From the NCBI GenBank assembly GCA_902604695.1, contig CACKZT010000004.1, positions 1 to 64,000 on the forward strand: DNA of 64,000 nucleotides, in the 5' to 3' direction. This document shows positions 1-64,000 of the stretch, one piece after another; positions within the stretch are counted from its first letter, which is position 1, and each line of letters opens with the position of its first letter. The notes under the pieces were generated by a model. That model was not told the origin of the DNA. It ran no database searches and was given only the letters and a program-made list of their open reading frames with translations. Both the position numbers and the translations under genes were made by a program. The stretch is from an uncultured Pelagibacteraceae bacterium. GTDB lineage: Bacteria > Pseudomonadota > Alphaproteobacteria > Pelagibacterales > Pelagibacteraceae.

Positions 1-271
1 AACTAAAAAATTGATTGAGATTACAAATATTTATGAAAATACCAAAAATTATGAAATGGCTCTAGAAATGCTGAAACCAAAGGTTTTTTGGAAGGATAAA
101 CCAGTTTTTTTGGAGCAATTAACTAAATGGAATGGCTATGAATTAAGTAAAGTTCTTGAAATAGTCTCAAAGACAGAACTTTTGATGAAAAAAAATTCTA
201 ATATAAAGAATGAAGTGATTATCAAGAACTTACTAGTAGATATATGCTGCAAGACATTTAATCGCGTTTAA
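1..271 (+). CDS. holA: DNA polymerase III delta subunit, C-terminal fragment (5' end outside window)
   Basis: Frame stays open to the window edge (TKKLIEITNIYENTKNYEMALEMLKPKVFWKDKPVF...); HolA C-terminal-like; position next to parB matches alphaproteobacterial order. Confidence 0.7.
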   Translation, partial: TKKLIEITNIYENTKNYEMALEMLKPKVFWKDKPVFLEQLTKWNGYELSKVLEIVSKTELLMKKNSNIKNEVIIKNLLVDICCKTFNRV

Positions 272-1115
272 GTTTATCGGAGATTAAACTGAATTGGTCG
301 AGATTTTTATACTCGATTGTAACTTTACCTGAGTTATTCTTTTTATTTTGTATTTTAACTTTTAAACCTAATTGATTTTCTAAAGCTCTTTCAATTTCAA
401 GAATATTTGTATCTGTTGATGATTTGCTTGAATTATTTTTTTTATTTTTAACTAAACTTTCAATAGCTCTAGCACTAAGTTTTTTTGAAACAATTTCTTC
501 GGCAATAGCTGAAGCGTTACCTAAGCCAATTAGTGGTCTAGCTTGACCTGCTGTAATTTGCCCTTCTTTAATCATAGAAATTATGTCTGCAGGCAGAGAA
601 AGAAGACGCATAGTGTTACTTATATGACTACGACTTTTTCCCATTATCTGAGCTATTTTATCTTGATCATATCTATGTTCTTTAAATAAATTTTCATATC
701 CTTTAGCCTCTTCAATGGGGTTTAAATCCTCCCTTTGAATGTTTTCTACTATAGCAACTTCAAGTGCCTCATTATCATTTAAATCCAAAATTCTAATTGG
801 AACTTCATGTAATCCTGCCTTTTGCGCAGCCAACCATCTTCTCTCTCCTGCTATAATTTCATATTTAGTGTTACCAGAATAATTGCTTCTAACTGCTATT
901 GGCTGTATTAGACCATTGAGCTTAATTGATTGGCTTAATTCATTAATTTTACCTTCATCAAAAGTAATTCTAGGTTGGAATTGATTTCTTGATAATTCAC
1001 CTATTAATGCGCTGTTTTCACTAACTTTGGTGGCTTTTTGCGTTTTAGATTGGTTATCATCTCCGAACAAAGCAGATAATCCTTTTCCAAGTCCTTTTCT
1101 TTTTTTATCGATCAT
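258..1115 (-). CDS. parB: Chromosome partitioning protein ParB
   Basis: KRKGLGKGLSALFGD start; GERRWLAAQKAGLHEVPIRI and VENIQREDLNPIEEA ParB/Spo0J motifs. Confidence 0.97.
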   Translation of the reverse strand: MIDKKRKGLGKGLSALFGDDNQSKTQKATKVSENSALIGELSRNQFQPRITFDEGKINELSQSIKLNGLIQPIAVRSNYSGNTKYEIIAGERRWLAAQKAGLHEVPIRILDLNDNEALEVAIVENIQREDLNPIEEAKGYENLFKEHRYDQDKIAQIMGKSRSHISNTMRLLSLPADIISMIKEGQITAGQARPLIGLGNASAIAEEIVSKKLSARAIESLVKNKKNNSSKSSTDTNILEIERALENQLGLKVKIQNKKNNSGKVTIEYKNLDQFSLISDKLKRD

Positions 1116-1918
1116 GCGGCACTTCCAATCCCTTGATTAATAAATTCTTCGGCAAGTTTAAAATACGATCTACTTCCTAAACAATTTTTATCATAGACTA
1201 CGCATGGCATTCCGTATGAAGGAGCTTCGGATAATCTAACATTTCTCGGTATAACAGTCTGATAGACTTTATCCTTGAAATAATTTCTTGCCTCACTATC
1301 TACTTGAGAAGAAAGTTTGTTTCTTTTATCGAACATTGTTAACAAGATACCTCTGATAGAAAGTTTTGGATTTAAATTAACTTTAATTCTATCAATTGTT
1401 TTTACCAATTGGGTTATTCCTTCTAGTGCAAAAAATTCAGTTTGAAGAGGAACCAAAAGTTCATCGGCCGCTACTAGGGACATAATTGTGAGAAGACTCA
1501 AAGATGGGGGACAATCAATTAAAATTGTTTCATATTTATCTAAAATATTGTTTTCTGAACTCCTTAAAATTTCTTTAAGAATAAATGCTCTATTGGAATC
1601 ATTTGCCGTCTCTACTTCAAGTCCAGATAAATTGACATTTGAACTAATTAGGTCTAATCCGCCTATATTGGACTTTTGTATAACTTCTTCGAGTTTAACC
1701 TGTCCTATCAGCAATTTATATATATTTCGATTTTCATCTGCGTTAGACTTTCCTAATCCTGTCGTAGCATTGCCTTGAGGGTCCAAGTCAATAACCAATG
1801 TCTTTTTGCCCTTTTCTGCTAATGCTGCTGCTAAATTAATTACAGTCGTAGTTTTACCAACGCCACCCTTTTGATTAATTACTGATAATATTTTTCTATT
1901 CACTTTTATTAGCATCAA
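1112..1918 (-). CDS. parA: Chromosome partitioning ATPase ParA/Soj
   Basis: Deviant Walker A NQKGGVGKTTTVINLAAALA; DLDPQGNATTGLG. Confidence 0.97.
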   Translation of the reverse strand: MMLIKVNRKILSVINQKGGVGKTTTVINLAAALAEKGKKTLVIDLDPQGNATTGLGKSNADENRNIYKLLIGQVKLEEVIQKSNIGGLDLISSNVNLSGLEVETANDSNRAFILKEILRSSENNILDKYETILIDCPPSLSLLTIMSLVAADELLVPLQTEFFALEGITQLVKTIDRIKVNLNPKLSIRGILLTMFDKRNKLSSQVDSEARNYFKDKVYQTVIPRNVRLSEAPSYGMPCVVYDKNCLGSRSYFKLAEEFINQGIGSAA

Positions 1919-2519
1919 TCAATAAAATTTTTGATTCTTTATCGGTTATGCTATCTACTAATTTATACTCAAATACCTTTTCTTTTAAAGCTTTATTTAC
2001 TTCTTCCTGTGCACTCTTTCCCTTAAGAATTATTATTTTGTGATTTTTTTTAATTTTTTCACGTGAAATTCTCATTATTTCTGGAAGCTTTTTAAAAGCT
2101 CGGCAAACTATGTAATTGGACTCGATATCTTGTCCTTTTAAGTCTCCAACGAATATTTCAGCACTAATATCTAGATCTTTAATCATATTTCTCAAGAATG
2201 ATCCTTTTACTTTAGATTTTTCAAAAAGTTTCACGTGAAAATGAGGGTTTTTGTTGTAAATTGCCAAAACTAAACCTGGAAAACCTGCTCCAGAACCTAA
2301 ATCTGATAGGCTACTATTAGCTGTAAAATCAATAAATTTAACTAACTGGGCTGAATCTAACACATGCCGTTTCCAAATATCTGATTCTGTTGAGGATGAT
2401 ATTAAATTGTAACGTTTATTGAAAGATAAAACGTTAATACAAAACTTATCGAGCTTTTTTATTGATATTGCATCAAATTTTAGGCTTTTAATAAGATAAT
2501 TTATTACTTCATCTCGCAT
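1896..2519 (-). CDS. rsmG: 16S rRNA (guanine527-N7)-methyltransferase RsmG/GidB
   Basis: RHVLDSAQL, SDLGSGAGFPGLVLAI motif; adjacent to mnmG. Confidence 0.95.
   Translation of the reverse strand: MRDEVINYLIKSLKFDAISIKKLDKFCINVLSFNKRYNLISSSTESDIWKRHVLDSAQLVKFIDFTANSSLSDLGSGAGFPGLVLAIYNKNPHFHVKLFEKSKVKGSFLRNMIKDLDISAEIFVGDLKGQDIESNYIVCRAFKKLPEIMRISREKIKKNHKIIILKGKSAQEEVNKALKEKVFEYKLVDSITDKESKILLIDANKSE
2055..2070. promoter_or_regulatory. Putative parS site (TTTTTCACGTGAAATT)
   Basis: 12-bp perfect palindrome TTTCACGTGAAA; 13/16 match to parS consensus TGTTTCACGTGAAACA; close to parAB. Confidence 0.8.
2227..2242. promoter_or_regulatory. Putative parS site (AGTTTCACGTGAAAAT)
   Basis: 12-bp palindrome TTTCACGTGAAA; 13/16 match to parS consensus; second copy 172 bp from the first. 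Confidence 0.8.
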
Positions 2520-4390
2520 TAAGCAGAATGCTTCTTTTTACGACCTTTTTTAATGGAAGATAGTATCAGAATTCCAGCTGCAGGTGTCATACCATCTATC
2601 CGAAGCGCTTGACCCAAAGTCTGGGGTCTTATTTGACTTAGCTTTGACTTGATTTCATTAGATAGACCACTAAAACTATTGTAGTCTATATCCTCAGGTA
2701 TTAAAATTTTCTCATCTTTTTTAAAGGATTTAATGTCCTGCTGTTGCTTATTAAGATAGCCTGAGTAATGAGCATCAATTTCAACCTGTTCATCTATGCT
2801 ATGTCCAAAATAGGATATTTTAGACCAAATCGATCTTAATTTTGTTAAGTCGACACCTTTAAGACCGAGAATTTGTAAAGCAGATCTTTTAATTCCATCT
2901 TTAGCTATTTTAATATCATATTTTTCAGCTTCATTTGGTGACATTGAATATTTTTTTAAATCATTTAATACTCTAAAAATTTTCTTTTGCTTATCATCAA
3001 AATTTTTTGCTCTATGATTTCTAACCAAACCAATTTTAATTCCGAAAGGTGTTAAACGCTGATCAGCATTATCTGATCGCAAAGATAATCTATACTCAGC
3101 ACGAGATGTGAACATTCGATAAGGCTCAGAAACACCTTTTGTAATTAAGTCGTCAATCATTACACCTATGTATGACTCTGACCTATCTAAAATGAATGGA
3201 TCTTCCTTTTTAATTTTAAGGGCTGCATTAGTGCCTGCTACTAAACCTTGTGCCGCAGCCTCTTCATAGCCAGTCGTTCCATTTATCTGGCCTGCCAGAA
3301 AAAGACTTTGAATCTTTTTTGTCTCTAAAGTTCTTTTCAATTCTCTTGGATCGACATAATCGTACTCAATAGCGTAGCCAGCTCTTTTCATTTTAACGGC
3401 CTCTAAACCCTTTATTTTAGCCAATATCTGGAGTTGGACTTCTTCCGGCAATGACGTTGAAATGCCATTTGGGTAAACAGTATTGTCCTTTAATCCCTCA
3501 GGTTCTAGAAAAATTTGATGTCGTTCTTTATCTTTAAATTTAACAATTTTGTCTTCAATAGCTGGACAGTAACGAGGGCCTACGCCTTTTATGTTTCCGG
3601 AATACATAGCACTTAGGTTTATATTTTTGGATATAATTTTATGTACTTCATCATTTGTATGGGTGATACCACACGAAACTTGTTTGTTATAAAGTTTGTT
3701 TGTTAAAAAAGAAAAGAAATATGGATCTTCGTCTGCCGGCTGCAATTCGAGCTCATCATAATTAATAGTATTGCCATCAAGCCTTGGAGGAGTGCCTGTC
3801 TTCAACCTTCCAATTTTGATATTGAATTTTGAAAGCTGTTCACTAAGACCTGTAGAAGGTTTTTCATCGAATCGCCCAGCAGGTGTCTGCTGTTCACCAA
3901 TGTGAATAAGTCCGTTTAAAAAAGTGCCTGTAGTTAACACGAGTTGTTTACAATTAATTTTTTTTCCACTAGAACATTTAAATCCAACAATTTGATCATT
4001 GTCGAATATAAACATTTCAACTGGGTCAGCTATAACGGAAAGATTATTATAATTAAGCAAAATTTTTTGCATGTGCTCCTTATACAGTGCTCTATCTGAC
4101 TGAGTCCTAGGTCCACGAACGGCAGGTCCTCGACTTCTGTTGAGTAGGCGAAATTGAATCCCAGATTTATCTGTAACTTCACCCATAACACCATCTAAGG
4201 CGTCAATCTCCCTTACAAGGTGACCTTTACCTAGTCCACCTATAGCAGGATTACATGACATCTCACCAATAGTACCGATTTTATGTGTAAAAAGTGCAGT
4301 ATTAACGCCCATTCTAGCAGATGCAGCTGCAGCCTCACATCCAGCGTGACCACCGCCTATTACAACTACATCATAGTCCTGTTTATTCAT
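2519..4390 (-). CDS. mnmG: tRNA uridine-5-carboxymethylaminomethyl modification enzyme MnmG (GidA)
   Basis: [62 protein letters not shown]. Confidence 0.98.
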
Positions 4391-4432
4391 GAGTAGAATG
4401 TAACTGTCTAATTTAAGATTACAAGTGCTATT

Positions 4433-5764
4433 TTATTTGCCAATACAGAAATCTTTGAATATTGAACCTAGAATTTCCTCAACATCAACTTTACCAACTA
4501 TATTACCGAGGTGTCTAGTAGCCATTCTTAGGTCTTCAGCTGCTAATTCAAGATCTTCGCTTTGATTTTTTTTTAGAAATTTATCTATTTCTTTTAAACA
4601 TTCATTTAATTTAATTCGATGTCTTTCTCTAGTTATTAAAATAGTATTATTAAAAGAATATTTCTTACTCAACTTATCTTTTATTATTTGAGTAAGTTGA
4701 TCAATATTTTTATTATGCTTTATAGAAGCAAGAATTGTAACATTTTCAAATTTGTGATTTTTATTTCCATCTATATCTGATTTATTTAATAAAACGATTG
4801 TATCCTTATTTATCAATGATCTAATTTTATTACTTATTTTTGGTGTACTATTGTCAATTACAACAATATTTAAATCAGCCTCTTTGTACTTAGCAAGTGC
4901 TAGTGAAATACCTTTTTTTTCTACATCATTTTTGGCTTCTCTAATTCCAGCGGTGTCAGCAAGAATGACGGGAAAACCATCTAAGTTTAAATAGGTCTCA
5001 ATAACATCTCGTGTTGTTCCAGCTTCATCCGAAACTATTGCAACATCTCTTTTTGATAATAAATTTAATAAAGACGACTTACCTGCATTTACTTCACCTG
5101 TTATTGAAACGCGAAAACCATCCCTGATTTTTTCACCAATTTTATTATCTTCTACAATTTTTGTAATTTGATTATGAATTTCTTTTATAGATTTATGTGC
5201 TTTTTTTAATAATTTATCAGGTAAATCATCCTCAGCGAAATCAATTTTGGCCTCAATATATGCTAGAGATTTAATTATTTTATCTCTTAAATCATTATAA
5301 TAGTTGGAAGCATTTCCTTGAACCAATTTAACTGCTTGTTGTCTTTGAATTTCTGTTTCTGAATGTATTAAATCTCCTATACTTTCTGCTTTAACTAAAT
5401 CCATTTTGTCATTCTGAAAAGCTAATTTAGTAAATTCACCTGGCTCTGCTAATCTGCAATTTTTTTGTTCTGATAAAACTCTTAGCAAAACATTTATTAT
5501 GGCATTACTTCCGTGAATTTGGAGTTCGGCGAGATCCTCTCCGGTGTAACTATTTGGACCGGGAAACCACAATAATAAAGCTTCCGGATCTATTACATCA
5601 TCATTTTTTGGGTCGTAAAATTTACAAAAATTAATTTCGTTTGATTTAATATTTTTTAATTTAGTTATGTTTTCACAAATTCTTAAAGTTTCCTTACCAG
5701 AAATTCTAACTATGGCTATTCCTGACGGACCTCTACCTGATGATAAAGCATAAATATTCATCAA
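4433..5764 (-). CDS. mnmE: tRNA modification GTPase MnmE (TrmE)
   Basis: GEVNAGKSSLLNLLSKRDVAIVSDEAGTTRDV G motifs; LGNIVGKVDVEEILGSIFKDFCIGK C-terminus. Confidence 0.97.
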   Translation of the reverse strand: MMNIYALSSGRGPSGIAIVRISGKETLRICENITKLKNIKSNEINFCKFYDPKNDDVIDPEALLLWFPGPNSYTGEDLAELQIHGSNAIINVLLRVLSEQKNCRLAEPGEFTKLAFQNDKMDLVKAESIGDLIHSETEIQRQQAVKLVQGNASNYYNDLRDKIIKSLAYIEAKIDFAEDDLPDKLLKKAHKSIKEIHNQITKIVEDNKIGEKIRDGFRVSITGEVNAGKSSLLNLLSKRDVAIVSDEAGTTRDVIETYLNLDGFPVILADTAGIREAKNDVEKKGISLALAKYKEADLNIVVIDNSTPKISNKIRSLINKDTIVLLNKSDIDGNKNHKFENVTILASIKHNKNIDQLTQIIKDKLSKKYSFNNTILITRERHRIKLNECLKEIDKFLKKNQSEDLELAAEDLRMATRHLGNIVGKVDVEEILGSIFKDFCIGK

Positions 5765-6874
5765 CTAAAACGAAAGTCCACTATTAGAAATAATCTTACT
5801 AATCTTTTTCACAGTATTGTTGTTGTTGAGATTTTTTAATAAAATACTTTTTAAAGGATCTAAAAATAGGTTTTTTTTAAAAAAATTATGTGTCACATCA
5901 ACGCCGAGCCCAACTATTATATTTTCTGGTTTTCTTTTTAAATTAAAATCTTTTAATGCATTGCTATTATTCAAGCTAATTCCTAATTTTGTATAATAAT
6001 CTATAATTTCTTTTAATTTTTTTATATCTCTGATAACTAAGTTAAAACCTTGTCCAGCAACAGGATGAATGACATGAAGACCTTCACCTAAAACAAGTGT
6101 ATTTTTATGATGATATTTTCTTTTTAATCCTAATTTAATTGGATAAGACTGTAAATGATTAATTTTAAAATTTTTTTTTGTATCAAGAATTTTTTTTATT
6201 TTATCTTTTAGAATTGTATGAATATTTTCGTTATTCTCATTAAAAAAGTTATTATCTAAACTCCATACAAAAGAAAATTTATTTTTAGAAAATGGTAAAA
6301 TGGCTAAAGGACCTTCTTTTAAAAATGATTGGCTTGTTTTGATTTTTTTTAATTTATGTATAACATGGCCAGTTATTGCAATTTCCTTATAATCTTTTTC
6401 GATAGATCTTATTTTTATAATTCTATCATACAATTTTGATTTTGATCCAAGACATAAGATCTTTAATTCATAATTTTTAATTGAATCAATATCTTTAATC
6501 TCTTTTTTAATTATCTTAATTTTTCTTTTTTTAATTTCTTTAATTAAAATATCTTTTAATTTTTTATTTTCACAAACATGCATTAAATTATTTTTTTCGT
6601 CATCAAAATTGAGAAAATTAATTTTTTCGCTGTTAGTTTCATAAAAAAGTTCTATATGTTTGGAAGGCCAAAAAAGTTTTGTATTTAAATTACTTATATT
6701 CGCCTTTAAGAAATTTAAATTACTTTCAGATATGGCGGTTGTTCTTTTATCTGTTATATTCTTTGATTTTCTTGATATTAAATGTATCTCAACATTTTTT
6801 AGATTATTTAAGGCTATTGCACTGGTTAAACCTGATAAACCATCTCCTATTATACAAATTTTTTGCTTTTCCAT
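5765..6874 (-). CDS. FAD-dependent monooxygenase, UbiH/UbiF-like (divergent)
   Basis: N-terminal Rossmann-like IGDGLSGLTSAIAL; VLGEGLHVIHPVAGQGFNLVIRDIKKL matches the UbiH-family GDAAHxxHPxxGQGxNLxxxD region. Confidence 0.8.
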   Translation of the reverse strand: MEKQKICIIGDGLSGLTSAIALNNLKNVEIHLISRKSKNITDKRTTAISESNLNFLKANISNLNTKLFWPSKHIELFYETNSEKINFLNFDDEKNNLMHVCENKKLKDILIKEIKKRKIKIIKKEIKDIDSIKNYELKILCLGSKSKLYDRIIKIRSIEKDYKEIAITGHVIHKLKKIKTSQSFLKEGPLAILPFSKNKFSFVWSLDNNFFNENNENIHTILKDKIKKILDTKKNFKINHLQSYPIKLGLKRKYHHKNTLVLGEGLHVIHPVAGQGFNLVIRDIKKLKEIIDYYTKLGISLNNSNALKDFNLKRKPENIIVGLGVDVTHNFFKKNLFLDPLKSILLKNLNNNNTVKKISKIISNSGLSF

Positions 6875-6932
6875 GTTATAAAATTTTTCACATTTTCATA
6901 AAAATGATAAAAAGTAAGTAAAACGATTCGAT

Positions 6933-9017
6933 ATGAATACAAACTTTTTAAATAGTTTAACAAATTTTTTGAAAAAGCGAACCATTGAGTTAACAGGACT
7001 ATCGTTGGTTTTTGTTGGTTTTGCATTGTGTGTTTCATTTATTACTTACTCACCAAATGATCCATCCTTCATTTATGGTGAGCAGAATACTGTTATCAAG
7101 AATTTTTTTGGGTTGTATGGAAGTGTTATATCAGATTTTTTATTACAAAGTTTTGGTATTGTGTCTTTTTTACTTCTAGTAAATATTATTTCATGGGGTT
7201 TAAGACTTATTGTAAATAAAGAAATCAAAAATATTATATACAAATTATTTTGTGTAATAATTTATTTAATTTCTGGATGTATATTCATTTATATAACTAA
7301 TAATAATTCCTTTTGGCTTATTGATAATGGCAATTCAGGATTTGTTGGTCAAATTTTATCGAGTTACTTAATTCAATTTTTACCAGAAATAGAAAATCAG
7401 TACTTTAAGTTTTTTTTAGTTATGTTAACTTTTGTTTCATTCTTTTTTGCTTCAAGCATAAATGTTGGATCAATTATTAAAAGTACTTTTAATGCTTTAA
7501 ATGCTTCTTCAAAAAATAAAATACACAATGAAAATAATAATGTAATTAACGAGAGTGTAGATGAAAAAGAAGAATTTTTAGAAGAAAAAAAAGAACAAAG
7601 AACTTTCAATTTTACAACTGATGCTAAACCGGAAATAAAAAATAAAATTACCTTTAAACTCCCAGCATTAGATTTATTAGAAAAAAATTCAAACCAGATC
7701 AATCTAGAGAATGCGAATAAAAATAGGCCCGATGCAAGCTTTATGGAGAAAGTTTTACTTGATTTTGGAATTGATGGAAAAATAAAAAAAATCAATAATG
7801 GCCCAGTGGTTAGGTTATACGAATTTGAACCAGCCCCTGGAGTTAAAGTTTCAAAAATAATAAATCTTTCTGATGATTTAGCGAGAAATACAAGTTCCAC
7901 ATCAGCAAGGGTTTCAGTAATACCTGGAAAAAATACAGTTGGGATAGAGATCCCAAATGAATTAAGAGAAAGCGTTAAACTTAGAGAAATAATTTCTAAT
8001 GAAAGATTTCAAAAAAAAGAAATACATCTCCCGATAGCTTTGGGCAAAAGTATTTCGGGAACTCCCATAGTTGGAGATTTAGCCTCCATGCCTCATTTGC
8101 TAATCGCAGGTACTACTGGTTCAGGTAAATCTGTATGTATTAATACTATTATCGTTTCTCTGATTTACAAATTAAATCCTGAAATTTGTAAATTTATTTT
8201 AATAGATCCAAAAATGCTAGAGCTATCTGCCTATGAAGGAATACCACATTTATTGACACCTGTAATTACCGATGCAAAGAAAGCTACTGCAGCTCTTGGC
8301 TGGACGGTAAAAGAAATGAACAGTCGATATAATCTTATGAGTAAAGTTGGAGTGAGAAATATTGACGGATATAATCAAAAACATAAATTGAAAATGCCAT
8401 ACATAGTTGTCGTTGTTGATGAAATGTCAGACTTAATGTTAGTAGCAGGAAAGGAAATTGAAAATTATATTCAAAAATTATCTCAGATGGCTAGAGCCGC
8501 AGGAATTCATATTATAATGGCAACACAAAGGCCAAGTGTTGATGTTATTACGGGCACAATAAAAGCAAATTTTCCTACAAGAATTTCTTTTCAGGTAAGT
8601 TCAAAAATTGATAGTAGAACAATATTAGGAGAACAAGGAGCAGAGCAGTTACTCGGCAAAGGAGACATGCTTTTCATGTCTTCGGCAAATAAAATTGTTA
8701 GAATACATGGGCCATATGTTTCCGAAAAAGAAATAGAGAAAATAACAAGTGTCCTAAGAGCTCAAGGTGAACCTGATTATATCGATGATATTTTTTCCAA
8801 CAAAAATGAGGATCTAACCTCAGAAAATATTGAAGATGGAGATGAATTATATTCTAAAGCTCTTGAAATAATTAAAACTGAAGGGAAGGCGTCTACAAGC
8901 TTCTTACAAAGAAAGCTACAAATTGGCTATAATAGAGCAGCTAGAATTATAGATATGATGGAAGAGAAAGGTATTGTAAGTAAAGCTAATCATGTTGGCA
9001 AACGTGAGGTTCTATAG
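6933..9017 (+). CDS. ftsK: DNA translocase FtsK
   Basis: N-terminal TM segments; Walker A IAGTTGSGKSVCINTII; VVVDEMSDLMLVAGKEIE; C-terminal gamma winged helix. Confidence 0.97.
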   Translation: MNTNFLNSLTNFLKKRTIELTGLSLVFVGFALCVSFITYSPNDPSFIYGEQNTVIKNFFGLYGSVISDFLLQSFGIVSFLLLVNIISWGLRLIVNKEIKNIIYKLFCVIIYLISGCIFIYITNNNSFWLIDNGNSGFVGQILSSYLIQFLPEIENQYFKFFLVMLTFVSFFFASSINVGSIIKSTFNALNASSKNKIHNENNNVINESVDEKEEFLEEKKEQRTFNFTTDAKPEIKNKITFKLPALDLLEKNSNQINLENANKNRPDASFMEKVLLDFGIDGKIKKINNGPVVRLYEFEPAPGVKVSKIINLSDDLARNTSSTSARVSVIPGKNTVGIEIPNELRESVKLREIISNERFQKKEIHLPIALGKSISGTPIVGDLASMPHLLIAGTTGSGKSVCINTIIVSLIYKLNPEICKFILIDPKMLELSAYEGIPHLLTPVITDAKKATAALGWTVKEMNSRYNLMSKVGVRNIDGYNQKHKLKMPYIVVVVDEMSDLMLVAGKEIENYIQKLSQMARAAGIHIIMATQRPSVDVITGTIKANFPTRISFQVSSKIDSRTILGEQGAEQLLGKGDMLFMSSANKIVRIHGPYVSEKEIEKITSVLRAQGEPDYIDDIFSNKNEDLTSENIEDGDELYSKALEIIKTEGKASTSFLQRKLQIGYNRAARIIDMMEEKGIVSKANHVGKREVL

Positions 9018-9019
9018 TT

Positions 9020-9574
9020 TTGTTTTTTAAAAAAATTTTCATTATTCAAGTTTTTATTCTTATATCATTTAGTTCATTTGCAGATGAAAAAAAAGAGATA
9101 GTAACTCAATTAAATAACTTAACATCTCTAGAATTTACTTTTAATCAAATAATTAACAAAAAAAAAGAAAACGGTAGTTGCCTTTTAGAATTTCCAGGTA
9201 AATTAAAATGTAAATATTTTGATGATAAACAGAAAGAACTAATTATAAATAATAAAAAAATAGCTATAACCCAGAAAAGATATAATAAAACTTACCATTA
9301 CCCAATATCTAAATCTCCCTTTTTAAATATTTTGTATAAGGATAAACTTTTAGAAATAATTAAACTAGGGGAAATAGAATTAACCAAAAAACTTGTGAAG
9401 CTAAATTATTCAAATGAGAATGCGATAATTATTTTGTTTGATAGAAAAACTTTTAATCTGAAAGGTTGGGAAATTGTAGATCAATATAATAATGATATTA
9501 TTTTTTCTTTAAATATTATTGCAAAAAACGATATTTTTAAAAAAGATACTTTTAAAGTTCCTGAAATTAATTAA
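9020..9574 (+). CDS. lolA: Outer-membrane lipoprotein carrier protein LolA-like
   Basis: Signal peptide; LEFTFNQII, GSCLLEFPGKLKCKYFDDKQKELIINNKK typical of LolA; follows ftsK. Confidence 0.8.
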   Translation: MFFKKIFIIQVFILISFSSFADEKKEIVTQLNNLTSLEFTFNQIINKKKENGSCLLEFPGKLKCKYFDDKQKELIINNKKIAITQKRYNKTYHYPISKSPFLNILYKDKLLEIIKLGEIELTKKLVKLNYSNENAIIILFDRKTFNLKGWEIVDQYNNDIIFSLNIIAKNDIFKKDTFKVPEIN

Positions 9575-10077
9575 GCTACGAAATCAATTTCTTCTTCCTT
9601 AAAAATTTCAAATCCTTTTGACTTATAATTTTGCAATGCATATTTGTGATCTAAACTGCATGTATGAACCCACATTCTTTCTGGATTTTTCCTAGAGGCA
9701 CTAGCGATAGCGTGGCTAACAAGTATAGATCCTAATTTTAAGCCTCTAAACTCTTTCAAAACACCCATATTAATTAATTCTACTTCATTGGAAACTGGGT
9801 GATATTCTTGCTCATAATATCCAACTAGATCTTCTCCTTTTTTTAAAACGTGGGTTTCTAACTTTTTATTTGTAACATACTTTATCCATTCTTTATCAGA
9901 CCAAAGAAGTCTGTCTCGCCAATAGTGATCAAGGCCTATTTGTTTATAAAAAAATTTATTTAATTGAAAATTATTTTTATCATCTAAAATAATTTTATAG
10001 TTTTCAGGAAGATTTAAATCAATTATATTTGAAAAATCTTTTATCTCCAAAAAATATCTTTTTACTCTTGAAACCAT
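9571..10077 (-). CDS. GNAT family N-acetyltransferase
   Basis: INMGVLKEFRGLKLGSILVSHAIASA acetyl-CoA binding motif. Confidence 0.85.
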   Translation of the reverse strand: MVSRVKRYFLEIKDFSNIIDLNLPENYKIILDDKNNFQLNKFFYKQIGLDHYWRDRLLWSDKEWIKYVTNKKLETHVLKKGEDLVGYYEQEYHPVSNEVELINMGVLKEFRGLKLGSILVSHAIASASRKNPERMWVHTCSLDHKYALQNYKSKGFEIFKEEEIDFVA

Positions 10078-10433
10078 TAGCTAACCATTTTTCCAATCTT
10101 TTCACCTGCAAAAATATGAAAGTGTAAATGAGGAACTTCTTGTCCGCCATCACTTCCAATATTAGTCAAAGCTCTATAACCTTTATCATTTGTATTTATT
10201 AAATTAGCAACGTGCGTAAGTGCCTTATTAAGTTCTACAATTTCTTTATCCGATGCTTTATTATTAAAATCATCTAGATCTACGTACTCACCTTTAGGGA
10301 TTAGCAAAACATGTACTTTTTTTTGAGGATTAATGTCGTGAAAAGCCAAAACATGATCATTTTCATAAACTTTTTCACAAGGGATTTCTCCTCTAAGGAT
10401 TTTTGCAAAAATATTATTTTTATCGTAACTCAT
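10077..10433 (-). CDS. hinT: HIT family (HinT-like) hydrolase
   Basis: NIFAKILRGEIPCEKVYEND; QEVPHLHFHIFAGE HIT triad. Confidence 0.95.
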   Translation of the reverse strand: MSYDKNNIFAKILRGEIPCEKVYENDHVLAFHDINPQKKVHVLLIPKGEYVDLDDFNNKASDKEIVELNKALTHVANLINTNDKGYRALTNIGSDGGQEVPHLHFHIFAGEKIGKMVS

Positions 10434-10702
10434 TTTTGTCTTTTCTTAAGTTCAATCATTACGTCTTCTATCTTGATATTATTAGCCTCAAGATAAACCA
10501 TCAAATGATAAATTACATCTGTTGCTTCGTGAATTTTATTAGAATCTTGTTCTATTGCCTCGATTAGTTCTCTTATCTCTTCTTTAACCTTAGCTACAGA
10601 TAAACTTTTGTCATTTAGAAGCTTATTTGTATAAGATTTATCAGGAGTAGATTTTTTTCGATCTCTGATTGTTTTTATTAATTGTTCCAGATTTTCAAGC
10701 AT
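10430..10702 (-). CDS. hisE: Phosphoribosyl-ATP pyrophosphatase
   Basis: LEQLIKTIRDRK; KVKEEIRELIEAI; EATDVIYHLMVYLE; in his cluster. Confidence 0.92.
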   Translation of the reverse strand: MLENLEQLIKTIRDRKKSTPDKSYTNKLLNDKSLSVAKVKEEIRELIEAIEQDSNKIHEATDVIYHLMVYLEANNIKIEDVMIELKKRQK

Positions 10703-10703
10703 T

Positions 10704-11462
10704 TTATAATCTTACTGATACTTTCTTAGAATTCAAATATTCTTTAGCGTCTTTGATTTTGTACTCACCATAGTGAAAAATCGAAGCTGCTAAAACAGCA
10801 CTTGCTCCACCTTTTACTATCCCCTCATATAAGTGGTCTAAAGTTCCAACACCACCAGAAGCTATTACAGGAATGTTTGTACTTTTCGTAATTGCTTTCA
10901 ATAGATCAACATCATAACCAGATTTAGTTCCATCTTTATCCATTGAAGTTAAAAGAATTTCTCCAGCTCCGTTTAGTTCTATTTGTTTTGCAAATTCTAC
11001 AGCATCAATATTTGTTTTATTTCTCCCTCCGTGTGTAAAGACTTCCCATTTATTGTCTGAAACTTTTTTTGCATCTATAGCAACTACAATACATTGAGAT
11101 CCAAATTTTTTGGAAGCTTCTTTAACAAAATCAACATTCTTAACTGCTGCAGTATTTATAGAAACCTTATCTGCTCCTGCTAATAATAAATCAGTAATAT
11201 TTTGAATAGTTCTAATTCCGCCTCCGACAGTTAAAGGAACGAAACATTCTTTTGCAGTTTTTCTAACAATATCAATGATTGTATCTCTATTTTCGTTTGA
11301 TGCAGTAATATCTAGAAAACAAATCTCATCAGCGCCACCATCACTATAAATCTTAGCTTGTTCAACTGGATCACCAGCATCTTTTAACTCAACAAAGTTT
11401 ATACCTTTAACGACTCTTCCATTTTTTACATCAAGACAAGGTATAATTCTATTTTTAAGCAT
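10704..11462 (-). CDS. hisF: Imidazole glycerol phosphate synthase subunit HisF
   Basis: [38 protein letters not shown]. Confidence 0.98.
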
Positions 11463-12180
11463 TAATCTCCTTTACTAGTTCATCAAGTTTAATATCACCA
11501 TCATAAATAGCTTTACCAACAATTATACCCTCGATTTTTTTATTATTTAATTCTTTAGCTTTCTTAATATCATTTATTGAAGAAACTCCACCTGATATAA
11601 TAACTGGACAATTAGAAATTTCGGCAATTTTTAATGTCTCCTCATAATTAGGACTTGTTTTCATTCCGTCTCTATTTATATCTGTAAAAATAATTCTGCT
11701 AATACCGAAATCATTCACTTCTTTGAGGTAGTCTGTAGTTTTAACATTTAAATTCTCTTTCCATCCTGACACTGAGAGATTTCCATCCTTTGCGTCTAAT
11801 CCTAAGGCAATTTTATTTTTAAACTTTTCACATGCTTCTTTTAAAAATTCTTTATTTTTAATTGCGCCGCTACCTAAAATTACTTTCTCAACACCTGCAT
11901 CAATATACTGCTTAATACTATCTGCGGTTCTTATTCCGCCACCAATTTCAATTTTCAAATCATATTTGCTTACTATTTCTTTGATTATATCTAAATTGAC
12001 TGTCTTACCTGTTAATGCTCCGTCTAAATCAACAATGTGTAAGTTGTTGAACCCGTAATCTTTGTATTTACCTGCTTGATCAACTGGAGAAGTTTCATAT
12101 TCAGTCTTATTTTGAAAGTCACCTTTGATTAATCTTACACACTTCTTATCTTTAATATCTATTGCTGGGAAAATTTTCAT
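11455..12180 (-). CDS. hisA: ProFAR isomerase HisA
   Basis: [34 protein letters not shown]. Confidence 0.97.
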
Positions 12181-12181
12181 T

Positions 12182-12811
12182 TTATAAATTTATAAAGTTC
12201 GCAATTATTTTTAAGCCTTCCTTGTCACTCTTCTCAGGGTGAAATTGTGTTCCAAATAGATTGCCTCTTTCGATAGAGCAAACAATTTTGGATGAATAAT
12301 CTGTAGTAGCTGATATAACTGATTTATCTTTAGGAACAAACTCATAACTATGTACGAAGTACATGTGGGATTTATTTTTAATGTCTTTAAATATCTTACT
12401 TTCCTTTTGTATTTCAATTTCGTTCCATCCAATGTGTGGGAGTTTGAATTTACCATTTTGATTATCAATTTTAGAAACTTTTCCTGAGATCCAGCTCAAA
12501 CCTTTTGTTTCAACTTCTTCATATCCAACATCAGCAAACATCTGTAAACCAACACAAATTCCTAACAAAGGTTTCTTGTTTGTAATTGCGAATTCTTTAA
12601 GTGTATCAACTAATCCATCAATACTGTTTAAAGAGTCTACGCAACTTTTAAATGATCCTTGACCAGGTAAAATAATCTTATCACTAGACTTAATTTTTTT
12701 AATGTCTGAAGTTACCGCTAGATTAATTTTACCCTTGGCTACCTCTGTAAAAGAGTTAATGACTGAACTTATATTACCCGATTGGTAGTCAACAATTGTG
12801 ACATTCATCAA
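12182..12811 (-). CDS. hisH: Imidazole glycerol phosphate synthase glutaminase subunit HisH
   Basis: PLLGICVGLQMF nucleophile motif; GTQFHPEKS. Confidence 0.97.
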   Translation of the reverse strand: MMNVTIVDYQSGNISSVINSFTEVAKGKINLAVTSDIKKIKSSDKIILPGQGSFKSCVDSLNSIDGLVDTLKEFAITNKKPLLGICVGLQMFADVGYEEVETKGLSWISGKVSKIDNQNGKFKLPHIGWNEIEIQKESKIFKDIKNKSHMYFVHSYEFVPKDKSVISATTDYSSKIVCSIERGNLFGTQFHPEKSDKEGLKIIANFINL

Positions 12812-12813
12812 AT

Positions 12814-13404
12814 TTAAATAGAGCCTTTGGTTGAAGGTATCGAATTTTTAATTCTCTTATCTATTGTTAGAGCATCCTTTAATGATCTGGCTAATCCCTT
12901 ATAGCAAGACTCAACTTTGTGGTGACTATTATCACCGTAAATATTCTCAATGTGCAAAGTAATTCCAGCTGATTGAGAAAATGCTTGAAACCACTCTTTA
13001 AAAAGTTCGGTATCCATCTCCCCTAATTTCTCAACTGCTAGATCAACTTTCCAAATCAAGTAAGGTCTATTTGATACATCTATGGAAACACGACTTAAAG
13101 TTTCATCCATAGGTATCATTGTCGAAGCATACCTTGTAATTCCTTTTCTGTTGCCCGCAGCTTTTTTTATAGCTTCGCCTATAGCAATACCTGTATCTTC
13201 TGTTGTGTGGTGTAAATCAATATGCGTATCACCTTTAGCTTTAACTTCTAGATCAATTAAAGAATGTTTTGATAATTGCTCCAACATATGATCTAAGAAC
13301 CCTATCCCAGTTTTAATCTTATACTTCCCTTTTCCGTCTAAATTGACCGCGACAGAAATACTGGTTTCTTTTGTTTTTCTTGTAATTTTTGCTTTTCTTT
13401 TCAT
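12814..13404 (-). CDS. hisB: Imidazoleglycerol-phosphate dehydratase
   Basis: [45 protein letters not shown]. Confidence 0.98.
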
Positions 13405-13499
13405 AAAATAAGCTGACTTATCTTTGATATATATTTAAATGATCATTTTATCAATAAATCACTATTGAAGATCCAAAATTAATCTCCACATATAATATC

Positions 13500-14039
13500 A
13501 TGAATACAGCTGAAAAATGGCATGGAACTACTATTGTTCTTCTTAGGAAAAACAAAGAAACCGTTGTAGCAGGAGATGGACAAGTCAGTCTCGGAAATAC
13601 TGTTTTAAAAAGTAAAGCAAAAAAAGTAAGAAAAATTGAAAAAAGAGGAGTTATAGCTGGGTTTGCAGGTTCAACAGCTGATGCTTTGACTTTATTTGAA
13701 AGACTTGAAGCTAAGTTAGAAAAACATGCAGGCAACCTGGCTAGGGCAGCAGTTGAATTAGCGAAAGATTGGAGAAGTGATAAATATTTAAGAAGACTAG
13801 AAGCTCTTATGGCTGTAGCTGATAAAGAAAATAGTTTTATAATTTCTGGAACTGGAGATGTTTTAGAGCCTGAAGATGGGATTATAGGTATAGGATCTGG
13901 TGGAAATTATGCTTTAGCAGCTGCAAAGGTATTAATAGAAACAAACATGTCTGCAGAAGAAATTGCGAAAAAATCAATTAAAGTAGCATCTGATATCTGC
14001 GTTTTTACAAATAATAACGTAACATTAGAAAAGATTTAA
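13500..14039 (+). CDS. hslV: ATP-dependent protease subunit HslV
   Basis: [46 protein letters not shown]. Confidence 0.98.
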
Positions 14040-14041
14040 TT

Positions 14042-15421
14042 ATGGTTGGAACAAAAAAAGTAAGAAATTTAAACTTAGTGAAAGAGCAAAAAGAAAAGGT
14101 TGAGTCTAAAGTAAGCGCTTTATCTCCAAGAGAAATAGTTTCTGAACTTGATAGGTATGTTATAGGACAAAACGAGGCAAAAAAAGCAGTCGCTGTGGCA
14201 TTAAGAAATAGATGGAGACGACAAGCTTTGTCTAACGAAATGAGAGAGGAAGTTTTACCGAAAAATATACTTATGATAGGTCCCACTGGAGTTGGTAAAA
14301 CTGAAATATCAAGAAGGCTTTCGAAATTGGCACAAGCTCCTTTTATAAAAGTTGAGGCTACAAGATTTACTGAAGTTGGATATGTAGGAAGGGATGTAGA
14401 ACAAATAGTTAGAGATCTTGTTGAGATAGCTATAGCAATGGAGCGAGAAAAAAAGAGAAAAGAGGTTAATGTAAAAGCACAACAGGCAGCAGAAGAAAAG
14501 GTACTTGACGCTTTGGTTGGTAATAAAGCAAGTGTTGCAACAAGAGAAAGCTTTAGAAAAAGATTAAGAAATGGTGATTTAGACACCAATGAAATTGAAA
14601 TCGAGGTCAATGAAAATTCTTCAAACATGCAAAGTTTTGAAATACCAGGGATGCCAGGAGCTAATGTGGGAATGGTAAATATTGGAGATATTTTAGGAAA
14701 ATCTATGGGCAATAAAAAAGGGAAAAAGAAAAAAATGAAAGTGAAGGAGTCTCATGACATTCTTGTTGCTCAAGAGTCTGATAAAATGATTGAGGAAGAT
14801 AAAATTATTAAAGAAGCTAAAAAACATACTGAAGAAAATGGAATAGTTTTTTTAGATGAAATAGACAAAGTTTCTGCGAGAGGAGACAGGGTTGGTGGGG
14901 ACGTATCAAGAGAAGGTGTCCAAAGAGACCTCCTTCCATTGATTGAAGGCACAACAGTAAATACTAAACATGGTCCTATTAAAACTAATCATATATTATT
15001 TATAGCTTCTGGGGCATTTCAGCTTGCTAAACCATCTGACTTACTGCCTGAACTACAAGGACGACTACCCATTAGAGTTGAGTTAAGTGCACTAAATGAA
15101 GATGATTTTAAAAGAATACTTAAAGAACCAGATAACAGTTTAATTAAACAGTATAAAGCACTACTTAAAACTGAAAATGTTGATTTAGAATTTTCTGAAG
15201 ACGGCATTGATATGCTTGCAAAATTATCTGCAGAAGTGAATTCTTCTGTAGAAAATATTGGAGCAAGGAGACTTCATACTATAATTGAAAAAGTGCTTGA
15301 TGATATTAGCTTTAATGCATCCGATAAATCTGGGGAAAAAATCATAATTGACCAAAATTATGTAAAAAATAACTTAGGTAATTTAGTTCAAGATACAGAT
15401 CTCTCTAAATTTATATTATAA
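14042..15421 (+). CDS. hslU: ATP-dependent protease ATPase subunit HslU
   Basis: [46 protein letters not shown]. Confidence 0.98.
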
Positions 15422-15835
15422 ATTTTTTAAATTTATCAATAAGGCTCCTTCTCCTCCATCCTCTTTTGCTGCAGGTACAATCGATTTAACAATTTTATTT
15501 AAGTTTGTAGAACTTTTAATATAATCTGGAACAGAGTATCTTAATTTACTGAAATCTCTTGAAGAAAAAACATCTTGTTCTGAGTTAGAATGAAGTCCTT
15601 TGCCTGTTATTAAAAGAAGTTCAGAATAATTATTTTTACTACAAAACATAATAATTTCTTCCACTTTTTTGTTAGCTGCGTCTAATGAAAGTCCATGAAG
15701 ATCAAATCTATAACGTGATCTTGAATATGTTTTGTTTTTGATTTTGTTTTCTTTATCAAAGATATCATTAGGATTTTTTAAGTAATCTTCCCAAATTTTT
15801 TTATCTTTTTTTGAAATTAAGGTTTTTTTTTTCAC
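15416..15835 (-). CDS. Smr/MutS2 C-terminal domain protein
   Basis: [47 protein letters not shown]. Confidence 0.92.
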
Positions 15836-16437
15836 TTATTAACAATTTCAGAGAGGTACCAATTGCTATTTTTGCTAAACACATTTCTTGTGAACTTCCA
15901 TTGATCAGTTACAGTTTTTATAACATCTGGATTTCCTTCAATGATATTATTACTTCCATCTCTTTTGACTGAAATAATTTCGCTCACGAATTTTACTGTT
16001 GCGTAAAGTTCATTTCTTACTTTTTCATATTTCTCAAGGCTTGAATTCTTAATCCCAATGAATGTTAGTTCTGATTTAATATTTTTTTTTTCTCTTTCAG
16101 TAATAGCTTGTTCGAAATTTAAAATCATTTCTGGACTTAGAAGACTTTGTAGTTTTTTTTTATTACCTTTTGCAAAAGAAGTGATAATGTTTTCATAAGC
16201 GATTTCTGCTCCGTGCAAGAAGTGTTTTTTTTGCTCTTCATCTAAAACGTCACCTGGTTTATTTATTGGGGCAACATTCTCTTTTTTAAATTTTTCAAAT
16301 TCTTTTTCTTCAAAGTTAGTAAAAACTTTGCTTTCATGTCCGGTCTTTCTACCTAGAATGTTTCTAAGTCTAAGAATTATAAAACCAGCAATCATAGCTA
16401 GTAAAATTAAGTCTATATATCCAAAATTGTTACTCAT
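15832..16437 (-). CDS. Tim44/TimA-like domain protein
   Basis: Start moved to internal Met (MSNNFGYIDLILLAMIAGFIILRLRNILGRKTG); C-terminal Tim44-like domain; avoids overlap with the divergent fxsA-like gene. Confidence 0.85.
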   Translation of the reverse strand: MSNNFGYIDLILLAMIAGFIILRLRNILGRKTGHESKVFTNFEEKEFEKFKKENVAPINKPGDVLDEEQKKHFLHGAEIAYENIITSFAKGNKKKLQSLLSPEMILNFEQAITEREKKNIKSELTFIGIKNSSLEKYEKVRNELYATVKFVSEIISVKRDGSNNIIEGNPDVIKTVTDQWKFTRNVFSKNSNWYLSEIVNK

Positions 16438-16481
16438 AGATTGATAAATATACATTATTAATATATTTTTGTAACAGACAA

Positions 16482-16904
16482 ATGAACTCATTCTTACTAT
16501 TAATAATTGGTATTCCTGCCGCAGAAATACTTCTAATGATAAAAGTAGGCCAAAAATTTGGTGCTTTAAACACTGTCTTTTTAATTTTTTTAACCGCAGT
16601 AATTGGAGTCTATTATGCTAGGGTAGAAGGCTTAAACACTATTAGGTCAGGTTTTTTAAATCTTTACCAAAATAAAACTCCTGTTTATGAAATCATATCA
16701 GGGGCTTCGATTGCCATAGCAGCAATCTTGTTAATGATCCCTGGATTTTTAACAGATACAGTTGGATTCATTTTATTGTTTAAACCAACTAGAAATTTAT
16801 TAATAAATCGATTTTTAAAAAATAAAAAATATAAAGAAAAGTCATCTACTAGCGAAGTTTTAGAGGGTGAGATATTAGAGGAAAAAAATAAAAAGGATGA
16901 TTAA
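16482..16904 (+). CDS. fxsA: FxsA family membrane protein
   Basis: IIGIPAAEILLMIKVGQKFGALNT; AAILLMIPGFLTDTVGFILLFKPTR. Confidence 0.93.
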   Translation: MNSFLLLIIGIPAAEILLMIKVGQKFGALNTVFLIFLTAVIGVYYARVEGLNTIRSGFLNLYQNKTPVYEIISGASIAIAAILLMIPGFLTDTVGFILLFKPTRNLLINRFLKNKKYKEKSSTSEVLEGEILEEKNKKDD

Positions 16905-17316
16905 TTATAAAGTACTTTCTAAGTATGTTAAAAACATTAAATTTAATATACCAAATCCAAAAATTTTTTATTCTTTAAGTGAAAATATTTCTAATTATAA
17001 GATTAATATTGATATAAAAAGTAATCAGTTCAAAGAGAAATTAGTTGAAATAGAAACAAGCTTAAGATTGAAAACAAGTAAAGAAGCGCAAGAAAAAATA
17101 GACGCAGAAATTGTCTATTCGTCAATTGTTGAATTAAACGGAGATATGTCAAATAAAAAAGAATTAGAAGAAATAATATTAATCAAAGTTCCAAATGAAG
17201 TGTACCCTGAGATAAGAAAGACTTTTATCTTCCTATTTGAGCAATCTGGATTTAAAGATATTAAAATTGATGAAAATGTTGATTTTAAAAAACTTTATAA
17301 AGAAAAGATTAATTAA
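16897..17316 (+). CDS. secB: Protein-export chaperone SecB
   Basis: Size, SecB-like fold pattern (VEIETSLRLKT..., NEVYPEIRKTFIFLFEQSGFKDIKI); between fxsA and dnaQ. Confidence 0.85.
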   Translation: MINYKVLSKYVKNIKFNIPNPKIFYSLSENISNYKINIDIKSNQFKEKLVEIETSLRLKTSKEAQEKIDAEIVYSSIVELNGDMSNKKELEEIILIKVPNEVYPEIRKTFIFLFEQSGFKDIKIDENVDFKKLYKEKIN

Positions 17317-17986
17317 AATAATTTTTTTTGATTTCAGATTTTAGAAATTTTTCATGTTTTAGAAGCTCTTCACTAGTGGGTTTAATTATTTTTTTTGAGT
17401 ATTTTTTTAAGTTACTTGGTTCATTCAAAATATTTTCATTTAAATTTTTTTCATTCGAAAAAATTAATTTTGGTTCCTTTACATCTAATAAATTAATATA
17501 AACCTCTCTTAAAAGTTCACAGTCGAGTAGAGCATTATGTTTAGTTCTTTTTGATAAATCTATATTAAAACGTTTGCATAAAGCATCTAGAGAATTGGAG
17601 GAACCAGGGAATTTTTCTCTAGCAATAGTTAATGAGTCAATAATATTTTCTTTTTTAATTTCATTCTTTTTTAAAAACCCAAGTTCATAATTTAAAAAGC
17701 CTAAATCAAAAGATGCATTATGTATTATGATTTTTTTGTTTTGAATGAAATTTAAAAATTTTTCTGCTATCTCGCTAAAAATTTTTTTGTTTTGAAGAAA
17801 CTCAGTAGAAAAACCGTGAATATTAAATGCTTCCTCCGGCACATCTCTTTGAGGATTGATAATTTCATGAAAAATTTGTTTAGTTGGTAGCAAGTCTTTT
17901 GTTTCAATACAAGCAATCTCTACGATTTTGTGACCTTCTTTAAATGATAGGCCTGTTGTTTCGGTATCTAAAAAAACTTCATTCAT
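17309..17986 (-). CDS. dnaQ: DNA polymerase III epsilon subunit
   Basis: VFLDTETTGLSFKEGHKIVEIACIE; IIHNASFDLGFLNYEL; KRTKHNALLDCELLREVY. Confidence 0.97.
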   Translation of the reverse strand: MNEVFLDTETTGLSFKEGHKIVEIACIETKDLLPTKQIFHEIINPQRDVPEEAFNIHGFSTEFLQNKKIFSEIAEKFLNFIQNKKIIIHNASFDLGFLNYELGFLKKNEIKKENIIDSLTIAREKFPGSSNSLDALCKRFNIDLSKRTKHNALLDCELLREVYINLLDVKEPKLIFSNEKNLNENILNEPSNLKKYSKKIIKPTSEELLKHEKFLKSEIKKNYFN

Positions 17987-18545
17987 ATTTGCTAATCAAC
18001 AATTTAACATTATCTTTCAATACTCCTAAAGGTTTATTGTTATGTATAGTATGATTGCTATACTTTATTTTCTTTTTAACATTGATTTGATTTTTATCAA
18101 GAAGGTTAAAAGTTTTTTTTGTCCCGCCGTTTCTTATGTATCTCTTGAGTCTAGTTTTTTTATTTGAAGAAACTAAAATAATTAAATCAAAAAATCTCAT
18201 TAATTTACTTTCAATTAAAAGTGGAATCTCCAAAACTATTATTTTCTTTTTTCTATTTTTTTTAATGAATTTAAACATTTTCTTTCGAACGTGCGGGTGA
18301 ATATATTTTTCAAGCTTTTTTAGAATTTTTTTATCCAGACTAATTAATTTTTTTAAGCTTTTTTTAATATCCCTGCTGCTTTTAATCTTAAATTGTTTTT
18401 TCAAATTTTTTACAAATAGAGCATTTTTATATAATTTATAAACAACTTTATCTGCACTAAAAATTGGATATTTTTTTCCTCCTATAATTTTACTTACTGT
18501 TGATTTACCTGAAGATAATGAACCTGTTACGCCTATTGCAATCAC
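17979..18545 (-). CDS. coaE: Dephospho-CoA kinase
   Basis: IGVTGSLSSGKSTVSKII; FSADKVVYKLY; HPHVRKKM; LEIPLLIESKL. Confidence 0.95.
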   Translation of the reverse strand: MIAIGVTGSLSSGKSTVSKIIGGKKYPIFSADKVVYKLYKNALFVKNLKKQFKIKSSRDIKKSLKKLISLDKKILKKLEKYIHPHVRKKMFKFIKKNRKKKIIVLEIPLLIESKLMRFFDLIILVSSNKKTRLKRYIRNGGTKKTFNLLDKNQINVKKKIKYSNHTIHNNKPLGVLKDNVKLLISKYE

Positions 18546-19366
18546 TTGATCTCCTTTTTAATCAGTTCGATTAAATCATTTTCAATTTCTGGATTAACTT
18601 TATTCCACAGATAAAATGACTTTTGTCCCTGATATAGAAACATATCTAAACCGTTAAAAGTTCTAATACCCTTATTTTTGAGTAACTTTATCATATTGGT
18701 TTCATAAGGATTATAAATTGTGTCAATATAGATTGATGATGTTTTAATATTTTTAACATTGATGGAAAATTCGTTACCATTTTTTAAACCTAGACTAGTA
18801 GCATTTATAATTATGTCATGATCACACATTATATTTTCTATTTCCTCCCATTTTCTTATTTCTATATTTTTAAATTGTTTTTTTAAAAAAACTGATTTTT
18901 CAAATGTTCTGTTTACTAAAGAAATTTTTTTAATATTCGATTTTTCAAGGGCTAAGATAATTGAAGGTGACACACCCCCTGCACCAATAATTAATGCTTT
19001 TTGATTATTAAGTGGACTATCTATTACTTCTTTTAAATAACCGGCTTGGAAACCAAAAACATCTGTATTTTCACCAACTATTTGATTTTTGGAATTTTTA
19101 TATATTGTATTTACTGAATTACTTTCTTCAGCATCATTAATTAACTTATCAAGAAAAGGTATAACTTTTCTTTTATAAGGTAAAGTAACATTCAAACCAT
19201 TTATTTTTTCACTTTTAATTTCATTAATTACCTTTTCAATTTCATTTTCTTTGATTTGTAAAAGAGAATATTTTGCTTTTATATTATATTTTTTAAACCA
19301 ATAATTATGAAGTTGGGGAGATAGAGAGTGAGATATCGGATCTCCAATTATAAAAAAATTTTTCAT
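18542..19366 (-). CDS. aroE: Shikimate dehydrogenase
   Basis: IIGDPISHSLSPQLHNYWF; GLNVTLPYKRKVIPFLD; ENTDVFGFQ; IGAGGVSPSII. Confidence 0.97.
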   Translation of the reverse strand: MKNFFIIGDPISHSLSPQLHNYWFKKYNIKAKYSLLQIKENEIEKVINEIKSEKINGLNVTLPYKRKVIPFLDKLINDAEESNSVNTIYKNSKNQIVGENTDVFGFQAGYLKEVIDSPLNNQKALIIGAGGVSPSIILALEKSNIKKISLVNRTFEKSVFLKKQFKNIEIRKWEEIENIMCDHDIIINATSLGLKNGNEFSINVKNIKTSSIYIDTIYNPYETNMIKLLKNKGIRTFNGLDMFLYQGQKSFYLWNKVNPEIENDLIELIKKEIK

Positions 19367-19950
19367 TTAAGCTCTAAATTTTTAAGATATTCTTTTAAAC
19401 TTTTTATTGGAAGTCCCATAATAGAGTCTTTGTCGCCTTTTATGCTTTCAAAAAGGTCTAAACCGCTCGCTTCTATCTGATAAACACCATAATTTAACAG
19501 TGTTTCAGTCTTTATTTTTTTTAAGTACAGTTTAAGAGATTCGTCCTCTAATTTTTTCATGATTAATTCTGATGAGTCAGTGTAGTTCCAAATCATAGAA
19601 CCATTCTTAGAGATACAAACTGAACTAATTAAATAATGTTTGGATCCGTTAAGCTTTTTTAAGATTTCCAAGGCTTCTTCGCGTGATTTGGGTTTGTTTA
19701 TTAATTTATTGTTTAGAGAGATAACACTATCAGCACCTAGGACTATTTGATTTGGATTTCTTTTGCTTACCTTTATTGCTTTAATTTCAGCTAAATTTTT
19801 TGATATCGTTAAAGGATCTGCTCCAGCTTCAAGCAGTGATTCTTTAGCAAAATCTTCATCAACATTAGAGTGCTCGACTATGCATTCTATATTATTTTTA
19901 ATTAATATTTCTTTTCTTACACCACTTTTTGATGCTAAAATTATTTTCAT
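19363..19950 (-). CDS. maf: Maf/YhdE family nucleotide pyrophosphatase
   Basis: ILASKSGVRKEIL; VLGADSVISLNNKLINKPKSREEALEIL; KGDKDSIMGLPI. Confidence 0.95.
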   Translation of the reverse strand: MKIILASKSGVRKEILIKNNIECIVEHSNVDEDFAKESLLEAGADPLTISKNLAEIKAIKVSKRNPNQIVLGADSVISLNNKLINKPKSREEALEILKKLNGSKHYLISSVCISKNGSMIWNYTDSSELIMKKLEDESLKLYLKKIKTETLLNYGVYQIEASGLDLFESIKGDKDSIMGLPIKSLKEYLKNLELK

Positions 19951-20768
19951 TTATTTTTTTTAATCTCATATATTTTTATTATTGAAGCAGCAGTTTCCTC
20001 AACTGAACGCCTAGTAACATCTATTGTTGGCCAATTATGTTTTTTAAAAAGTTTTTTAGACTCATCAACTTCTTTTTTAATAGATTCTAAATCTGTATAA
20101 TCGGGCAGTCTTGTATCATTCATAATGGCAACTCTATTACGCCTAATATCTGAAATTCTCGATGGATCAGCATATAATCCAACTACACAAGATTTGCTAT
20201 TTCCTTCTTTAATTTTTTCAGGAATTGTTTGTTTCATTACTAGGGGAATATTAATTGTTTTATAACCTCTATTAGCAAGATAAATAGAAGTTGGGGTTTT
20301 ACTTGTTCTGCTCACTCCAAGAAGAACTATATCAGCTTTATCTGAATCATCAGTTTTTTTTCCATCGTCATGAGCCATAGTGAATTGGATTGCTTCAATC
20401 CTTTTATAATAATCTTCGTCTAAAACGTGCTGAGCACTAGGTGTATGTGATGCTTTTTGGTTAAGTAATTTAGAAAAAGTAAGTATTAAATTACCTAAAA
20501 TTCCAAAACATGGGATGTCATTTTCTTCGCTTTTACTAGAAAGGTATTTAGCAAGTTTTGTTTCAACAATTGTATAAAGAATAATAGTATTGGTTGCATT
20601 ATTACATTCTTCAATAATTTTATTTATTTGTTGCTCTGTTCTCACAAAGGCATACTCCTTCTTGTAATATTCAAAGTTTGAGAATTGAGATTTTAGTGAT
20701 AAAAAAATTCTATCTAACGTCTCCCCAGTTGAATCTGATATAAGATATACATTGTATTTTTCGGACAT
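19947..20768 (-). CDS. ppsR: Pyruvate, phosphate dikinase regulatory protein (DUF299/PPSR)
   Basis: VYLISDSTGETLDRIFLS; DIVLLGVSRTSKTPTSIYLANRGYK; RRSVEETAASII. Confidence 0.96.
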   Translation of the reverse strand: MSEKYNVYLISDSTGETLDRIFLSLKSQFSNFEYYKKEYAFVRTEQQINKIIEECNNATNTIILYTIVETKLAKYLSSKSEENDIPCFGILGNLILTFSKLLNQKASHTPSAQHVLDEDYYKRIEAIQFTMAHDDGKKTDDSDKADIVLLGVSRTSKTPTSIYLANRGYKTINIPLVMKQTIPEKIKEGNSKSCVVGLYADPSRISDIRRNRVAIMNDTRLPDYTDLESIKKEVDESKKLFKKHNWPTIDVTRRSVEETAASIIKIYEIKKNK

Positions 20769-21051
20769 AAATCTGTTGATATTGTTTTTATAAGTTTATT
20801 TTGTACAATTTTTTTTTATTTATTTATTAAGTATTAACATTTATTAACAATATTTTTACATTTTATTAGCTGTTGATATAGATAATAATACTTTTACCCA
20901 TGTCTGATCAAACTTTTTAATTTGTTATAAACCTTTATTTTTTTTTATAATAAAAGTGAATAAATTGTGTAAAACTATGTATAAATAGTTATATAAGCAA
21001 TTAACATGTCCTATAGGCAAATAATATACTTATAAATATAAATTAATTATT
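20769..21051. other. oriC: Putative chromosomal replication origin (ppsR/hemE intergenic region)
   Basis: Long AT-rich intergenic gap between divergent ppsR-family and hemE genes, the origin location in Caulobacter-type alphaproteobacteria; DnaA-box-like TTATTAACA (20841-20849), GTATTAACA (20831-20839) and TGTGTAAAA (20966-20974, reverse complement TTTTACACA). Confidence 0.65.
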
Positions 21052-22062
21052 ATGAGCAAGTTAATAAAAGTTTTAATGAATAAAGACTCATCTTGTCTTC
21101 CAATCTGGTTTATGAGACAAGCAGGTAGATATCTTCCAGAATTTAGAAAAATTAGATCAAACAACAAAAATTTCATCAAGTTGTGTTTAAACGCTAAATT
21201 AAGCTCAACAATTACACTTCAACCCATTGATAAATTTGATTTAGATGCAGCAATAATATTTTCAGATATATTAATGGTTCCTTATGCTTTAAATCAAGAG
21301 GTGAATTTTGAAAAAGACAAAGGTCCAATTCTATCTAATTTTAAAATAGATGATTTCTTAAGTTGCGATGCAAGATCATTTAAATTCAAATTACAACCAG
21401 TTTATGACTTAATTTCAATTACCAAAAAAAAATTAAAAAAGGATAAATCTCTTATATGTTTTATTGGAGCACCATGGACACTCATAATCTATATGTTTGG
21501 TTTAAAGAGCGAAGATAACAAACTAAATCTAGATTTGTTGGAAAGAAAAAAAAAGGAAATAAAATTAACACTAGATAAATTAAATGATTATCTTTGCTTA
21601 CATGTTGATAATCAAATGAAATCAGGAGCTGATGTAGTCCAAATTTTTGACTCATGGGCCGGAATGTTACCGGAGGAAAAAATTGATGACTTTTGTTTTG
21701 AACCTAATGCTAAAATTGTGAATTTTTGTAAAAAAAATAATTATCCAGTCATTTGCTTTCCTAAGGGAATTAATAATAATTATAAAAAATTTAATGAAAT
21801 AGTTAAACCAAATGGAATAGGCATAGATTTTAACGTAGACCCTGAATGGATTAGATTTAATCTTAAAGATGTTTGTATTCAAGGTGGGATGAATCCTAGA
21901 ACACTTTTGTTAGATGACGATAGCATATATAGAGAGGCAGAAAAATATATTAAGATATTTAAAGATTATCCCTATATTTTTAATTTAGGACATGGTTTGC
22001 TACCTGAAACAAATCCAGATAAAGTTAAAAAATTAATTAATTTTATTAGAGAGAATAATTAA
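21052..22062 (+). CDS. hemE: Uroporphyrinogen decarboxylase
   Basis: PIWFMRQAGRYLPEFR; IIFSDILMVPYAL; FIGAPWTL; NLGHGLLPETNPD. Confidence 0.98.
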   Translation: MSKLIKVLMNKDSSCLPIWFMRQAGRYLPEFRKIRSNNKNFIKLCLNAKLSSTITLQPIDKFDLDAAIIFSDILMVPYALNQEVNFEKDKGPILSNFKIDDFLSCDARSFKFKLQPVYDLISITKKKLKKDKSLICFIGAPWTLIIYMFGLKSEDNKLNLDLLERKKKEIKLTLDKLNDYLCLHVDNQMKSGADVVQIFDSWAGMLPEEKIDDFCFEPNAKIVNFCKKNNYPVICFPKGINNNYKKFNEIVKPNGIGIDFNVDPEWIRFNLKDVCIQGGMNPRTLLLDDDSIYREAEKYIKIFKDYPYIFNLGHGLLPETNPDKVKKLINFIRENN

Positions 22063-23069
22063 TGCAAAACAAAGACAAACATCCAGAAGTAAAGTTTGGG
22101 AAAACAGGCGTGATTCTTGTTAATCTTGGTACTCCTGATTCTACTAGTTGGTGGGATATTAGAAAATATTTAAAAGAATTTTTATCGGATAAGAGAGTTA
22201 TAGAACTAAATCCATTAATATGGAAAATAATATTAAATCTTTTTATTTTAACCTTTAGACCCTCAAAAACAGCTCATGCTTACAAAAAAATATGGATGGA
22301 AGAAATAAATGAATCCCCTTTGCGATTTTATACTAAAAGACAAATGGAAAAATTAAACAAAAGAATTAGCAGTGATAACATTATAATCGACTTTGCGATG
22401 AGATATGGCAATCCAAGTATTAAAAAAAAACTCGATTTTTTAAAAGAAAAAGGTTGTGAAAATATAATCGTATTACCATTATACCCCCAATACGCTGCTG
22501 CTACCACAGCGACTGTTTGTGACGAAATTTACAGGAATTTAATGAACATGAGATGGCAACCAAGTTTACAAATAATACCACACTATGAAAGTGAACCTTT
22601 GTATATAAACGCACTAGTTAACAGTATCAAAAAGAAGTTAACAGAAATTAATTGGAAACCAGATTTGATAGTAGCTTCTTATCATGGTATTCCTCAGTCG
22701 TACTTCGACAAAGGTGATCCTTACCAGTGTTACTGTCAGAAAACCACTCGTTTAATTAGAGAAAAATTTAGTCAAATTGAAATTCAAACAACTTTTCAAT
22801 CTAGATTTGGCCCTCAAAAATGGTTAACCCCTTATACTGATAAAACTCTAGAAACTCTTCCAGAAAACGGAAAAAAGAATATATTGGTTATATGCCCAGG
22901 TTTTTCATCAGATTGTGTCGAAACACTTGAAGAAATCTCTATTCAAGGAAAGGAGAGTTTTATAAATAATGGAGGTAAAAATTTTGATTTAATCCCTTGT
23001 TTGAACGATAATGAAGATCATATTAATCTATTCGAACAACTTATAAAAAGATACCTAATCTCCAAATAA
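22062..23069 (+). CDS. hemH: Ferrochelatase
   Basis: GVILVNLGTPDS; VLPLYPQYAAATTATVCDEI; SYHGIPQSYFDKGDPYQCYCQKT; PGFSSDCVETLEEI. Confidence 0.98.
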   Translation: MQNKDKHPEVKFGKTGVILVNLGTPDSTSWWDIRKYLKEFLSDKRVIELNPLIWKIILNLFILTFRPSKTAHAYKKIWMEEINESPLRFYTKRQMEKLNKRISSDNIIIDFAMRYGNPSIKKKLDFLKEKGCENIIVLPLYPQYAAATTATVCDEIYRNLMNMRWQPSLQIIPHYESEPLYINALVNSIKKKLTEINWKPDLIVASYHGIPQSYFDKGDPYQCYCQKTTRLIREKFSQIEIQTTFQSRFGPQKWLTPYTDKTLETLPENGKKNILVICPGFSSDCVETLEEISIQGKESFINNGGKNFDLIPCLNDNEDHINLFEQLIKRYLISK

Positions 23070-23504
23070 ATGAATTTGTACCTAACATTAAAAGCATTAC
23101 ACTTGATAGCAGCGATTTCATGGATGGCGGGGCTTTTATATTTGCCAAGAATTTTTGTATATCACACAGAAACAGTCAAAGACGACCAGCAAAACCTTAC
23201 TTTTAAAACCATGGAAAGAAAATTATACAATTATATAATGATGCCAGCTATGATTTTTACGTGGCTTTTTGGTATTTTATTGATTCATAGCTTAGGCTTT
23301 TCAGTTTTCTTAGAACTCTGGTTTCAGCTGAAGGGTTTAATGATATTAGTTTTAACACACTACCACTTTTACTTAGGCAAATGCATTAGATTGTTTTCAA
23401 TCAATCAAAATACAAAAACTTCCAAATTTTATAGAATTATTAATGAAGTACCGACGATTCTGCTTATAATCATTATTTTTGCTGTTATTTTTAAACCTTT
23501 ATAG
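23070..23504 (+). CDS. hemJ: Protoporphyrinogen oxidase HemJ (CopD/UPF0093 family)
   Basis: LKALHLIAAISWMAGLLYLPRIFVYH; WFQLKGLMILVLTHYHFYLGK; N-E-VPT-LLI C-terminus. Confidence 0.95.
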   Translation: MNLYLTLKALHLIAAISWMAGLLYLPRIFVYHTETVKDDQQNLTFKTMERKLYNYIMMPAMIFTWLFGILLIHSLGFSVFLELWFQLKGLMILVLTHYHFYLGKCIRLFSINQNTKTSKFYRIINEVPTILLIIIIFAVIFKPL

Positions 23505-23571
23505 GGGTTGAAATATTTTATAAAAAGCATATATTGTTATTAATTCTTCCCTAAAACTCAATTTATCACAT

Positions 23572-24843
23572 ATGAATCTACAAGAACTTAAGAAAAAAAA
23601 TCCAGCGGAATTAATTTCCGAAGCTGAAAAGCTGGATATTGAAAACCCAAGTACATTGCGTAAGCAGGAAATTTTGTTTGCGATACTCAAAAAACTTGCA
23701 GATAAGAATGAACAAATTACTGCAACAGGTGTTTTAGAAGTACTACAAGATGGTTTTGGTTTTCTTAGAGCCATAGAGTCTAATTATCTTCCAGGTCCAG
23801 ATGATATTTACGTTAGTCCCAGTCAAATAAGGAGATTTGGACTAAGAACTGGAGATTCGGTTGAAGGAGAAATAAGGGCGCCTAAAGATGCCGAAAGATA
23901 TTTTGCTTTATTAAAAGTTAATAAAATAAATTTTGACGAACCTGAAAAAGGTAAAAATAAAATTGCTTTCGACAATTTAACTCCTCTTTATCCAAACGAA
24001 AGAATAAAGCTTGAGGTCGAGTCTACAAAAGTAGAAAAAAAACCAGATAATACCGCGAGATTAATTGATCTTGTTAGCCCAATAGGTAAAGGACAAAGAG
24101 CTCTAATAGTTTCTCCGCCAAGAGCTGGTAAAACAATTATCCTCCAGAATATAGCCCAATCAATAACCGCAAATCATCCAGAATGTTTTTTAATGGTCTT
24201 GCTTATTGATGAAAGGCCTGAGGAGGTAACTGATATGCAAAGATCCGTAAAAGGTGAAGTAGTCTCGTCTACATTTGATGAACCAGCCTCTCGTCACGTT
24301 GCCGTTGCCGAGATGGTTATAGAAAAAGCAAAAAGGCTAGTTGAGCACAAGAAAGACGTAGTTATCTTGCTGGACTCTATAACTCGATTAGGTAGAGCTT
24401 ATAATGCTGTGATACCAAGTTCAGGAAAAGTTTTAACAGGTGGAGTTGATGCTAATGCCCTTCAAAGGCCGAAAAGATTTTTTGGTGCCGCAAGAAATGT
24501 TGAGGAGGGTGGATCTTTAACTATCATTTCAACAGCACTTATCGATACAGGCTCTAGAATGGACGAAGTAATATTTGAAGAATTTAAAGGAACCGGAAAT
24601 TCTGAATTGATATTAGATAGAAAGATTGCTGATAAAAGAATTTATCCAGCCTTAGATATTACAAGATCTGGGACAAGGAGAGAGGAACTTTTATTCGAAA
24701 AAGATGATCTATCTAAAATGAATGTACTAAGAAGAATTATAAGCCCAATGGGGACTATGGATGGTATTGAATTTTTAATTTCTAAACTTAAAAATACGAA
24801 AAATAACGCTGATTTTTTTGACTCAATGAATAAAACTAGTTAA
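23572..24843 (+). CDS. rho: Transcription termination factor Rho
   Basis: [53 protein letters not shown]. Confidence 0.98.
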
Positions 24844-24847
24844 TTTT

Positions 24848-25474
24848 TTATTGAACAGTAATATCTACATCATCATTAAAAGAGTGAGAATAAAATTCAA
24901 TAATTTCTTTAAAAGTTTTTATTCTATCTTCAACAACAATTGTTTCTAGTAATTTTTGTTTTTCCTCATTTGATATTGGAGCAATCATAGATAAAGTATT
25001 TATTTGTTGAGTATATTCGAGTTTTTCAAATTCCTTCCAATTTAATAACAAACTTTTTTTTTTGAAAAATTCCTTAATTTTTTCACTAAGTATTAACGAT
25101 TCATTTTGGTTTGCAGTATTATCAGCAATATCTTTTTTAAATTTTTCGTATTTTACTATAAATTCTTTATAAAGCTTTTTATTAATTACTTCTTCTACAA
25201 TTTCAAATCTTGTTAACCCAGTGAGATTTATAAAAATTCTACCATTTTCATCTTTTTTAAAATCACTAATTTTTCCTAAGCATCCAATATTATAAACACT
25301 ATTTTTATTTTTTTTAGACTGTACCATGCCCATTAGTTTATCTTTTTTTAAGCAATCATTTACTAAATCTAAATATCTTTGTTCAAAAATGTTTAGTGGT
25401 AAATTAGTTTTCGGAAAATAAATCACTCCCGAAAGGGGGAAAACAGGTATTGTTTCTGGAAAAAAAGAATTCAT
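24848..25474 (-). CDS. LON peptidase N-terminal (substrate-binding) domain protein
   Basis: PVFPLSGVIYFPKTNLPLNIFEQRYLDLVNDCL; GCLGKISDF; no protease domain. Confidence 0.93.
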   Translation of the reverse strand: MNSFFPETIPVFPLSGVIYFPKTNLPLNIFEQRYLDLVNDCLKKDKLMGMVQSKKNKNSVYNIGCLGKISDFKKDENGRIFINLTGLTRFEIVEEVINKKLYKEFIVKYEKFKKDIADNTANQNESLILSEKIKEFFKKKSLLLNWKEFEKLEYTQQINTLSMIAPISNEEKQKLLETIVVEDRIKTFKEIIEFYSHSFNDDVDITVQ

Positions 25475-25578
25475 AAGATAAGTATATTAGAAAAAACTAA
25501 TTTTACCATAGTGACATTTAAGCAAATTTATCAATTGCCTGCTAATATAATTTCGTTTATCTTAAATAATATTTTAGA

Positions 25579-25653
25579 GCGGGCATAGCTCAGTGGTAGA
25601 GCGTCTCGTTGCCAACGAGAAGGTCGAGGGTTCGAATCCCTTTGCCCGCTCCA
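25579..25653 (+). tRNA. tRNA-Gly (anticodon GCC), CCA encoded
   Basis: GCGGGCA...TGCCCGC acceptor stem + T + CCA; D arm TAGCTCAGTGGTAGAGC; anticodon loop TTGCCAA; T arm GAGGGTTCGAATCCC. Confidence 0.98.
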
Positions 25654-25673
25654 GTAAAGTGTATTTATTAATT

Positions 25674-26009
25674 ATGAGTGAATTATACAAAAAAAAATGC
25701 GCTGATTGTAACCCTAATACACCCGCCTTTGATATTTCAGAAATTCACAAGTATTTAAAAAAAATTAATGGTTGGAATGTGGAGAGCAATGAAGAAAAAA
25801 AATTCTTTTTATTTAAAGAATTTAATTTTAAGAATTTTGAAGAAAGTCAAAATTTTGTTAACAAAGTAGGAAATTTAGCTGAAATCGAAGGTCACCATCC
25901 TGATATTTATTTTGGCTGGGGGTATGCAAAAATCAAAATATATACGCATGCTATTTCTGGTTTAGCTGAAAGTGATTTCATTTTAGCATCTAAGATAGAT
26001 CAAATTTAA
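25674..26009 (+). CDS. 4a-hydroxytetrahydrobiopterin dehydratase (PCD)
   Basis: Start moved downstream of the tRNA (MSELYKKKCADCN); WNVESNEEKKFFLFKEFNFKNF; EGHHPDIYFGWGYAKIKIYTHAISGL. Confidence 0.93.
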   Translation: MSELYKKKCADCNPNTPAFDISEIHKYLKKINGWNVESNEEKKFFLFKEFNFKNFEESQNFVNKVGNLAEIEGHHPDIYFGWGYAKIKIYTHAISGLAESDFILASKIDQI

Positions 26010-27560
26010 TCAGTGATTAAAATGTCTAGTCTTTGTAAATATCATTTTTATTTTTGCTTTATTGGCTGCGTCTATCACTTCCTTGTCCCTAATAGATCCA
26101 CCTGGTTGGACTATCACACTAACGCCTGCAGAGATTAAAGTTTTAATACCGTCTGCAAAAGGAAAAAAAGCGTCGGAAGCAGCTATACAATTCCTTATAG
26201 ACTTTTTTCTAAATTTAAACGCTTTTTGTGTTGCTAGTTTACAGCTGTCAAGTCTACTAGGCTGCCCAGCGCCAATTCCAATAGTACTAAAATCTTTTGT
26301 TAATACAATTGCATTTGATTTTACATATTTGCAAATATTATATGCAAATTCTATTTCTCTCAATTCAGCTTTAGTTGGTTTTATTTTTGTTACACATCTT
26401 AAATCTTTTTTGTTATAGATTATTTCATCTTTATTTTGGATCAAAAAAGAATTTCCAAAATTTTTATTTAATACTCGATTATTTTTTTTGTATTTAGATA
26501 TATCAATAATCCTTAAATTTTTTTTCTTTTTAAGAATTTTAAGAGCCTTTTCATTAAATCCTTTCGCTAGAATAACCTCAATGAAATTTTTGTTAATTTC
26601 TTTTGCAATTTTTTCATTTATTTTATAATTACAAGCTATCACACCTCCAAAAGCGCTAACAGGGTCACTTAAAAATGCGTTTACAAAAGACTTGATAGCT
26701 ATTTTGTTGCATGACACACCACAAGGATTAGCGTGTTTTATTATAACTGTGGCTGGCATTTTCTTAATAGATAAAAGTATATCTAACGATGAAAATATAT
26801 CATTGTAATTATTATAACTTAGCTCTTTACCGTTTAATTTATTTAAACCTAATTCTTCATCATTATATGAGCTTATATACAAAGAAGCTTTTTGGTGTGG
26901 ATTTTCTCCATATCTAAGCTGTGAAAATTTTTTTCCGAAAAAAGTTTTTTTCTCTGGAAAATCAATTTTAAGTGTGTCATTAAACCAATTTGAAACAATA
27001 GAATCGTAGTAAGCGGTTGTACCAAATGCTTTAGAAGACATATACTCTCTATATTTTAAAGTCGAACCTCCTTTATTTTTATTAACTTCTTTAATAAATG
27101 ATTCGTAGTCAGACTTATCAGTAATAATCAGTACATTTTTAAAATTTTTAGCAGCTGCTCTAACCATAGTTGGACCACCAATATCAATATTTTCAATTAT
27201 TTTATCTTTATTTTTTGAATTTATTACCACTTTTTGGAAAGGATAAAAATTTACTATTACTAAATCGATAGGTTTAAAGTCTTGTTTAATCATTTGTTTA
27301 TAATGTTTTTTATTTGATCTATCAAAAAGGATTCCGGCATGTATTTTGGGATGTAAAGTTTTAACTCTACCATCTAGCATTTCATTAAAACCTGTGTATG
27401 AGGAAACCTCTTCACATTTAAACCTAAGACTTTTTATTGCTTTATAGGTTCCACCTGAACTAATAATATTGATCTTATTTTTTTTTAAAACCTTTAAAAC
27501 ATCAATCAGGCCTTCTTTGTCAGAAACTGATATCAATGCATTTTTAATTTTTCGAAACAT
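26010..27560 (-). CDS. purH: Bifunctional AICAR transformylase/IMP cyclohydrolase
   Basis: ALISVSDKEGLIDVLKVL; SSGGTYKAI; LDGRVKTLHPKIHAGIL; IIKHANPCGVS; DAFFPFADGI; QPGGSIRDKEVIDAA. Confidence 0.98.
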   Translation of the reverse strand: MFRKIKNALISVSDKEGLIDVLKVLKKNKINIISSGGTYKAIKSLRFKCEEVSSYTGFNEMLDGRVKTLHPKIHAGILFDRSNKKHYKQMIKQDFKPIDLVIVNFYPFQKVVINSKNKDKIIENIDIGGPTMVRAAAKNFKNVLIITDKSDYESFIKEVNKNKGGSTLKYREYMSSKAFGTTAYYDSIVSNWFNDTLKIDFPEKKTFFGKKFSQLRYGENPHQKASLYISSYNDEELGLNKLNGKELSYNNYNDIFSSLDILLSIKKMPATVIIKHANPCGVSCNKIAIKSFVNAFLSDPVSAFGGVIACNYKINEKIAKEINKNFIEVILAKGFNEKALKILKKKKNLRIIDISKYKKNNRVLNKNFGNSFLIQNKDEIIYNKKDLRCVTKIKPTKAELREIEFAYNICKYVKSNAIVLTKDFSTIGIGAGQPSRLDSCKLATQKAFKFRKKSIRNCIAASDAFFPFADGIKTLISAGVSVIVQPGGSIRDKEVIDAANKAKIKMIFTKTRHFNH

Positions 27561-27562
27561 TA

Positions 27563-29206
27563 TTAATTACTTTTTCTTATTTCCCACATGATTGTTTCAT
27601 TATTTTTAATTTCTTTAGCAATATTAATACAAAGATTATTTAATATTTTATTTTTTGCTAAAAATATACTTTTTTCTAACAAAATTTTGTTACCTTCAGA
27701 TGTAAATACGAGTGAATTATTTTTATTTAACTGAATTAATATACTATTTCCACTCATTGTTTGAACAGCAGTTATACTTGGATGGAGATGAAATCGAACA
27801 TTAATTTTAGCAATTTTATTGTTCTCTAATTTTTCTATATTATCAATTCCTAATAAAAAATTCTTTGTTTTATCAATTTTGATTTCTCTTTTGTGTGTAC
27901 ATCCAAATTTTTTTTCATAAGCATTGTGAGAGGCACTTGATTTTAGTTCGGAACTATCTTCTTTAAATTCTGGATTTAAAATTTTAAACGATTCTTTAAT
28001 TGAATTGCCAAAAGCAGAGTTAATTAGTTTATTTCTCTCAAATTTTACTACTGAAGAATCATTTATACATAACGTTGATTGACCTGAAGTTAATCTACTT
28101 AATAAAATTGCTTTCTTTGAAATTTTTTCTCCAAAACCACAATTAGTAATAATTTTATCTTCACCATAAAAATATTCAAAGGAAAGAGGACCAGATTGAT
28201 AGTTTCTTGAATAATTTTTTTTTGGAGAGCTGCCTACATCAAAAAAAACTGTATGTTTTTTATACTTCATAATTTGAATGCCTCCGCTTTTGGTCTTATT
28301 TTTTTTAATTTTGTAATTTAATTTTTCAATATAATTAAAATAATCATTTAACTCGTATTCTGAAGCTCCGTTAAATAGTGGAATTTGGTTTGAAGGAGTT
28401 TGTATAGATTTTAAACAATTAAGAATTTTATCAATTACATTTTCCAAATAGTCCGGAACATATTGTTGAGAATCTTTGATACACTCTTTAATAATAATCA
28501 AATATTTTGAAAATTTTAAAAGGTTGATAGGATTTCTATCGAGTGGGAAACCCTCGTTATCGAAATTATTATCAATTAATTTCTCAAGTTCTTTATTAGC
28601 TAAATCAAAGTTGTCTATATAATCTTTAAAAACTAATCCTGTTAGTAGAATTGCGGTAATTGTCTCGATTTTATCTAAGAAGTATTTTTCAAACCTTATA
28701 TTTTTTTTTAAATGATTTGACTGAACGATAATTGATTGAAGGAAGTCATTTTTAAAAACATTATCTGAATTATTTAAAATGATATCAGCATTGAGTATCC
28801 AGCTAATGATTCTTCTGCTGGTGATTGAATTTTTCCAGATAATTTTTTTATATCTTGAATTTTTATATATCCAAACTGTTATAATTTTTTTTATAAGAAA
28901 GTTGTTATTTTTTCTGTCAATTAAGTTTAACCAAAAGAAGCTATGGAGGTTTTCAAAATCTTTTTCTAAGTTTTTTTCTTCCCAAAATATATCTGGCTCT
29001 ATATCAGATAATTTAAATGCAAAATTCTTATGACTTGTTAAGGATGATAAGAGAAAAGAATTAGGAAAAAAATAAAATTGTTTCGGTACTTTTGACTTTA
29101 ATTTTTTGTCATAAAAGCTAGTAGTGAAGTAAATTGTTTTAAGCTTTTTTTCTATATTTAATTTTGTTGCTAAAAAGTAGAAATAGATACTTTTTAAATT
29201 TAACAT
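27563..29206 (-). CDS. Heparinase II/III family protein
   Basis: N-terminal all-alpha region then GPLSFEYFYGEDKIITNCGFG and VRFHLHPSITAV heparinase II/III beta-domain motifs; next to purH and rpe. Confidence 0.85.
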   Translation of the reverse strand: MLNLKSIYFYFLATKLNIEKKLKTIYFTTSFYDKKLKSKVPKQFYFFPNSFLLSSLTSHKNFAFKLSDIEPDIFWEEKNLEKDFENLHSFFWLNLIDRKNNNFLIKKIITVWIYKNSRYKKIIWKNSITSRRIISWILNADIILNNSDNVFKNDFLQSIIVQSNHLKKNIRFEKYFLDKIETITAILLTGLVFKDYIDNFDLANKELEKLIDNNFDNEGFPLDRNPINLLKFSKYLIIIKECIKDSQQYVPDYLENVIDKILNCLKSIQTPSNQIPLFNGASEYELNDYFNYIEKLNYKIKKNKTKSGGIQIMKYKKHTVFFDVGSSPKKNYSRNYQSGPLSFEYFYGEDKIITNCGFGEKISKKAILLSRLTSGQSTLCINDSSVVKFERNKLINSAFGNSIKESFKILNPEFKEDSSELKSSASHNAYEKKFGCTHKREIKIDKTKNFLLGIDNIEKLENNKIAKINVRFHLHPSITAVQTMSGNSILIQLNKNNSLVFTSEGNKILLEKSIFLAKNKILNNLCINIAKEIKNNETIMWEIRKSN

Positions 29207-29209
29207 TTA

Positions 29210-29872
29210 TTAATTAGATCTAAGTAATCCTATATTTTTTTTTAAGTCACCACCATTTTCTTTAAAAATAGTAGAACCTGAAACAAGAATATTTGCTCCT
29301 GCTTTTTTTGCGGAGTTACAATTATCGAAATTAATTCCTCCATCAATTTCTAGATCAATTTTAAGTTTTCTTTTGATAATAATTTCTTTTAATTCTATTA
29401 ATTTATTTAGTACACTTGGCATAAATTTTTGACCTGCAAAACCTGGTTCAACACTCATAATAAGAATTAAATCTATTCTCTCTAAATAATCTTTTATTAA
29501 TTCTATTTTAGAATTTGGTTTTAATGAAACTCCAACTTTTTTACCTTTATCTTTAATTATTTTGATTGTTTCTGACATATTATCCGTTGCCTCAGGGTGG
29601 AAAGTAATAATGTCTGCACCTGCATCCGCAAAATCTTTTATAAACTTATTTACTGGAGAAATCATTAGATGAACATCAAAAACCTTCTTAGTAAGTGGTC
29701 TTAATTTTTTAATCACTTCGGGGCCAATTGTTATATTTGGAACAAAATGACCGTCCATTACATCTATATGAATATAGTCCGCGCCAGCCCTTTCAAGAGA
29801 TACCACCTCTTCTCCCAATTTACTAAAATCAGCAGATAGTATGGATGGAGAAATTTTAATAGCTGAACTCAT
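29210..29872 (-). CDS. rpe: Ribulose-phosphate 3-epimerase
   Basis: ISPSILSADFSKLGEEV; YIHIDVMDGHFVPNITIGP; MSVEPGFAGQKFMPSVL; EIDGGINFDN. Confidence 0.98.
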   Translation of the reverse strand: MSSAIKISPSILSADFSKLGEEVVSLERAGADYIHIDVMDGHFVPNITIGPEVIKKLRPLTKKVFDVHLMISPVNKFIKDFADAGADIITFHPEATDNMSETIKIIKDKGKKVGVSLKPNSKIELIKDYLERIDLILIMSVEPGFAGQKFMPSVLNKLIELKEIIIKRKLKIDLEIDGGINFDNCNSAKKAGANILVSGSTIFKENGGDLKKNIGLLRSN

Positions 29873-29919
29873 ACTAATATATATATTTTAATCTTGAATG
29901 TTGTCAAAAAAATAAACTG

Positions 29920-30255
29920 TTAATTAAATAATTGATAAAGCTGCTTTGAAAAATCACTTTCAAGTGGAAAAGCTAGCATTCCCCACACATCATAACCAAG
30001 TAAATAGGGCATAGCATAAAATCTAAATAAATAAAAAAACCAAGCGACATAAAGTGCAATAAAACCACCAAATAAAAAACTCGGGGTAATAGGTTTGAAT
30101 AATTTTATGATTGGATTAGTATATTTGACAAATACCCTCATAAAGAAAAAACTGGAGTCTTCCCGCTGAAAAATATTCATAAAAGCACGACCGATTAAAG
30201 TCCACATAATCATTCCAAGTATATAGTCTAAAACAATTATCCAAGTTGGTATCAT
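29920..30255 (-). CDS. Small membrane protein, YggT-like/conserved alphaproteobacterial
   Basis: Two to three hydrophobic segments; FVKYTNPIIKLFKPITPSFLFGG resembles YggT-type PLLRxxRPIxP segments. Confidence 0.5.
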   Translation of the reverse strand: MIPTWIIVLDYILGMIMWTLIGRAFMNIFQREDSSFFFMRVFVKYTNPIIKLFKPITPSFLFGGFIALYVAWFFYLFRFYAMPYLLGYDVWGMLAFPLESDFSKQLYQLFN

Positions 30256-30286
30256 AATATTAAGATATCATTAATCGTCAAAAAAA

Positions 30287-30311
30287 AAAGGGGCGAAAAA
30301 ATCGCCCCTTT
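30287..30311 (-). terminator. Rho-independent terminator for the symporter operon
   Basis: AAAGGGGCGA / TCGCCCCTTT 10-bp inverted repeat, 5-nt loop, T tract on the minus strand. Confidence 0.92.
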
Positions 30312-30332
30312 AATTTTTAATAGTTTTAATTA

Positions 30333-32189
30333 CTAGTGTTGTTTACCTAAGATAGCTTTTCCTGTAGGTATTCTAGTTTCATCCACCATTCTTTGTGTAG
30401 CTGCATCTGGTTCTTTAGTCATTAAACTAACTACAACCATTGTAACTAAACATACTGGAGCACCTATCATACCAAATCTTAAGTGATCAATACCCAACCA
30501 AGGAGTGTTTGTTACTCCCCAAATTGCCATTGAGAACTTAGGGTAAACCCAAAGTAGATAAAATAGTCCAGAAAGAATTCCGGCTATAATACCTGCTATA
30601 GCACCTTCTCTAGTAGCTCTCTTCCACCATACACCTAGTACAAGTGGGAAGAATAGGCCTGACATAGCGAAGTCAAATGCCCAAGCAACAGAACCTAAGA
30701 TACTTGTTAGCCTAAACGAAGCTATATAAGCACCTGCGGCACCGATTATTACTAGAAGCACACGAGCAACGATTAGTCTTTTTGCCGTATCTGCTTTTGG
30801 ATTTACTATTTTGTAGTAAATATCGTGTGATAAAGCATTTGATATTGCAAGAACAAGACCATCAGCAGTACTCATTGCTGCCGCCATACCACCAGCAAAC
30901 ACAAGTCCTGAGATTACGAAAGGTAGTCCCGCTACTTCTGGAGTAGCTAATACTACAACGTCACCTCTCATGAACCATTCGTTCAACTGAAGTATACCGT
31001 CACCGTTAAAGTCTGCGATAAACACTTGTTTAACTTCTGACCATCTTTGAACCCATTCAATAGACTGAACATCAGAAATAGATTTTCCAATAATTCCTGT
31101 CGGTAAATTAGGATCCATTAATGCAAGTTTAGACAATGTTGCTAACATAGGCGCTGAAGAGTAAAGCAAGAAGATAAAGAATAGCGACCAAGCTACTGAT
31201 TTTCTCGCTGCTCTAACTGAAGGAGTTGTAAAGTATCTCATAAGAATATGAGGTAACGATGCAGTTCCAACCATCATACAAATCGCTAAAGATAAGTATT
31301 TCCATACAGCCATACCACCTGCAGGAACTGCAGAGTGAGGTCCAGATATATATTTTAATCCTCCTGGTACTCCTGCTGCTTTCATGTCTGCGGCACTGTT
31401 TTTAACTAGTCCAAATTGTTGTTCAAGTGCACCCAATCTTGCTACTTCATCACCTAACATTAAGTGAGGGAATACTCCTCCACCTACTTTAGAGCTAATC
31501 CAGAATACTGGAATTAGGTAAGCGATGATTAATACAATATATTGAGCAACTTGGGTCCAAGTTACTGCTCTCATTCCACCTAGCATAGAACAGATCAAGA
31601 TACTAATTAGACCAACCCAAACACCTAGTTCGAATGGAATACCTAGAGCTCTTGATGCAATAGTTCCTGTAGCGTTAATTTGTGCAGTTACATAAGTAAA
31701 TGAAGCTATAAAAAGCACAAATACAGAGCAAGCTCTTACGAGATTACCACCGTATCGTGTTCCAATAAAATCAGGTACTGTATAACAACCAAATTTTCTT
31801 AAGTATGGAGCTAATAAAGTTGCAACAAGTACATATCCACCTGTCCAACCAACTAAGAAAGCCATATAAGTATAGCCTCCGAAATAAACTCCACCTGCTA
31901 ATGCTACGAATGATGCACCTGACATCCAGTCAGCTGCTGTTGCCATTCCGTTAAATACGGTAGGCACTGATCTTCCAGCAACATAATAAGCATCTACTTG
32001 GACGGTTCTTGATAGATAGCCGATAAAGGCATAAATACAAACTGTAAAAGCAACAAACATTACACCAATATTTTTTGCTGATACCCCCGCTTGTTCTGCA
32101 ATTGCCATAAGTATTATGAAAACTGCAAAACCTCCAGTATAGAGACCATATATTTTTGGAAGATTTTGTATAAATCCACCTTTAAACAT
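30333..32189 (-). CDS. actP: Sodium:solute symporter, ActP-like (cation acetate symporter family)
   Basis: Multiple TM; YYVAGRSVPTVFNGMATAADWMSGASFVALAG SSS-family motif; paired with small DUF4212 subunit. Confidence 0.88.
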   Translation of the reverse strand: MFKGGFIQNLPKIYGLYTGGFAVFIILMAIAEQAGVSAKNIGVMFVAFTVCIYAFIGYLSRTVQVDAYYVAGRSVPTVFNGMATAADWMSGASFVALAGGVYFGGYTYMAFLVGWTGGYVLVATLLAPYLRKFGCYTVPDFIGTRYGGNLVRACSVFVLFIASFTYVTAQINATGTIASRALGIPFELGVWVGLISILICSMLGGMRAVTWTQVAQYIVLIIAYLIPVFWISSKVGGGVFPHLMLGDEVARLGALEQQFGLVKNSAADMKAAGVPGGLKYISGPHSAVPAGGMAVWKYLSLAICMMVGTASLPHILMRYFTTPSVRAARKSVAWSLFFIFLLYSSAPMLATLSKLALMDPNLPTGIIGKSISDVQSIEWVQRWSEVKQVFIADFNGDGILQLNEWFMRGDVVVLATPEVAGLPFVISGLVFAGGMAAAMSTADGLVLAISNALSHDIYYKIVNPKADTAKRLIVARVLLVIIGAAGAYIASFRLTSILGSVAWAFDFAMSGLFFPLVLGVWWKRATREGAIAGIIAGILSGLFYLLWVYPKFSMAIWGVTNTPWLGIDHLRFGMIGAPVCLVTMVVVSLMTKEPDAATQRMVDETRIPTGKAILGKQH

Positions 32190-32446
32190 TAGTCATCCTC
32201 TCTTTCTGAGAAACCGAATTCCTCATCTATCTTTTCTTGTTTATTGGCAGTCCAAAACAATATTACAACAAACGCAAGAAGTGATCCTTGTGCTGTCATG
32301 TAATATGCTAATGGGTACCCAAGAAATGACATTGTGTTTAGTTCTGTACCAAACATAAAAAGTACCAATGAGAAAAAGAACCAAAGAACCAATGTAACTA
32401 TCATATGGCCTCTAGTCTTTGCCCAATGCGCATCTTTATTTGACAT
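32189..32446 (-). CDS. DUF4212/sodium-substrate symporter small subunit
   Basis: Two TM; HWAKTRGHMIVTLVLWFFFSLVLFMFGTELN...FPL-type small subunit next to SSS symporter. Confidence 0.85.
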   Translation of the reverse strand: MSNKDAHWAKTRGHMIVTLVLWFFFSLVLFMFGTELNTMSFLGYPLAYYMTAQGSLLAFVVILFWTANKQEKIDEEFGFSEREDD

Positions 32447-32589
32447 ATTTCCCCCTTTAATTAACGTTATTTCTTTATTACGTAATATTTATGAGAGGAT
32501 CATACCCATCTTGAGCTTAATTAAAAGTATAAAAACCTGGAATGAACTGCGTTAAAGGCTTATAAATAAGGGATAATTAATAATACAAC

Positions 32590-33219
32590 GTGAAATTGAA
32601 TCTTAAAAACCTAATAAACACGATTACAGACATCAGGAACTACGTGTTCCCAATGAAGAAATTTTCTAGAAAATTTAGATCAATAAGTTCAGAAGATAAT
32701 TTAAAAAATTTTATTCAAGAGAGTTCTGCTCACGTAACGCAGACTACGCTTTACGGTTACATTAAAACTAGAATTGGTTCAAGATACGCAATTATGTTTG
32801 AAGACTCAACTTTTGTTGACTCTATAAATATTGCAAAATGGAATATTTATATGAGTGCCCTTTCTGATTGTACTTTATATACTTACTCTTTTTTAATTGA
32901 TCAAAAAAATTTTAAAGAAAATAATGCTGAACTAGTATTTAATTCAATTATCGAAAAAGAAAAAGAGAATGGTTTAGAATTAAAACTTTTTCAAGAATCA
33001 AAGTTAAATTTTAATCAAAAAATTAAAAAAATTAATTTTAATAAATTTTACCAAGAAGACCCTTTCAAAGACAGTTGTAACGCCCTTTATAAATGGGCGC
33101 CGATTGCTGAAGAACTAAAAATTCTGGATAAAGAAATAGTTTTAAATTCTATGAAATTAAAATGGAATTTAATTGAGAATGAATTCAAAGATCTTACAAA
33201 AAATTTAAAAAGTATTTAA
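32590..33219 (+). CDS. Conserved hypothetical protein (GTG start)
   Basis: 209-aa ORF with coherent composition ([29 protein letters not shown]...), no family recognised with confidence. Confidence 0.75.
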
Positions 33220-35291
33220 TTTTTATTTTGTCTATTTTCCACTAAAGACTCAACAACACTTGGGTCTGCTAGAGTAGTCGTATCTCCTAACTCATTATGT
33301 TCATTAGCAGCAATTTTTCTTAGAATTCTTCTCATAATTTTTCCTGATCTTGTTTTAGGTAAACCAGGAGCAAACTGAATAATATCAGGAGTAGCTATTG
33401 GGCCAATTTGTTTTCTTACCCAAAGTTTTAAATCCCTTTCTAAATCTCCATTCGGTTGTTCACCAGAATTTAATGTTACAAAACAATATAGTCCATTTCC
33501 TTTAATATCATGTGGGTAGCCTACAACAGCAGCTTCAGCTACTCTGCTGTGAGCTACAAACGCACTTTCAATCTCGGCCGTTCCTAAGTTATGACCCGAA
33601 ACTATTATAACATCATCCACTCTCCCTGTTATCCAATAGTAACCATCCTTATCTCTTCTGCATCCATCACCTGTAAAATATTTACCGTCAAATTGTGAAA
33701 AGTATGTGTCAATAAATCTTTTATGGTCACCATATACAGTTCTCATTTGGCCTGGCCAGGAACTCGCCATACACAACCTTCCTTTGCCTGCACCTTTAAT
33801 AACTTTTCCTGCTTCATTTACCAATACAGGTTTAATACCATAAAAAGGTTTTGTTGCAGAGCCAGGCTTTAGATCTATAGCGCCTGGTTGAGGAGATATT
33901 AATATTCCCCCGGTTTCAGTTTGCCACCATGTATCTACAATTGGACATTTTGAATTACCTATTTTTTTATAGTACCACATCCAAGCTTCAGGATTAATTG
34001 GTTCACCGACAGTACCCAATAATTTAAGTGATTTTCTCGAGGTCTTTTTAACTGGTTCATCACCTTCTTTCATTAAAGCTCTGATAGCCGTTGGAGCTGT
34101 GTAAAAAATATTTACTTTATATTTATCTACAATTTGCCACCATCTTGAACTATCAGGATAATTAGGTATTCCTTCAAACATAATCGTCGTCGCTCCATTT
34201 GCTAGAGGACCATAAATTATGTAGCTATGACCGGTAACCCATCCTATATCGGCGGTGCACCAGTAAATATCTTTGCTTTTATAATCAAATATATACTGAT
34301 GGGTCATTGAAGCGTAAACCATATATCCACCAGTAGTGTGTAAAACACCTTTTGGTTTACCTGTTGAGCCAGACGTATATAAAATAAATAACGGATCTTC
34401 TGCATCCATTTCTTCTGGCTCACATTTAGCTGAAACTTTTGAAATTATTTCTTCATAAGAGACGTCCCTTTCATGATCCCAATTTACTTGATTACCTGTT
34501 CTTTTTACTACAACGCACTTTTTAACATTAGGACATTGAAGAAGTGCCTCGTCTGCTATTTGTTTAAGTGGTATAATTTTTCCTCCTCTAACACCTTCGT
34601 CTGCAGTAACTAAATAATCTGACTCACAGTCATTGATACGAGTAGCAATTGAGTCAGGTGAAAATCCTCCAAATATTATTGAGTGGACTGCTCCTATTCT
34701 TGCACAAGCTAACATTATATAAGCTAACTCGGGTATCATTGTTAAATATATTGTGACCTTATCACCTTTCTGGATGCCGATACTTTTTAAAGCGTTTGCT
34801 GCTTTAGATACATTCTTGTGTAATTCTTTATAAGAAATTTTTTTTGTATTCGAAGGGTCATCGCCAACCCAAATTATAGCAGTTTTGCTTCCATTTCTTT
34901 TTAAGTGTCTATCAATACAGTTGGCTGATGCATTTAGAGTTCCATCGTAAAACCATTTAATTTTAACATCATTTTTACTATATTTAACATCTTTAATTTT
35001 TGTGTATGGCTTAATCCAAGTAATTCTTTTACCTTCTTTTTTCCAAAACTTTTCATTTTCTTTTATCGAAAGGTTATATTTTTTTTGGTATTTAGCCTTG
35101 TTGACCAGAGCTTGATTTGACCAAGTATCTGAAACTTTTATAACTGTACTTCCCTCAGAGTCTTGCTTAAAAATTTGTTTAGAAGAAACATTTTTACTTT
35201 TTCTTCTTTTTTTTCTAATCCTAGTTCTAGTTTTTCTAGTTTTTCTAGTTTTTCTTTTTATATTTCTTTTTTTTCGACTTCTTTTTGACAC
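33216..35291 (-). CDS. acs: Acetyl-CoA synthetase with basic N-terminal extension (GTG start)
   Basis: [76 protein letters not shown]-like AGGGGAG 5 nt upstream of GTG at 35291. Confidence 0.96.
35227..35253 (-). repeat. 3 x 9-bp tandem repeat (CTAGTTTTT on + strand; encodes KTR units on - strand)
   Basis: Exact triple repeat read in sequence, in frame within the acs N-terminal extension. Confidence 0.9.
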
Positions 35292-35313
35292 TAAAACTCC
35301 CCTATAAAATTTA

Positions 35314-35727
35314 CTAGATTCTACCCATCTTGCAAATTATTTTCCAGCTTTTAAAATCTATGGGCATAACAGATAATCTACTTTGTTTAATAAGAGGAAG
35401 GTGCGAAATAGCCTTATTTCTTTTAATTTCTTTCAAAGTAACGTTTTTTTTTAGTTTTTTTACAAACCTAACTTGAACAGCAACGAATCTTTTATCCACG
35501 TCTGTTTTGTCTAGAAAAGCAGTTTTTATTACTTCAACTACCCCCACAATTTCTTTTCCTATATTTGAATGATAAAAAAAACAGAAATCTCCTTTTTTCA
35601 TCTTTTTTAAATTATTAGCTGCTTGGAAGTTTCTAACACCATCCCAAGTTGCTCCTTTTTTTCCCGCTGCCTTTTGTTGATCAATAGACCAAACATCCGG
35701 TTCAGATTTCATTAACCAATAATACAT
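35314..35727 (-). CDS. EVE domain protein (THYN1-like)
   Basis: [43 protein letters not shown]. Confidence 0.95.
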
Positions 35728-35743
35728 TTGTTTTTTCTCTCAT

Positions 35744-36820
35744 TTATAATTTTAATCCTGGTCCCTTCATATATGGAGCTTCTTCATCAAGAGGCCATCT
35801 AGACTTAGCAGAAAAATTTATATCACTTAATAATTTTTTTCTAAATCTTTTAATACCAGCCCAAGCAATCATTGCTGCGTTGTCGCCACAAAATTTTATA
35901 TCTGGAAAAATTGGATTAAACTTTTTTTCTTTGGCAAGATTTTCTAAATTTTTTCTAATTGATTTATTCGAAGCTACTCCTCCCGCAACAACAAAATCAC
36001 AATTCTCCAAACTTGTTTTATTTAAAAATTGCTTCATTGCTTCTTTTGTTTTTTTATACAAAATATTATTTATAGTATATTGAAAAGAGGCGGCTAAATC
36101 GTATTTCAATTTTGTGTCATTTTTAATTTTTTTTGCCTCCCTAAGAACTGCAGTTTTTAATCCTGCAAAAGATAAATTACATCCAGCCTTATTTATAATT
36201 GGTTCAGGCAACTTGAAAAAATTTTTATTACCTAACCTAGAAAACTTTTCAATATAAGGTCCTCCTGGGTAACCGAACTTCAACATTTTTGAAGTTTTGT
36301 CAAAAGCCTCTCCCAGTGCATCATCAATTGTTGTTCCAAGTTGTTTATATTTATTTACGTCCTCGACAATAAGGTATTGAGAGTGCCCTCCTGAAATTAA
36401 TAAAAGCAAGTAAGGAAATTTTATTTTATTTTGTAAACCAGGGCTTAAAGCATGCCCCTCTAAATGATTTACTGCGATAAAAGGTTTTTTTGCAAATGTT
36501 GCAATTGATTTAGCAATATTTAAACCAACTGTAAGACACACAATTAAACCTGGACCAGCTGTTGCAGCAACACCATCTATTTCATTCAGTGAAATTTTAC
36601 TTTCTTTAAAAGCTTGATTAATTATTATATCTATGTTTTCAACGTGGGATCTAGCTGCAATTTCTGGAACCACTCCTCCGAATTCTTTATGCTTTTCTAT
36701 CTGGCTAGAGACAACATTGGAAAGTATGTTTGCTGTTCCTTTATTATTTTCCTGTATTACTGCTGCAGCTGTTTCATCGCAGCTAGTTTCAATGCCTAAA
36801 AATGTAAGTTTTTTTTCCAT
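35744..36820 (-). CDS. tsaD: tRNA N6-adenosine threonylcarbamoyltransferase TsaD
   Basis: LGIETSCDETAAAVI; HLEGHALSPGL; LISGGHSQYLIVED; GVASNKSIRKNL; FCGDNAAMIAWAG. Confidence 0.98.
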   Translation of the reverse strand: MEKKLTFLGIETSCDETAAAVIQENNKGTANILSNVVSSQIEKHKEFGGVVPEIAARSHVENIDIIINQAFKESKISLNEIDGVAATAGPGLIVCLTVGLNIAKSIATFAKKPFIAVNHLEGHALSPGLQNKIKFPYLLLLISGGHSQYLIVEDVNKYKQLGTTIDDALGEAFDKTSKMLKFGYPGGPYIEKFSRLGNKNFFKLPEPIINKAGCNLSFAGLKTAVLREAKKIKNDTKLKYDLAASFQYTINNILYKKTKEAMKQFLNKTSLENCDFVVAGGVASNKSIRKNLENLAKEKKFNPIFPDIKFCGDNAAMIAWAGIKRFRKKLLSDINFSAKSRWPLDEEAPYMKGPGLKL

Positions 36821-36882
36821 TAAATTTTGAACTAAATATTAAGAATAGTATAAAATAAAATAACTAAATATATAAACAAATA

Positions 36883-37803
36883 ATGAAAAAAATCGTAATA
36901 GGAGCCAGAGGAAGTAAATTATCACTAGCCTATGTGGCTAAAGTCAAAAATAATATCTTAAAAAAAAACCAACATTTAATTGCAGAAAATATCGAATTCA
37001 AAAGTATAAAGACTTCTGGAGACATTCATCAAGACAAAAAATTGTCCGAAATCGGAGGTAAAAATTTATTTTGTAAAGAAGTCGAAGAAAATCTTTTGAG
37101 CAAAAGAATAGATTTAGCAGTTCATTCTTTGAAGGATATGGACTCAAACGAAGATAAAGATTTAATTATAGGTGCTTACATGGAAAGAAATGACCCGTGT
37201 GAAGTCTTAATAAGTAAAAAATTAAATGATATTAAGAATCTTAATAAAAAAGTAATTATAGGATCCAGCTCGAGAAGAAGAGAACTTCAGTTACAATTAA
37301 TCAATAAAAATTTTTCGATCATCAATATAAGAGGAAATATAGATACTAGAATTCGGAAACTTGATGATGGTGAAATTGATGGAGTTATTCTAGCGGCTGC
37401 GGGTGTAAAGTCTTTAAATTTTGAAAATAAAATAAGTTTTTCTTTTAATATAGACGAAATGCTACCAGCAGTAGGTCAAGGAATAATAGCAGTTCAGTGT
37501 AGGAAAAATGATGAAGAAATTATAAAGATATTAAAAAATATAAATAATCAAAACAGCTTCATCTGTGCAAATGCAGAGAGAGAAATGCTAAAATTTATAG
37601 GTGGAGATTGTCACACAGCAGTTGGAGGATATGCATATATTGAAAATAACAAATTAAGACTAAAAGCCCAGCTATTTTCTGATGATGGAAAGAAAAGCTT
37701 CCGAGCTGAAGAAGTTGGAGATAAAAGTAATTTTATTGAAATTGGTAAAACAGTAGGAACAAAACTTTTAGAATTAGCTGGAAAAAATTTTTTTAAAAAA
37801 TGA
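36883..37803 (+). CDS. hemC: Porphobilinogen deaminase
   Basis: IVIGARGSKLSLAYV; DLAVHSLKDM; GSSSRRRELQL; NIRGNIDTRIRKLD; LPAVGQGIIAVQCR; GDCHTAVGG. Confidence 0.98.
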   Translation: MKKIVIGARGSKLSLAYVAKVKNNILKKNQHLIAENIEFKSIKTSGDIHQDKKLSEIGGKNLFCKEVEENLLSKRIDLAVHSLKDMDSNEDKDLIIGAYMERNDPCEVLISKKLNDIKNLNKKVIIGSSSRRRELQLQLINKNFSIINIRGNIDTRIRKLDDGEIDGVILAAAGVKSLNFENKISFSFNIDEMLPAVGQGIIAVQCRKNDEEIIKILKNINNQNSFICANAEREMLKFIGGDCHTAVGGYAYIENNKLRLKAQLFSDDGKKSFRAEEVGDKSNFIEIGKTVGTKLLELAGKNFFKK

Positions 37804-38498
37804 ATATACTAATAACTAGACCTTTAATAGACTCTGAAGATTTAATGGGAAAATTTTTTTCATTAGGTCATAAAATTATTCATATTCCCACTTTAAAGAT
37901 TAAAACAAATAATGCTGAACCTATAAATCCAGATAATTTTAATGCTTTTATATTTACAAGTGCAAATGCAGTAAGGTCTCTTAATGTGAAAAAAAAAGAT
38001 AATAATAAAATCTGTTTTTGCGTCGGAGCCATTACCGAAAAAATTGCAAGACAAATGGGATACACAAATACTTTTTCGGCGGGGGGTACAGTAAATGCTT
38101 TAAAAAATTTGATTATTAATTCAGATCAAATTAATAAAAAAAATAATTTAGCATATTTTTGTAGTGACAATATATCTTCTGAATTGGATAGAGACCTTCA
38201 AACGGAGGGATTTAAAGTTAAAAAAATAATTAATTATAGGTCAGAAAAAATCACTGAATTAAATGATGAAAATAAAAAAATTATAAAAGATCATCCTCCT
38301 GACACAATCTTTGTATACTCAGCCAGAAGTGCTGAAAGTTTTATTGAAATAGTTAAAAATTATTCACTATATCCAATAATGACAGACTCTATAGTAATGT
38401 GTATAAGTAAAAAAGTAGCGACAATTTTTTCAAATGATGGATGGAAAAAAATTAAGATTTTTAATCCTGGAGATGAGTTGTTACAATTAAAGGAATAA
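37800..38498 (+). CDS. hemD: Uroporphyrinogen-III synthase
   Basis: ILITRPLIDSEDL; AFIFTSANAVRSL; FVYSARSAESFIEIV; follows hemC with 4-nt overlap. Confidence 0.9.
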   Translation: MNILITRPLIDSEDLMGKFFSLGHKIIHIPTLKIKTNNAEPINPDNFNAFIFTSANAVRSLNVKKKDNNKICFCVGAITEKIARQMGYTNTFSAGGTVNALKNLIINSDQINKKNNLAYFCSDNISSELDRDLQTEGFKVKKIINYRSEKITELNDENKKIIKDHPPDTIFVYSARSAESFIEIVKNYSLYPIMTDSIVMCISKKVATIFSNDGWKKIKIFNPGDELLQLKE

Positions 38499-38502
38499 AT
38501 TA

Positions 38503-39585
38503 ATGAATGTTTTAGAAAATTTTAAGGATTTATTTTTAGATGTTTGGAGAGAAGGTGTTTCTGGAGTCAACATTTCGGAGATTTTAATAGCTTTAAGCAT
38601 TTTTATTTTTTTTCTATTTTTAAGAGGAGTATTTTCTAAATTTGTTGTCAAAAGGTTAGAAAAATACGTGTCTAAAACTTCAAACAAATTTGACAACTCA
38701 TTAGTTTTTTCAATGGAAGGGCCAGCAAAGTTTTTTCCAATAGTGTTAGGTTTTTTTGTTTCAACAAGTTACTTATCAGCAGAACATGGAGCCATAGAAT
38801 TAATTAATAGATCTTTAATCACGATATTAATTTTTTGGACATTTCATCAAGTTATTGGACCCTTTTCAGTTGTCATTAAATCAGTTGGAGGGCTTCTTTC
38901 AAGAGATTTAATTAACTGGATTATTAAGGCGATAAAAATTTTAATTTTGATATTAGGAGCTGCAGCTGTTCTAGAACTTTGGGGAATAAAAATTGGACCA
39001 ATTATAGCAGGATTAGGTTTGTTCGGTGTAGCTGTTGCTTTAGGTGCACAGGACTTATTTAAAAACTTAATTTCAGGAATATTAGTTCTAGTAGAACAAA
39101 GATTTCAAGTTGGTGACTGGATATTTGTAGATGGAGTGATTGAGGGAACAGTTGAAAGTATTGGTTTCAGATCTACAGTCGTAAGAAGATTCGATAAATC
39201 TTTAGCAACTATTCCAAATTTTCAATTTGCGGAGAATGCAGTAATTAACAATTCTCAAACAACAAATAGAAGAATAAATTGGGTTATTGGCCTAGAATAC
39301 AGAACTACCAGCGATCAACTAAAAAAGATTAAAAATGAAATCGAAAAATATATTAAAAATAGTGAATTATTTTCTAAAACAGGCGACACTTTTTTGTCAG
39401 TCAAAATAGAGCAATTTGCTGCTAGCTCTATAGATATAAGATTAATTTGTTTTACAAAAACAAATCATTATTTGGAGTGGATGGAGGTTAAAGACACGCT
39501 AGCTATAGAAATAAAAACTATAGTAGAGAACAACAAAGCTTCTTTTGCTTTTCCAAGTACATCAATTTACGTGGAAAAAAATTAA
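38503..39585 (+). CDS. MscS-family mechanosensitive channel
   Basis: AGLGLFGVAVALGAQDLFKNLISGILVLVEQRFQVGDWIFVDGVIEGTVESIGFRSTVVRRFD. Confidence 0.96.
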   Translation: MNVLENFKDLFLDVWREGVSGVNISEILIALSIFIFFLFLRGVFSKFVVKRLEKYVSKTSNKFDNSLVFSMEGPAKFFPIVLGFFVSTSYLSAEHGAIELINRSLITILIFWTFHQVIGPFSVVIKSVGGLLSRDLINWIIKAIKILILILGAAAVLELWGIKIGPIIAGLGLFGVAVALGAQDLFKNLISGILVLVEQRFQVGDWIFVDGVIEGTVESIGFRSTVVRRFDKSLATIPNFQFAENAVINNSQTTNRRINWVIGLEYRTTSDQLKKIKNEIEKYIKNSELFSKTGDTFLSVKIEQFAASSIDIRLICFTKTNHYLEWMEVKDTLAIEIKTIVENNKASFAFPSTSIYVEKN

Positions 39586-39875
39586 TGAAATCAGTCCTAA
39601 TACTTTTTGATCAAGCAATTAGCTTATATATTTGGATACTAATTATTAATGCAATAATTAGTTGGTTAGTCGCATTTAATATTTTGAATACTGGAAATAG
39701 GTTTGTTTACTCTATCCTAGATTTCTCATATAAGCTTACAGCTCCTCCTTTGAATTATATAAGGAAATTTCTTCCTAATTTAGGTTCAATAGATATTTCT
39801 CCTGCAGTTCTAATCCTGGCTTTGCTATTTTTAAGAAATTTAGTTTTCGAAATGTTTGCACCTACGTTATTTTAA
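39585..39875 (+). CDS. YggT family protein
   Basis: YIWILIINAIISWLVAFNILN; LTAPPLNYIRKFLPNLGSIDISPAVLILALLFLRNLV. Confidence 0.93.
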   Translation: MKSVLILFDQAISLYIWILIINAIISWLVAFNILNTGNRFVYSILDFSYKLTAPPLNYIRKFLPNLGSIDISPAVLILALLFLRNLVFEMFAPTLF

Positions 39876-39877
39876 CT

Positions 39878-40720
39878 ATGATTATTGATGGAAAAAAAGA
39901 AGCAGCAATTTTAAGAGAAGAGATCAAAAAAGAGATTACATTAATTAAAAACAAGACGAACAAAGTTCCAGGATTAACCGTGATTTTAATCGGTGAATTT
40001 GCGCCGAGCCAAATTTATGTCAGAAATAAAGAAAAAAATTCAAAAGAAGTTGGAATTAATTCTAATGTTATTAAGTACTCAAAAAATGTAACTGAGAAAG
40101 AAGTTTTAAAAAAGATAAAAGAATTGAATAATGATAAAGATGTATCCGGTATTTTAGTTCAGCTTCCGCTTCCAGATCAAATTGATAAAGAAAAAATTAT
40201 TAATGCAATCGATCCTTCAAAAGATGTAGACGGTTTTAACCCAATTAATGTGGGAAACTTGGCCTCAGGATATGATGCAATTGTTCCATGCACTCCTCTA
40301 GGATGCTTGTTGTTATTAAAAAATATTGAAAAAAATTTATCTGGAAAACATGCTGTTATCATAGGTAGATCCAATTTAAACGGAAAACCAATGGCTCAAC
40401 TTTTGCTAAAAGAGAATTGTACAGTTACAATTTCTCATTCAAAAACAAAAAATTTAAAAGAAGAATGTTTGAAAGCAGACATTTTAATTGCTGCAGTTGG
40501 AGTAGCGAACTTAGTAAAAAAGGATTGGGTAAAAGATGGCTCCATTATCATAGATGTTGGAATAAATAAGCTAGGAGACAAAATTGTTGGGGATGTCAAC
40601 TTTGAAGAAGTAAAAGATAAAGTAAAAGCTATCACACCTGTGCCTGGAGGAGTAGGGCCCATGACTATTGCGTGCTTGTTAAAGAATACTTTGAAGTGTT
40701 TTAAAGCTCATTTGCTTTAG
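39878..40720 (+). CDS. folD: Methylenetetrahydrofolate dehydrogenase/cyclohydrolase
   Basis: VSGILVQLPLPDQID; DVDGFNPINVG; IIGRSNLNGKPMAQLLL; TPVPGGVGPMTIACLLKNT. Confidence 0.98.
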   Translation: MIIDGKKEAAILREEIKKEITLIKNKTNKVPGLTVILIGEFAPSQIYVRNKEKNSKEVGINSNVIKYSKNVTEKEVLKKIKELNNDKDVSGILVQLPLPDQIDKEKIINAIDPSKDVDGFNPINVGNLASGYDAIVPCTPLGCLLLLKNIEKNLSGKHAVIIGRSNLNGKPMAQLLLKENCTVTISHSKTKNLKEECLKADILIAAVGVANLVKKDWVKDGSIIIDVGINKLGDKIVGDVNFEEVKDKVKAITPVPGGVGPMTIACLLKNTLKCFKAHLL

Positions 40721-41087
40721 AATTATCTATTTTTAAATATCTACTGTTTCTAAATCTTATTATCACCGTTGCTATAGCAACAATTAATATTGCAGTTGAA
40801 ATATAAATTAAATTTGTTGGGTCGCTTTCCTTATCCTGCAATATTATAAATCGCGCCAGTGCAGTTATAGCTATTACTAAAGGGTATGAAATTCTGACAG
40901 ATCTTGTTTCCCAATATGATCTTACTAGACCAATTACCTCAATGTAAATGAACATTAATAGTAAATCTGCTAATTCAATATTTCTATTTTCATACATTTC
41001 TACAATTTCTAGCAAAAAGGCAATAACTGTTGAAACTAAAACAAATATAACAGCAGTTAATTGAATATTTCGAATCGTATTATTCAT
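40701..41087 (-). CDS. Phosphate-starvation-inducible PsiE-like membrane protein
   Basis: Four TM; LLEIVEMYENRNIELADLLLMFIYIEVIGLVRSYWE. Confidence 0.8.
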   Translation of the reverse strand: MNNTIRNIQLTAVIFVLVSTVIAFLLEIVEMYENRNIELADLLLMFIYIEVIGLVRSYWETRSVRISYPLVIAITALARFIILQDKESDPTNLIYISTAILIVAIATVIIRFRNSRYLKIDNSKANEL

Positions 41088-41108
41088 TTGATAATTAATA
41101 TCAGAATT

Positions 41109-42290
41109 TTAAGATTTATATAACTGTTTAGAATGGTATTTTATAAATTTTTCGACTTTTGACTTGTTGAAAGATTTATTTTCTTCAAAAGATACTTTTT
41201 TCATCGAATATGCTTTATTGCTAGTCCTTCTGGATAAAATTGTTATATTTCCTTTATAAATGCTTAATAGAACATCTCCTGAGACTTGATTTCTTTTTTT
41301 GTCAATAATTTTTTGAAGAATTATTCTTTTTTTTGAAAACCAATAACCGTTATACACTAATTCCGCATATCTAGGCATTACTCTCTCTTTAGCATGTATT
41401 GTTTCTTTATCCAAAGTGACAGACTCTATTGCTCTATGTGCAAAGTATAAGATTGTACCTCCTGGGGTTTCATAAACACCTCTAGATTTTATACCAATAA
41501 ATCTATTTTCCACTAAATCAACTCTACCAACACCATTTTTTCCTGCAATTAAATTTAATTTTTCAAGAAGTTTTTCTGGCTTTAATTTTTTTCCATTTAT
41601 TGCAATAGGATCTCCATTTTTAAAAGTAATTTTAACTTTTGTTTTTTTATTTGGTGATTTCTCTGGAGAAATCGTTCTTTGAAAAATAAATTCCGGTGCA
41701 GAATTTTTTGGATTCTCTAAAATTTTACCCTCGGTTGAAGTATGAAAAATATTATCATCCACCGAGAATGGTGGAGCACCTTTTTTATCTTTAGGAATAG
41801 GAATATTATTTTTTTTTGCATATTTGATTAAATCAGTTCTTGATTGTAATTTCCATTCCCTCCAAGGCGCAATAACTTTTATATTTTTTCCAAAAAAAGC
41901 ATAACCTAGTTCAAATCTTACTTGATCATTTCCTTTTCCAGTCGAACCGTGGGATACCGCAAATGCTTTAAATTTTTTGGCTATAGCTATTTGTCTTTTT
42001 GCAATTAAAGGTCTTGCGATTGAAGTTCCCAACAAATATACGCCTTCATACATTGCATGTGCTCTTATCATCGGAAATACATAATCTCTAACAAAAATAT
42101 TTTTGAGATCTTCTATTATAATTTTTTTAACACCAAGCTTTTTTGCATTTTTAATTATTTTTTTTTTATCCATTTTCTGACCTATGTCAGAAGTATAAGC
42201 AATAATTTCCGCATTGTAGTTTTCTTGCAACCATCTAAGAATTATTGAGGTGTCAAGACCACCTGAGTAAGCTAAAACAATCTTTTTCAT
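41109..42290 (-). CDS. argG: Argininosuccinate synthase
   Basis: IVLAYSGGLDTSIILRWLQENY; AVSHGSTGKGNDQVRFELGY. Confidence 0.98.
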   Translation of the reverse strand: MKKIVLAYSGGLDTSIILRWLQENYNAEIIAYTSDIGQKMDKKKIIKNAKKLGVKKIIIEDLKNIFVRDYVFPMIRAHAMYEGVYLLGTSIARPLIAKRQIAIAKKFKAFAVSHGSTGKGNDQVRFELGYAFFGKNIKVIAPWREWKLQSRTDLIKYAKKNNIPIPKDKKGAPPFSVDDNIFHTSTEGKILENPKNSAPEFIFQRTISPEKSPNKKTKVKITFKNGDPIAINGKKLKPEKLLEKLNLIAGKNGVGRVDLVENRFIGIKSRGVYETPGGTILYFAHRAIESVTLDKETIHAKERVMPRYAELVYNGYWFSKKRIILQKIIDKKRNQVSGDVLLSIYKGNITILSRRTSNKAYSMKKVSFEENKSFNKSKVEKFIKYHSKQLYKS

Positions 42291-42791
42291 TTAACCGCAA
42301 GTTTTTTTTGCCGTATTGTATGCTTTTGTAAAACCCATCATTGAATAGTGATCGGTTGTTTCAGCTCCTTTAACGGTTCTAGCCTTAACTATTAAGTTCG
42401 TCGCTCTTTTCATAACCTTTATAAAGCTTTTTTCTTCTTTTTCGTCTAAAAGCCAAGCAAAATTATTTTGTGAAAAAAAACTAAAACTATTTTTTCCAGA
42501 AGAAGCAGTTACGCTGGATGATTTATAATTATGACCGCTAGTAAGACTGATTTCATCTTTAATATTTTCCCCAGGTCTAAACGAAACAAACAATCTTGAT
42601 TGTTCTCTCACGATAGAAGAAGGGGCTCTTTTTTTTGGGATGGTTTGTGCAAAACAAACTTTTCCTTTATCGGTCTCCATACTAAAGCTTTCCCAATTTT
42701 TATATTTACCTGTCGATTTAGGCATATTTGCACTCGCTTTAAATGCAAATAGTACCAAAAAAGATATTAAAAAAATTTTTTTAAAACACAT
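42291..42791 (-). CDS. Invasion-associated locus B (IalB) family secreted protein
   Basis: Signal peptide; YKNWESFSMETDKGKVCFAQTIPKKR; GFTKAYNTAKKTCG. Confidence 0.8.
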   Translation of the reverse strand: MCFKKIFLISFLVLFAFKASANMPKSTGKYKNWESFSMETDKGKVCFAQTIPKKRAPSSIVREQSRLFVSFRPGENIKDEISLTSGHNYKSSSVTASSGKNSFSFFSQNNFAWLLDEKEEKSFIKVMKRATNLIVKARTVKGAETTDHYSMMGFTKAYNTAKKTCG

Positions 42792-42834
42792 ATTTTGTTT
42801 TTATACTAAAACCAGACGATTTCAATGGTTTGAA

Positions 42835-43872
42835 TTAAGGTGATGGATTAGGATTCTCGTTATGAATTAAGTTTATCTTATCCAATATTTCTTGATTCAA
42901 CTCAATATTTATACTACCGATGTTTTCCTTCAATTGCTCCATAGTTGTAGCTCCGATAATATTGCTTGTAACAAAAGATCTAGAATTTACGAAAGCCTGA
43001 GCTAATTGAACCATTGTTATATTGTGCTCTAGAGCAAGTTTGTAATATTGGTCATATGCTTTCATCGCTAAAGGGTTAAGCATTCTTTCCCAACCTTTAA
43101 ATAAAGACATTCTTGAATCTTTTGGCATTTTACCATTTCTATATTTTCCAGACAAAGCTCCAGCAGCCAAAGGGTAGTAAACTAATAAGCCGCACTTCTC
43201 TCTTATAGAAATTTCCGACATGCCAATCTCATAAGTCCTGTTGACCAAACTATAAGGATTCTGAACCGACATCATTCTTGGAAGTTTTTTATTTTTTGAA
43301 ATTTCTAAATATTTAGATAAACCGTATGGAGTTTCATTTGACATGCCAATATATCTTATTTTTCCACTTTTAATGTACTTATCTAATGCTTGTAAAATGG
43401 ACTCAAAATCATTCCACTTTCCCTCGGCCTCATTCATTTTAAACTCTCTTGTTCCAAAACAATTAGTAGATCTTTCAGGCCAATGCAGTTGATATAAATC
43501 AATATAGTCAGTTTTTAATCTTTTTAAACTACCATCAATAGCTTCACCTATTTTTTTTTCATTAAAATTGTTTTCTCCACCTCTTATCCACTCACAACGA
43601 GGTCCTGCAATTTTAGAGGCTAAAATTATTTTTTCTCTATTTTTTCTTTTCTTAAACCAATTACCAATCATTTCCTCGGTTTTACCATAAGACTCGGATG
43701 TTGGAGGTACAGAATATAATTCCGCAGTATCAAAAAAATTTATTCCCTGATCTATGGAATAATCCATTTGTTCAAATGCTTCATCTTGGCTATTTTGAGT
43801 ACCCCAAGTCATGGTTCCAAGACAAATCAAACTTACATCTAAATTTGTATTTCCAAGTTTTCTAAATTTCAT
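42835..43872 (-). CDS. Aldo/keto reductase (Tas-like)
   Basis: MKFRKLGNTNLDVSLICLGTMTWGTQNSQDEAFEQMDYSIDQGINFFDTAELYSVPP; IDLYQLHWPER. Confidence 0.96.
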   Translation of the reverse strand: MKFRKLGNTNLDVSLICLGTMTWGTQNSQDEAFEQMDYSIDQGINFFDTAELYSVPPTSESYGKTEEMIGNWFKKRKNREKIILASKIAGPRCEWIRGGENNFNEKKIGEAIDGSLKRLKTDYIDLYQLHWPERSTNCFGTREFKMNEAEGKWNDFESILQALDKYIKSGKIRYIGMSNETPYGLSKYLEISKNKKLPRMMSVQNPYSLVNRTYEIGMSEISIREKCGLLVYYPLAAGALSGKYRNGKMPKDSRMSLFKGWERMLNPLAMKAYDQYYKLALEHNITMVQLAQAFVNSRSFVTSNIIGATTMEQLKENIGSINIELNQEILDKINLIHNENPNPSP

Positions 43873-43950
43873 AAAAAGTGTGACATTTTTAAGAGGTTTA
43901 GACGAATTCTTCGCTATTGAAAAGATTTAAAAAGTGCATATATTATACTT

Positions 43951-44703
43951 ATGGAAATTAACAAACAAAGTTCAGCCATTAAGTCATCCGTTTCTGAGGC
44001 GATAATTGACCAAGGTTTAAGAGCCTACATGCTAAAAGTTTATAACTATATGGCCTCTGGAGTTTTACTTACTGGCGTAATCGCGCTTTTATTTTTTAAG
44101 ATGGCTGTAGTATCGGGAGATGGAGGACAAATAATAGGCCTTACAAATTTTGGAAATACAATTTATGCATCTGGTTTAAAATGGGTTCTTATGTTAGCTC
44201 CGCTAGGTGTTGTCTTTTACATGAGCTTTGGCATAGCTAAAATGAGTGCATCAAAAGCTCAAACGGTTTTTTGGATTTTTGCGGCCTTGATGGGAGCTTC
44301 ACTTTCTTCAATATTTTTACTTTACACCGGTGCAAGCATCACTAGAGTTTTCTTTATTACCGCTGGAACATTCGGAGCAATGAGCATTTATGGATATACC
44401 ACTAAAAGAGATTTAACTAAGCTTGGGTCTTTTTTAATGATGGGTCTTTTTGGAATTATTATTGCATCATTAGTAAATATTTTTATGAAATCTTCTATGA
44501 TGTACTTTGTTATTTCTATTATAGGTGTTCTTATATTTGTGGGTTTAACAGCTTATGACACACAAAAAATAAAAAATATGTATTTAGCAAGTGATAGTGG
44601 TGAATTAAGTGGAAAAAAAGCTGTAATGGGCGCTTTAACTCTTTACTTAGATTTCATTAATTTATTTATAATGCTGCTTAGACTTTTTGGTCAGAGAAGA
44701 TAA
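43951..44703 (+). CDS. Bax inhibitor-1/YccA family membrane protein
   Basis: RAYMLKVYNYMASGVLLTG; LYLDFINLFIMLLRLFGQRR C-terminus. Confidence 0.96.
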   Translation: MEINKQSSAIKSSVSEAIIDQGLRAYMLKVYNYMASGVLLTGVIALLFFKMAVVSGDGGQIIGLTNFGNTIYASGLKWVLMLAPLGVVFYMSFGIAKMSASKAQTVFWIFAALMGASLSSIFLLYTGASITRVFFITAGTFGAMSIYGYTTKRDLTKLGSFLMMGLFGIIIASLVNIFMKSSMMYFVISIIGVLIFVGLTAYDTQKIKNMYLASDSGELSGKKAVMGALTLYLDFINLFIMLLRLFGQRR

Positions 44704-44707
44704 TACA

Positions 44708-45055
44708 TTATTTAACTATTTTAAGATTACTCCAACTAGTATTTCTAATTAATCTATTAAGACTTTCAGATTTTTCAATGATTTTGCCATTTTTGTCTTT
44801 AATTAAATATCTTTCATTAAATCGACTTGGCTTAAGGTTTTTTAATATTCTAAGAACTGGTTTTTCAGAAGCTCTATGATAAACATCAAATGAAATTTCT
44901 TTAGAACCAGAAGATAAACTATAATCTTTCCAAGTTCCATTAGAGACCATGCGAGAGTATAAATTTAATATTGATTGAAGCTCAGTTTTAACAAAAAAAA
45001 TTGTTTTTTCTTTTTTTTTTATATTGTTGTTTACTATGAGTTTTAATTTTTTCAT
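44708..45055 (-). CDS. DUF2794 family protein
   Basis: FVKTELQSILNLYSRMVSNGTWKDYSLSSGSKEISFDVYHRASEKPVLRILKN. Confidence 0.85.
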   Translation of the reverse strand: MKKLKLIVNNNIKKKEKTIFFVKTELQSILNLYSRMVSNGTWKDYSLSSGSKEISFDVYHRASEKPVLRILKNLKPSRFNERYLIKDKNGKIIEKSESLNRLIRNTSWSNLKIVK

Positions 45056-45597
45056 ACTTTATGTTTGCTTATTAATGGCATTTGCAATGCAGTAAATATA
45101 AATGTTAAGGGTAAAATTCCCCAAACTTTAAAATTTACCCAAACAGATTCACTTTGTGTTCTCCATACCAGTTCATTTAAGAGTGCCAAAAAAATAAAAA
45201 AATATACCCATCTATAATTTAATTTTTTCCACCCATTATCATTCATTTCAAAAGCACCTTTAAATAAAATTTTTAATAAATTTTTATTTAAAAAATTATT
45301 TGAAATTAACAATGTTATGGCAAAAATTAAATTCACAATTGTGGGTTTAATGTATAAAAAAACTGGATTATTAAAATATAAACTTAGTCCTCCAAAAATA
45401 GAAACTAATGAACCTCCAATTAAAGGCACATACGGAATTTTCTTCTCAATATAATATATTAAAGCTACTGCAATAATAGTTGCTATTATTAATGGAGGTA
45501 TTGCTGCACCCAAGTTTTTTCCACTTTTGTAATAAATTATGAAGAAAATTAATAAAGGACCAAAATCGGTGATAAATTTTAGTAGCGACTTATTCAC
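45052..45597 (-). CDS. Inner membrane septation protein YciB/IspZ
   Basis: FITDFGPLLIFFIIYYKSG; NYRWVYFFIFLALLNELVWRTQSESVWVNFKVWGILPLTFIF. Confidence 0.95.
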   Translation of the reverse strand: MNKSLLKFITDFGPLLIFFIIYYKSGKNLGAAIPPLIIATIIAVALIYYIEKKIPYVPLIGGSLVSIFGGLSLYFNNPVFLYIKPTIVNLIFAITLLISNNFLNKNLLKILFKGAFEMNDNGWKKLNYRWVYFFIFLALLNELVWRTQSESVWVNFKVWGILPLTFIFTALQMPLISKHKV

Positions 45598-45678
45598 ATT
45601 TAATTAGTATCACAAATATGATTTTTGTTAAATTTATATATTGATTTTTTTTTAAAAATTCTTATCTTTAAGTAATAG

Positions 45679-45999
45679 ATGTCAATTAATAACGCAAAAT
45701 TTTCAATAGGTTCAATTGTAAAACACAGGCATTTTGACTTCAGAGGAGTTATCTATGATGTTGACTTTGAATTTAATAACTCAGAAGAATGGTATCAGTC
45801 TATACCTAAAGATGTACGACCTAGGAAAGATCAACCTTTTTATCATCTATTGGCAGAAAGCAATGATGTAACTTATGAGGCATATGTTTCAGAGCAGAAT
45901 TTATTAATAGATAATTCTAGAAAGCCCGTCAAACATCCTTTAATAGATGAGATTTTTTCTGGCAAAAAAGGAACAACCTATTTTAAACCTTCAAATTAA
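45679..45999 (+). CDS. hspQ: Heat shock protein HspQ (hemimethylated-DNA-binding YccV family)
   Basis: FSIGSIVKHRHFDFRGVIYDVDFEFNN; DQPFYHLLAESNDVTYEAYVSEQNLL. Confidence 0.93.
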   Translation: MSINNAKFSIGSIVKHRHFDFRGVIYDVDFEFNNSEEWYQSIPKDVRPRKDQPFYHLLAESNDVTYEAYVSEQNLLIDNSRKPVKHPLIDEIFSGKKGTTYFKPSN

Positions 46000-46086
46000 C
46001 AATTAAAAAGATAGTATCTAATCTGCCACAAATTAAACATTTTTAGTTCAAATCTATGACAAAAATGCCAGGTATTAGTAAATATA

Positions 46087-46139
46087 CCTAATTGGGAATT
46101 ACTCATACTTCCTTAACTCCCTCTCAATTCTCAATTAGG
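46087..46139. other. Long stem-loop in the hspQ-ccmC intergenic region (candidate ncRNA or leader element)
   Basis: CCTAATTGGGAATT ... AATTCTCAATTAGG: 14-bp stem (one G-U on the + strand) with a 25-nt pyrimidine-rich loop. Confidence 0.6.
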
Positions 46140-46189
46140 GCTTAAATATCATCTTCACTTAAAAACACTATTATTGTAAATTTAGCGAT

Positions 46190-46897
46190 ATGTTAAACCT
46201 AGTATCTCCAAGTAATATCTATTTTATATTAGAAAAAATTATAAAATTTATTAATTCCATTTTTTTTCTAATTCTTTTGATATCTTTAACTTTTGCGTTG
46301 ATTTTGTCACCACCCGATTATTTACAAGGAGACTCAGTAAGAATTATGTATGTGCATGTACCTTCGGCTTGGATAGCATTAGCTTGTTATACATCAATAG
46401 CTTTTCTTTCTATTTTAAATTTTATTTTTAAGATTAAAAATTTTTTTTTGATAAATAAGAGCATCGCTCCGATAGGATTATTATTTACTTGCCTTGCAGT
46501 AGTAACAGGTTCGATTTGGGGTCAGCCTACGTGGGGGACTTGGTGGGAATGGGACGCAAGACTTACATCTATGCTAGTTTTAATGTTTTTTTATATTGGT
46601 TATATTTTAGCTATTAAAACTATTAAAAATGAGTCTTTTGCAATAAAAATTTCATCAATTATTGCAATAGTAGGGATGATCAATATACCAATCATTAAAT
46701 ATTCAGTAGATTGGTGGAATACTTTGCATCAACCAGCGAGTATTAGATTAACCGGGTCTAGCTCAATTCATACTTCTATGCTTATGCCATTATTATTGAT
46801 GTTACTGGTATTATTATTGTATAGTGCGTTAATTTTTTTAATGAAATATAAAACAGAAATCATTAGAATGAAGAAAAAAAATATTAAAAGATTATGA
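46190..46897 (+). CDS. ccmC: Heme exporter protein CcmC
   Basis: RIMYVHVPSAWIAL; GSIWGQPTWGTWWEWDARLTSMLVL; WWNTLHQPAS. Confidence 0.98.
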   Translation: MLNLVSPSNIYFILEKIIKFINSIFFLILLISLTFALILSPPDYLQGDSVRIMYVHVPSAWIALACYTSIAFLSILNFIFKIKNFFLINKSIAPIGLLFTCLAVVTGSIWGQPTWGTWWEWDARLTSMLVLMFFYIGYILAIKTIKNESFAIKISSIIAIVGMINIPIIKYSVDWWNTLHQPASIRLTGSSSIHTSMLMPLLLMLLVLLLYSALIFLMKYKTEIIRMKKKNIKRL

Positions 46898-47127
46898 TAA
46901 CAAATTTTATATCAATGAATGGCGATGGATTGTTTGTTTGGCTATCGTTTGGCGTCACTATTTTTGCTTGTTTAGTTGTTTATATTAAGACAAAAAAAAC
47001 TCTTAATAAATATGAGAAAGAGTTTGTAGAAGAAATAGAAAAACTTTCAGTTGTTGAAAGAAAAAAAGTTTTAGAAAAGTCAAAAATAGCAACTCAAGTT
47101 TTAACCTCGCAAAGTAAATCAGCATAA
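46894..47127 (+). CDS. ccmD: Heme exporter protein CcmD
   Basis: Single TM, VWLSFGVTIFACLVVYIKTKKTL; between ccmC and ccmE. Confidence 0.75.
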   Translation: MITNFISMNGDGLFVWLSFGVTIFACLVVYIKTKKTLNKYEKEFVEEIEKLSVVERKKVLEKSKIATQVLTSQSKSA

Positions 47128-47138
47128 AGCATTTTTCA

Positions 47139-47564
47139 ATGCTAACAAAAAAAGTTAAAAATAGAATTTTATTTCTAACTTTGTTTATTACAATTTTAGT
47201 AGTCTTTATTTTTTATTTAGCGAAAATTTTAAATAATAATCTTCTTTTTTTCAAAACACCTTCAGACTTAATTGAAAATCAGAACATCAAAATTGGAAAG
47301 TCTATAAGATTAGGTGGAATGGTTAAAAAAAACTCTATCGTTGCTACAAGTGACGAGATAAAATTTATTATAACTGATTTTAAAAATGAGATTATTGTTA
47401 GCTATAAAGGCGCGGTGCCAAATTTATTTTTAGAGGAAAAAGGAGTTGTTGCAGAAGGTTTTTTAAAAGACAAAAAATATTTTATTGCTAATCGTGTTTT
47501 AGCAAAACATGATGAAAATTACATGCCGCCTGAACTTAAAGAAGTAATAAAAAATGCTAAGTAA
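47139..47564 (+). CDS. ccmE: Cytochrome c maturation heme chaperone CcmE
   Basis: IRLGGMVKKNSI; ITDFKNEIIVSYKGAVPNLFLEEKGVVAEG; VLAKHDENYMPPEL (heme-binding H). Confidence 0.97.
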   Translation: MLTKKVKNRILFLTLFITILVVFIFYLAKILNNNLLFFKTPSDLIENQNIKIGKSIRLGGMVKKNSIVATSDEIKFIITDFKNEIIVSYKGAVPNLFLEEKGVVAEGFLKDKKYFIANRVLAKHDENYMPPELKEVIKNAK

Positions 47565-49431
47565 TACTGGAAATACTCTTATATTTATTAATATAATTTT
47601 GACATTATCAATAATTTATTTTTCTTTTCAATTTTTGAATAAAGAAAAAAGAAATTTTGGAGTAAAAAAGTTTGTTGAATTGAGTCTGTATCAAACAACA
47701 CTATCTTTAATCATTTTTTTCACATTAATTCTCGGATTTGTCTTCTCAGATTTTTCAATAGAAAATGTTTATAGAAATTCTCATACTCTAAAACCATTAT
47801 TTTACAAGATCACTGGAACCTGGGGAAATCATGAAGGTAGCTTATTATTATGGATAAATGTTCTAGTATTTTTTTCTTATTTATTTTTACTCTTTAATAA
47901 AAAATCAAATCATATTTTTTTGATTTATACGCTTTTAATTCAAAATTTTTTAATTCTCGGATTCCTTTTATTTCTTTTTGTAAACTCAAATCCTTTTAGT
48001 TTAGTTGTACCTAAACCTTTAGAAGGTCTTGGTTTAAACCCAATTTTACAAGATCCAGCTTTAGCTATACATCCTCCACTACTTTATGTAGGTTTTGTTG
48101 GATCATCCATCTACTTTTCAGCGGCAGTCGCTTCGTTAATATCAGGACTAACTGGAAGCGAATTTGCAAAAAAAATAAAATTATGGGTTTTAATTTCTTG
48201 GTGTTTTCAAACTTTAGGAATTACTTTAGGTTCAATCTGGGCATATTACGAATTAGGCTGGGGAGGTTTTTGGTTTTGGGATCCCGTGGAAAATTCTTCT
48301 TTAATGCCCTGGTTTGTCATGACAGCATTGTTGCACTCTGTAATGGTTTTAGAAAAAAGGAATATGCTTTACTCCTGGGTGATTATACTTTGTCTCATGA
48401 CATTTACACTTAGCGTTACTGGAACCTTTTTAGTGCGTTCTGGAATATTAAATTCAGTACATACTTTTGCAAATGATCCCTCTCGAGGACTTTATATTTT
48501 AGTTTTTTTATCTGTAATGATATTTTTCGCAATTACTATTTTCATTAAAAAAAATAAAAAAGACCATTATATTTTTAGTGGGTATAGCAAAGAAACTTTT
48601 ATTTTAGCTAATAACTGGTTTATGGCTTTTTTCTTATTTACGATTTTAGTGGGAACAGTTTATCCAATTTTTACAGAAGTTTTAACTCAAACAAAAGTTT
48701 CAGTTGGTCCACCTTTTTATAATATCACGATAATTCCCATAGTTATACCTTTCTTACTCTTAATGGCTATAGCTCCAAATATTAGTTGGATAAAAGATCG
48801 TACAAATAATTTAAAAAAAATTTCATTCCTTATAATTTTATCAATATTAATTAATTCAATAATATTTCATTTTTTTAAAAGTATGAGTTTGATTTCAAAC
48901 CTAATAATAATTTCATCTTTATTTCTTATTTTCTATACTTTATCTGATTTTTTTAGTTCATATAAAAAGAAAATTTATCTTGTTCCTTCAAGAATTGTTT
49001 CACATTTAGGTTTTGGGTTATTAATATTTTTTATTGGCCTAAATCATAATTTCTCAATAGAAAAAGATTTTAATATTAAGGTTGGAGAAAAGAAGAGTGT
49101 TGAAAATTTTCTAATAAATTTCGAGTCTCTTAATTTGATAGAAAAAGAAAATTATAAAGCTATTGTTGGAACTTTCAGAGTTGATAATAAAAAAAATTTG
49201 AACAGTAATACTCTTAGCCCAGAAATAAGAATTTATAGTCAGCCTGAAACTTTGACTTATGAAGCATCAATTCGCACTAGATTGAGTCATGATCTATATT
49301 TAACAATGAGTAACATAAATAGAACAGAACTTTATAATATAAAATTTCAAAAAAAACCTTTTATGATGATGATCTGGTTATCTGCAATACTAATTTCCAT
49401 TGGTGGTTTTTTAAGAATTTTTAAAAAATGA
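47554..49431 (+). CDS. ccmF: Cytochrome c maturation protein CcmF
   Basis: TWGNHEGSLLLW; LQDPALAIHPPLLYVGFVG; GWGGFWFWDPVENSSLMPWF; GTFLVRSGILNSVHTFANDPSRG. Confidence 0.98.
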   Translation: MLSNTGNTLIFINIILTLSIIYFSFQFLNKEKRNFGVKKFVELSLYQTTLSLIIFFTLILGFVFSDFSIENVYRNSHTLKPLFYKITGTWGNHEGSLLLWINVLVFFSYLFLLFNKKSNHIFLIYTLLIQNFLILGFLLFLFVNSNPFSLVVPKPLEGLGLNPILQDPALAIHPPLLYVGFVGSSIYFSAAVASLISGLTGSEFAKKIKLWVLISWCFQTLGITLGSIWAYYELGWGGFWFWDPVENSSLMPWFVMTALLHSVMVLEKRNMLYSWVIILCLMTFTLSVTGTFLVRSGILNSVHTFANDPSRGLYILVFLSVMIFFAITIFIKKNKKDHYIFSGYSKETFILANNWFMAFFLFTILVGTVYPIFTEVLTQTKVSVGPPFYNITIIPIVIPFLLLMAIAPNISWIKDRTNNLKKISFLIILSILINSIIFHFFKSMSLISNLIIISSLFLIFYTLSDFFSSYKKKIYLVPSRIVSHLGFGLLIFFIGLNHNFSIEKDFNIKVGEKKSVENFLINFESLNLIEKENYKAIVGTFRVDNKKNLNSNTLSPEIRIYSQPETLTYEASIRTRLSHDLYLTMSNINRTELYNIKFQKKPFMMMIWLSAILISIGGFLRIFKK

Positions 49432-49952
49432 AAATAAATTTTAAAATAACATTAGTTTTAATTACAGTTTCTTTTATTCTATTTGTATTCTTTTTAAGCT
49501 TAGGTCAGAAAAGTCAATATGACACTCGTGATCTAATTGGGAAGAAAATTGATAATTTTAACTTAAAGACACTGGAAGGAGAAAAAAATATTACTGAAGT
49601 TGATCTAATGGATAATGAGTATACATTAATTAACTTTTGGGCTTCTTGGTGCAGTCCTTGTCGCGCAGAACATAAATATTTGATAAAAATCAAAAATAAT
49701 TTAGGACTTAAAATTTTAGGTGTTAATTTTAAAGATAAAAATAAAAATGCAATTGATTTTTTAAATGAATTAGGCAATCCATATAGTTATATTGTAAAAG
49801 ATAACTCTGGAAAACATTCAATTAAATTTGGTGTTTATGGTATACCAGAAAGTATTTTGATAAATAAAGATTTAATAGTTGTTAAAAAATTTATAGGTCC
49901 AATTAAAAAAGAGGATTTAGAACTTATATCAAAAATTTTAAAAAACTTATGA
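49428..49952 (+). CDS. ccmG: Thiol:disulfide oxidoreductase CcmG/DsbE
   Basis: INFWASWCSPCRAEHKYL thioredoxin motif; YGIPESILIN. Confidence 0.95.
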   Translation: MKINFKITLVLITVSFILFVFFLSLGQKSQYDTRDLIGKKIDNFNLKTLEGEKNITEVDLMDNEYTLINFWASWCSPCRAEHKYLIKIKNNLGLKILGVNFKDKNKNAIDFLNELGNPYSYIVKDNSGKHSIKFGVYGIPESILINKDLIVVKKFIGPIKKEDLELISKILKNL

Positions 49953-50323
49953 GATTAATTTATACATTTTTAATTTTCTTTTCTTTTTTATTTTTTAATC
50001 TTTTTGCAAAAGATATTTCAACAAAGGAAGCTGAAATCTTCAAAAATATTCGCTGCCTAATTTGTCAAGGTCAATCAATTGCAGACTCAAACTCTGAATT
50101 TTCACAGACTTTAAAATTAGTTGTTAAAGATCAAATTAAGGAAGGTAAGTCTAAAGAAGAAATCTATGATTTTTTAATAGAAAAATATGGGGAATGGATT
50201 GTTTATAAACCTACTTTTAGTAAAAACTTCATTTTATGGCTTCTTCCTTATATTTTTTTACTTTTAGGTGGCATTGTTTTATTTTTATTAATAAAAAAGA
50301 GAGAAAATACGAAGACTAATTGA
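49949..50323 (+). CDS. ccmH: Cytochrome c maturation protein CcmH
   Basis: NIRCLICQGQSIADSNSEF (RCxxCQ); YGEWIVYKP; single C-terminal TM. Confidence 0.95.
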   Translation: MRLIYTFLIFFSFLFFNLFAKDISTKEAEIFKNIRCLICQGQSIADSNSEFSQTLKLVVKDQIKEGKSKEEIYDFLIEKYGEWIVYKPTFSKNFILWLLPYIFLLLGGIVLFLLIKKRENTKTN

Positions 50324-50361
50324 ATATGTACATTTATCAATTAAGATAGTACTTTTAATGT

Positions 50362-50862
50362 ATGAAATTTAAATTTCTTATTATATTTTTTGCTTTAATC
50401 TTGTCGATTTCTGGAGCTTTAGCTGATTCTAAAAATGACATATCTATATACACAGGTCAGTTTGATGTAATTGATAAAGAGGGAGATGACCAAACAAGCT
50501 TGTTAGGAATCGAACATAAAAACTCTAATTTATTTAGAAATACTATACTTGGAAGATTTTCACCCATTACCGGAGGATTTATTACTGGAAAGGACTCAGT
50601 GTATTTATATACCGGAGTAGAAGCTGAATATAATTTGGGACTATTAAAAATTTCACCTAGTTTTGCGCCAGGTTATTACGAAAAAGGAAGTGGAAAAGAT
50701 TTAGGTGATGTGTTGGAGTTTAAAAGTGAAATAAAATTTGGTTTTGATGTTTTTGAAAATTCAAAATTAGGTTACAGCTATAGCCACATATCTAATAATG
50801 ATTTTGGTGAAACAAATCCAGGCACGGATAATCAATCTATAACATTTTCAAAAAAATTCTAA
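50362..50862 (+). CDS. Acyloxyacyl hydrolase / PagL-like lipid A 3-O-deacylase family protein
   Basis: Signal peptide; beta-barrel-like strands; SHISNNDFG resembling PagL HxSN active-site motif; terminal F. Confidence 0.75.
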   Translation: MKFKFLIIFFALILSISGALADSKNDISIYTGQFDVIDKEGDDQTSLLGIEHKNSNLFRNTILGRFSPITGGFITGKDSVYLYTGVEAEYNLGLLKISPSFAPGYYEKGSGKDLGDVLEFKSEIKFGFDVFENSKLGYSYSHISNNDFGETNPGTDNQSITFSKKF

Positions 50863-50865
50863 TTC

Positions 50866-52014
50866 ATGTCCTTAAAAGATTGCTATAATGTTGGTGATTT
50901 TAGAAAATTAGCCAAAAAAAAATTACCTGCGCCAATATTTCATTATATTGACGGGGGATCGGATGATGAGTCAACTCTAAAAAGGAATACCGAGTCATTT
51001 ACCAAATGTGATTTAGTTCCTAATATTTTAGCTAGCGTTGGACAACCTGATTTATCTACAACTGTCTTAGGTCAAAAAATTGATATGCCATTATTTTTAT
51101 CACCAGTAGCAATGCAGAGACTTTTTCATTTCGAAGGTGATAAGGCTAGCGCAAGAGCGGCAGAAAAGTTTGGTACCTTTTATAGCATGTCTACGATGGC
51201 AAATTCTACTATCGAAGAAATATCAAACATTTCCGGTGGACCAAAAATGTTTCAAATATATATTCATAAAATTAAAGGGTTGACGGATAACTTAATTGAT
51301 AGATGCAAAAGCTCAGGTTTTAACGCTATGTGTCTCACTGTTGATACAGTAGTAGCAGGCAATCGCGAAAGAGATCACAGATGGGGATTTACAACGCCAC
51401 CAAAATTAACTTTAAAAAGTATTTTAGGATTTATGATGCGTCCTGAGTGGACGTTTAATTATCTTACTCATGAAAAATTTCAATTAGCTAATGTTACTAA
51501 TTTTACTAAAAAAGGAACAAGTATAGCTAAAGGGGTAATGGAATATATTAATGAACAATATGACCCTGCAATGAGTTGGAAGGATGCAGAATACTGTATC
51601 AAGAGATGGGGTGGTCCTTTTGCTATTAAAGGAGTGATGTCAGTTGAAGATGCAAAACGTGCAGTTGATATCGGTGCTTCAGCTATATTGCTTTCAAATC
51701 ACGGCGGCAGACAACTTGATGGCTCAAGATCTCCATTTGATCAACTTCCTTCTATTGTTGAAGCAGTAGGTGGAAAATTAGAGATTATATTAGACGGAGG
51801 CATTAGAAGAGGAACTCATGTATTAAAAGCCTTAGCATTAGGAGCTACCGCTTGCAGTTTTGGAAAAGGTTTTCTTTTTGCTCTTGGCGCTGGCGGACAA
51901 CAGGGTGTTGAAATGATCCTTAAAAGAATGAAAGATGAAATAACAAGAGATATGATATTACTAGGTTGTAAAAATATTAAAGAACTAAATAAAAGTAAAA
52001 TAGCATACCGGTAG
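50866..52014 (+). CDS. FMN-dependent alpha-hydroxy acid dehydrogenase/oxidase (LldD-like)
   Basis: HYIDGGSDDESTLKRN; LTVDTVVAGNRERD; ILLSNHGGRQLDGSRSPFDQLP; LDGGIRRGTHVLKALALGA. Confidence 0.95.
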   Translation: MSLKDCYNVGDFRKLAKKKLPAPIFHYIDGGSDDESTLKRNTESFTKCDLVPNILASVGQPDLSTTVLGQKIDMPLFLSPVAMQRLFHFEGDKASARAAEKFGTFYSMSTMANSTIEEISNISGGPKMFQIYIHKIKGLTDNLIDRCKSSGFNAMCLTVDTVVAGNRERDHRWGFTTPPKLTLKSILGFMMRPEWTFNYLTHEKFQLANVTNFTKKGTSIAKGVMEYINEQYDPAMSWKDAEYCIKRWGGPFAIKGVMSVEDAKRAVDIGASAILLSNHGGRQLDGSRSPFDQLPSIVEAVGGKLEIILDGGIRRGTHVLKALALGATACSFGKGFLFALGAGGQQGVEMILKRMKDEITRDMILLGCKNIKELNKSKIAYR

Positions 52015-52063
52015 TGCAAAAATCGTATGTTTACAAAATAAATTTTATATATATTAATAAGTT

Positions 52064-53227
52064 ATGAAGTTAGCAAAAAATTTAGATAGACTTGGAACCG
52101 AGACCGCTTTTAGTGTTTTAGCAGAAGCAAAAAAACTCGAGGCTCAAGGAAAAGAAATGATCCACTTAGGTTTGGGTCAACCTGACTTTAAAACACCTCA
52201 ACATATTATGGATGCAGCAAAAAAAGCAATTGATGATGGACACCATGGATATGTTTTAGCAAACGGTATCACAGAATGCAGGCAAGCTGTTTCTAGAAAA
52301 ATTAAAAAATTATATAAAAAAGATGTAGATCCAGAGAGAATTATGATCATGCCAGGTGGAAAACCTACGATGTATTACGCAATTCAAATGATCGGCGAAT
52401 CAGGTGCAGAAATAGTCCATCCAACACCTGGGTTTCCAATTTATGAATCAATGATCAACTATACTGGAGCTAAAGCTGTTCCATATGATTTAACGAAAGA
52501 AAAAGATCTTAAATTTGATCCAGAAAAGATTTTATCTTTGATAACTGATAAAACAAGATTAGTTATTTTAATAAATCCAAATAATCCGACAGGCAGTTTT
52601 GTTGAAAAACCTGCAATAGATTTTCTTGCAGAAGGCTTAAAGAAACATCCAAATGTCTTTATATTAAGTGATGAAATTTACAGTAGACAAATTTTTGATG
52701 GAAAAGAAATGCCAACATTTTTTAATTATCCTGATCTTCAAGATAGATTAATCGTTTTAGATGGATGGAGTAAAGCTTACTCTATGACTGGTTGGAGAAT
52801 GGGCTGGAGTGTATGGCCTGAGAAATTAATTCCCCATGTAACAAAATTAGCAATAAATAGTTTTTCTTGTGTGAATGCTCCGTCACAATTTGCTGGAATA
52901 GCTGCGCTTGATGGTCCTGATGACTCTATTCATCAAATGATGGAAAAATTTGATCAAAGAAGAAAATTAATTCATAAAGGATTAAATGATTTACCTGGTG
53001 TTACATGCAGCATGCCAGGCGGAGCCTTTTATGCTTTCCCTAATGTAAGTGGTACAGGTATGAATGGATCTGAATTTTCAAAAAAATGTATGTATGAAGC
53101 TGGTGTGGCAATTGTGCCAGGAACAGCTTTTGGTAAAACTTCAATAGATTTTGTACGTTTTAGTTTTGCTGCATCGAGGGATAACATTCAGAAAGCACTA
53201 GATAAAATAACAAAAATGCTTGGGTAG
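52064..53227 (+). CDS. Class I/II pyridoxal-phosphate aminotransferase (AspC-like)
   Basis: MIHLGLGQPDFKTPQHIMDAAKKAIDDG; LINPNNPTGSF; LSDEIYSRQIFDG; DGWSKAYSMTGWRMG. Confidence 0.96.
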   Translation: MKLAKNLDRLGTETAFSVLAEAKKLEAQGKEMIHLGLGQPDFKTPQHIMDAAKKAIDDGHHGYVLANGITECRQAVSRKIKKLYKKDVDPERIMIMPGGKPTMYYAIQMIGESGAEIVHPTPGFPIYESMINYTGAKAVPYDLTKEKDLKFDPEKILSLITDKTRLVILINPNNPTGSFVEKPAIDFLAEGLKKHPNVFILSDEIYSRQIFDGKEMPTFFNYPDLQDRLIVLDGWSKAYSMTGWRMGWSVWPEKLIPHVTKLAINSFSCVNAPSQFAGIAALDGPDDSIHQMMEKFDQRRKLIHKGLNDLPGVTCSMPGGAFYAFPNVSGTGMNGSEFSKKCMYEAGVAIVPGTAFGKTSIDFVRFSFAASRDNIQKALDKITKMLG

Positions 53228-53276
53228 GTCATTTAAGTATTTTGACCAAAATCTCATAAAACTGTAAGGTTAATAT

Positions 53277-54773
53277 ATGAATAGTTTACAAATGCCAAAG
53301 GTTGAAAATAGTCTTCTCTTGAAGAAAGATAAGATTGCCGCAGATATTTCAAGAATTATAAGTCCTGAAAATGTACTTTCTCACATCGATGAAATTAAAC
53401 CGTATGAAACTGATGGATTAACTGCTTACACACAAGTGCCTTTGTTAGTAGCTCTTCCTGAAACAGTTAAAGAAGTAAGTGAGATCTTAAAATATTGTAA
53501 TGAAAATAAAATAAAAGTTGTACCAAGAGGAGCTGGAACGGGTCTATCAGGTGGAGCATTACCACTTGCTGACTGTGTGCTTTTAGCTATGGGAAAATTT
53601 AACAAAATTTTAGAAATTGATTATAAAAATAGATGTGTGGTTACTCAACCATGTGTAACTAATCTATCAATCACTAACGCGGTGCAAGGAAATGGATTTT
53701 ATTATGCACCCGATCCATCTAGTCAGATTGCTTGTTCGATAGGAGGAAATGTCGCTGAAAATTCTGGTGGAGTTCATTCTCTTAAATATGGAGCAACAAC
53801 AAATAACATTTTAGGTATCCAAGTAGTTTTAATGGATGGAACGATAACTACTTTTGGAGGCAAGGCAATGGACTCTGAAGGTTATGACTTTTTAGGATTA
53901 ATGACTGGGTCAGAGGGTCTATTAGGAGTGATAACAGAAGTGACTGTTAAAATTTTAAAATCACCTGAGGTAGTAAAAGCAGCTTTAGTTGGATTCCCAA
54001 CCATCGAAGACGCAGGAAATTGTGTGGCAGAAATAATTGCGCAGGGTTGTATACCAGCCGGTATGGAGATAATGGACAAAGCTCTAACTAAAGCAACCAA
54101 TGATTATTCCAAAGCAGGATACCCTACAGATGCAGAAGCTATGATGATAGTAGAATTTGATGGAACTGAGCATGAAGTAGAGTCGTATATAAATAAAGTT
54201 AAGGAAATTGCTGAAAAAAATAATTCCACAAGTCTCAAGATAAGTAAAAGCAATGCAGAGAGACTAAAATTTTGGGCTGGAAGAAAAGCTGCTTTCCCAG
54301 CTTGTGGTGTACTAGCACCAGATTATATGTGTATGGATGGATCAATACCCAGAGGAAAGCTTGCTGAAGTTTTAAGAGAGATTACTCGTTTATCAAAAAA
54401 ATATAATCTACCTGTAGCGAATGCCTTTCATGCAGGCGATGGAAATTTACATCCTTTAATAATGTTTGATGCAAACGATAAAGAGTCTCTAAGAAAATGT
54501 GAGGAGTTCGGTGCTGAAATTCTAAAGTATTGTGTAAAAGTTGGTGGAGCGTTAACTGGGGAGCATGGAGTTGGAATAGAAAAAAGAGAGTTAATGTGTG
54601 ATGCTTTTAACAACTTTGACATTCAACAACAATTGACTATCAAATCTGCTTTAGACCCGAATTCTTTATTAAACCCTGGAAAAGTTTATCCAATATTAAG
54701 AAAATGTGCAGAGGAAGGAAGGGTTCATGTCCATGGAGGAAAAACAAAATTTCCAGACATCCCAAGATTTTAG
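53277..54773 (+). CDS. glcD: Glycolate oxidase FAD-linked subunit GlcD
   Basis: VPRGAGTGLSGGALPLADCVLLAM; HAGDGNLHPLIMFD; GGALTGEHGVGIEKRELM. Confidence 0.95.
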   Translation: MNSLQMPKVENSLLLKKDKIAADISRIISPENVLSHIDEIKPYETDGLTAYTQVPLLVALPETVKEVSEILKYCNENKIKVVPRGAGTGLSGGALPLADCVLLAMGKFNKILEIDYKNRCVVTQPCVTNLSITNAVQGNGFYYAPDPSSQIACSIGGNVAENSGGVHSLKYGATTNNILGIQVVLMDGTITTFGGKAMDSEGYDFLGLMTGSEGLLGVITEVTVKILKSPEVVKAALVGFPTIEDAGNCVAEIIAQGCIPAGMEIMDKALTKATNDYSKAGYPTDAEAMMIVEFDGTEHEVESYINKVKEIAEKNNSTSLKISKSNAERLKFWAGRKAAFPACGVLAPDYMCMDGSIPRGKLAEVLREITRLSKKYNLPVANAFHAGDGNLHPLIMFDANDKESLRKCEEFGAEILKYCVKVGGALTGEHGVGIEKRELMCDAFNNFDIQQQLTIKSALDPNSLLNPGKVYPILRKCAEEGRVHVHGGKTKFPDIPRF

Positions 54774-55986
54774 TCAATCATTATTTAAGCCCAAAAATAG
54801 AAGTGATATTGTTAAAATAATAAAGGAATGTTACAAAAAAAATATTCCTTTAGAGATTGTCGGATTAAAATCTAAGAATACAATAGGAAGAAATTTTCAA
54901 TCAGAGAAAACTCTAGATCTCTCTGGGTATACCGGTATAATTGAGTATAAACCTGAAGAACTATATATTAAAGTAAAAGCGGGAACTTCAATAAAGGAAA
55001 TTTCGTCTGAACTTGAAAAACATAATCAGCAACTTGCTTTTGAGCCAAATGATTTTGGTAATATTTTTTTAGGAAAAAGCAATGAAGGGTCTATAGGTGG
55101 GGTAGTATCCTGTAACTTTTCAGGATCTAGAAGGTTTAAGGTTGGGAGTGTAAGAGATCACGTTTTAGGTTTTCAAGGTATCAATGGAAGAGGCGAAACT
55201 ATAAAGTCTGGAGGAACCGTAGTTAAAAACGTGACTGGTTATGATCTGTCAAAATTAATATCTGGCTCCTTTGGAACTTTGACCGTTCTAACTGAATTAT
55301 CAATTAAAGTATTACCTAAGCCTGAAACTAGTAAAACTTTGATTGTTAATAATCCTCATTTAAAAAAAGCCTTAGATTATTTAAACTTAGCCTTGTCATC
55401 ATCTGCCGATCCTTCAGGTGGAGTTTTTTATCCTGAAATTTTTAGAAAAAATTTCATCTTTAACGACTTAACGCAAGAAGGTGCATTAATTGGAATCAGA
55501 GTTGAAGGCCCGGCTAATTCCATAGAGGTAAGACTAGATCGACTTTGCAAAGAGTTAGGTATTTTAAAAGACGAATTTTCAATACTCGAACAGAAACAAT
55601 CAAATATTTTTTGGAGTAAAACAAGACAACTTGAGGTTTTTTCTCAATTAACAGGCAATTTATTAAGAGTGGTAGTTCCAGCAAGTGAGACTTTTAATGT
55701 AATTCAAAAATTGAAAAAATACGAAATAAATTATTTTTTAGATTGGGGCGGGAGTTTAATTTGGTTACAATTGGATAAAATTAATATTAAAATGATAAGA
55801 GAAATAAAAGAAATAATAAGTAATGCCTCAGGGTACTTTACAGTTTTGAAAATTGAAGAAGATTTGAAAGCTAGTATTGATATTTTTACTATTGATCCAG
55901 TGAAATATAAAATATCTGAAAAAATAAAAAAAAGTTTTGACCCAAAAAGAATATTTAACCCAGGCAAAATGTATTCAGGAGTATAA
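54727..55986 (+). CDS. glcE: Glycolate oxidase subunit GlcE
   Basis: FAD_binding_4-like FLGKSNEGSIGGVVSCNFSGSRRFKVGSVRDHVLG; start moved to ATG 54727 after purine-rich AGGAAGGAAGGG; overlaps glcD 3' end. Confidence 0.9.
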   Translation: MSMEEKQNFQTSQDFSQSLFKPKNRSDIVKIIKECYKKNIPLEIVGLKSKNTIGRNFQSEKTLDLSGYTGIIEYKPEELYIKVKAGTSIKEISSELEKHNQQLAFEPNDFGNIFLGKSNEGSIGGVVSCNFSGSRRFKVGSVRDHVLGFQGINGRGETIKSGGTVVKNVTGYDLSKLISGSFGTLTVLTELSIKVLPKPETSKTLIVNNPHLKKALDYLNLALSSSADPSGGVFYPEIFRKNFIFNDLTQEGALIGIRVEGPANSIEVRLDRLCKELGILKDEFSILEQKQSNIFWSKTRQLEVFSQLTGNLLRVVVPASETFNVIQKLKKYEINYFLDWGGSLIWLQLDKINIKMIREIKEIISNASGYFTVLKIEEDLKASIDIFTIDPVKYKISEKIKKSFDPKRIFNPGKMYSGV

Positions 55987-57284
55987 TGCAAACATCATTC
56001 ACAGATAATCAACTTGAAGATAAAGATAATAAATCAAGCGAAGGTATACTGAGAAAATGTGTTCATTGCGGAATGTGTAATGCCACTTGTCCAACTTATA
56101 ATGTGAATGGAAACGAACTTGAGGGGCCAAGAGGTAGAATTTATTTAATTAAAGAAATGTTAGAAAACAATAAACCTGCTAATAAAAAAGTAGTACAACA
56201 TATTGATAGTTGTTTGTCCTGTTATTCATGTATGACTACTTGTCCTTCAGGAGTAAATTATATGCATTTAATTGATCATGGTAGAAATCATATCGAAGAA
56301 ACATATAAGAGGCCTTTTTTAGATAGATTATTTAGAAATATTCTTTCCTATACTTTACCAAATCCAAAAGTATTTTTTGTTATGGCGTTATTAACTAAAA
56401 TTATTAAACCATTTAGTTTTCTAATGCCGCAGTTTATAAAAAACTCTTTGATTTTGATGCCAAACAAGATTCCATTAAAAAAAATAAAAGATAAAAAGAT
56501 TCATCCATCGGAGGGAAAAAAAACTGTCGCTAGAGTTGCTTTATTAACTGGCTGTGTTCAAAGAGTAATTTCACCTGAAATAAACGAGTCAACTATTAGA
56601 TTATTAAACAGACACGATATAGAAGTTGTAGTTTTACCTAAAATAGATTGCTGTGGATCCTTAAACCATCATTTGGGAAAAAAAGATTTGGCACATTCCT
56701 CTTTTGTTAAAAATATTGAAATTTGGCATAAAGAGTATTTAGACAATGGTCTTGATGCAATAATTAGCAACACGTCAGGCTGTGGAACTACTTTAAAGGA
56801 TTACGGTTTTATTTTTAGAAATGATAAAAAATTAAAAAAAAAGGCGAAGAAAATTTCTGAACTTGCCAAAGATATAACAGAGTATTTAGATGAAAATCTT
56901 GTTCTAAAAATTAAAAGCAATAAAGATATTAAGTATAAAATTGCATATCATTCTGCTTGTTCGATGCAGCATGGTCAAAAAGTTCATGATCAACCAATAG
57001 AGTTACTCAAAAAAACTGGCAATCAAGTTATGGATATTCCCGAAGGCCATCTATGTTGTGGTTCAGCTGGAACTTATAATATTTTGCAACAAAAAATGGC
57101 AAAAACACTATTAAAAAATAAAGTCGAAAATATTAAAAAAACTTCTCCCGATTTTGTTTCAACTGGAAATATTGGTTGCATTACTCAAATTACTAGTGGT
57201 ACAAATATTCCAATTGTTCATACAGTTGAGGTAATCGACTGGTTTACTGGAGGTCCAAAACCTCACAAATTAAAAAATTTGTAA
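55986..57284 (+). CDS. glcF: Glycolate oxidase iron-sulfur subunit GlcF
   Basis: CVHCGMCNATCPTYNVNGNELEGPRGRIYLI; CLSCYSCMTTCPSGV; two CCG motifs (DCCGSLNHH, LCCGSAGTY). Confidence 0.96.
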   Translation: MQTSFTDNQLEDKDNKSSEGILRKCVHCGMCNATCPTYNVNGNELEGPRGRIYLIKEMLENNKPANKKVVQHIDSCLSCYSCMTTCPSGVNYMHLIDHGRNHIEETYKRPFLDRLFRNILSYTLPNPKVFFVMALLTKIIKPFSFLMPQFIKNSLILMPNKIPLKKIKDKKIHPSEGKKTVARVALLTGCVQRVISPEINESTIRLLNRHDIEVVVLPKIDCCGSLNHHLGKKDLAHSSFVKNIEIWHKEYLDNGLDAIISNTSGCGTTLKDYGFIFRNDKKLKKKAKKISELAKDITEYLDENLVLKIKSNKDIKYKIAYHSACSMQHGQKVHDQPIELLKKTGNQVMDIPEGHLCCGSAGTYNILQQKMAKTLLKNKVENIKKTSPDFVSTGNIGCITQITSGTNIPIVHTVEVIDWFTGGPKPHKLKNL

Positions 57285-57287
57285 TTT

Positions 57288-58241
57288 ATGAAAAAAATTT
57301 TAGTAACAAGAAGATTATTGAAATCTAATGAAGATAGACTTAAAACTTTATTTGAAGTTAATTTAAATTCTAATGATGAATTATATTCTCAAAAAAAATT
57401 AATTGAACTTAGCAAAAATTGCGATGGCATTTTATCTGCGCTAACTGATAAACTAGATAAAGATACAATTAATAAATTACCCAAGAGTATAAAAATTCTC
57501 TCGAATTTCGCAGTAGGATTTGGAAATATAGATATTGAAGCAGCAAAACAAAGAGACATCGCAGTTACAAACACGCCTGAAGTTTTAACTGACGCAACCG
57601 CTGAGATCGGTATTTTGTTAATTTTGGGTGCTTGCAGGAGAGCCGCAGAAGGTATCGAAGGTGCTAAAGCATCTAATTGGAAATGGTCTGCAGATTATTT
57701 AATAGGAAAACAATTAACTGGAACAAGATTAGGAATCTTAGGCATGGGCAGAATAGGAAAAAAGATTGCTAAAATTGCAAAATCTTTAGGAATGATAATT
57801 CATTATCATAATCGATCAAAATTAAGTCCTGACAAAGAAGAAGGTGCCACTTATCATGAAACTCTTAAAGGTTTGATGTCAGTCTCTGACGTTTTATCAA
57901 TATGTTGCCCAGCATCAAAAGAGACTGTAAATCTAATTAATGCTGAAACACTAGAATATTTACCTAAAGGAGCAGTGGTAACAAATGTTGCAAGAGGAGA
58001 TATAGTTGATGACGAAGCATTGATAGACGCTCTTGATAGAAGGAAAGTATATGCCGTTGGTTTAGACGTATATAAGGGAGAACCAAATTTAAATCCTGGT
58101 TATCTTAAGCATAAGAGCGCATTCATACTTCCTCACTTAGGTAGTGCTACAAAAGAAACCAGAACTGCAATGGCTAACTTAGCAATTGATAATATTGATG
58201 AATTTTTTAAAACTGGAACTTCTAAAAATAAAGTAAATTGA
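57288..58241 (+). CDS. D-2-hydroxyacid dehydrogenase (glyoxylate/hydroxypyruvate reductase-like)
   Basis: NFAVGFGNIDIEAAKQRDIAVTNTPEVLTDATAEI; LGILGMGRIGKKIAKIAKSLGM; NVARGDIVDDEAL; LPHLGSATKETR. Confidence 0.95.
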   Translation: MKKILVTRRLLKSNEDRLKTLFEVNLNSNDELYSQKKLIELSKNCDGILSALTDKLDKDTINKLPKSIKILSNFAVGFGNIDIEAAKQRDIAVTNTPEVLTDATAEIGILLILGACRRAAEGIEGAKASNWKWSADYLIGKQLTGTRLGILGMGRIGKKIAKIAKSLGMIIHYHNRSKLSPDKEEGATYHETLKGLMSVSDVLSICCPASKETVNLINAETLEYLPKGAVVTNVARGDIVDDEALIDALDRRKVYAVGLDVYKGEPNLNPGYLKHKSAFILPHLGSATKETRTAMANLAIDNIDEFFKTGTSKNKVN

Positions 58242-58361
58242 TGCTAAATCAAAATTATTTACTACTTAAGGTTGTATAAAAGTTTTAATTTCTAAAATTA
58301 TAGGAAGACTCTTCATAACGTTTGTGCTTAAATAATTATTAAATTAATAACAGGGGGACAT

Positions 58362-59516
58362 ATGTCAAAAGACAAAAAAATAAAAGGAGTTAAAACTCCT
58401 TCAAGACGTAAGTTCTTTAAAGCAGCTGCGGTTACAGGTGCAGCAGCGGCAGCAACAGTTGCAATGCCAAACATTGCATTCGGTGCGCCGAAAACTTTAA
58501 AGATGCAAGCAGCTTGGCCTTCAGGAGCAAATATATTCTTCGAAATGGCTGGCGACTATGCAAAAATGGTTAGCGACATGTCAGGTGGTGAATTGAAGAT
58601 TGATCTTCAGCCAGTTGGTTCAGTTGTAAAAACTGGAGAGATTGGTCAAGCAGTAAGTTCAGGTGTTCTAGATATGGGACATTGGGTGACTGCGTACTGG
58701 TATGGTAAAAATGCTGCCGCTTCATTATTTGGTACAGGTCCATCATACGGAATGTCATCTCAAGAAGTTATGGGATGGATGGAATACGGTGGAGGTAGAA
58801 AACTTTATGAAGAAACACTTTCAAAAGTTGGTTTCGATTATATTGGTTTCTTTCATATGCCAATGCCTGCTCAGCCATTTGGTTGGTTCAAGAAGAACGT
58901 AACTAAAGTGTCTGATGTAAAAGGAATGAAGTACAGAACAGTTGGTTTAGCGACTAACGTATTAACAGCAATGGGAATGGTAGTTAGACAATTACCTGGT
59001 GGTGAAATTCAACCTGCAATGAAAACAGGATTGATTGAAGCTGCTGAGTTTAATAACCCAACATCAGACTCTCAGTTTGGTATGCAAGATGTTTCTAAGC
59101 ATTATCACTTAGGAAGCTTCCACCAATCTCAAGAGATGTTTGAAATTCCAGTAAATAAAAAAACATTTAATGGTTTATCGCCTGCACACCAAGCGATACT
59201 AAAAAATGCTGCTTATGCTGCGAATACGGACAACTACTTCAAAGCGTTAGTTAGATACTCAGCTGATTTATCTAAATTGATGAATCAACATAAAGTAAAT
59301 GTGTATCAAACATCTGATGAAATCTTAGCTCAACAATTAAAAGGTTGGGATAAAGTTATAGGTGACTTTGTGAAAAAAGATGCCTTCTTTAAGAAGATTG
59401 TAGATTCTCAGAAGAAATATGCTAAGAGAGTTATGAAATACTTACTCATGAATCAGCCGAATTACAAATTGGCTTACGAAAATGAGTTCGGAAGTATTGG
59501 TAAAGTTAAAATTTAA
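58362..59516 (+). CDS. TRAP transporter substrate-binding protein (DctP family), Tat-type signal
   Basis: RRKFFKAAAVTGAAAAATVAMPNIAFG; LKMQAAWPSGANIFFEMAGDYAKMVSDMSGGELKIDL; upstream GGGGGAC RBS-like sequence. Confidence 0.96.
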   Translation: MSKDKKIKGVKTPSRRKFFKAAAVTGAAAAATVAMPNIAFGAPKTLKMQAAWPSGANIFFEMAGDYAKMVSDMSGGELKIDLQPVGSVVKTGEIGQAVSSGVLDMGHWVTAYWYGKNAAASLFGTGPSYGMSSQEVMGWMEYGGGRKLYEETLSKVGFDYIGFFHMPMPAQPFGWFKKNVTKVSDVKGMKYRTVGLATNVLTAMGMVVRQLPGGEIQPAMKTGLIEAAEFNNPTSDSQFGMQDVSKHYHLGSFHQSQEMFEIPVNKKTFNGLSPAHQAILKNAAYAANTDNYFKALVRYSADLSKLMNQHKVNVYQTSDEILAQQLKGWDKVIGDFVKKDAFFKKIVDSQKKYAKRVMKYLLMNQPNYKLAYENEFGSIGKVKI

Positions 59517-59535
59517 TTAACTTTTGTTAAAAATT

Positions 59536-59563
59536 AAAAAGGGGGCATTAGCCCCCTTTTTTT
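59536..59563 (+). terminator. Strong rho-independent-type hairpin between binding protein and membrane subunits
   Basis: AAAAAGGGGGC-ATTA-GCCCCCTTTTTTT: 11-bp inverted repeat, tetraloop, T tract. Confidence 0.93.
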
Positions 59564-59599
59564 ATGGAAAAAATAAAAATTATAGTCTAATTTGTTTTT

Positions 59600-60184
59600 A
59601 TGAGAGGATTTATTAGCTTTGCAGATCATTTAAGCACTTCAGTAGGAAAGGCATTCTCATGGTGTATAGTCGTATTAATGGGTGGAACTTGTTATGAAGT
59701 GATAATGGCTTATGCTTTTAACGCACCAACTTTATGGAACTTTGATTTTAGTTTACAAATGTACGGAGCAATATTCATGATGGCTGGAGCTTACTGTTTA
59801 TCTACAGAATCCCACGTAAGAGGAGATGTAATTTACAGATTATTTAAACCTAAAGTTCAGGGATATATAGATTTAGTTTTATATTTTATATTTTTCTTTC
59901 CTGGAGTAATTGCCTTAGCTTTTTATGGATATGAATACGCAGCTCTGGCATGGAAAATTAAAGAAACAAGCTGGAATAGCCCCGCACAAATTCAAATTTA
60001 TATGGCAAAAGCTTTAATACCTTCAGCTGGAGTGCTTTTAATTATTCAAGGTATTAGTGAAGTCTTCAGATCAATTATTTGTATTCAAACAGGTCACTGG
60101 CCCGCAAGAATGGTAGTTGCAGAGGAAACAGAAAAAATATTAATGCGAACTTCACAAGACGAGGATCAAAAAGATGTTATTTAG
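59600..60184 (+). CDS. TRAP transporter small permease (DctQ family)
   Basis: Four TM, LQMYGAIFMMAGAYCLSTESHVRGDVIYRLF. Confidence 0.93.
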   Translation: MRGFISFADHLSTSVGKAFSWCIVVLMGGTCYEVIMAYAFNAPTLWNFDFSLQMYGAIFMMAGAYCLSTESHVRGDVIYRLFKPKVQGYIDLVLYFIFFFPGVIALAFYGYEYAALAWKIKETSWNSPAQIQIYMAKALIPSAGVLLIIQGISEVFRSIICIQTGHWPARMVVAEETEKILMRTSQDEDQKDVI

Positions 60185-61535
60185 TTTAACAAATCCAGAG
60201 GTAGCAATTTTAATGATGGGCATATTTTTATTTGCTGTGCTTCTAGGATTTCCAATTGCATTTACATTAATGGCAATGGGAGTCGGTTTTGGTTATTACG
60301 CTTATTTTGATCCAACAAGAATGGAACACTTATTAGACAATAGAATTTTTCAATTATTTGTTCAAAACACTTATACTGTAATGGATAATACTGTCCTTAC
60401 CGCTGTCCCCTTATTTTTATTTATGGGATACCTTGTTGAAAGAGCTGGGATAGTTTCAAGATTATTTTTTGCAATAAGATTGGCCTCACATAGATTACCT
60501 GCCTCAATGGCAGTTGCTGCATTAATAACATGTGCGCTATTTTCTACGGCAACAGGAATTATTGGTGCCGTTGTAACTTTGATGGGATTACTTGCGTGGC
60601 CGGCTATGATTAAGGCTGGTTATGACAAAAAATTTGCTTCAGGGGTAATATGCTCTGGAGGATGCCTTGGAATTTTAATTCCACCAAGCATTATGTTAAT
60701 TGTATATTCGGTTATTGCTCAACTATCGCCTTTAAGGTTATTTGCTGCCGCAATATTTCCTGGGTTATTATTGGCAGGCTTATATATAGGTTACGCTATA
60801 ACGAGAGCATATTTAAATCCGTCTATTGCACCAAAGCCACCTCAAGAAGAAATACCTCCGAGAGCTGAAATAATGAAAGAAGTTTTAGTTTCATTCCTTC
60901 CTCTATTCTCACTTATTATTTTAGTACTTGGTACAATTTTAGGGGGACTGGCTACACCCGCGGAAGCAGCAGGAGTAGGTGCTTTTGGAGCTATAGTTCT
61001 TTCTTTCTTTTATAAAACTTTAAAATGGAAAAATTTTAAAGAATCAGTTTTTCTTACTGCAAAAACAACAGCAATGATAATGTGGCTGTTTATAGGATCT
61101 TGGACATTTTCATCAGTTTTTTCTTATCTAGGAGGACATGAAGTATTTGAGCATTTCTTTAAATCTATGGATCTAGCACCGTGGCAGTTTTTAGTAATTA
61201 CTCAGATTATAATTTTTTTGCTTGGATGGCCCTTGGAATGGACTGAAATATTAATTATTTTTGTTCCAATATTTTTACCGTTAGTCGCATTTTTTGGAGT
61301 GAATCCATATTTCTTTGCGATGTTAATCGCCTTAAATCTACAAACTTCTTTTTTAACTCCACCTATGGCCATGTCCGCTTATTACCTAAAAGGTGTGCAA
61401 TCGAAAAATGTAGAACTTATGGATATATTTAGAGGCATAATGCCTTTCTTAGGAATAGTAATTTTTGCAATGGTGTTAATGTATTTATTCCCGGGTATCG
61501 CCCTTTGGTTACCTGATGCTTTATTTGCAAACTAA
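60174..61535 (+). CDS. TRAP transporter large permease (DctM family)
   Basis: FPIAFTLMAMGVGFG; VPLFLFMGYLVERAGI; GGCLGILIPPSIMLIVYSVIA; ATPAEAAGVGAFGA. Confidence 0.97.
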   Translation: MLFSLTNPEVAILMMGIFLFAVLLGFPIAFTLMAMGVGFGYYAYFDPTRMEHLLDNRIFQLFVQNTYTVMDNTVLTAVPLFLFMGYLVERAGIVSRLFFAIRLASHRLPASMAVAALITCALFSTATGIIGAVVTLMGLLAWPAMIKAGYDKKFASGVICSGGCLGILIPPSIMLIVYSVIAQLSPLRLFAAAIFPGLLLAGLYIGYAITRAYLNPSIAPKPPQEEIPPRAEIMKEVLVSFLPLFSLIILVLGTILGGLATPAEAAGVGAFGAIVLSFFYKTLKWKNFKESVFLTAKTTAMIMWLFIGSWTFSSVFSYLGGHEVFEHFFKSMDLAPWQFLVITQIIIFLLGWPLEWTEILIIFVPIFLPLVAFFGVNPYFFAMLIALNLQTSFLTPPMAMSAYYLKGVQSKNVELMDIFRGIMPFLGIVIFAMVLMYLFPGIALWLPDALFAN

Positions 61536-61544
61536 TAATTTATA

Positions 61545-62876
61545 ATGATAGATATCGCTACCCTAAACGCCAATGAATTGGTTTCTAAATTAAGATCAGG
61601 TGATATTTCTTCTGTAGAATTATGTAAAGCTTACATAAAAAGAATTGAAAAATTTGATAAAGATGTTCAAGCCTGGGCCTTCATAGATAAAAAAATTCTT
61701 TTAGAAAAAGCTGAAGAAGCAGATGAATACAGAAAGTCAGGTAAACCTTTAGGTTCTTTACACGGTCTTCCAGTCGCAATTAAAGATATAATTGGAACTT
61801 ATGATATGCCAACTGAGTGTGGAACAGTTTTTAGAAAAAAAATGTCTAGCTCTCAAGATTCGGAAATAGTCAATTTACTTAAGACAGCAGGAGCTATTAT
61901 AATGGGTAAAACAGTTACTTGCGAACTTGCCTACATTCACCCAAGTAAAACAAAAAATCCACATGATTACTCAAGAACACCTGGAGGTTCTTCAAGCGGC
62001 TCTGCTGCTGTTGTAGCTTCTCACATGGCGCATTTATCTATTGGTTCCCAAACAGGCGGATCAATTATTAGACCTGCTTCTTATTGTGGTGTTGTAGGAT
62101 ATAAACCTTCATATGGATTAATTTCGAGGAATGGAGTTTTAAAAACTTCGGATAAACTTGATACTATTGGGGTGTTTGGAAAAAATGTAAAAGATGTAGC
62201 TTTACTTGCTAAAACTTTAATTAAAAAAGATTTATATGACCCTGCTACAATTCATTTTGCTGCTGACGATATGATAAAAATTTGTGAGGAAGGACCTATT
62301 TTTGAACCAAAGTTTATTTTTTACAAAACTGACAAATGGAAAGATATCGATAAGGATTCTAAAAAAGCTTTTGAATTTTTGATTAAAAGATTAAAAAAGA
62401 ATATAGAAGTATTTGATACACCTTCATATTTTAAAGAAATTCCAAAATACCATAAAATTATTCACGAAACTGATTTAGCAAATAATTTTCAAGTTTATTA
62501 CAAAAAAGATAAAAATAAACTTTCTAAAGAAATGAGGGAGGCAATAGAAAGAGGAATGAAATACTCAGCAAAAGAATATACTGACGCTATAGATTTTATG
62601 AAACTAAGTTACGAATCGTTTAAAGAAGTTTTCGAAGATTATCATGGTATTATTACACCTTCTTCAAGCGGGGTGGCTGACAAAGGACTTAAATCCACTG
62701 GTAGTGCTGACTTTCAAAAAACTTGGACTTATCTGGGTTTACCTACTATTTCACTCCCTTTACTAACTGGAGAAAATAATTTACCATTAGGTGTTCAGTT
62801 AGTTGGGAATAAACTTGATGATTTAAGATTTTTAGGAACTGCTAATTGGTTAGAAAAAAACTGTAAAGATGAATAA
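61545..62876 (+). CDS. Amidase signature family protein
   Basis: GLPVAIKDIIGT; RTPGGSSSGSAAVVASHMAHLSIGSQTGGSIIRPASYCGVVGYKPS Ser-Ser-Lys triad region. Confidence 0.96.
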   Translation: MIDIATLNANELVSKLRSGDISSVELCKAYIKRIEKFDKDVQAWAFIDKKILLEKAEEADEYRKSGKPLGSLHGLPVAIKDIIGTYDMPTECGTVFRKKMSSSQDSEIVNLLKTAGAIIMGKTVTCELAYIHPSKTKNPHDYSRTPGGSSSGSAAVVASHMAHLSIGSQTGGSIIRPASYCGVVGYKPSYGLISRNGVLKTSDKLDTIGVFGKNVKDVALLAKTLIKKDLYDPATIHFAADDMIKICEEGPIFEPKFIFYKTDKWKDIDKDSKKAFEFLIKRLKKNIEVFDTPSYFKEIPKYHKIIHETDLANNFQVYYKKDKNKLSKEMREAIERGMKYSAKEYTDAIDFMKLSYESFKEVFEDYHGIITPSSSGVADKGLKSTGSADFQKTWTYLGLPTISLPLLTGENNLPLGVQLVGNKLDDLRFLGTANWLEKNCKDE

Positions 62877-63048
62877 AATAACTTCTATAATCGGCTGTGT
62901 TTTTTGTATAGCTTTCCTAATAGGTTTGGCAACTACATTAACGAGGTCAATGATGATTGGGTTTAAAGATGTTTTACCAGTTTATATTCTAATGGGCTTA
63001 GTTATAGTAATGATGTTATATGAAGCCTTTGGTGACAAAAAAAAATAA
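62869..63048 (+). CDS. Small (59 aa) predicted membrane protein, absent from the supplied ORF track
   Basis: Hand translation: MNKITSIIGCVFCIAFLIGLATTLTRSMMIGFKDVLPVYILMGLVIVMMLYEAFGDKKK*; two hydrophobic segments; 8-nt overlap with amidase stop. Confidence 0.65.
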   Translation: MNKITSIIGCVFCIAFLIGLATTLTRSMMIGFKDVLPVYILMGLVIVMMLYEAFGDKKK

Positions 63049-63922
63049 TTTTTACCCTTATCTACTTTTGTTAATTCAGCCAATTTTTATGGCATCAAAT
63101 ATAATTGTTGCTAGAGGCGGCGTTGAATATGTTCCGCCAGTATCATTAGCATTTTGGAGATGGCTAACTGTTTTTGCAATTTTAATTCCATTTTTTTTTA
63201 ATGAGATTTTTAAAAAAAGAAAAAAATTAAAATTCGAGTATTTTAAATTATTTTTTTTAGGTTTAATGGGATGTGGTGTTTGTGGGGCATTCCCTTTCAT
63301 AGCGGGTATGACAACTACAATGGCAAATATGGGAATTATCTATACGTCTTCACCTATTTTTATAATAATTTTATCTGTTTTATTTTTTAGAGAAAAAATA
63401 AATATTGCAAGAGTATTAGGCTTATTATTATGCATTACAGGAGTTTTAGTAATAATAAGCAAAGGAAATAGTAATTTATTATTAAACTTTAAATTTACTT
63501 CTGGTGATTTATGGATGATTGGTGCTGCAATTGGTTGGGCAATCTATTCAATATATTTACTAAACTGGAAAAGTAACTTTAGTTTGATGGCTAGATTTAC
63601 TTTAATTGCTTTTTTTGGGGCATTATCCCTATTTCCCTTTTATATTTTTGAAGAAATATTTTTTTTCACAACAACGTTTAATTCTTATTTTATTTTTTGG
63701 ATTTTATTCGCAGCTATTTCTCCAGGAATAATTGCCTTCACATTATACACAAAAGTTCAAAAATATGTAGGAGCCTCTCTAGCAGGATTCACTCTGTATA
63801 TTTTTTCTATACATTCAGCAATTTATGGAATTATAATTTTTAACGAGTCATTAATGAGTTTTCATTTTTTCGGCGCAGCATTTGTTTTCGCTGGAGTTTA
63901 TTTTGCTAGAAAAGTTTATTGA
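63020..63922 (+). CDS. EamA/DMT superfamily transporter
   Basis: About 10 TM; two EamA repeats (PIFMASNIIVARGGVEYVPPVSLAFWRW; GDLWMIGAAIGWAIYSIYLLNWK). Confidence 0.93.
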   Translation: MKPLVTKKNNFYPYLLLLIQPIFMASNIIVARGGVEYVPPVSLAFWRWLTVFAILIPFFFNEIFKKRKKLKFEYFKLFFLGLMGCGVCGAFPFIAGMTTTMANMGIIYTSSPIFIIILSVLFFREKINIARVLGLLLCITGVLVIISKGNSNLLLNFKFTSGDLWMIGAAIGWAIYSIYLLNWKSNFSLMARFTLIAFFGALSLFPFYIFEEIFFFTTTFNSYFIFWILFAAISPGIIAFTLYTKVQKYVGASLAGFTLYIFSIHSAIYGIIIFNESLMSFHFFGAAFVFAGVYFARKVY

Positions 63923-63924
63923 AA

Positions 63925-64000
63925 ATGAAATTTATCTATTTTTCTATAATATCTATAGTTGTTATATATTTTTTGATAATATTATTTGTCTATTTCAATC
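63925..64000 (+). CDS. 5' end of an ORF with an N-terminal hydrophobic segment (runs off window)
   Basis: MKFIYFSIISIVVIYFLIILFVYFN...; ATG 2 nt after the upstream stop codon. Confidence 0.5.
   Translation, partial: MKFIYFSIISIVVIYFLIILFVYFN

Follow-up and report, generated by a model that had tools for sequence, protein, structure and literature searches.

The question raised by this locus is whether the short gap between ppsR and hemE is the chromosome replication origin (oriC) of a SAR11 (Pelagibacteraceae) bacterium. Few marine bacteria are as abundant as SAR11, and growth estimates based on read depth need the start of its chromosome. In the literature searched, no description of a SAR11 origin sequence was found. 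The oriC of HTCC1062 was identified manually, with nothing more stated (PMC4033161), and a V-shaped coverage pattern indicating a single origin was reported for SAR11, for which a coordinate was not found (PMC9589681). The window analyzed here is a stretch of 64 kb from a SAR11 draft genome (contig C4); the assembly comprises 815 kb in 21 contigs and is 78.6% complete. The original prediction assigned to the gap an oriC with degenerate DnaA boxes and possible CtrA-like control. Its first part stands on synteny, boxes, and skew, and the gap is very probably the oriC of this bacterium, located at the ancestral alphaproteobacterial position and carrying boxes worn by AT drift. The CtrA part was abandoned, as neither an orthologue in 19 SAR11 genomes nor a TTAA-N7-TTAA site in the gap was detected.

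The ppsR–hemE gap and its conservation

The putative oriC (20769..21051) is a non-coding gap of 283 bp between the divergent genes ppsR (Kinase-PPPase, formerly DUF299, COG1806; 19947..20768, minus strand) and hemE (uroporphyrinogen decarboxylase; 21052..22062, plus strand). Its GC content of 15.9% is the lowest among all 283-bp stretches of the 64-kb window, which agrees with the initial description of an AT-rich, non-coding gap of approximately 283 bp with divergent flanks. An Rfam search of the gap gave no match up to E = 1. The gene order continues with maf, aroE, coaE, and dnaQ past ppsR, and with hemH, a UPF0093 gene (probable hemJ), and rho past hemE. The gene following hemE shares approximately 30–34% identity with the HemH of the window in L015, L017, L019, L020–L026, and L029, and 75–80% in the other SAR11 loci, which suggests that two different ferrochelatase-type genes occupy one post-hemE position among SAR11 loci. 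At approximately 18.5 kb from the gap, parB (258-1115) and the adjoining parA (1112-1918) span 258..1918 on the minus strand. Near these genes, rsmG contains two parS-like palindromes (2055-2070 and 2227-2242, together 2055..2242) that share the exact TTTCACGTGAAA core, in agreement with the parAB/parS noted at about 18 kb.

A scan with PpsR provided 49 loci, consisting of 28 from Pelagibacteraceae and 21 from other Alphaproteobacteria, and the divergent order of ppsR, gap, and hemE was kept in all of them (28/28 and 21/21). The length of the gap in SAR11 ranged from 261 to 297 bp, including the further genera fetched later. Alignment of the gap across relatives, which had been proposed as a check, placed DnaA-type 9-mers at fixed columns over 61 gaps; the conserved blocks of the SAR11 gaps were TGTTaATAA next to ppsR, TTAACATTAATTAACATTATTTTAACA, TGTTgATAAT, TGTATAAAAtATGTATAAA, and TTAACAggaCCTA before hemE. 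The origins of Caulobacter and Rickettsia had been named as hemE-adjacent precedents, and the published flanks of Cori in Caulobacter crescentus and of the origin in Rickettsia prowazekii are indeed hemE and COG1806 (PMC1914354). These origins also resemble the present gap in being AT-rich intergenic regions with several DnaA boxes (PMC1914354).

DnaA-type boxes, paired TTAA sites, and the initiator

The boxes were defined by the consensus TTATNMACA, and their column positions were scored with up to one mismatch in SAR11 gaps clustered at 85% identity (n = 61). Box 1 (ATATCAACA; 20774..20782, minus strand) occupies a column at which 51 of the 61 non-redundant gaps possess a box with at most one mismatch. 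Boxes 2 (GTATTAACA; 20831..20839) and 3 (TTATTAACA; 20841..20849) constitute a tandem pair with 10-bp spacing on the plus strand, and both ATTAACA motifs pointed out at the outset (20833-20839 and 20843-20849) are present there. Box 3 is the only exact TTATNMACA in the gap, and its column holds a box in 38/61 gaps. A weak third tandem repeat (ATTTTTACA; 20852..20860, plus strand) is represented by TTTTAACA in relatives. Box 4 (ATATCAACA; 20871..20879, minus strand) has a counterpart in 38 of the 61 gaps, and the site at 20901..20909 (minus strand), where TTATAAACA and similar boxes occur in 23/61, is eroded in this genome. Three further boxes on the minus strand are located at 20955..20963 (TTATTCACT, one mismatch), 20966..20974 (TTTTACACA, identical to the previously noticed TGTGTAAAA, which was found at its predicted place), and 20976..20984 (TTATACATA, box in 29/61 gaps). 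The hemE-proximal box position (CAATTAACA; 20998..21006, plus strand) is occupied by TTATTCACA or TTATTAACA in several relatives, and its TTAACA at 21001 also fits a −35 element of hemE. Some relatives have a classical box at the same place, namely TTATCCACA at box 1 (L014 and L015) and TTATTCACA at the hemE-proximal box (L068 and L079), and the A-containing boxes are hence read as worn DnaA boxes.

The occurrence of TTATNMACA summed over 49 SAR11 gaps was 106 against 8.1 ± 3.0 in dinucleotide shuffles, and that of TTATNCACA was 15 against 1.5; the gaps are related in both counts, so that the independent evidence is overstated. In the exact gap of this genome, 11 one-mismatch matches to TTATNMACA were counted against 3.1 ± 1.7 expected, a number reached by 0.05% of the shuffles, and the single exact match is reached by 17% of them. 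When the 290-bp segments of the 64-kb window were ranked, the gap came first with 12 one-mismatch matches, followed by a segment with 7. The gap of the complete relative G140 contains 4 exact TTATNMACA, and every other 290-bp segment contains at most 2 (1.17 Mb of 1,308,759 bp examined); when one mismatch to either consensus was allowed, several other loci equaled or beat this gap. The box strength is modest in the present gap alone and strong across its relatives.

The original prediction also described TTAA half-sites as dense and regarded TTAACATTTATTAAC as resembling a CtrA-type paired TTAA, which raises the alternative that oriC is placed under a CtrA-like regulator through such pairs. 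The gap does contain TTAACATTTATTAAC at 20834-20848, in which two TTAA are spaced by 6 bp, and TTAA-N7-TTAA summed over 49 related gaps amounts to 60 against 23.6 in shuffles, although many of these gaps are near-identical and kinship was ignored. This excess is unexplained and was not counted as support for CtrA. In this gap, by contrast, no TTAA-N7-TTAA was found, and TTAA is not dense, occurring 12 times against 18.5 expected from shuffles. Sequences similar to TTAACATTTATTAAC (up to 2 mismatches) appear at chance level within the window. The TTAA pair of the gap has the wrong spacing and is accounted for by the two tandem DnaA-type boxes with which it coincides (TATTAACA), whose 10-bp spacing is kept in relatives. 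A CtrA orthologue was not found in 19 SAR11 genomes with a Caulobacter CtrA sequence as the query, and the best match, at 35% identity, would be as expected of other OmpR-family regulators. The CtrA-type TTAA pairs were rejected as regulatory sites since they are not enriched in this gap, and control of this oriC by a CtrA-like regulator is judged extremely unlikely.

The initiator itself, SAR11 DnaA, retains RDHTT and the arginines ahead of it in domain IV. RDHTT is preceded by GG in the sister family, whereas SAR11 proper has [ASTC][GN] at these two residues (L234–L262). The sixth base of the box is usually A in SAR11 as opposed to C in the classical box; of the exact boxes, 63/65 in genus g1 are A-type and 16/16 in the outgroups are C-type. 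At the sixth base, A outnumbers C in shuffles as well, and the change from C to A is hence partly explained by AT drift alone. A joint shift of DnaA (GGRDHTT to [ASTC][GN]RDHTT) and its boxes (TTATNCACA to TTATNAACA) in this CtrA-less lineage is a tentative and rather doubtful idea, which, if true, would mean that initiator specificity at this origin is altered. A direct dependence of the box type on the exchange of G for N ahead of RDHTT was rejected, as TGRDHTT lineages already have TTATNAACA boxes.

GC skew and the dnaA locus

The chromosome-scale skew of complete relatives was evaluated with a two-breakpoint GC-skew fit, for which approximately 90% of G140 and one third each of G028, G021, and G031 were sampled. 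The fitted origin was 35 kb (G140), 28 kb (G028), and 4 kb (G021) away from the gap, and the fitted terminus lay opposite. In G031, the best fit was 120–245 kb from the gap, varying with the terminus constraint, and slightly favored the dnaA side; of two fits, one accepted the gap and the other placed it just beyond the cut-off. The cumulative GC-skew minimum of the window was observed at approximately 36 kb, which is approximately 15 kb from the gap. It was set aside as an origin candidate, since skew is noisy at a scale of a few kb, and chromosome-scale fits resolve only tens of kb. The skew minimum anticipated at the gap was hence obtained to within 4–35 kb in three of the four complete relatives, while G031 was ambiguous and the local minimum of the window lay elsewhere. 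The GC-skew shift typical of hemE-type origins is thus present through these three relatives (within 35 kb), with the local minimum of the window at 36 kb.

Many bacteria have their origin at or near dnaA, and if SAR11 did so, the hemE gap would be a relic. The G031 fit slightly prefers this side, and some metagenomic growth tools set the origin at dnaA by convention (PMC7852909). The skew penalty, however, is higher for dnaA than for the gap in G140 (10.4 vs 2.2), G028 (16.2 vs 5.4), and G021 (7.3 vs 0.0), and the dnaA locus of the present genome contains zero TTATNMACA in 4.4 kb. Being without boxes and giving a worse skew fit in three of the four genomes, the dnaA locus was rejected, and the probability that it harbors the origin is close to negligible. 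The dnaA gene is approximately 60–73 kb from the hemE–ppsR gap in the complete SAR11 genomes G140, G028, G031, G032, G048, G139, G021, G020, G022, and G017, so that dnaA-anchored tools would misplace the origin by approximately 5% of the chromosome.

Promoters, unwinding, and the type of origin

Since the flanking genes diverge from the gap, their promoters must sit there, and sigma-70-like pairs do occur, such as TTAACA-18-TATACT upstream of hemE (21001-21030). The gap could then be only a conserved divergent ppsR/hemE promoter region, in which the TTAACA blocks serve as −35 elements and regulator sites. The promoter-like matches, however, are barely above those of shuffles (7 vs 4.7 ± 1.8), and promoters leave unexplained the classical boxes of relatives at homologous positions, the top box rank in G140, the skew switch, and the gap length retained after ppsR loss. 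This loss was encountered in the order's second family: of 12 genomes searched, 11 gave no ppsR match, and the match in the remaining one was marginal. In all six genomes of this family whose hemE locus was fetched (L208–L213), maf faces hemE over a gap of 268–280 bp. The gap has outlived ppsR in this family, which speaks against its being no more than a promoter of ppsR. Two of the six gaps contain a perfect TTATCCACA and one contains TTATACACA; exact TTATNMACA is absent from three, and four have none or only one. Runs of CTACTACTACTA were observed directly before hemE in L209 and L210. A gap consisting of promoters only is considered very unlikely, and for the gap as oriC, the promoter and origin functions probably overlap. 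The hemE promoter probably extends over the hemE-proximal box, and some of the conserved TTAACA blocks would also fit −35 elements.

The AT-rich stretch at 21007..21051 (plus strand) is a candidate for the unwinding stretch. A putative DnaA-trio module, defined as a DnaA box, a spacer of up to 16 bp, and at least three CTA/ATA trios, was detected beside hemE in 27 of the 67 SAR11 gaps scanned; shuffled sequences gave 3.5 and a reverse control gave 3. The signal was strong in genera g8, g2, g4, g5, and g7 and part of the sister family, and weak in genus g1. The module was not detected in this window, in which the trios appear degenerate; the stretch holds the likely −10 element of hemE, and the hemE promoter candidate overlaps the place of the relatives' module. 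The basal unwinding system of Bacillus subtilis has the same succession of box, spacer, and CTA/ATA triplets that is found by hemE in several SAR11 lineages (PMC8287927), although the SAR11 module is putative, weak in the genus of this bacterium, and not detectable in its genome.

We infer that DnaA would bind approximately 7–8 conserved, mostly weak boxes of the TTATNMACA type spread over the gap, with one by ppsR, two or three in tandem at 10-bp intervals, an inverted middle box, a minus-strand tandem group at approximately 20955-20984, and one facing hemE. Such helically phased weak boxes may assemble a DnaA oligomer, upon which an AT-rich stretch would melt. The hemE-proximal 45 bp are favored as the melting site, because a box with DnaA-trio repeats is found there in relatives. 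After melting, replication would proceed bidirectionally, and ParB bound to the parS-like sites 18.5 kb off would move the new origins apart.

The best reading of the gap is an ordinary hemE-type alphaproteobacterial oriC, judged by its sequence features. It adjoins hemE and ppsR, exceeds the genome average in AT content, and carries a DnaA-box cluster, as origins of this type do. The CtrA sites and CtrA protein accompanying most but not all members were not found here. Some origins of the hemE type were reported without CtrA sites (PMC1914354), so that the absence of CtrA does not exclude membership. Compared with the Caulobacter/Rickettsia type, neither a CtrA orthologue (19 SAR11 genomes) nor CtrA sites (this gap) were found here; the boxes are mostly TTATNAACA instead of classical ones, and the gap is short and very AT-rich. 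The predicted origins of Wolbachia, Ehrlichia, and Anaplasma are likewise AT-rich gaps with DnaA boxes (PMC1914354), but these predictions mostly include CtrA sites, and SAR11 proper keeps ppsR. The predicted Wolbachia origin adjoins hemE with a changed partner gene (PMC1914354), similar to the gap of the ppsR-less sister family of SAR11. The oriC reading is drawn from the synteny, the clustering of boxes at fixed positions, the genome-wide ranking, the chromosome skew of relatives, and the retention of the gap after ppsR loss, and the location of the origin is well supported by these computations.

An oriC at hemE–ppsR, which is 60–73 kb away from dnaA in the complete genomes examined, would give growth methods a fixed anchor. 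It would also mean that, with CtrA absent, the ancestral alphaproteobacterial origin survives genome streamlining and AT drift.
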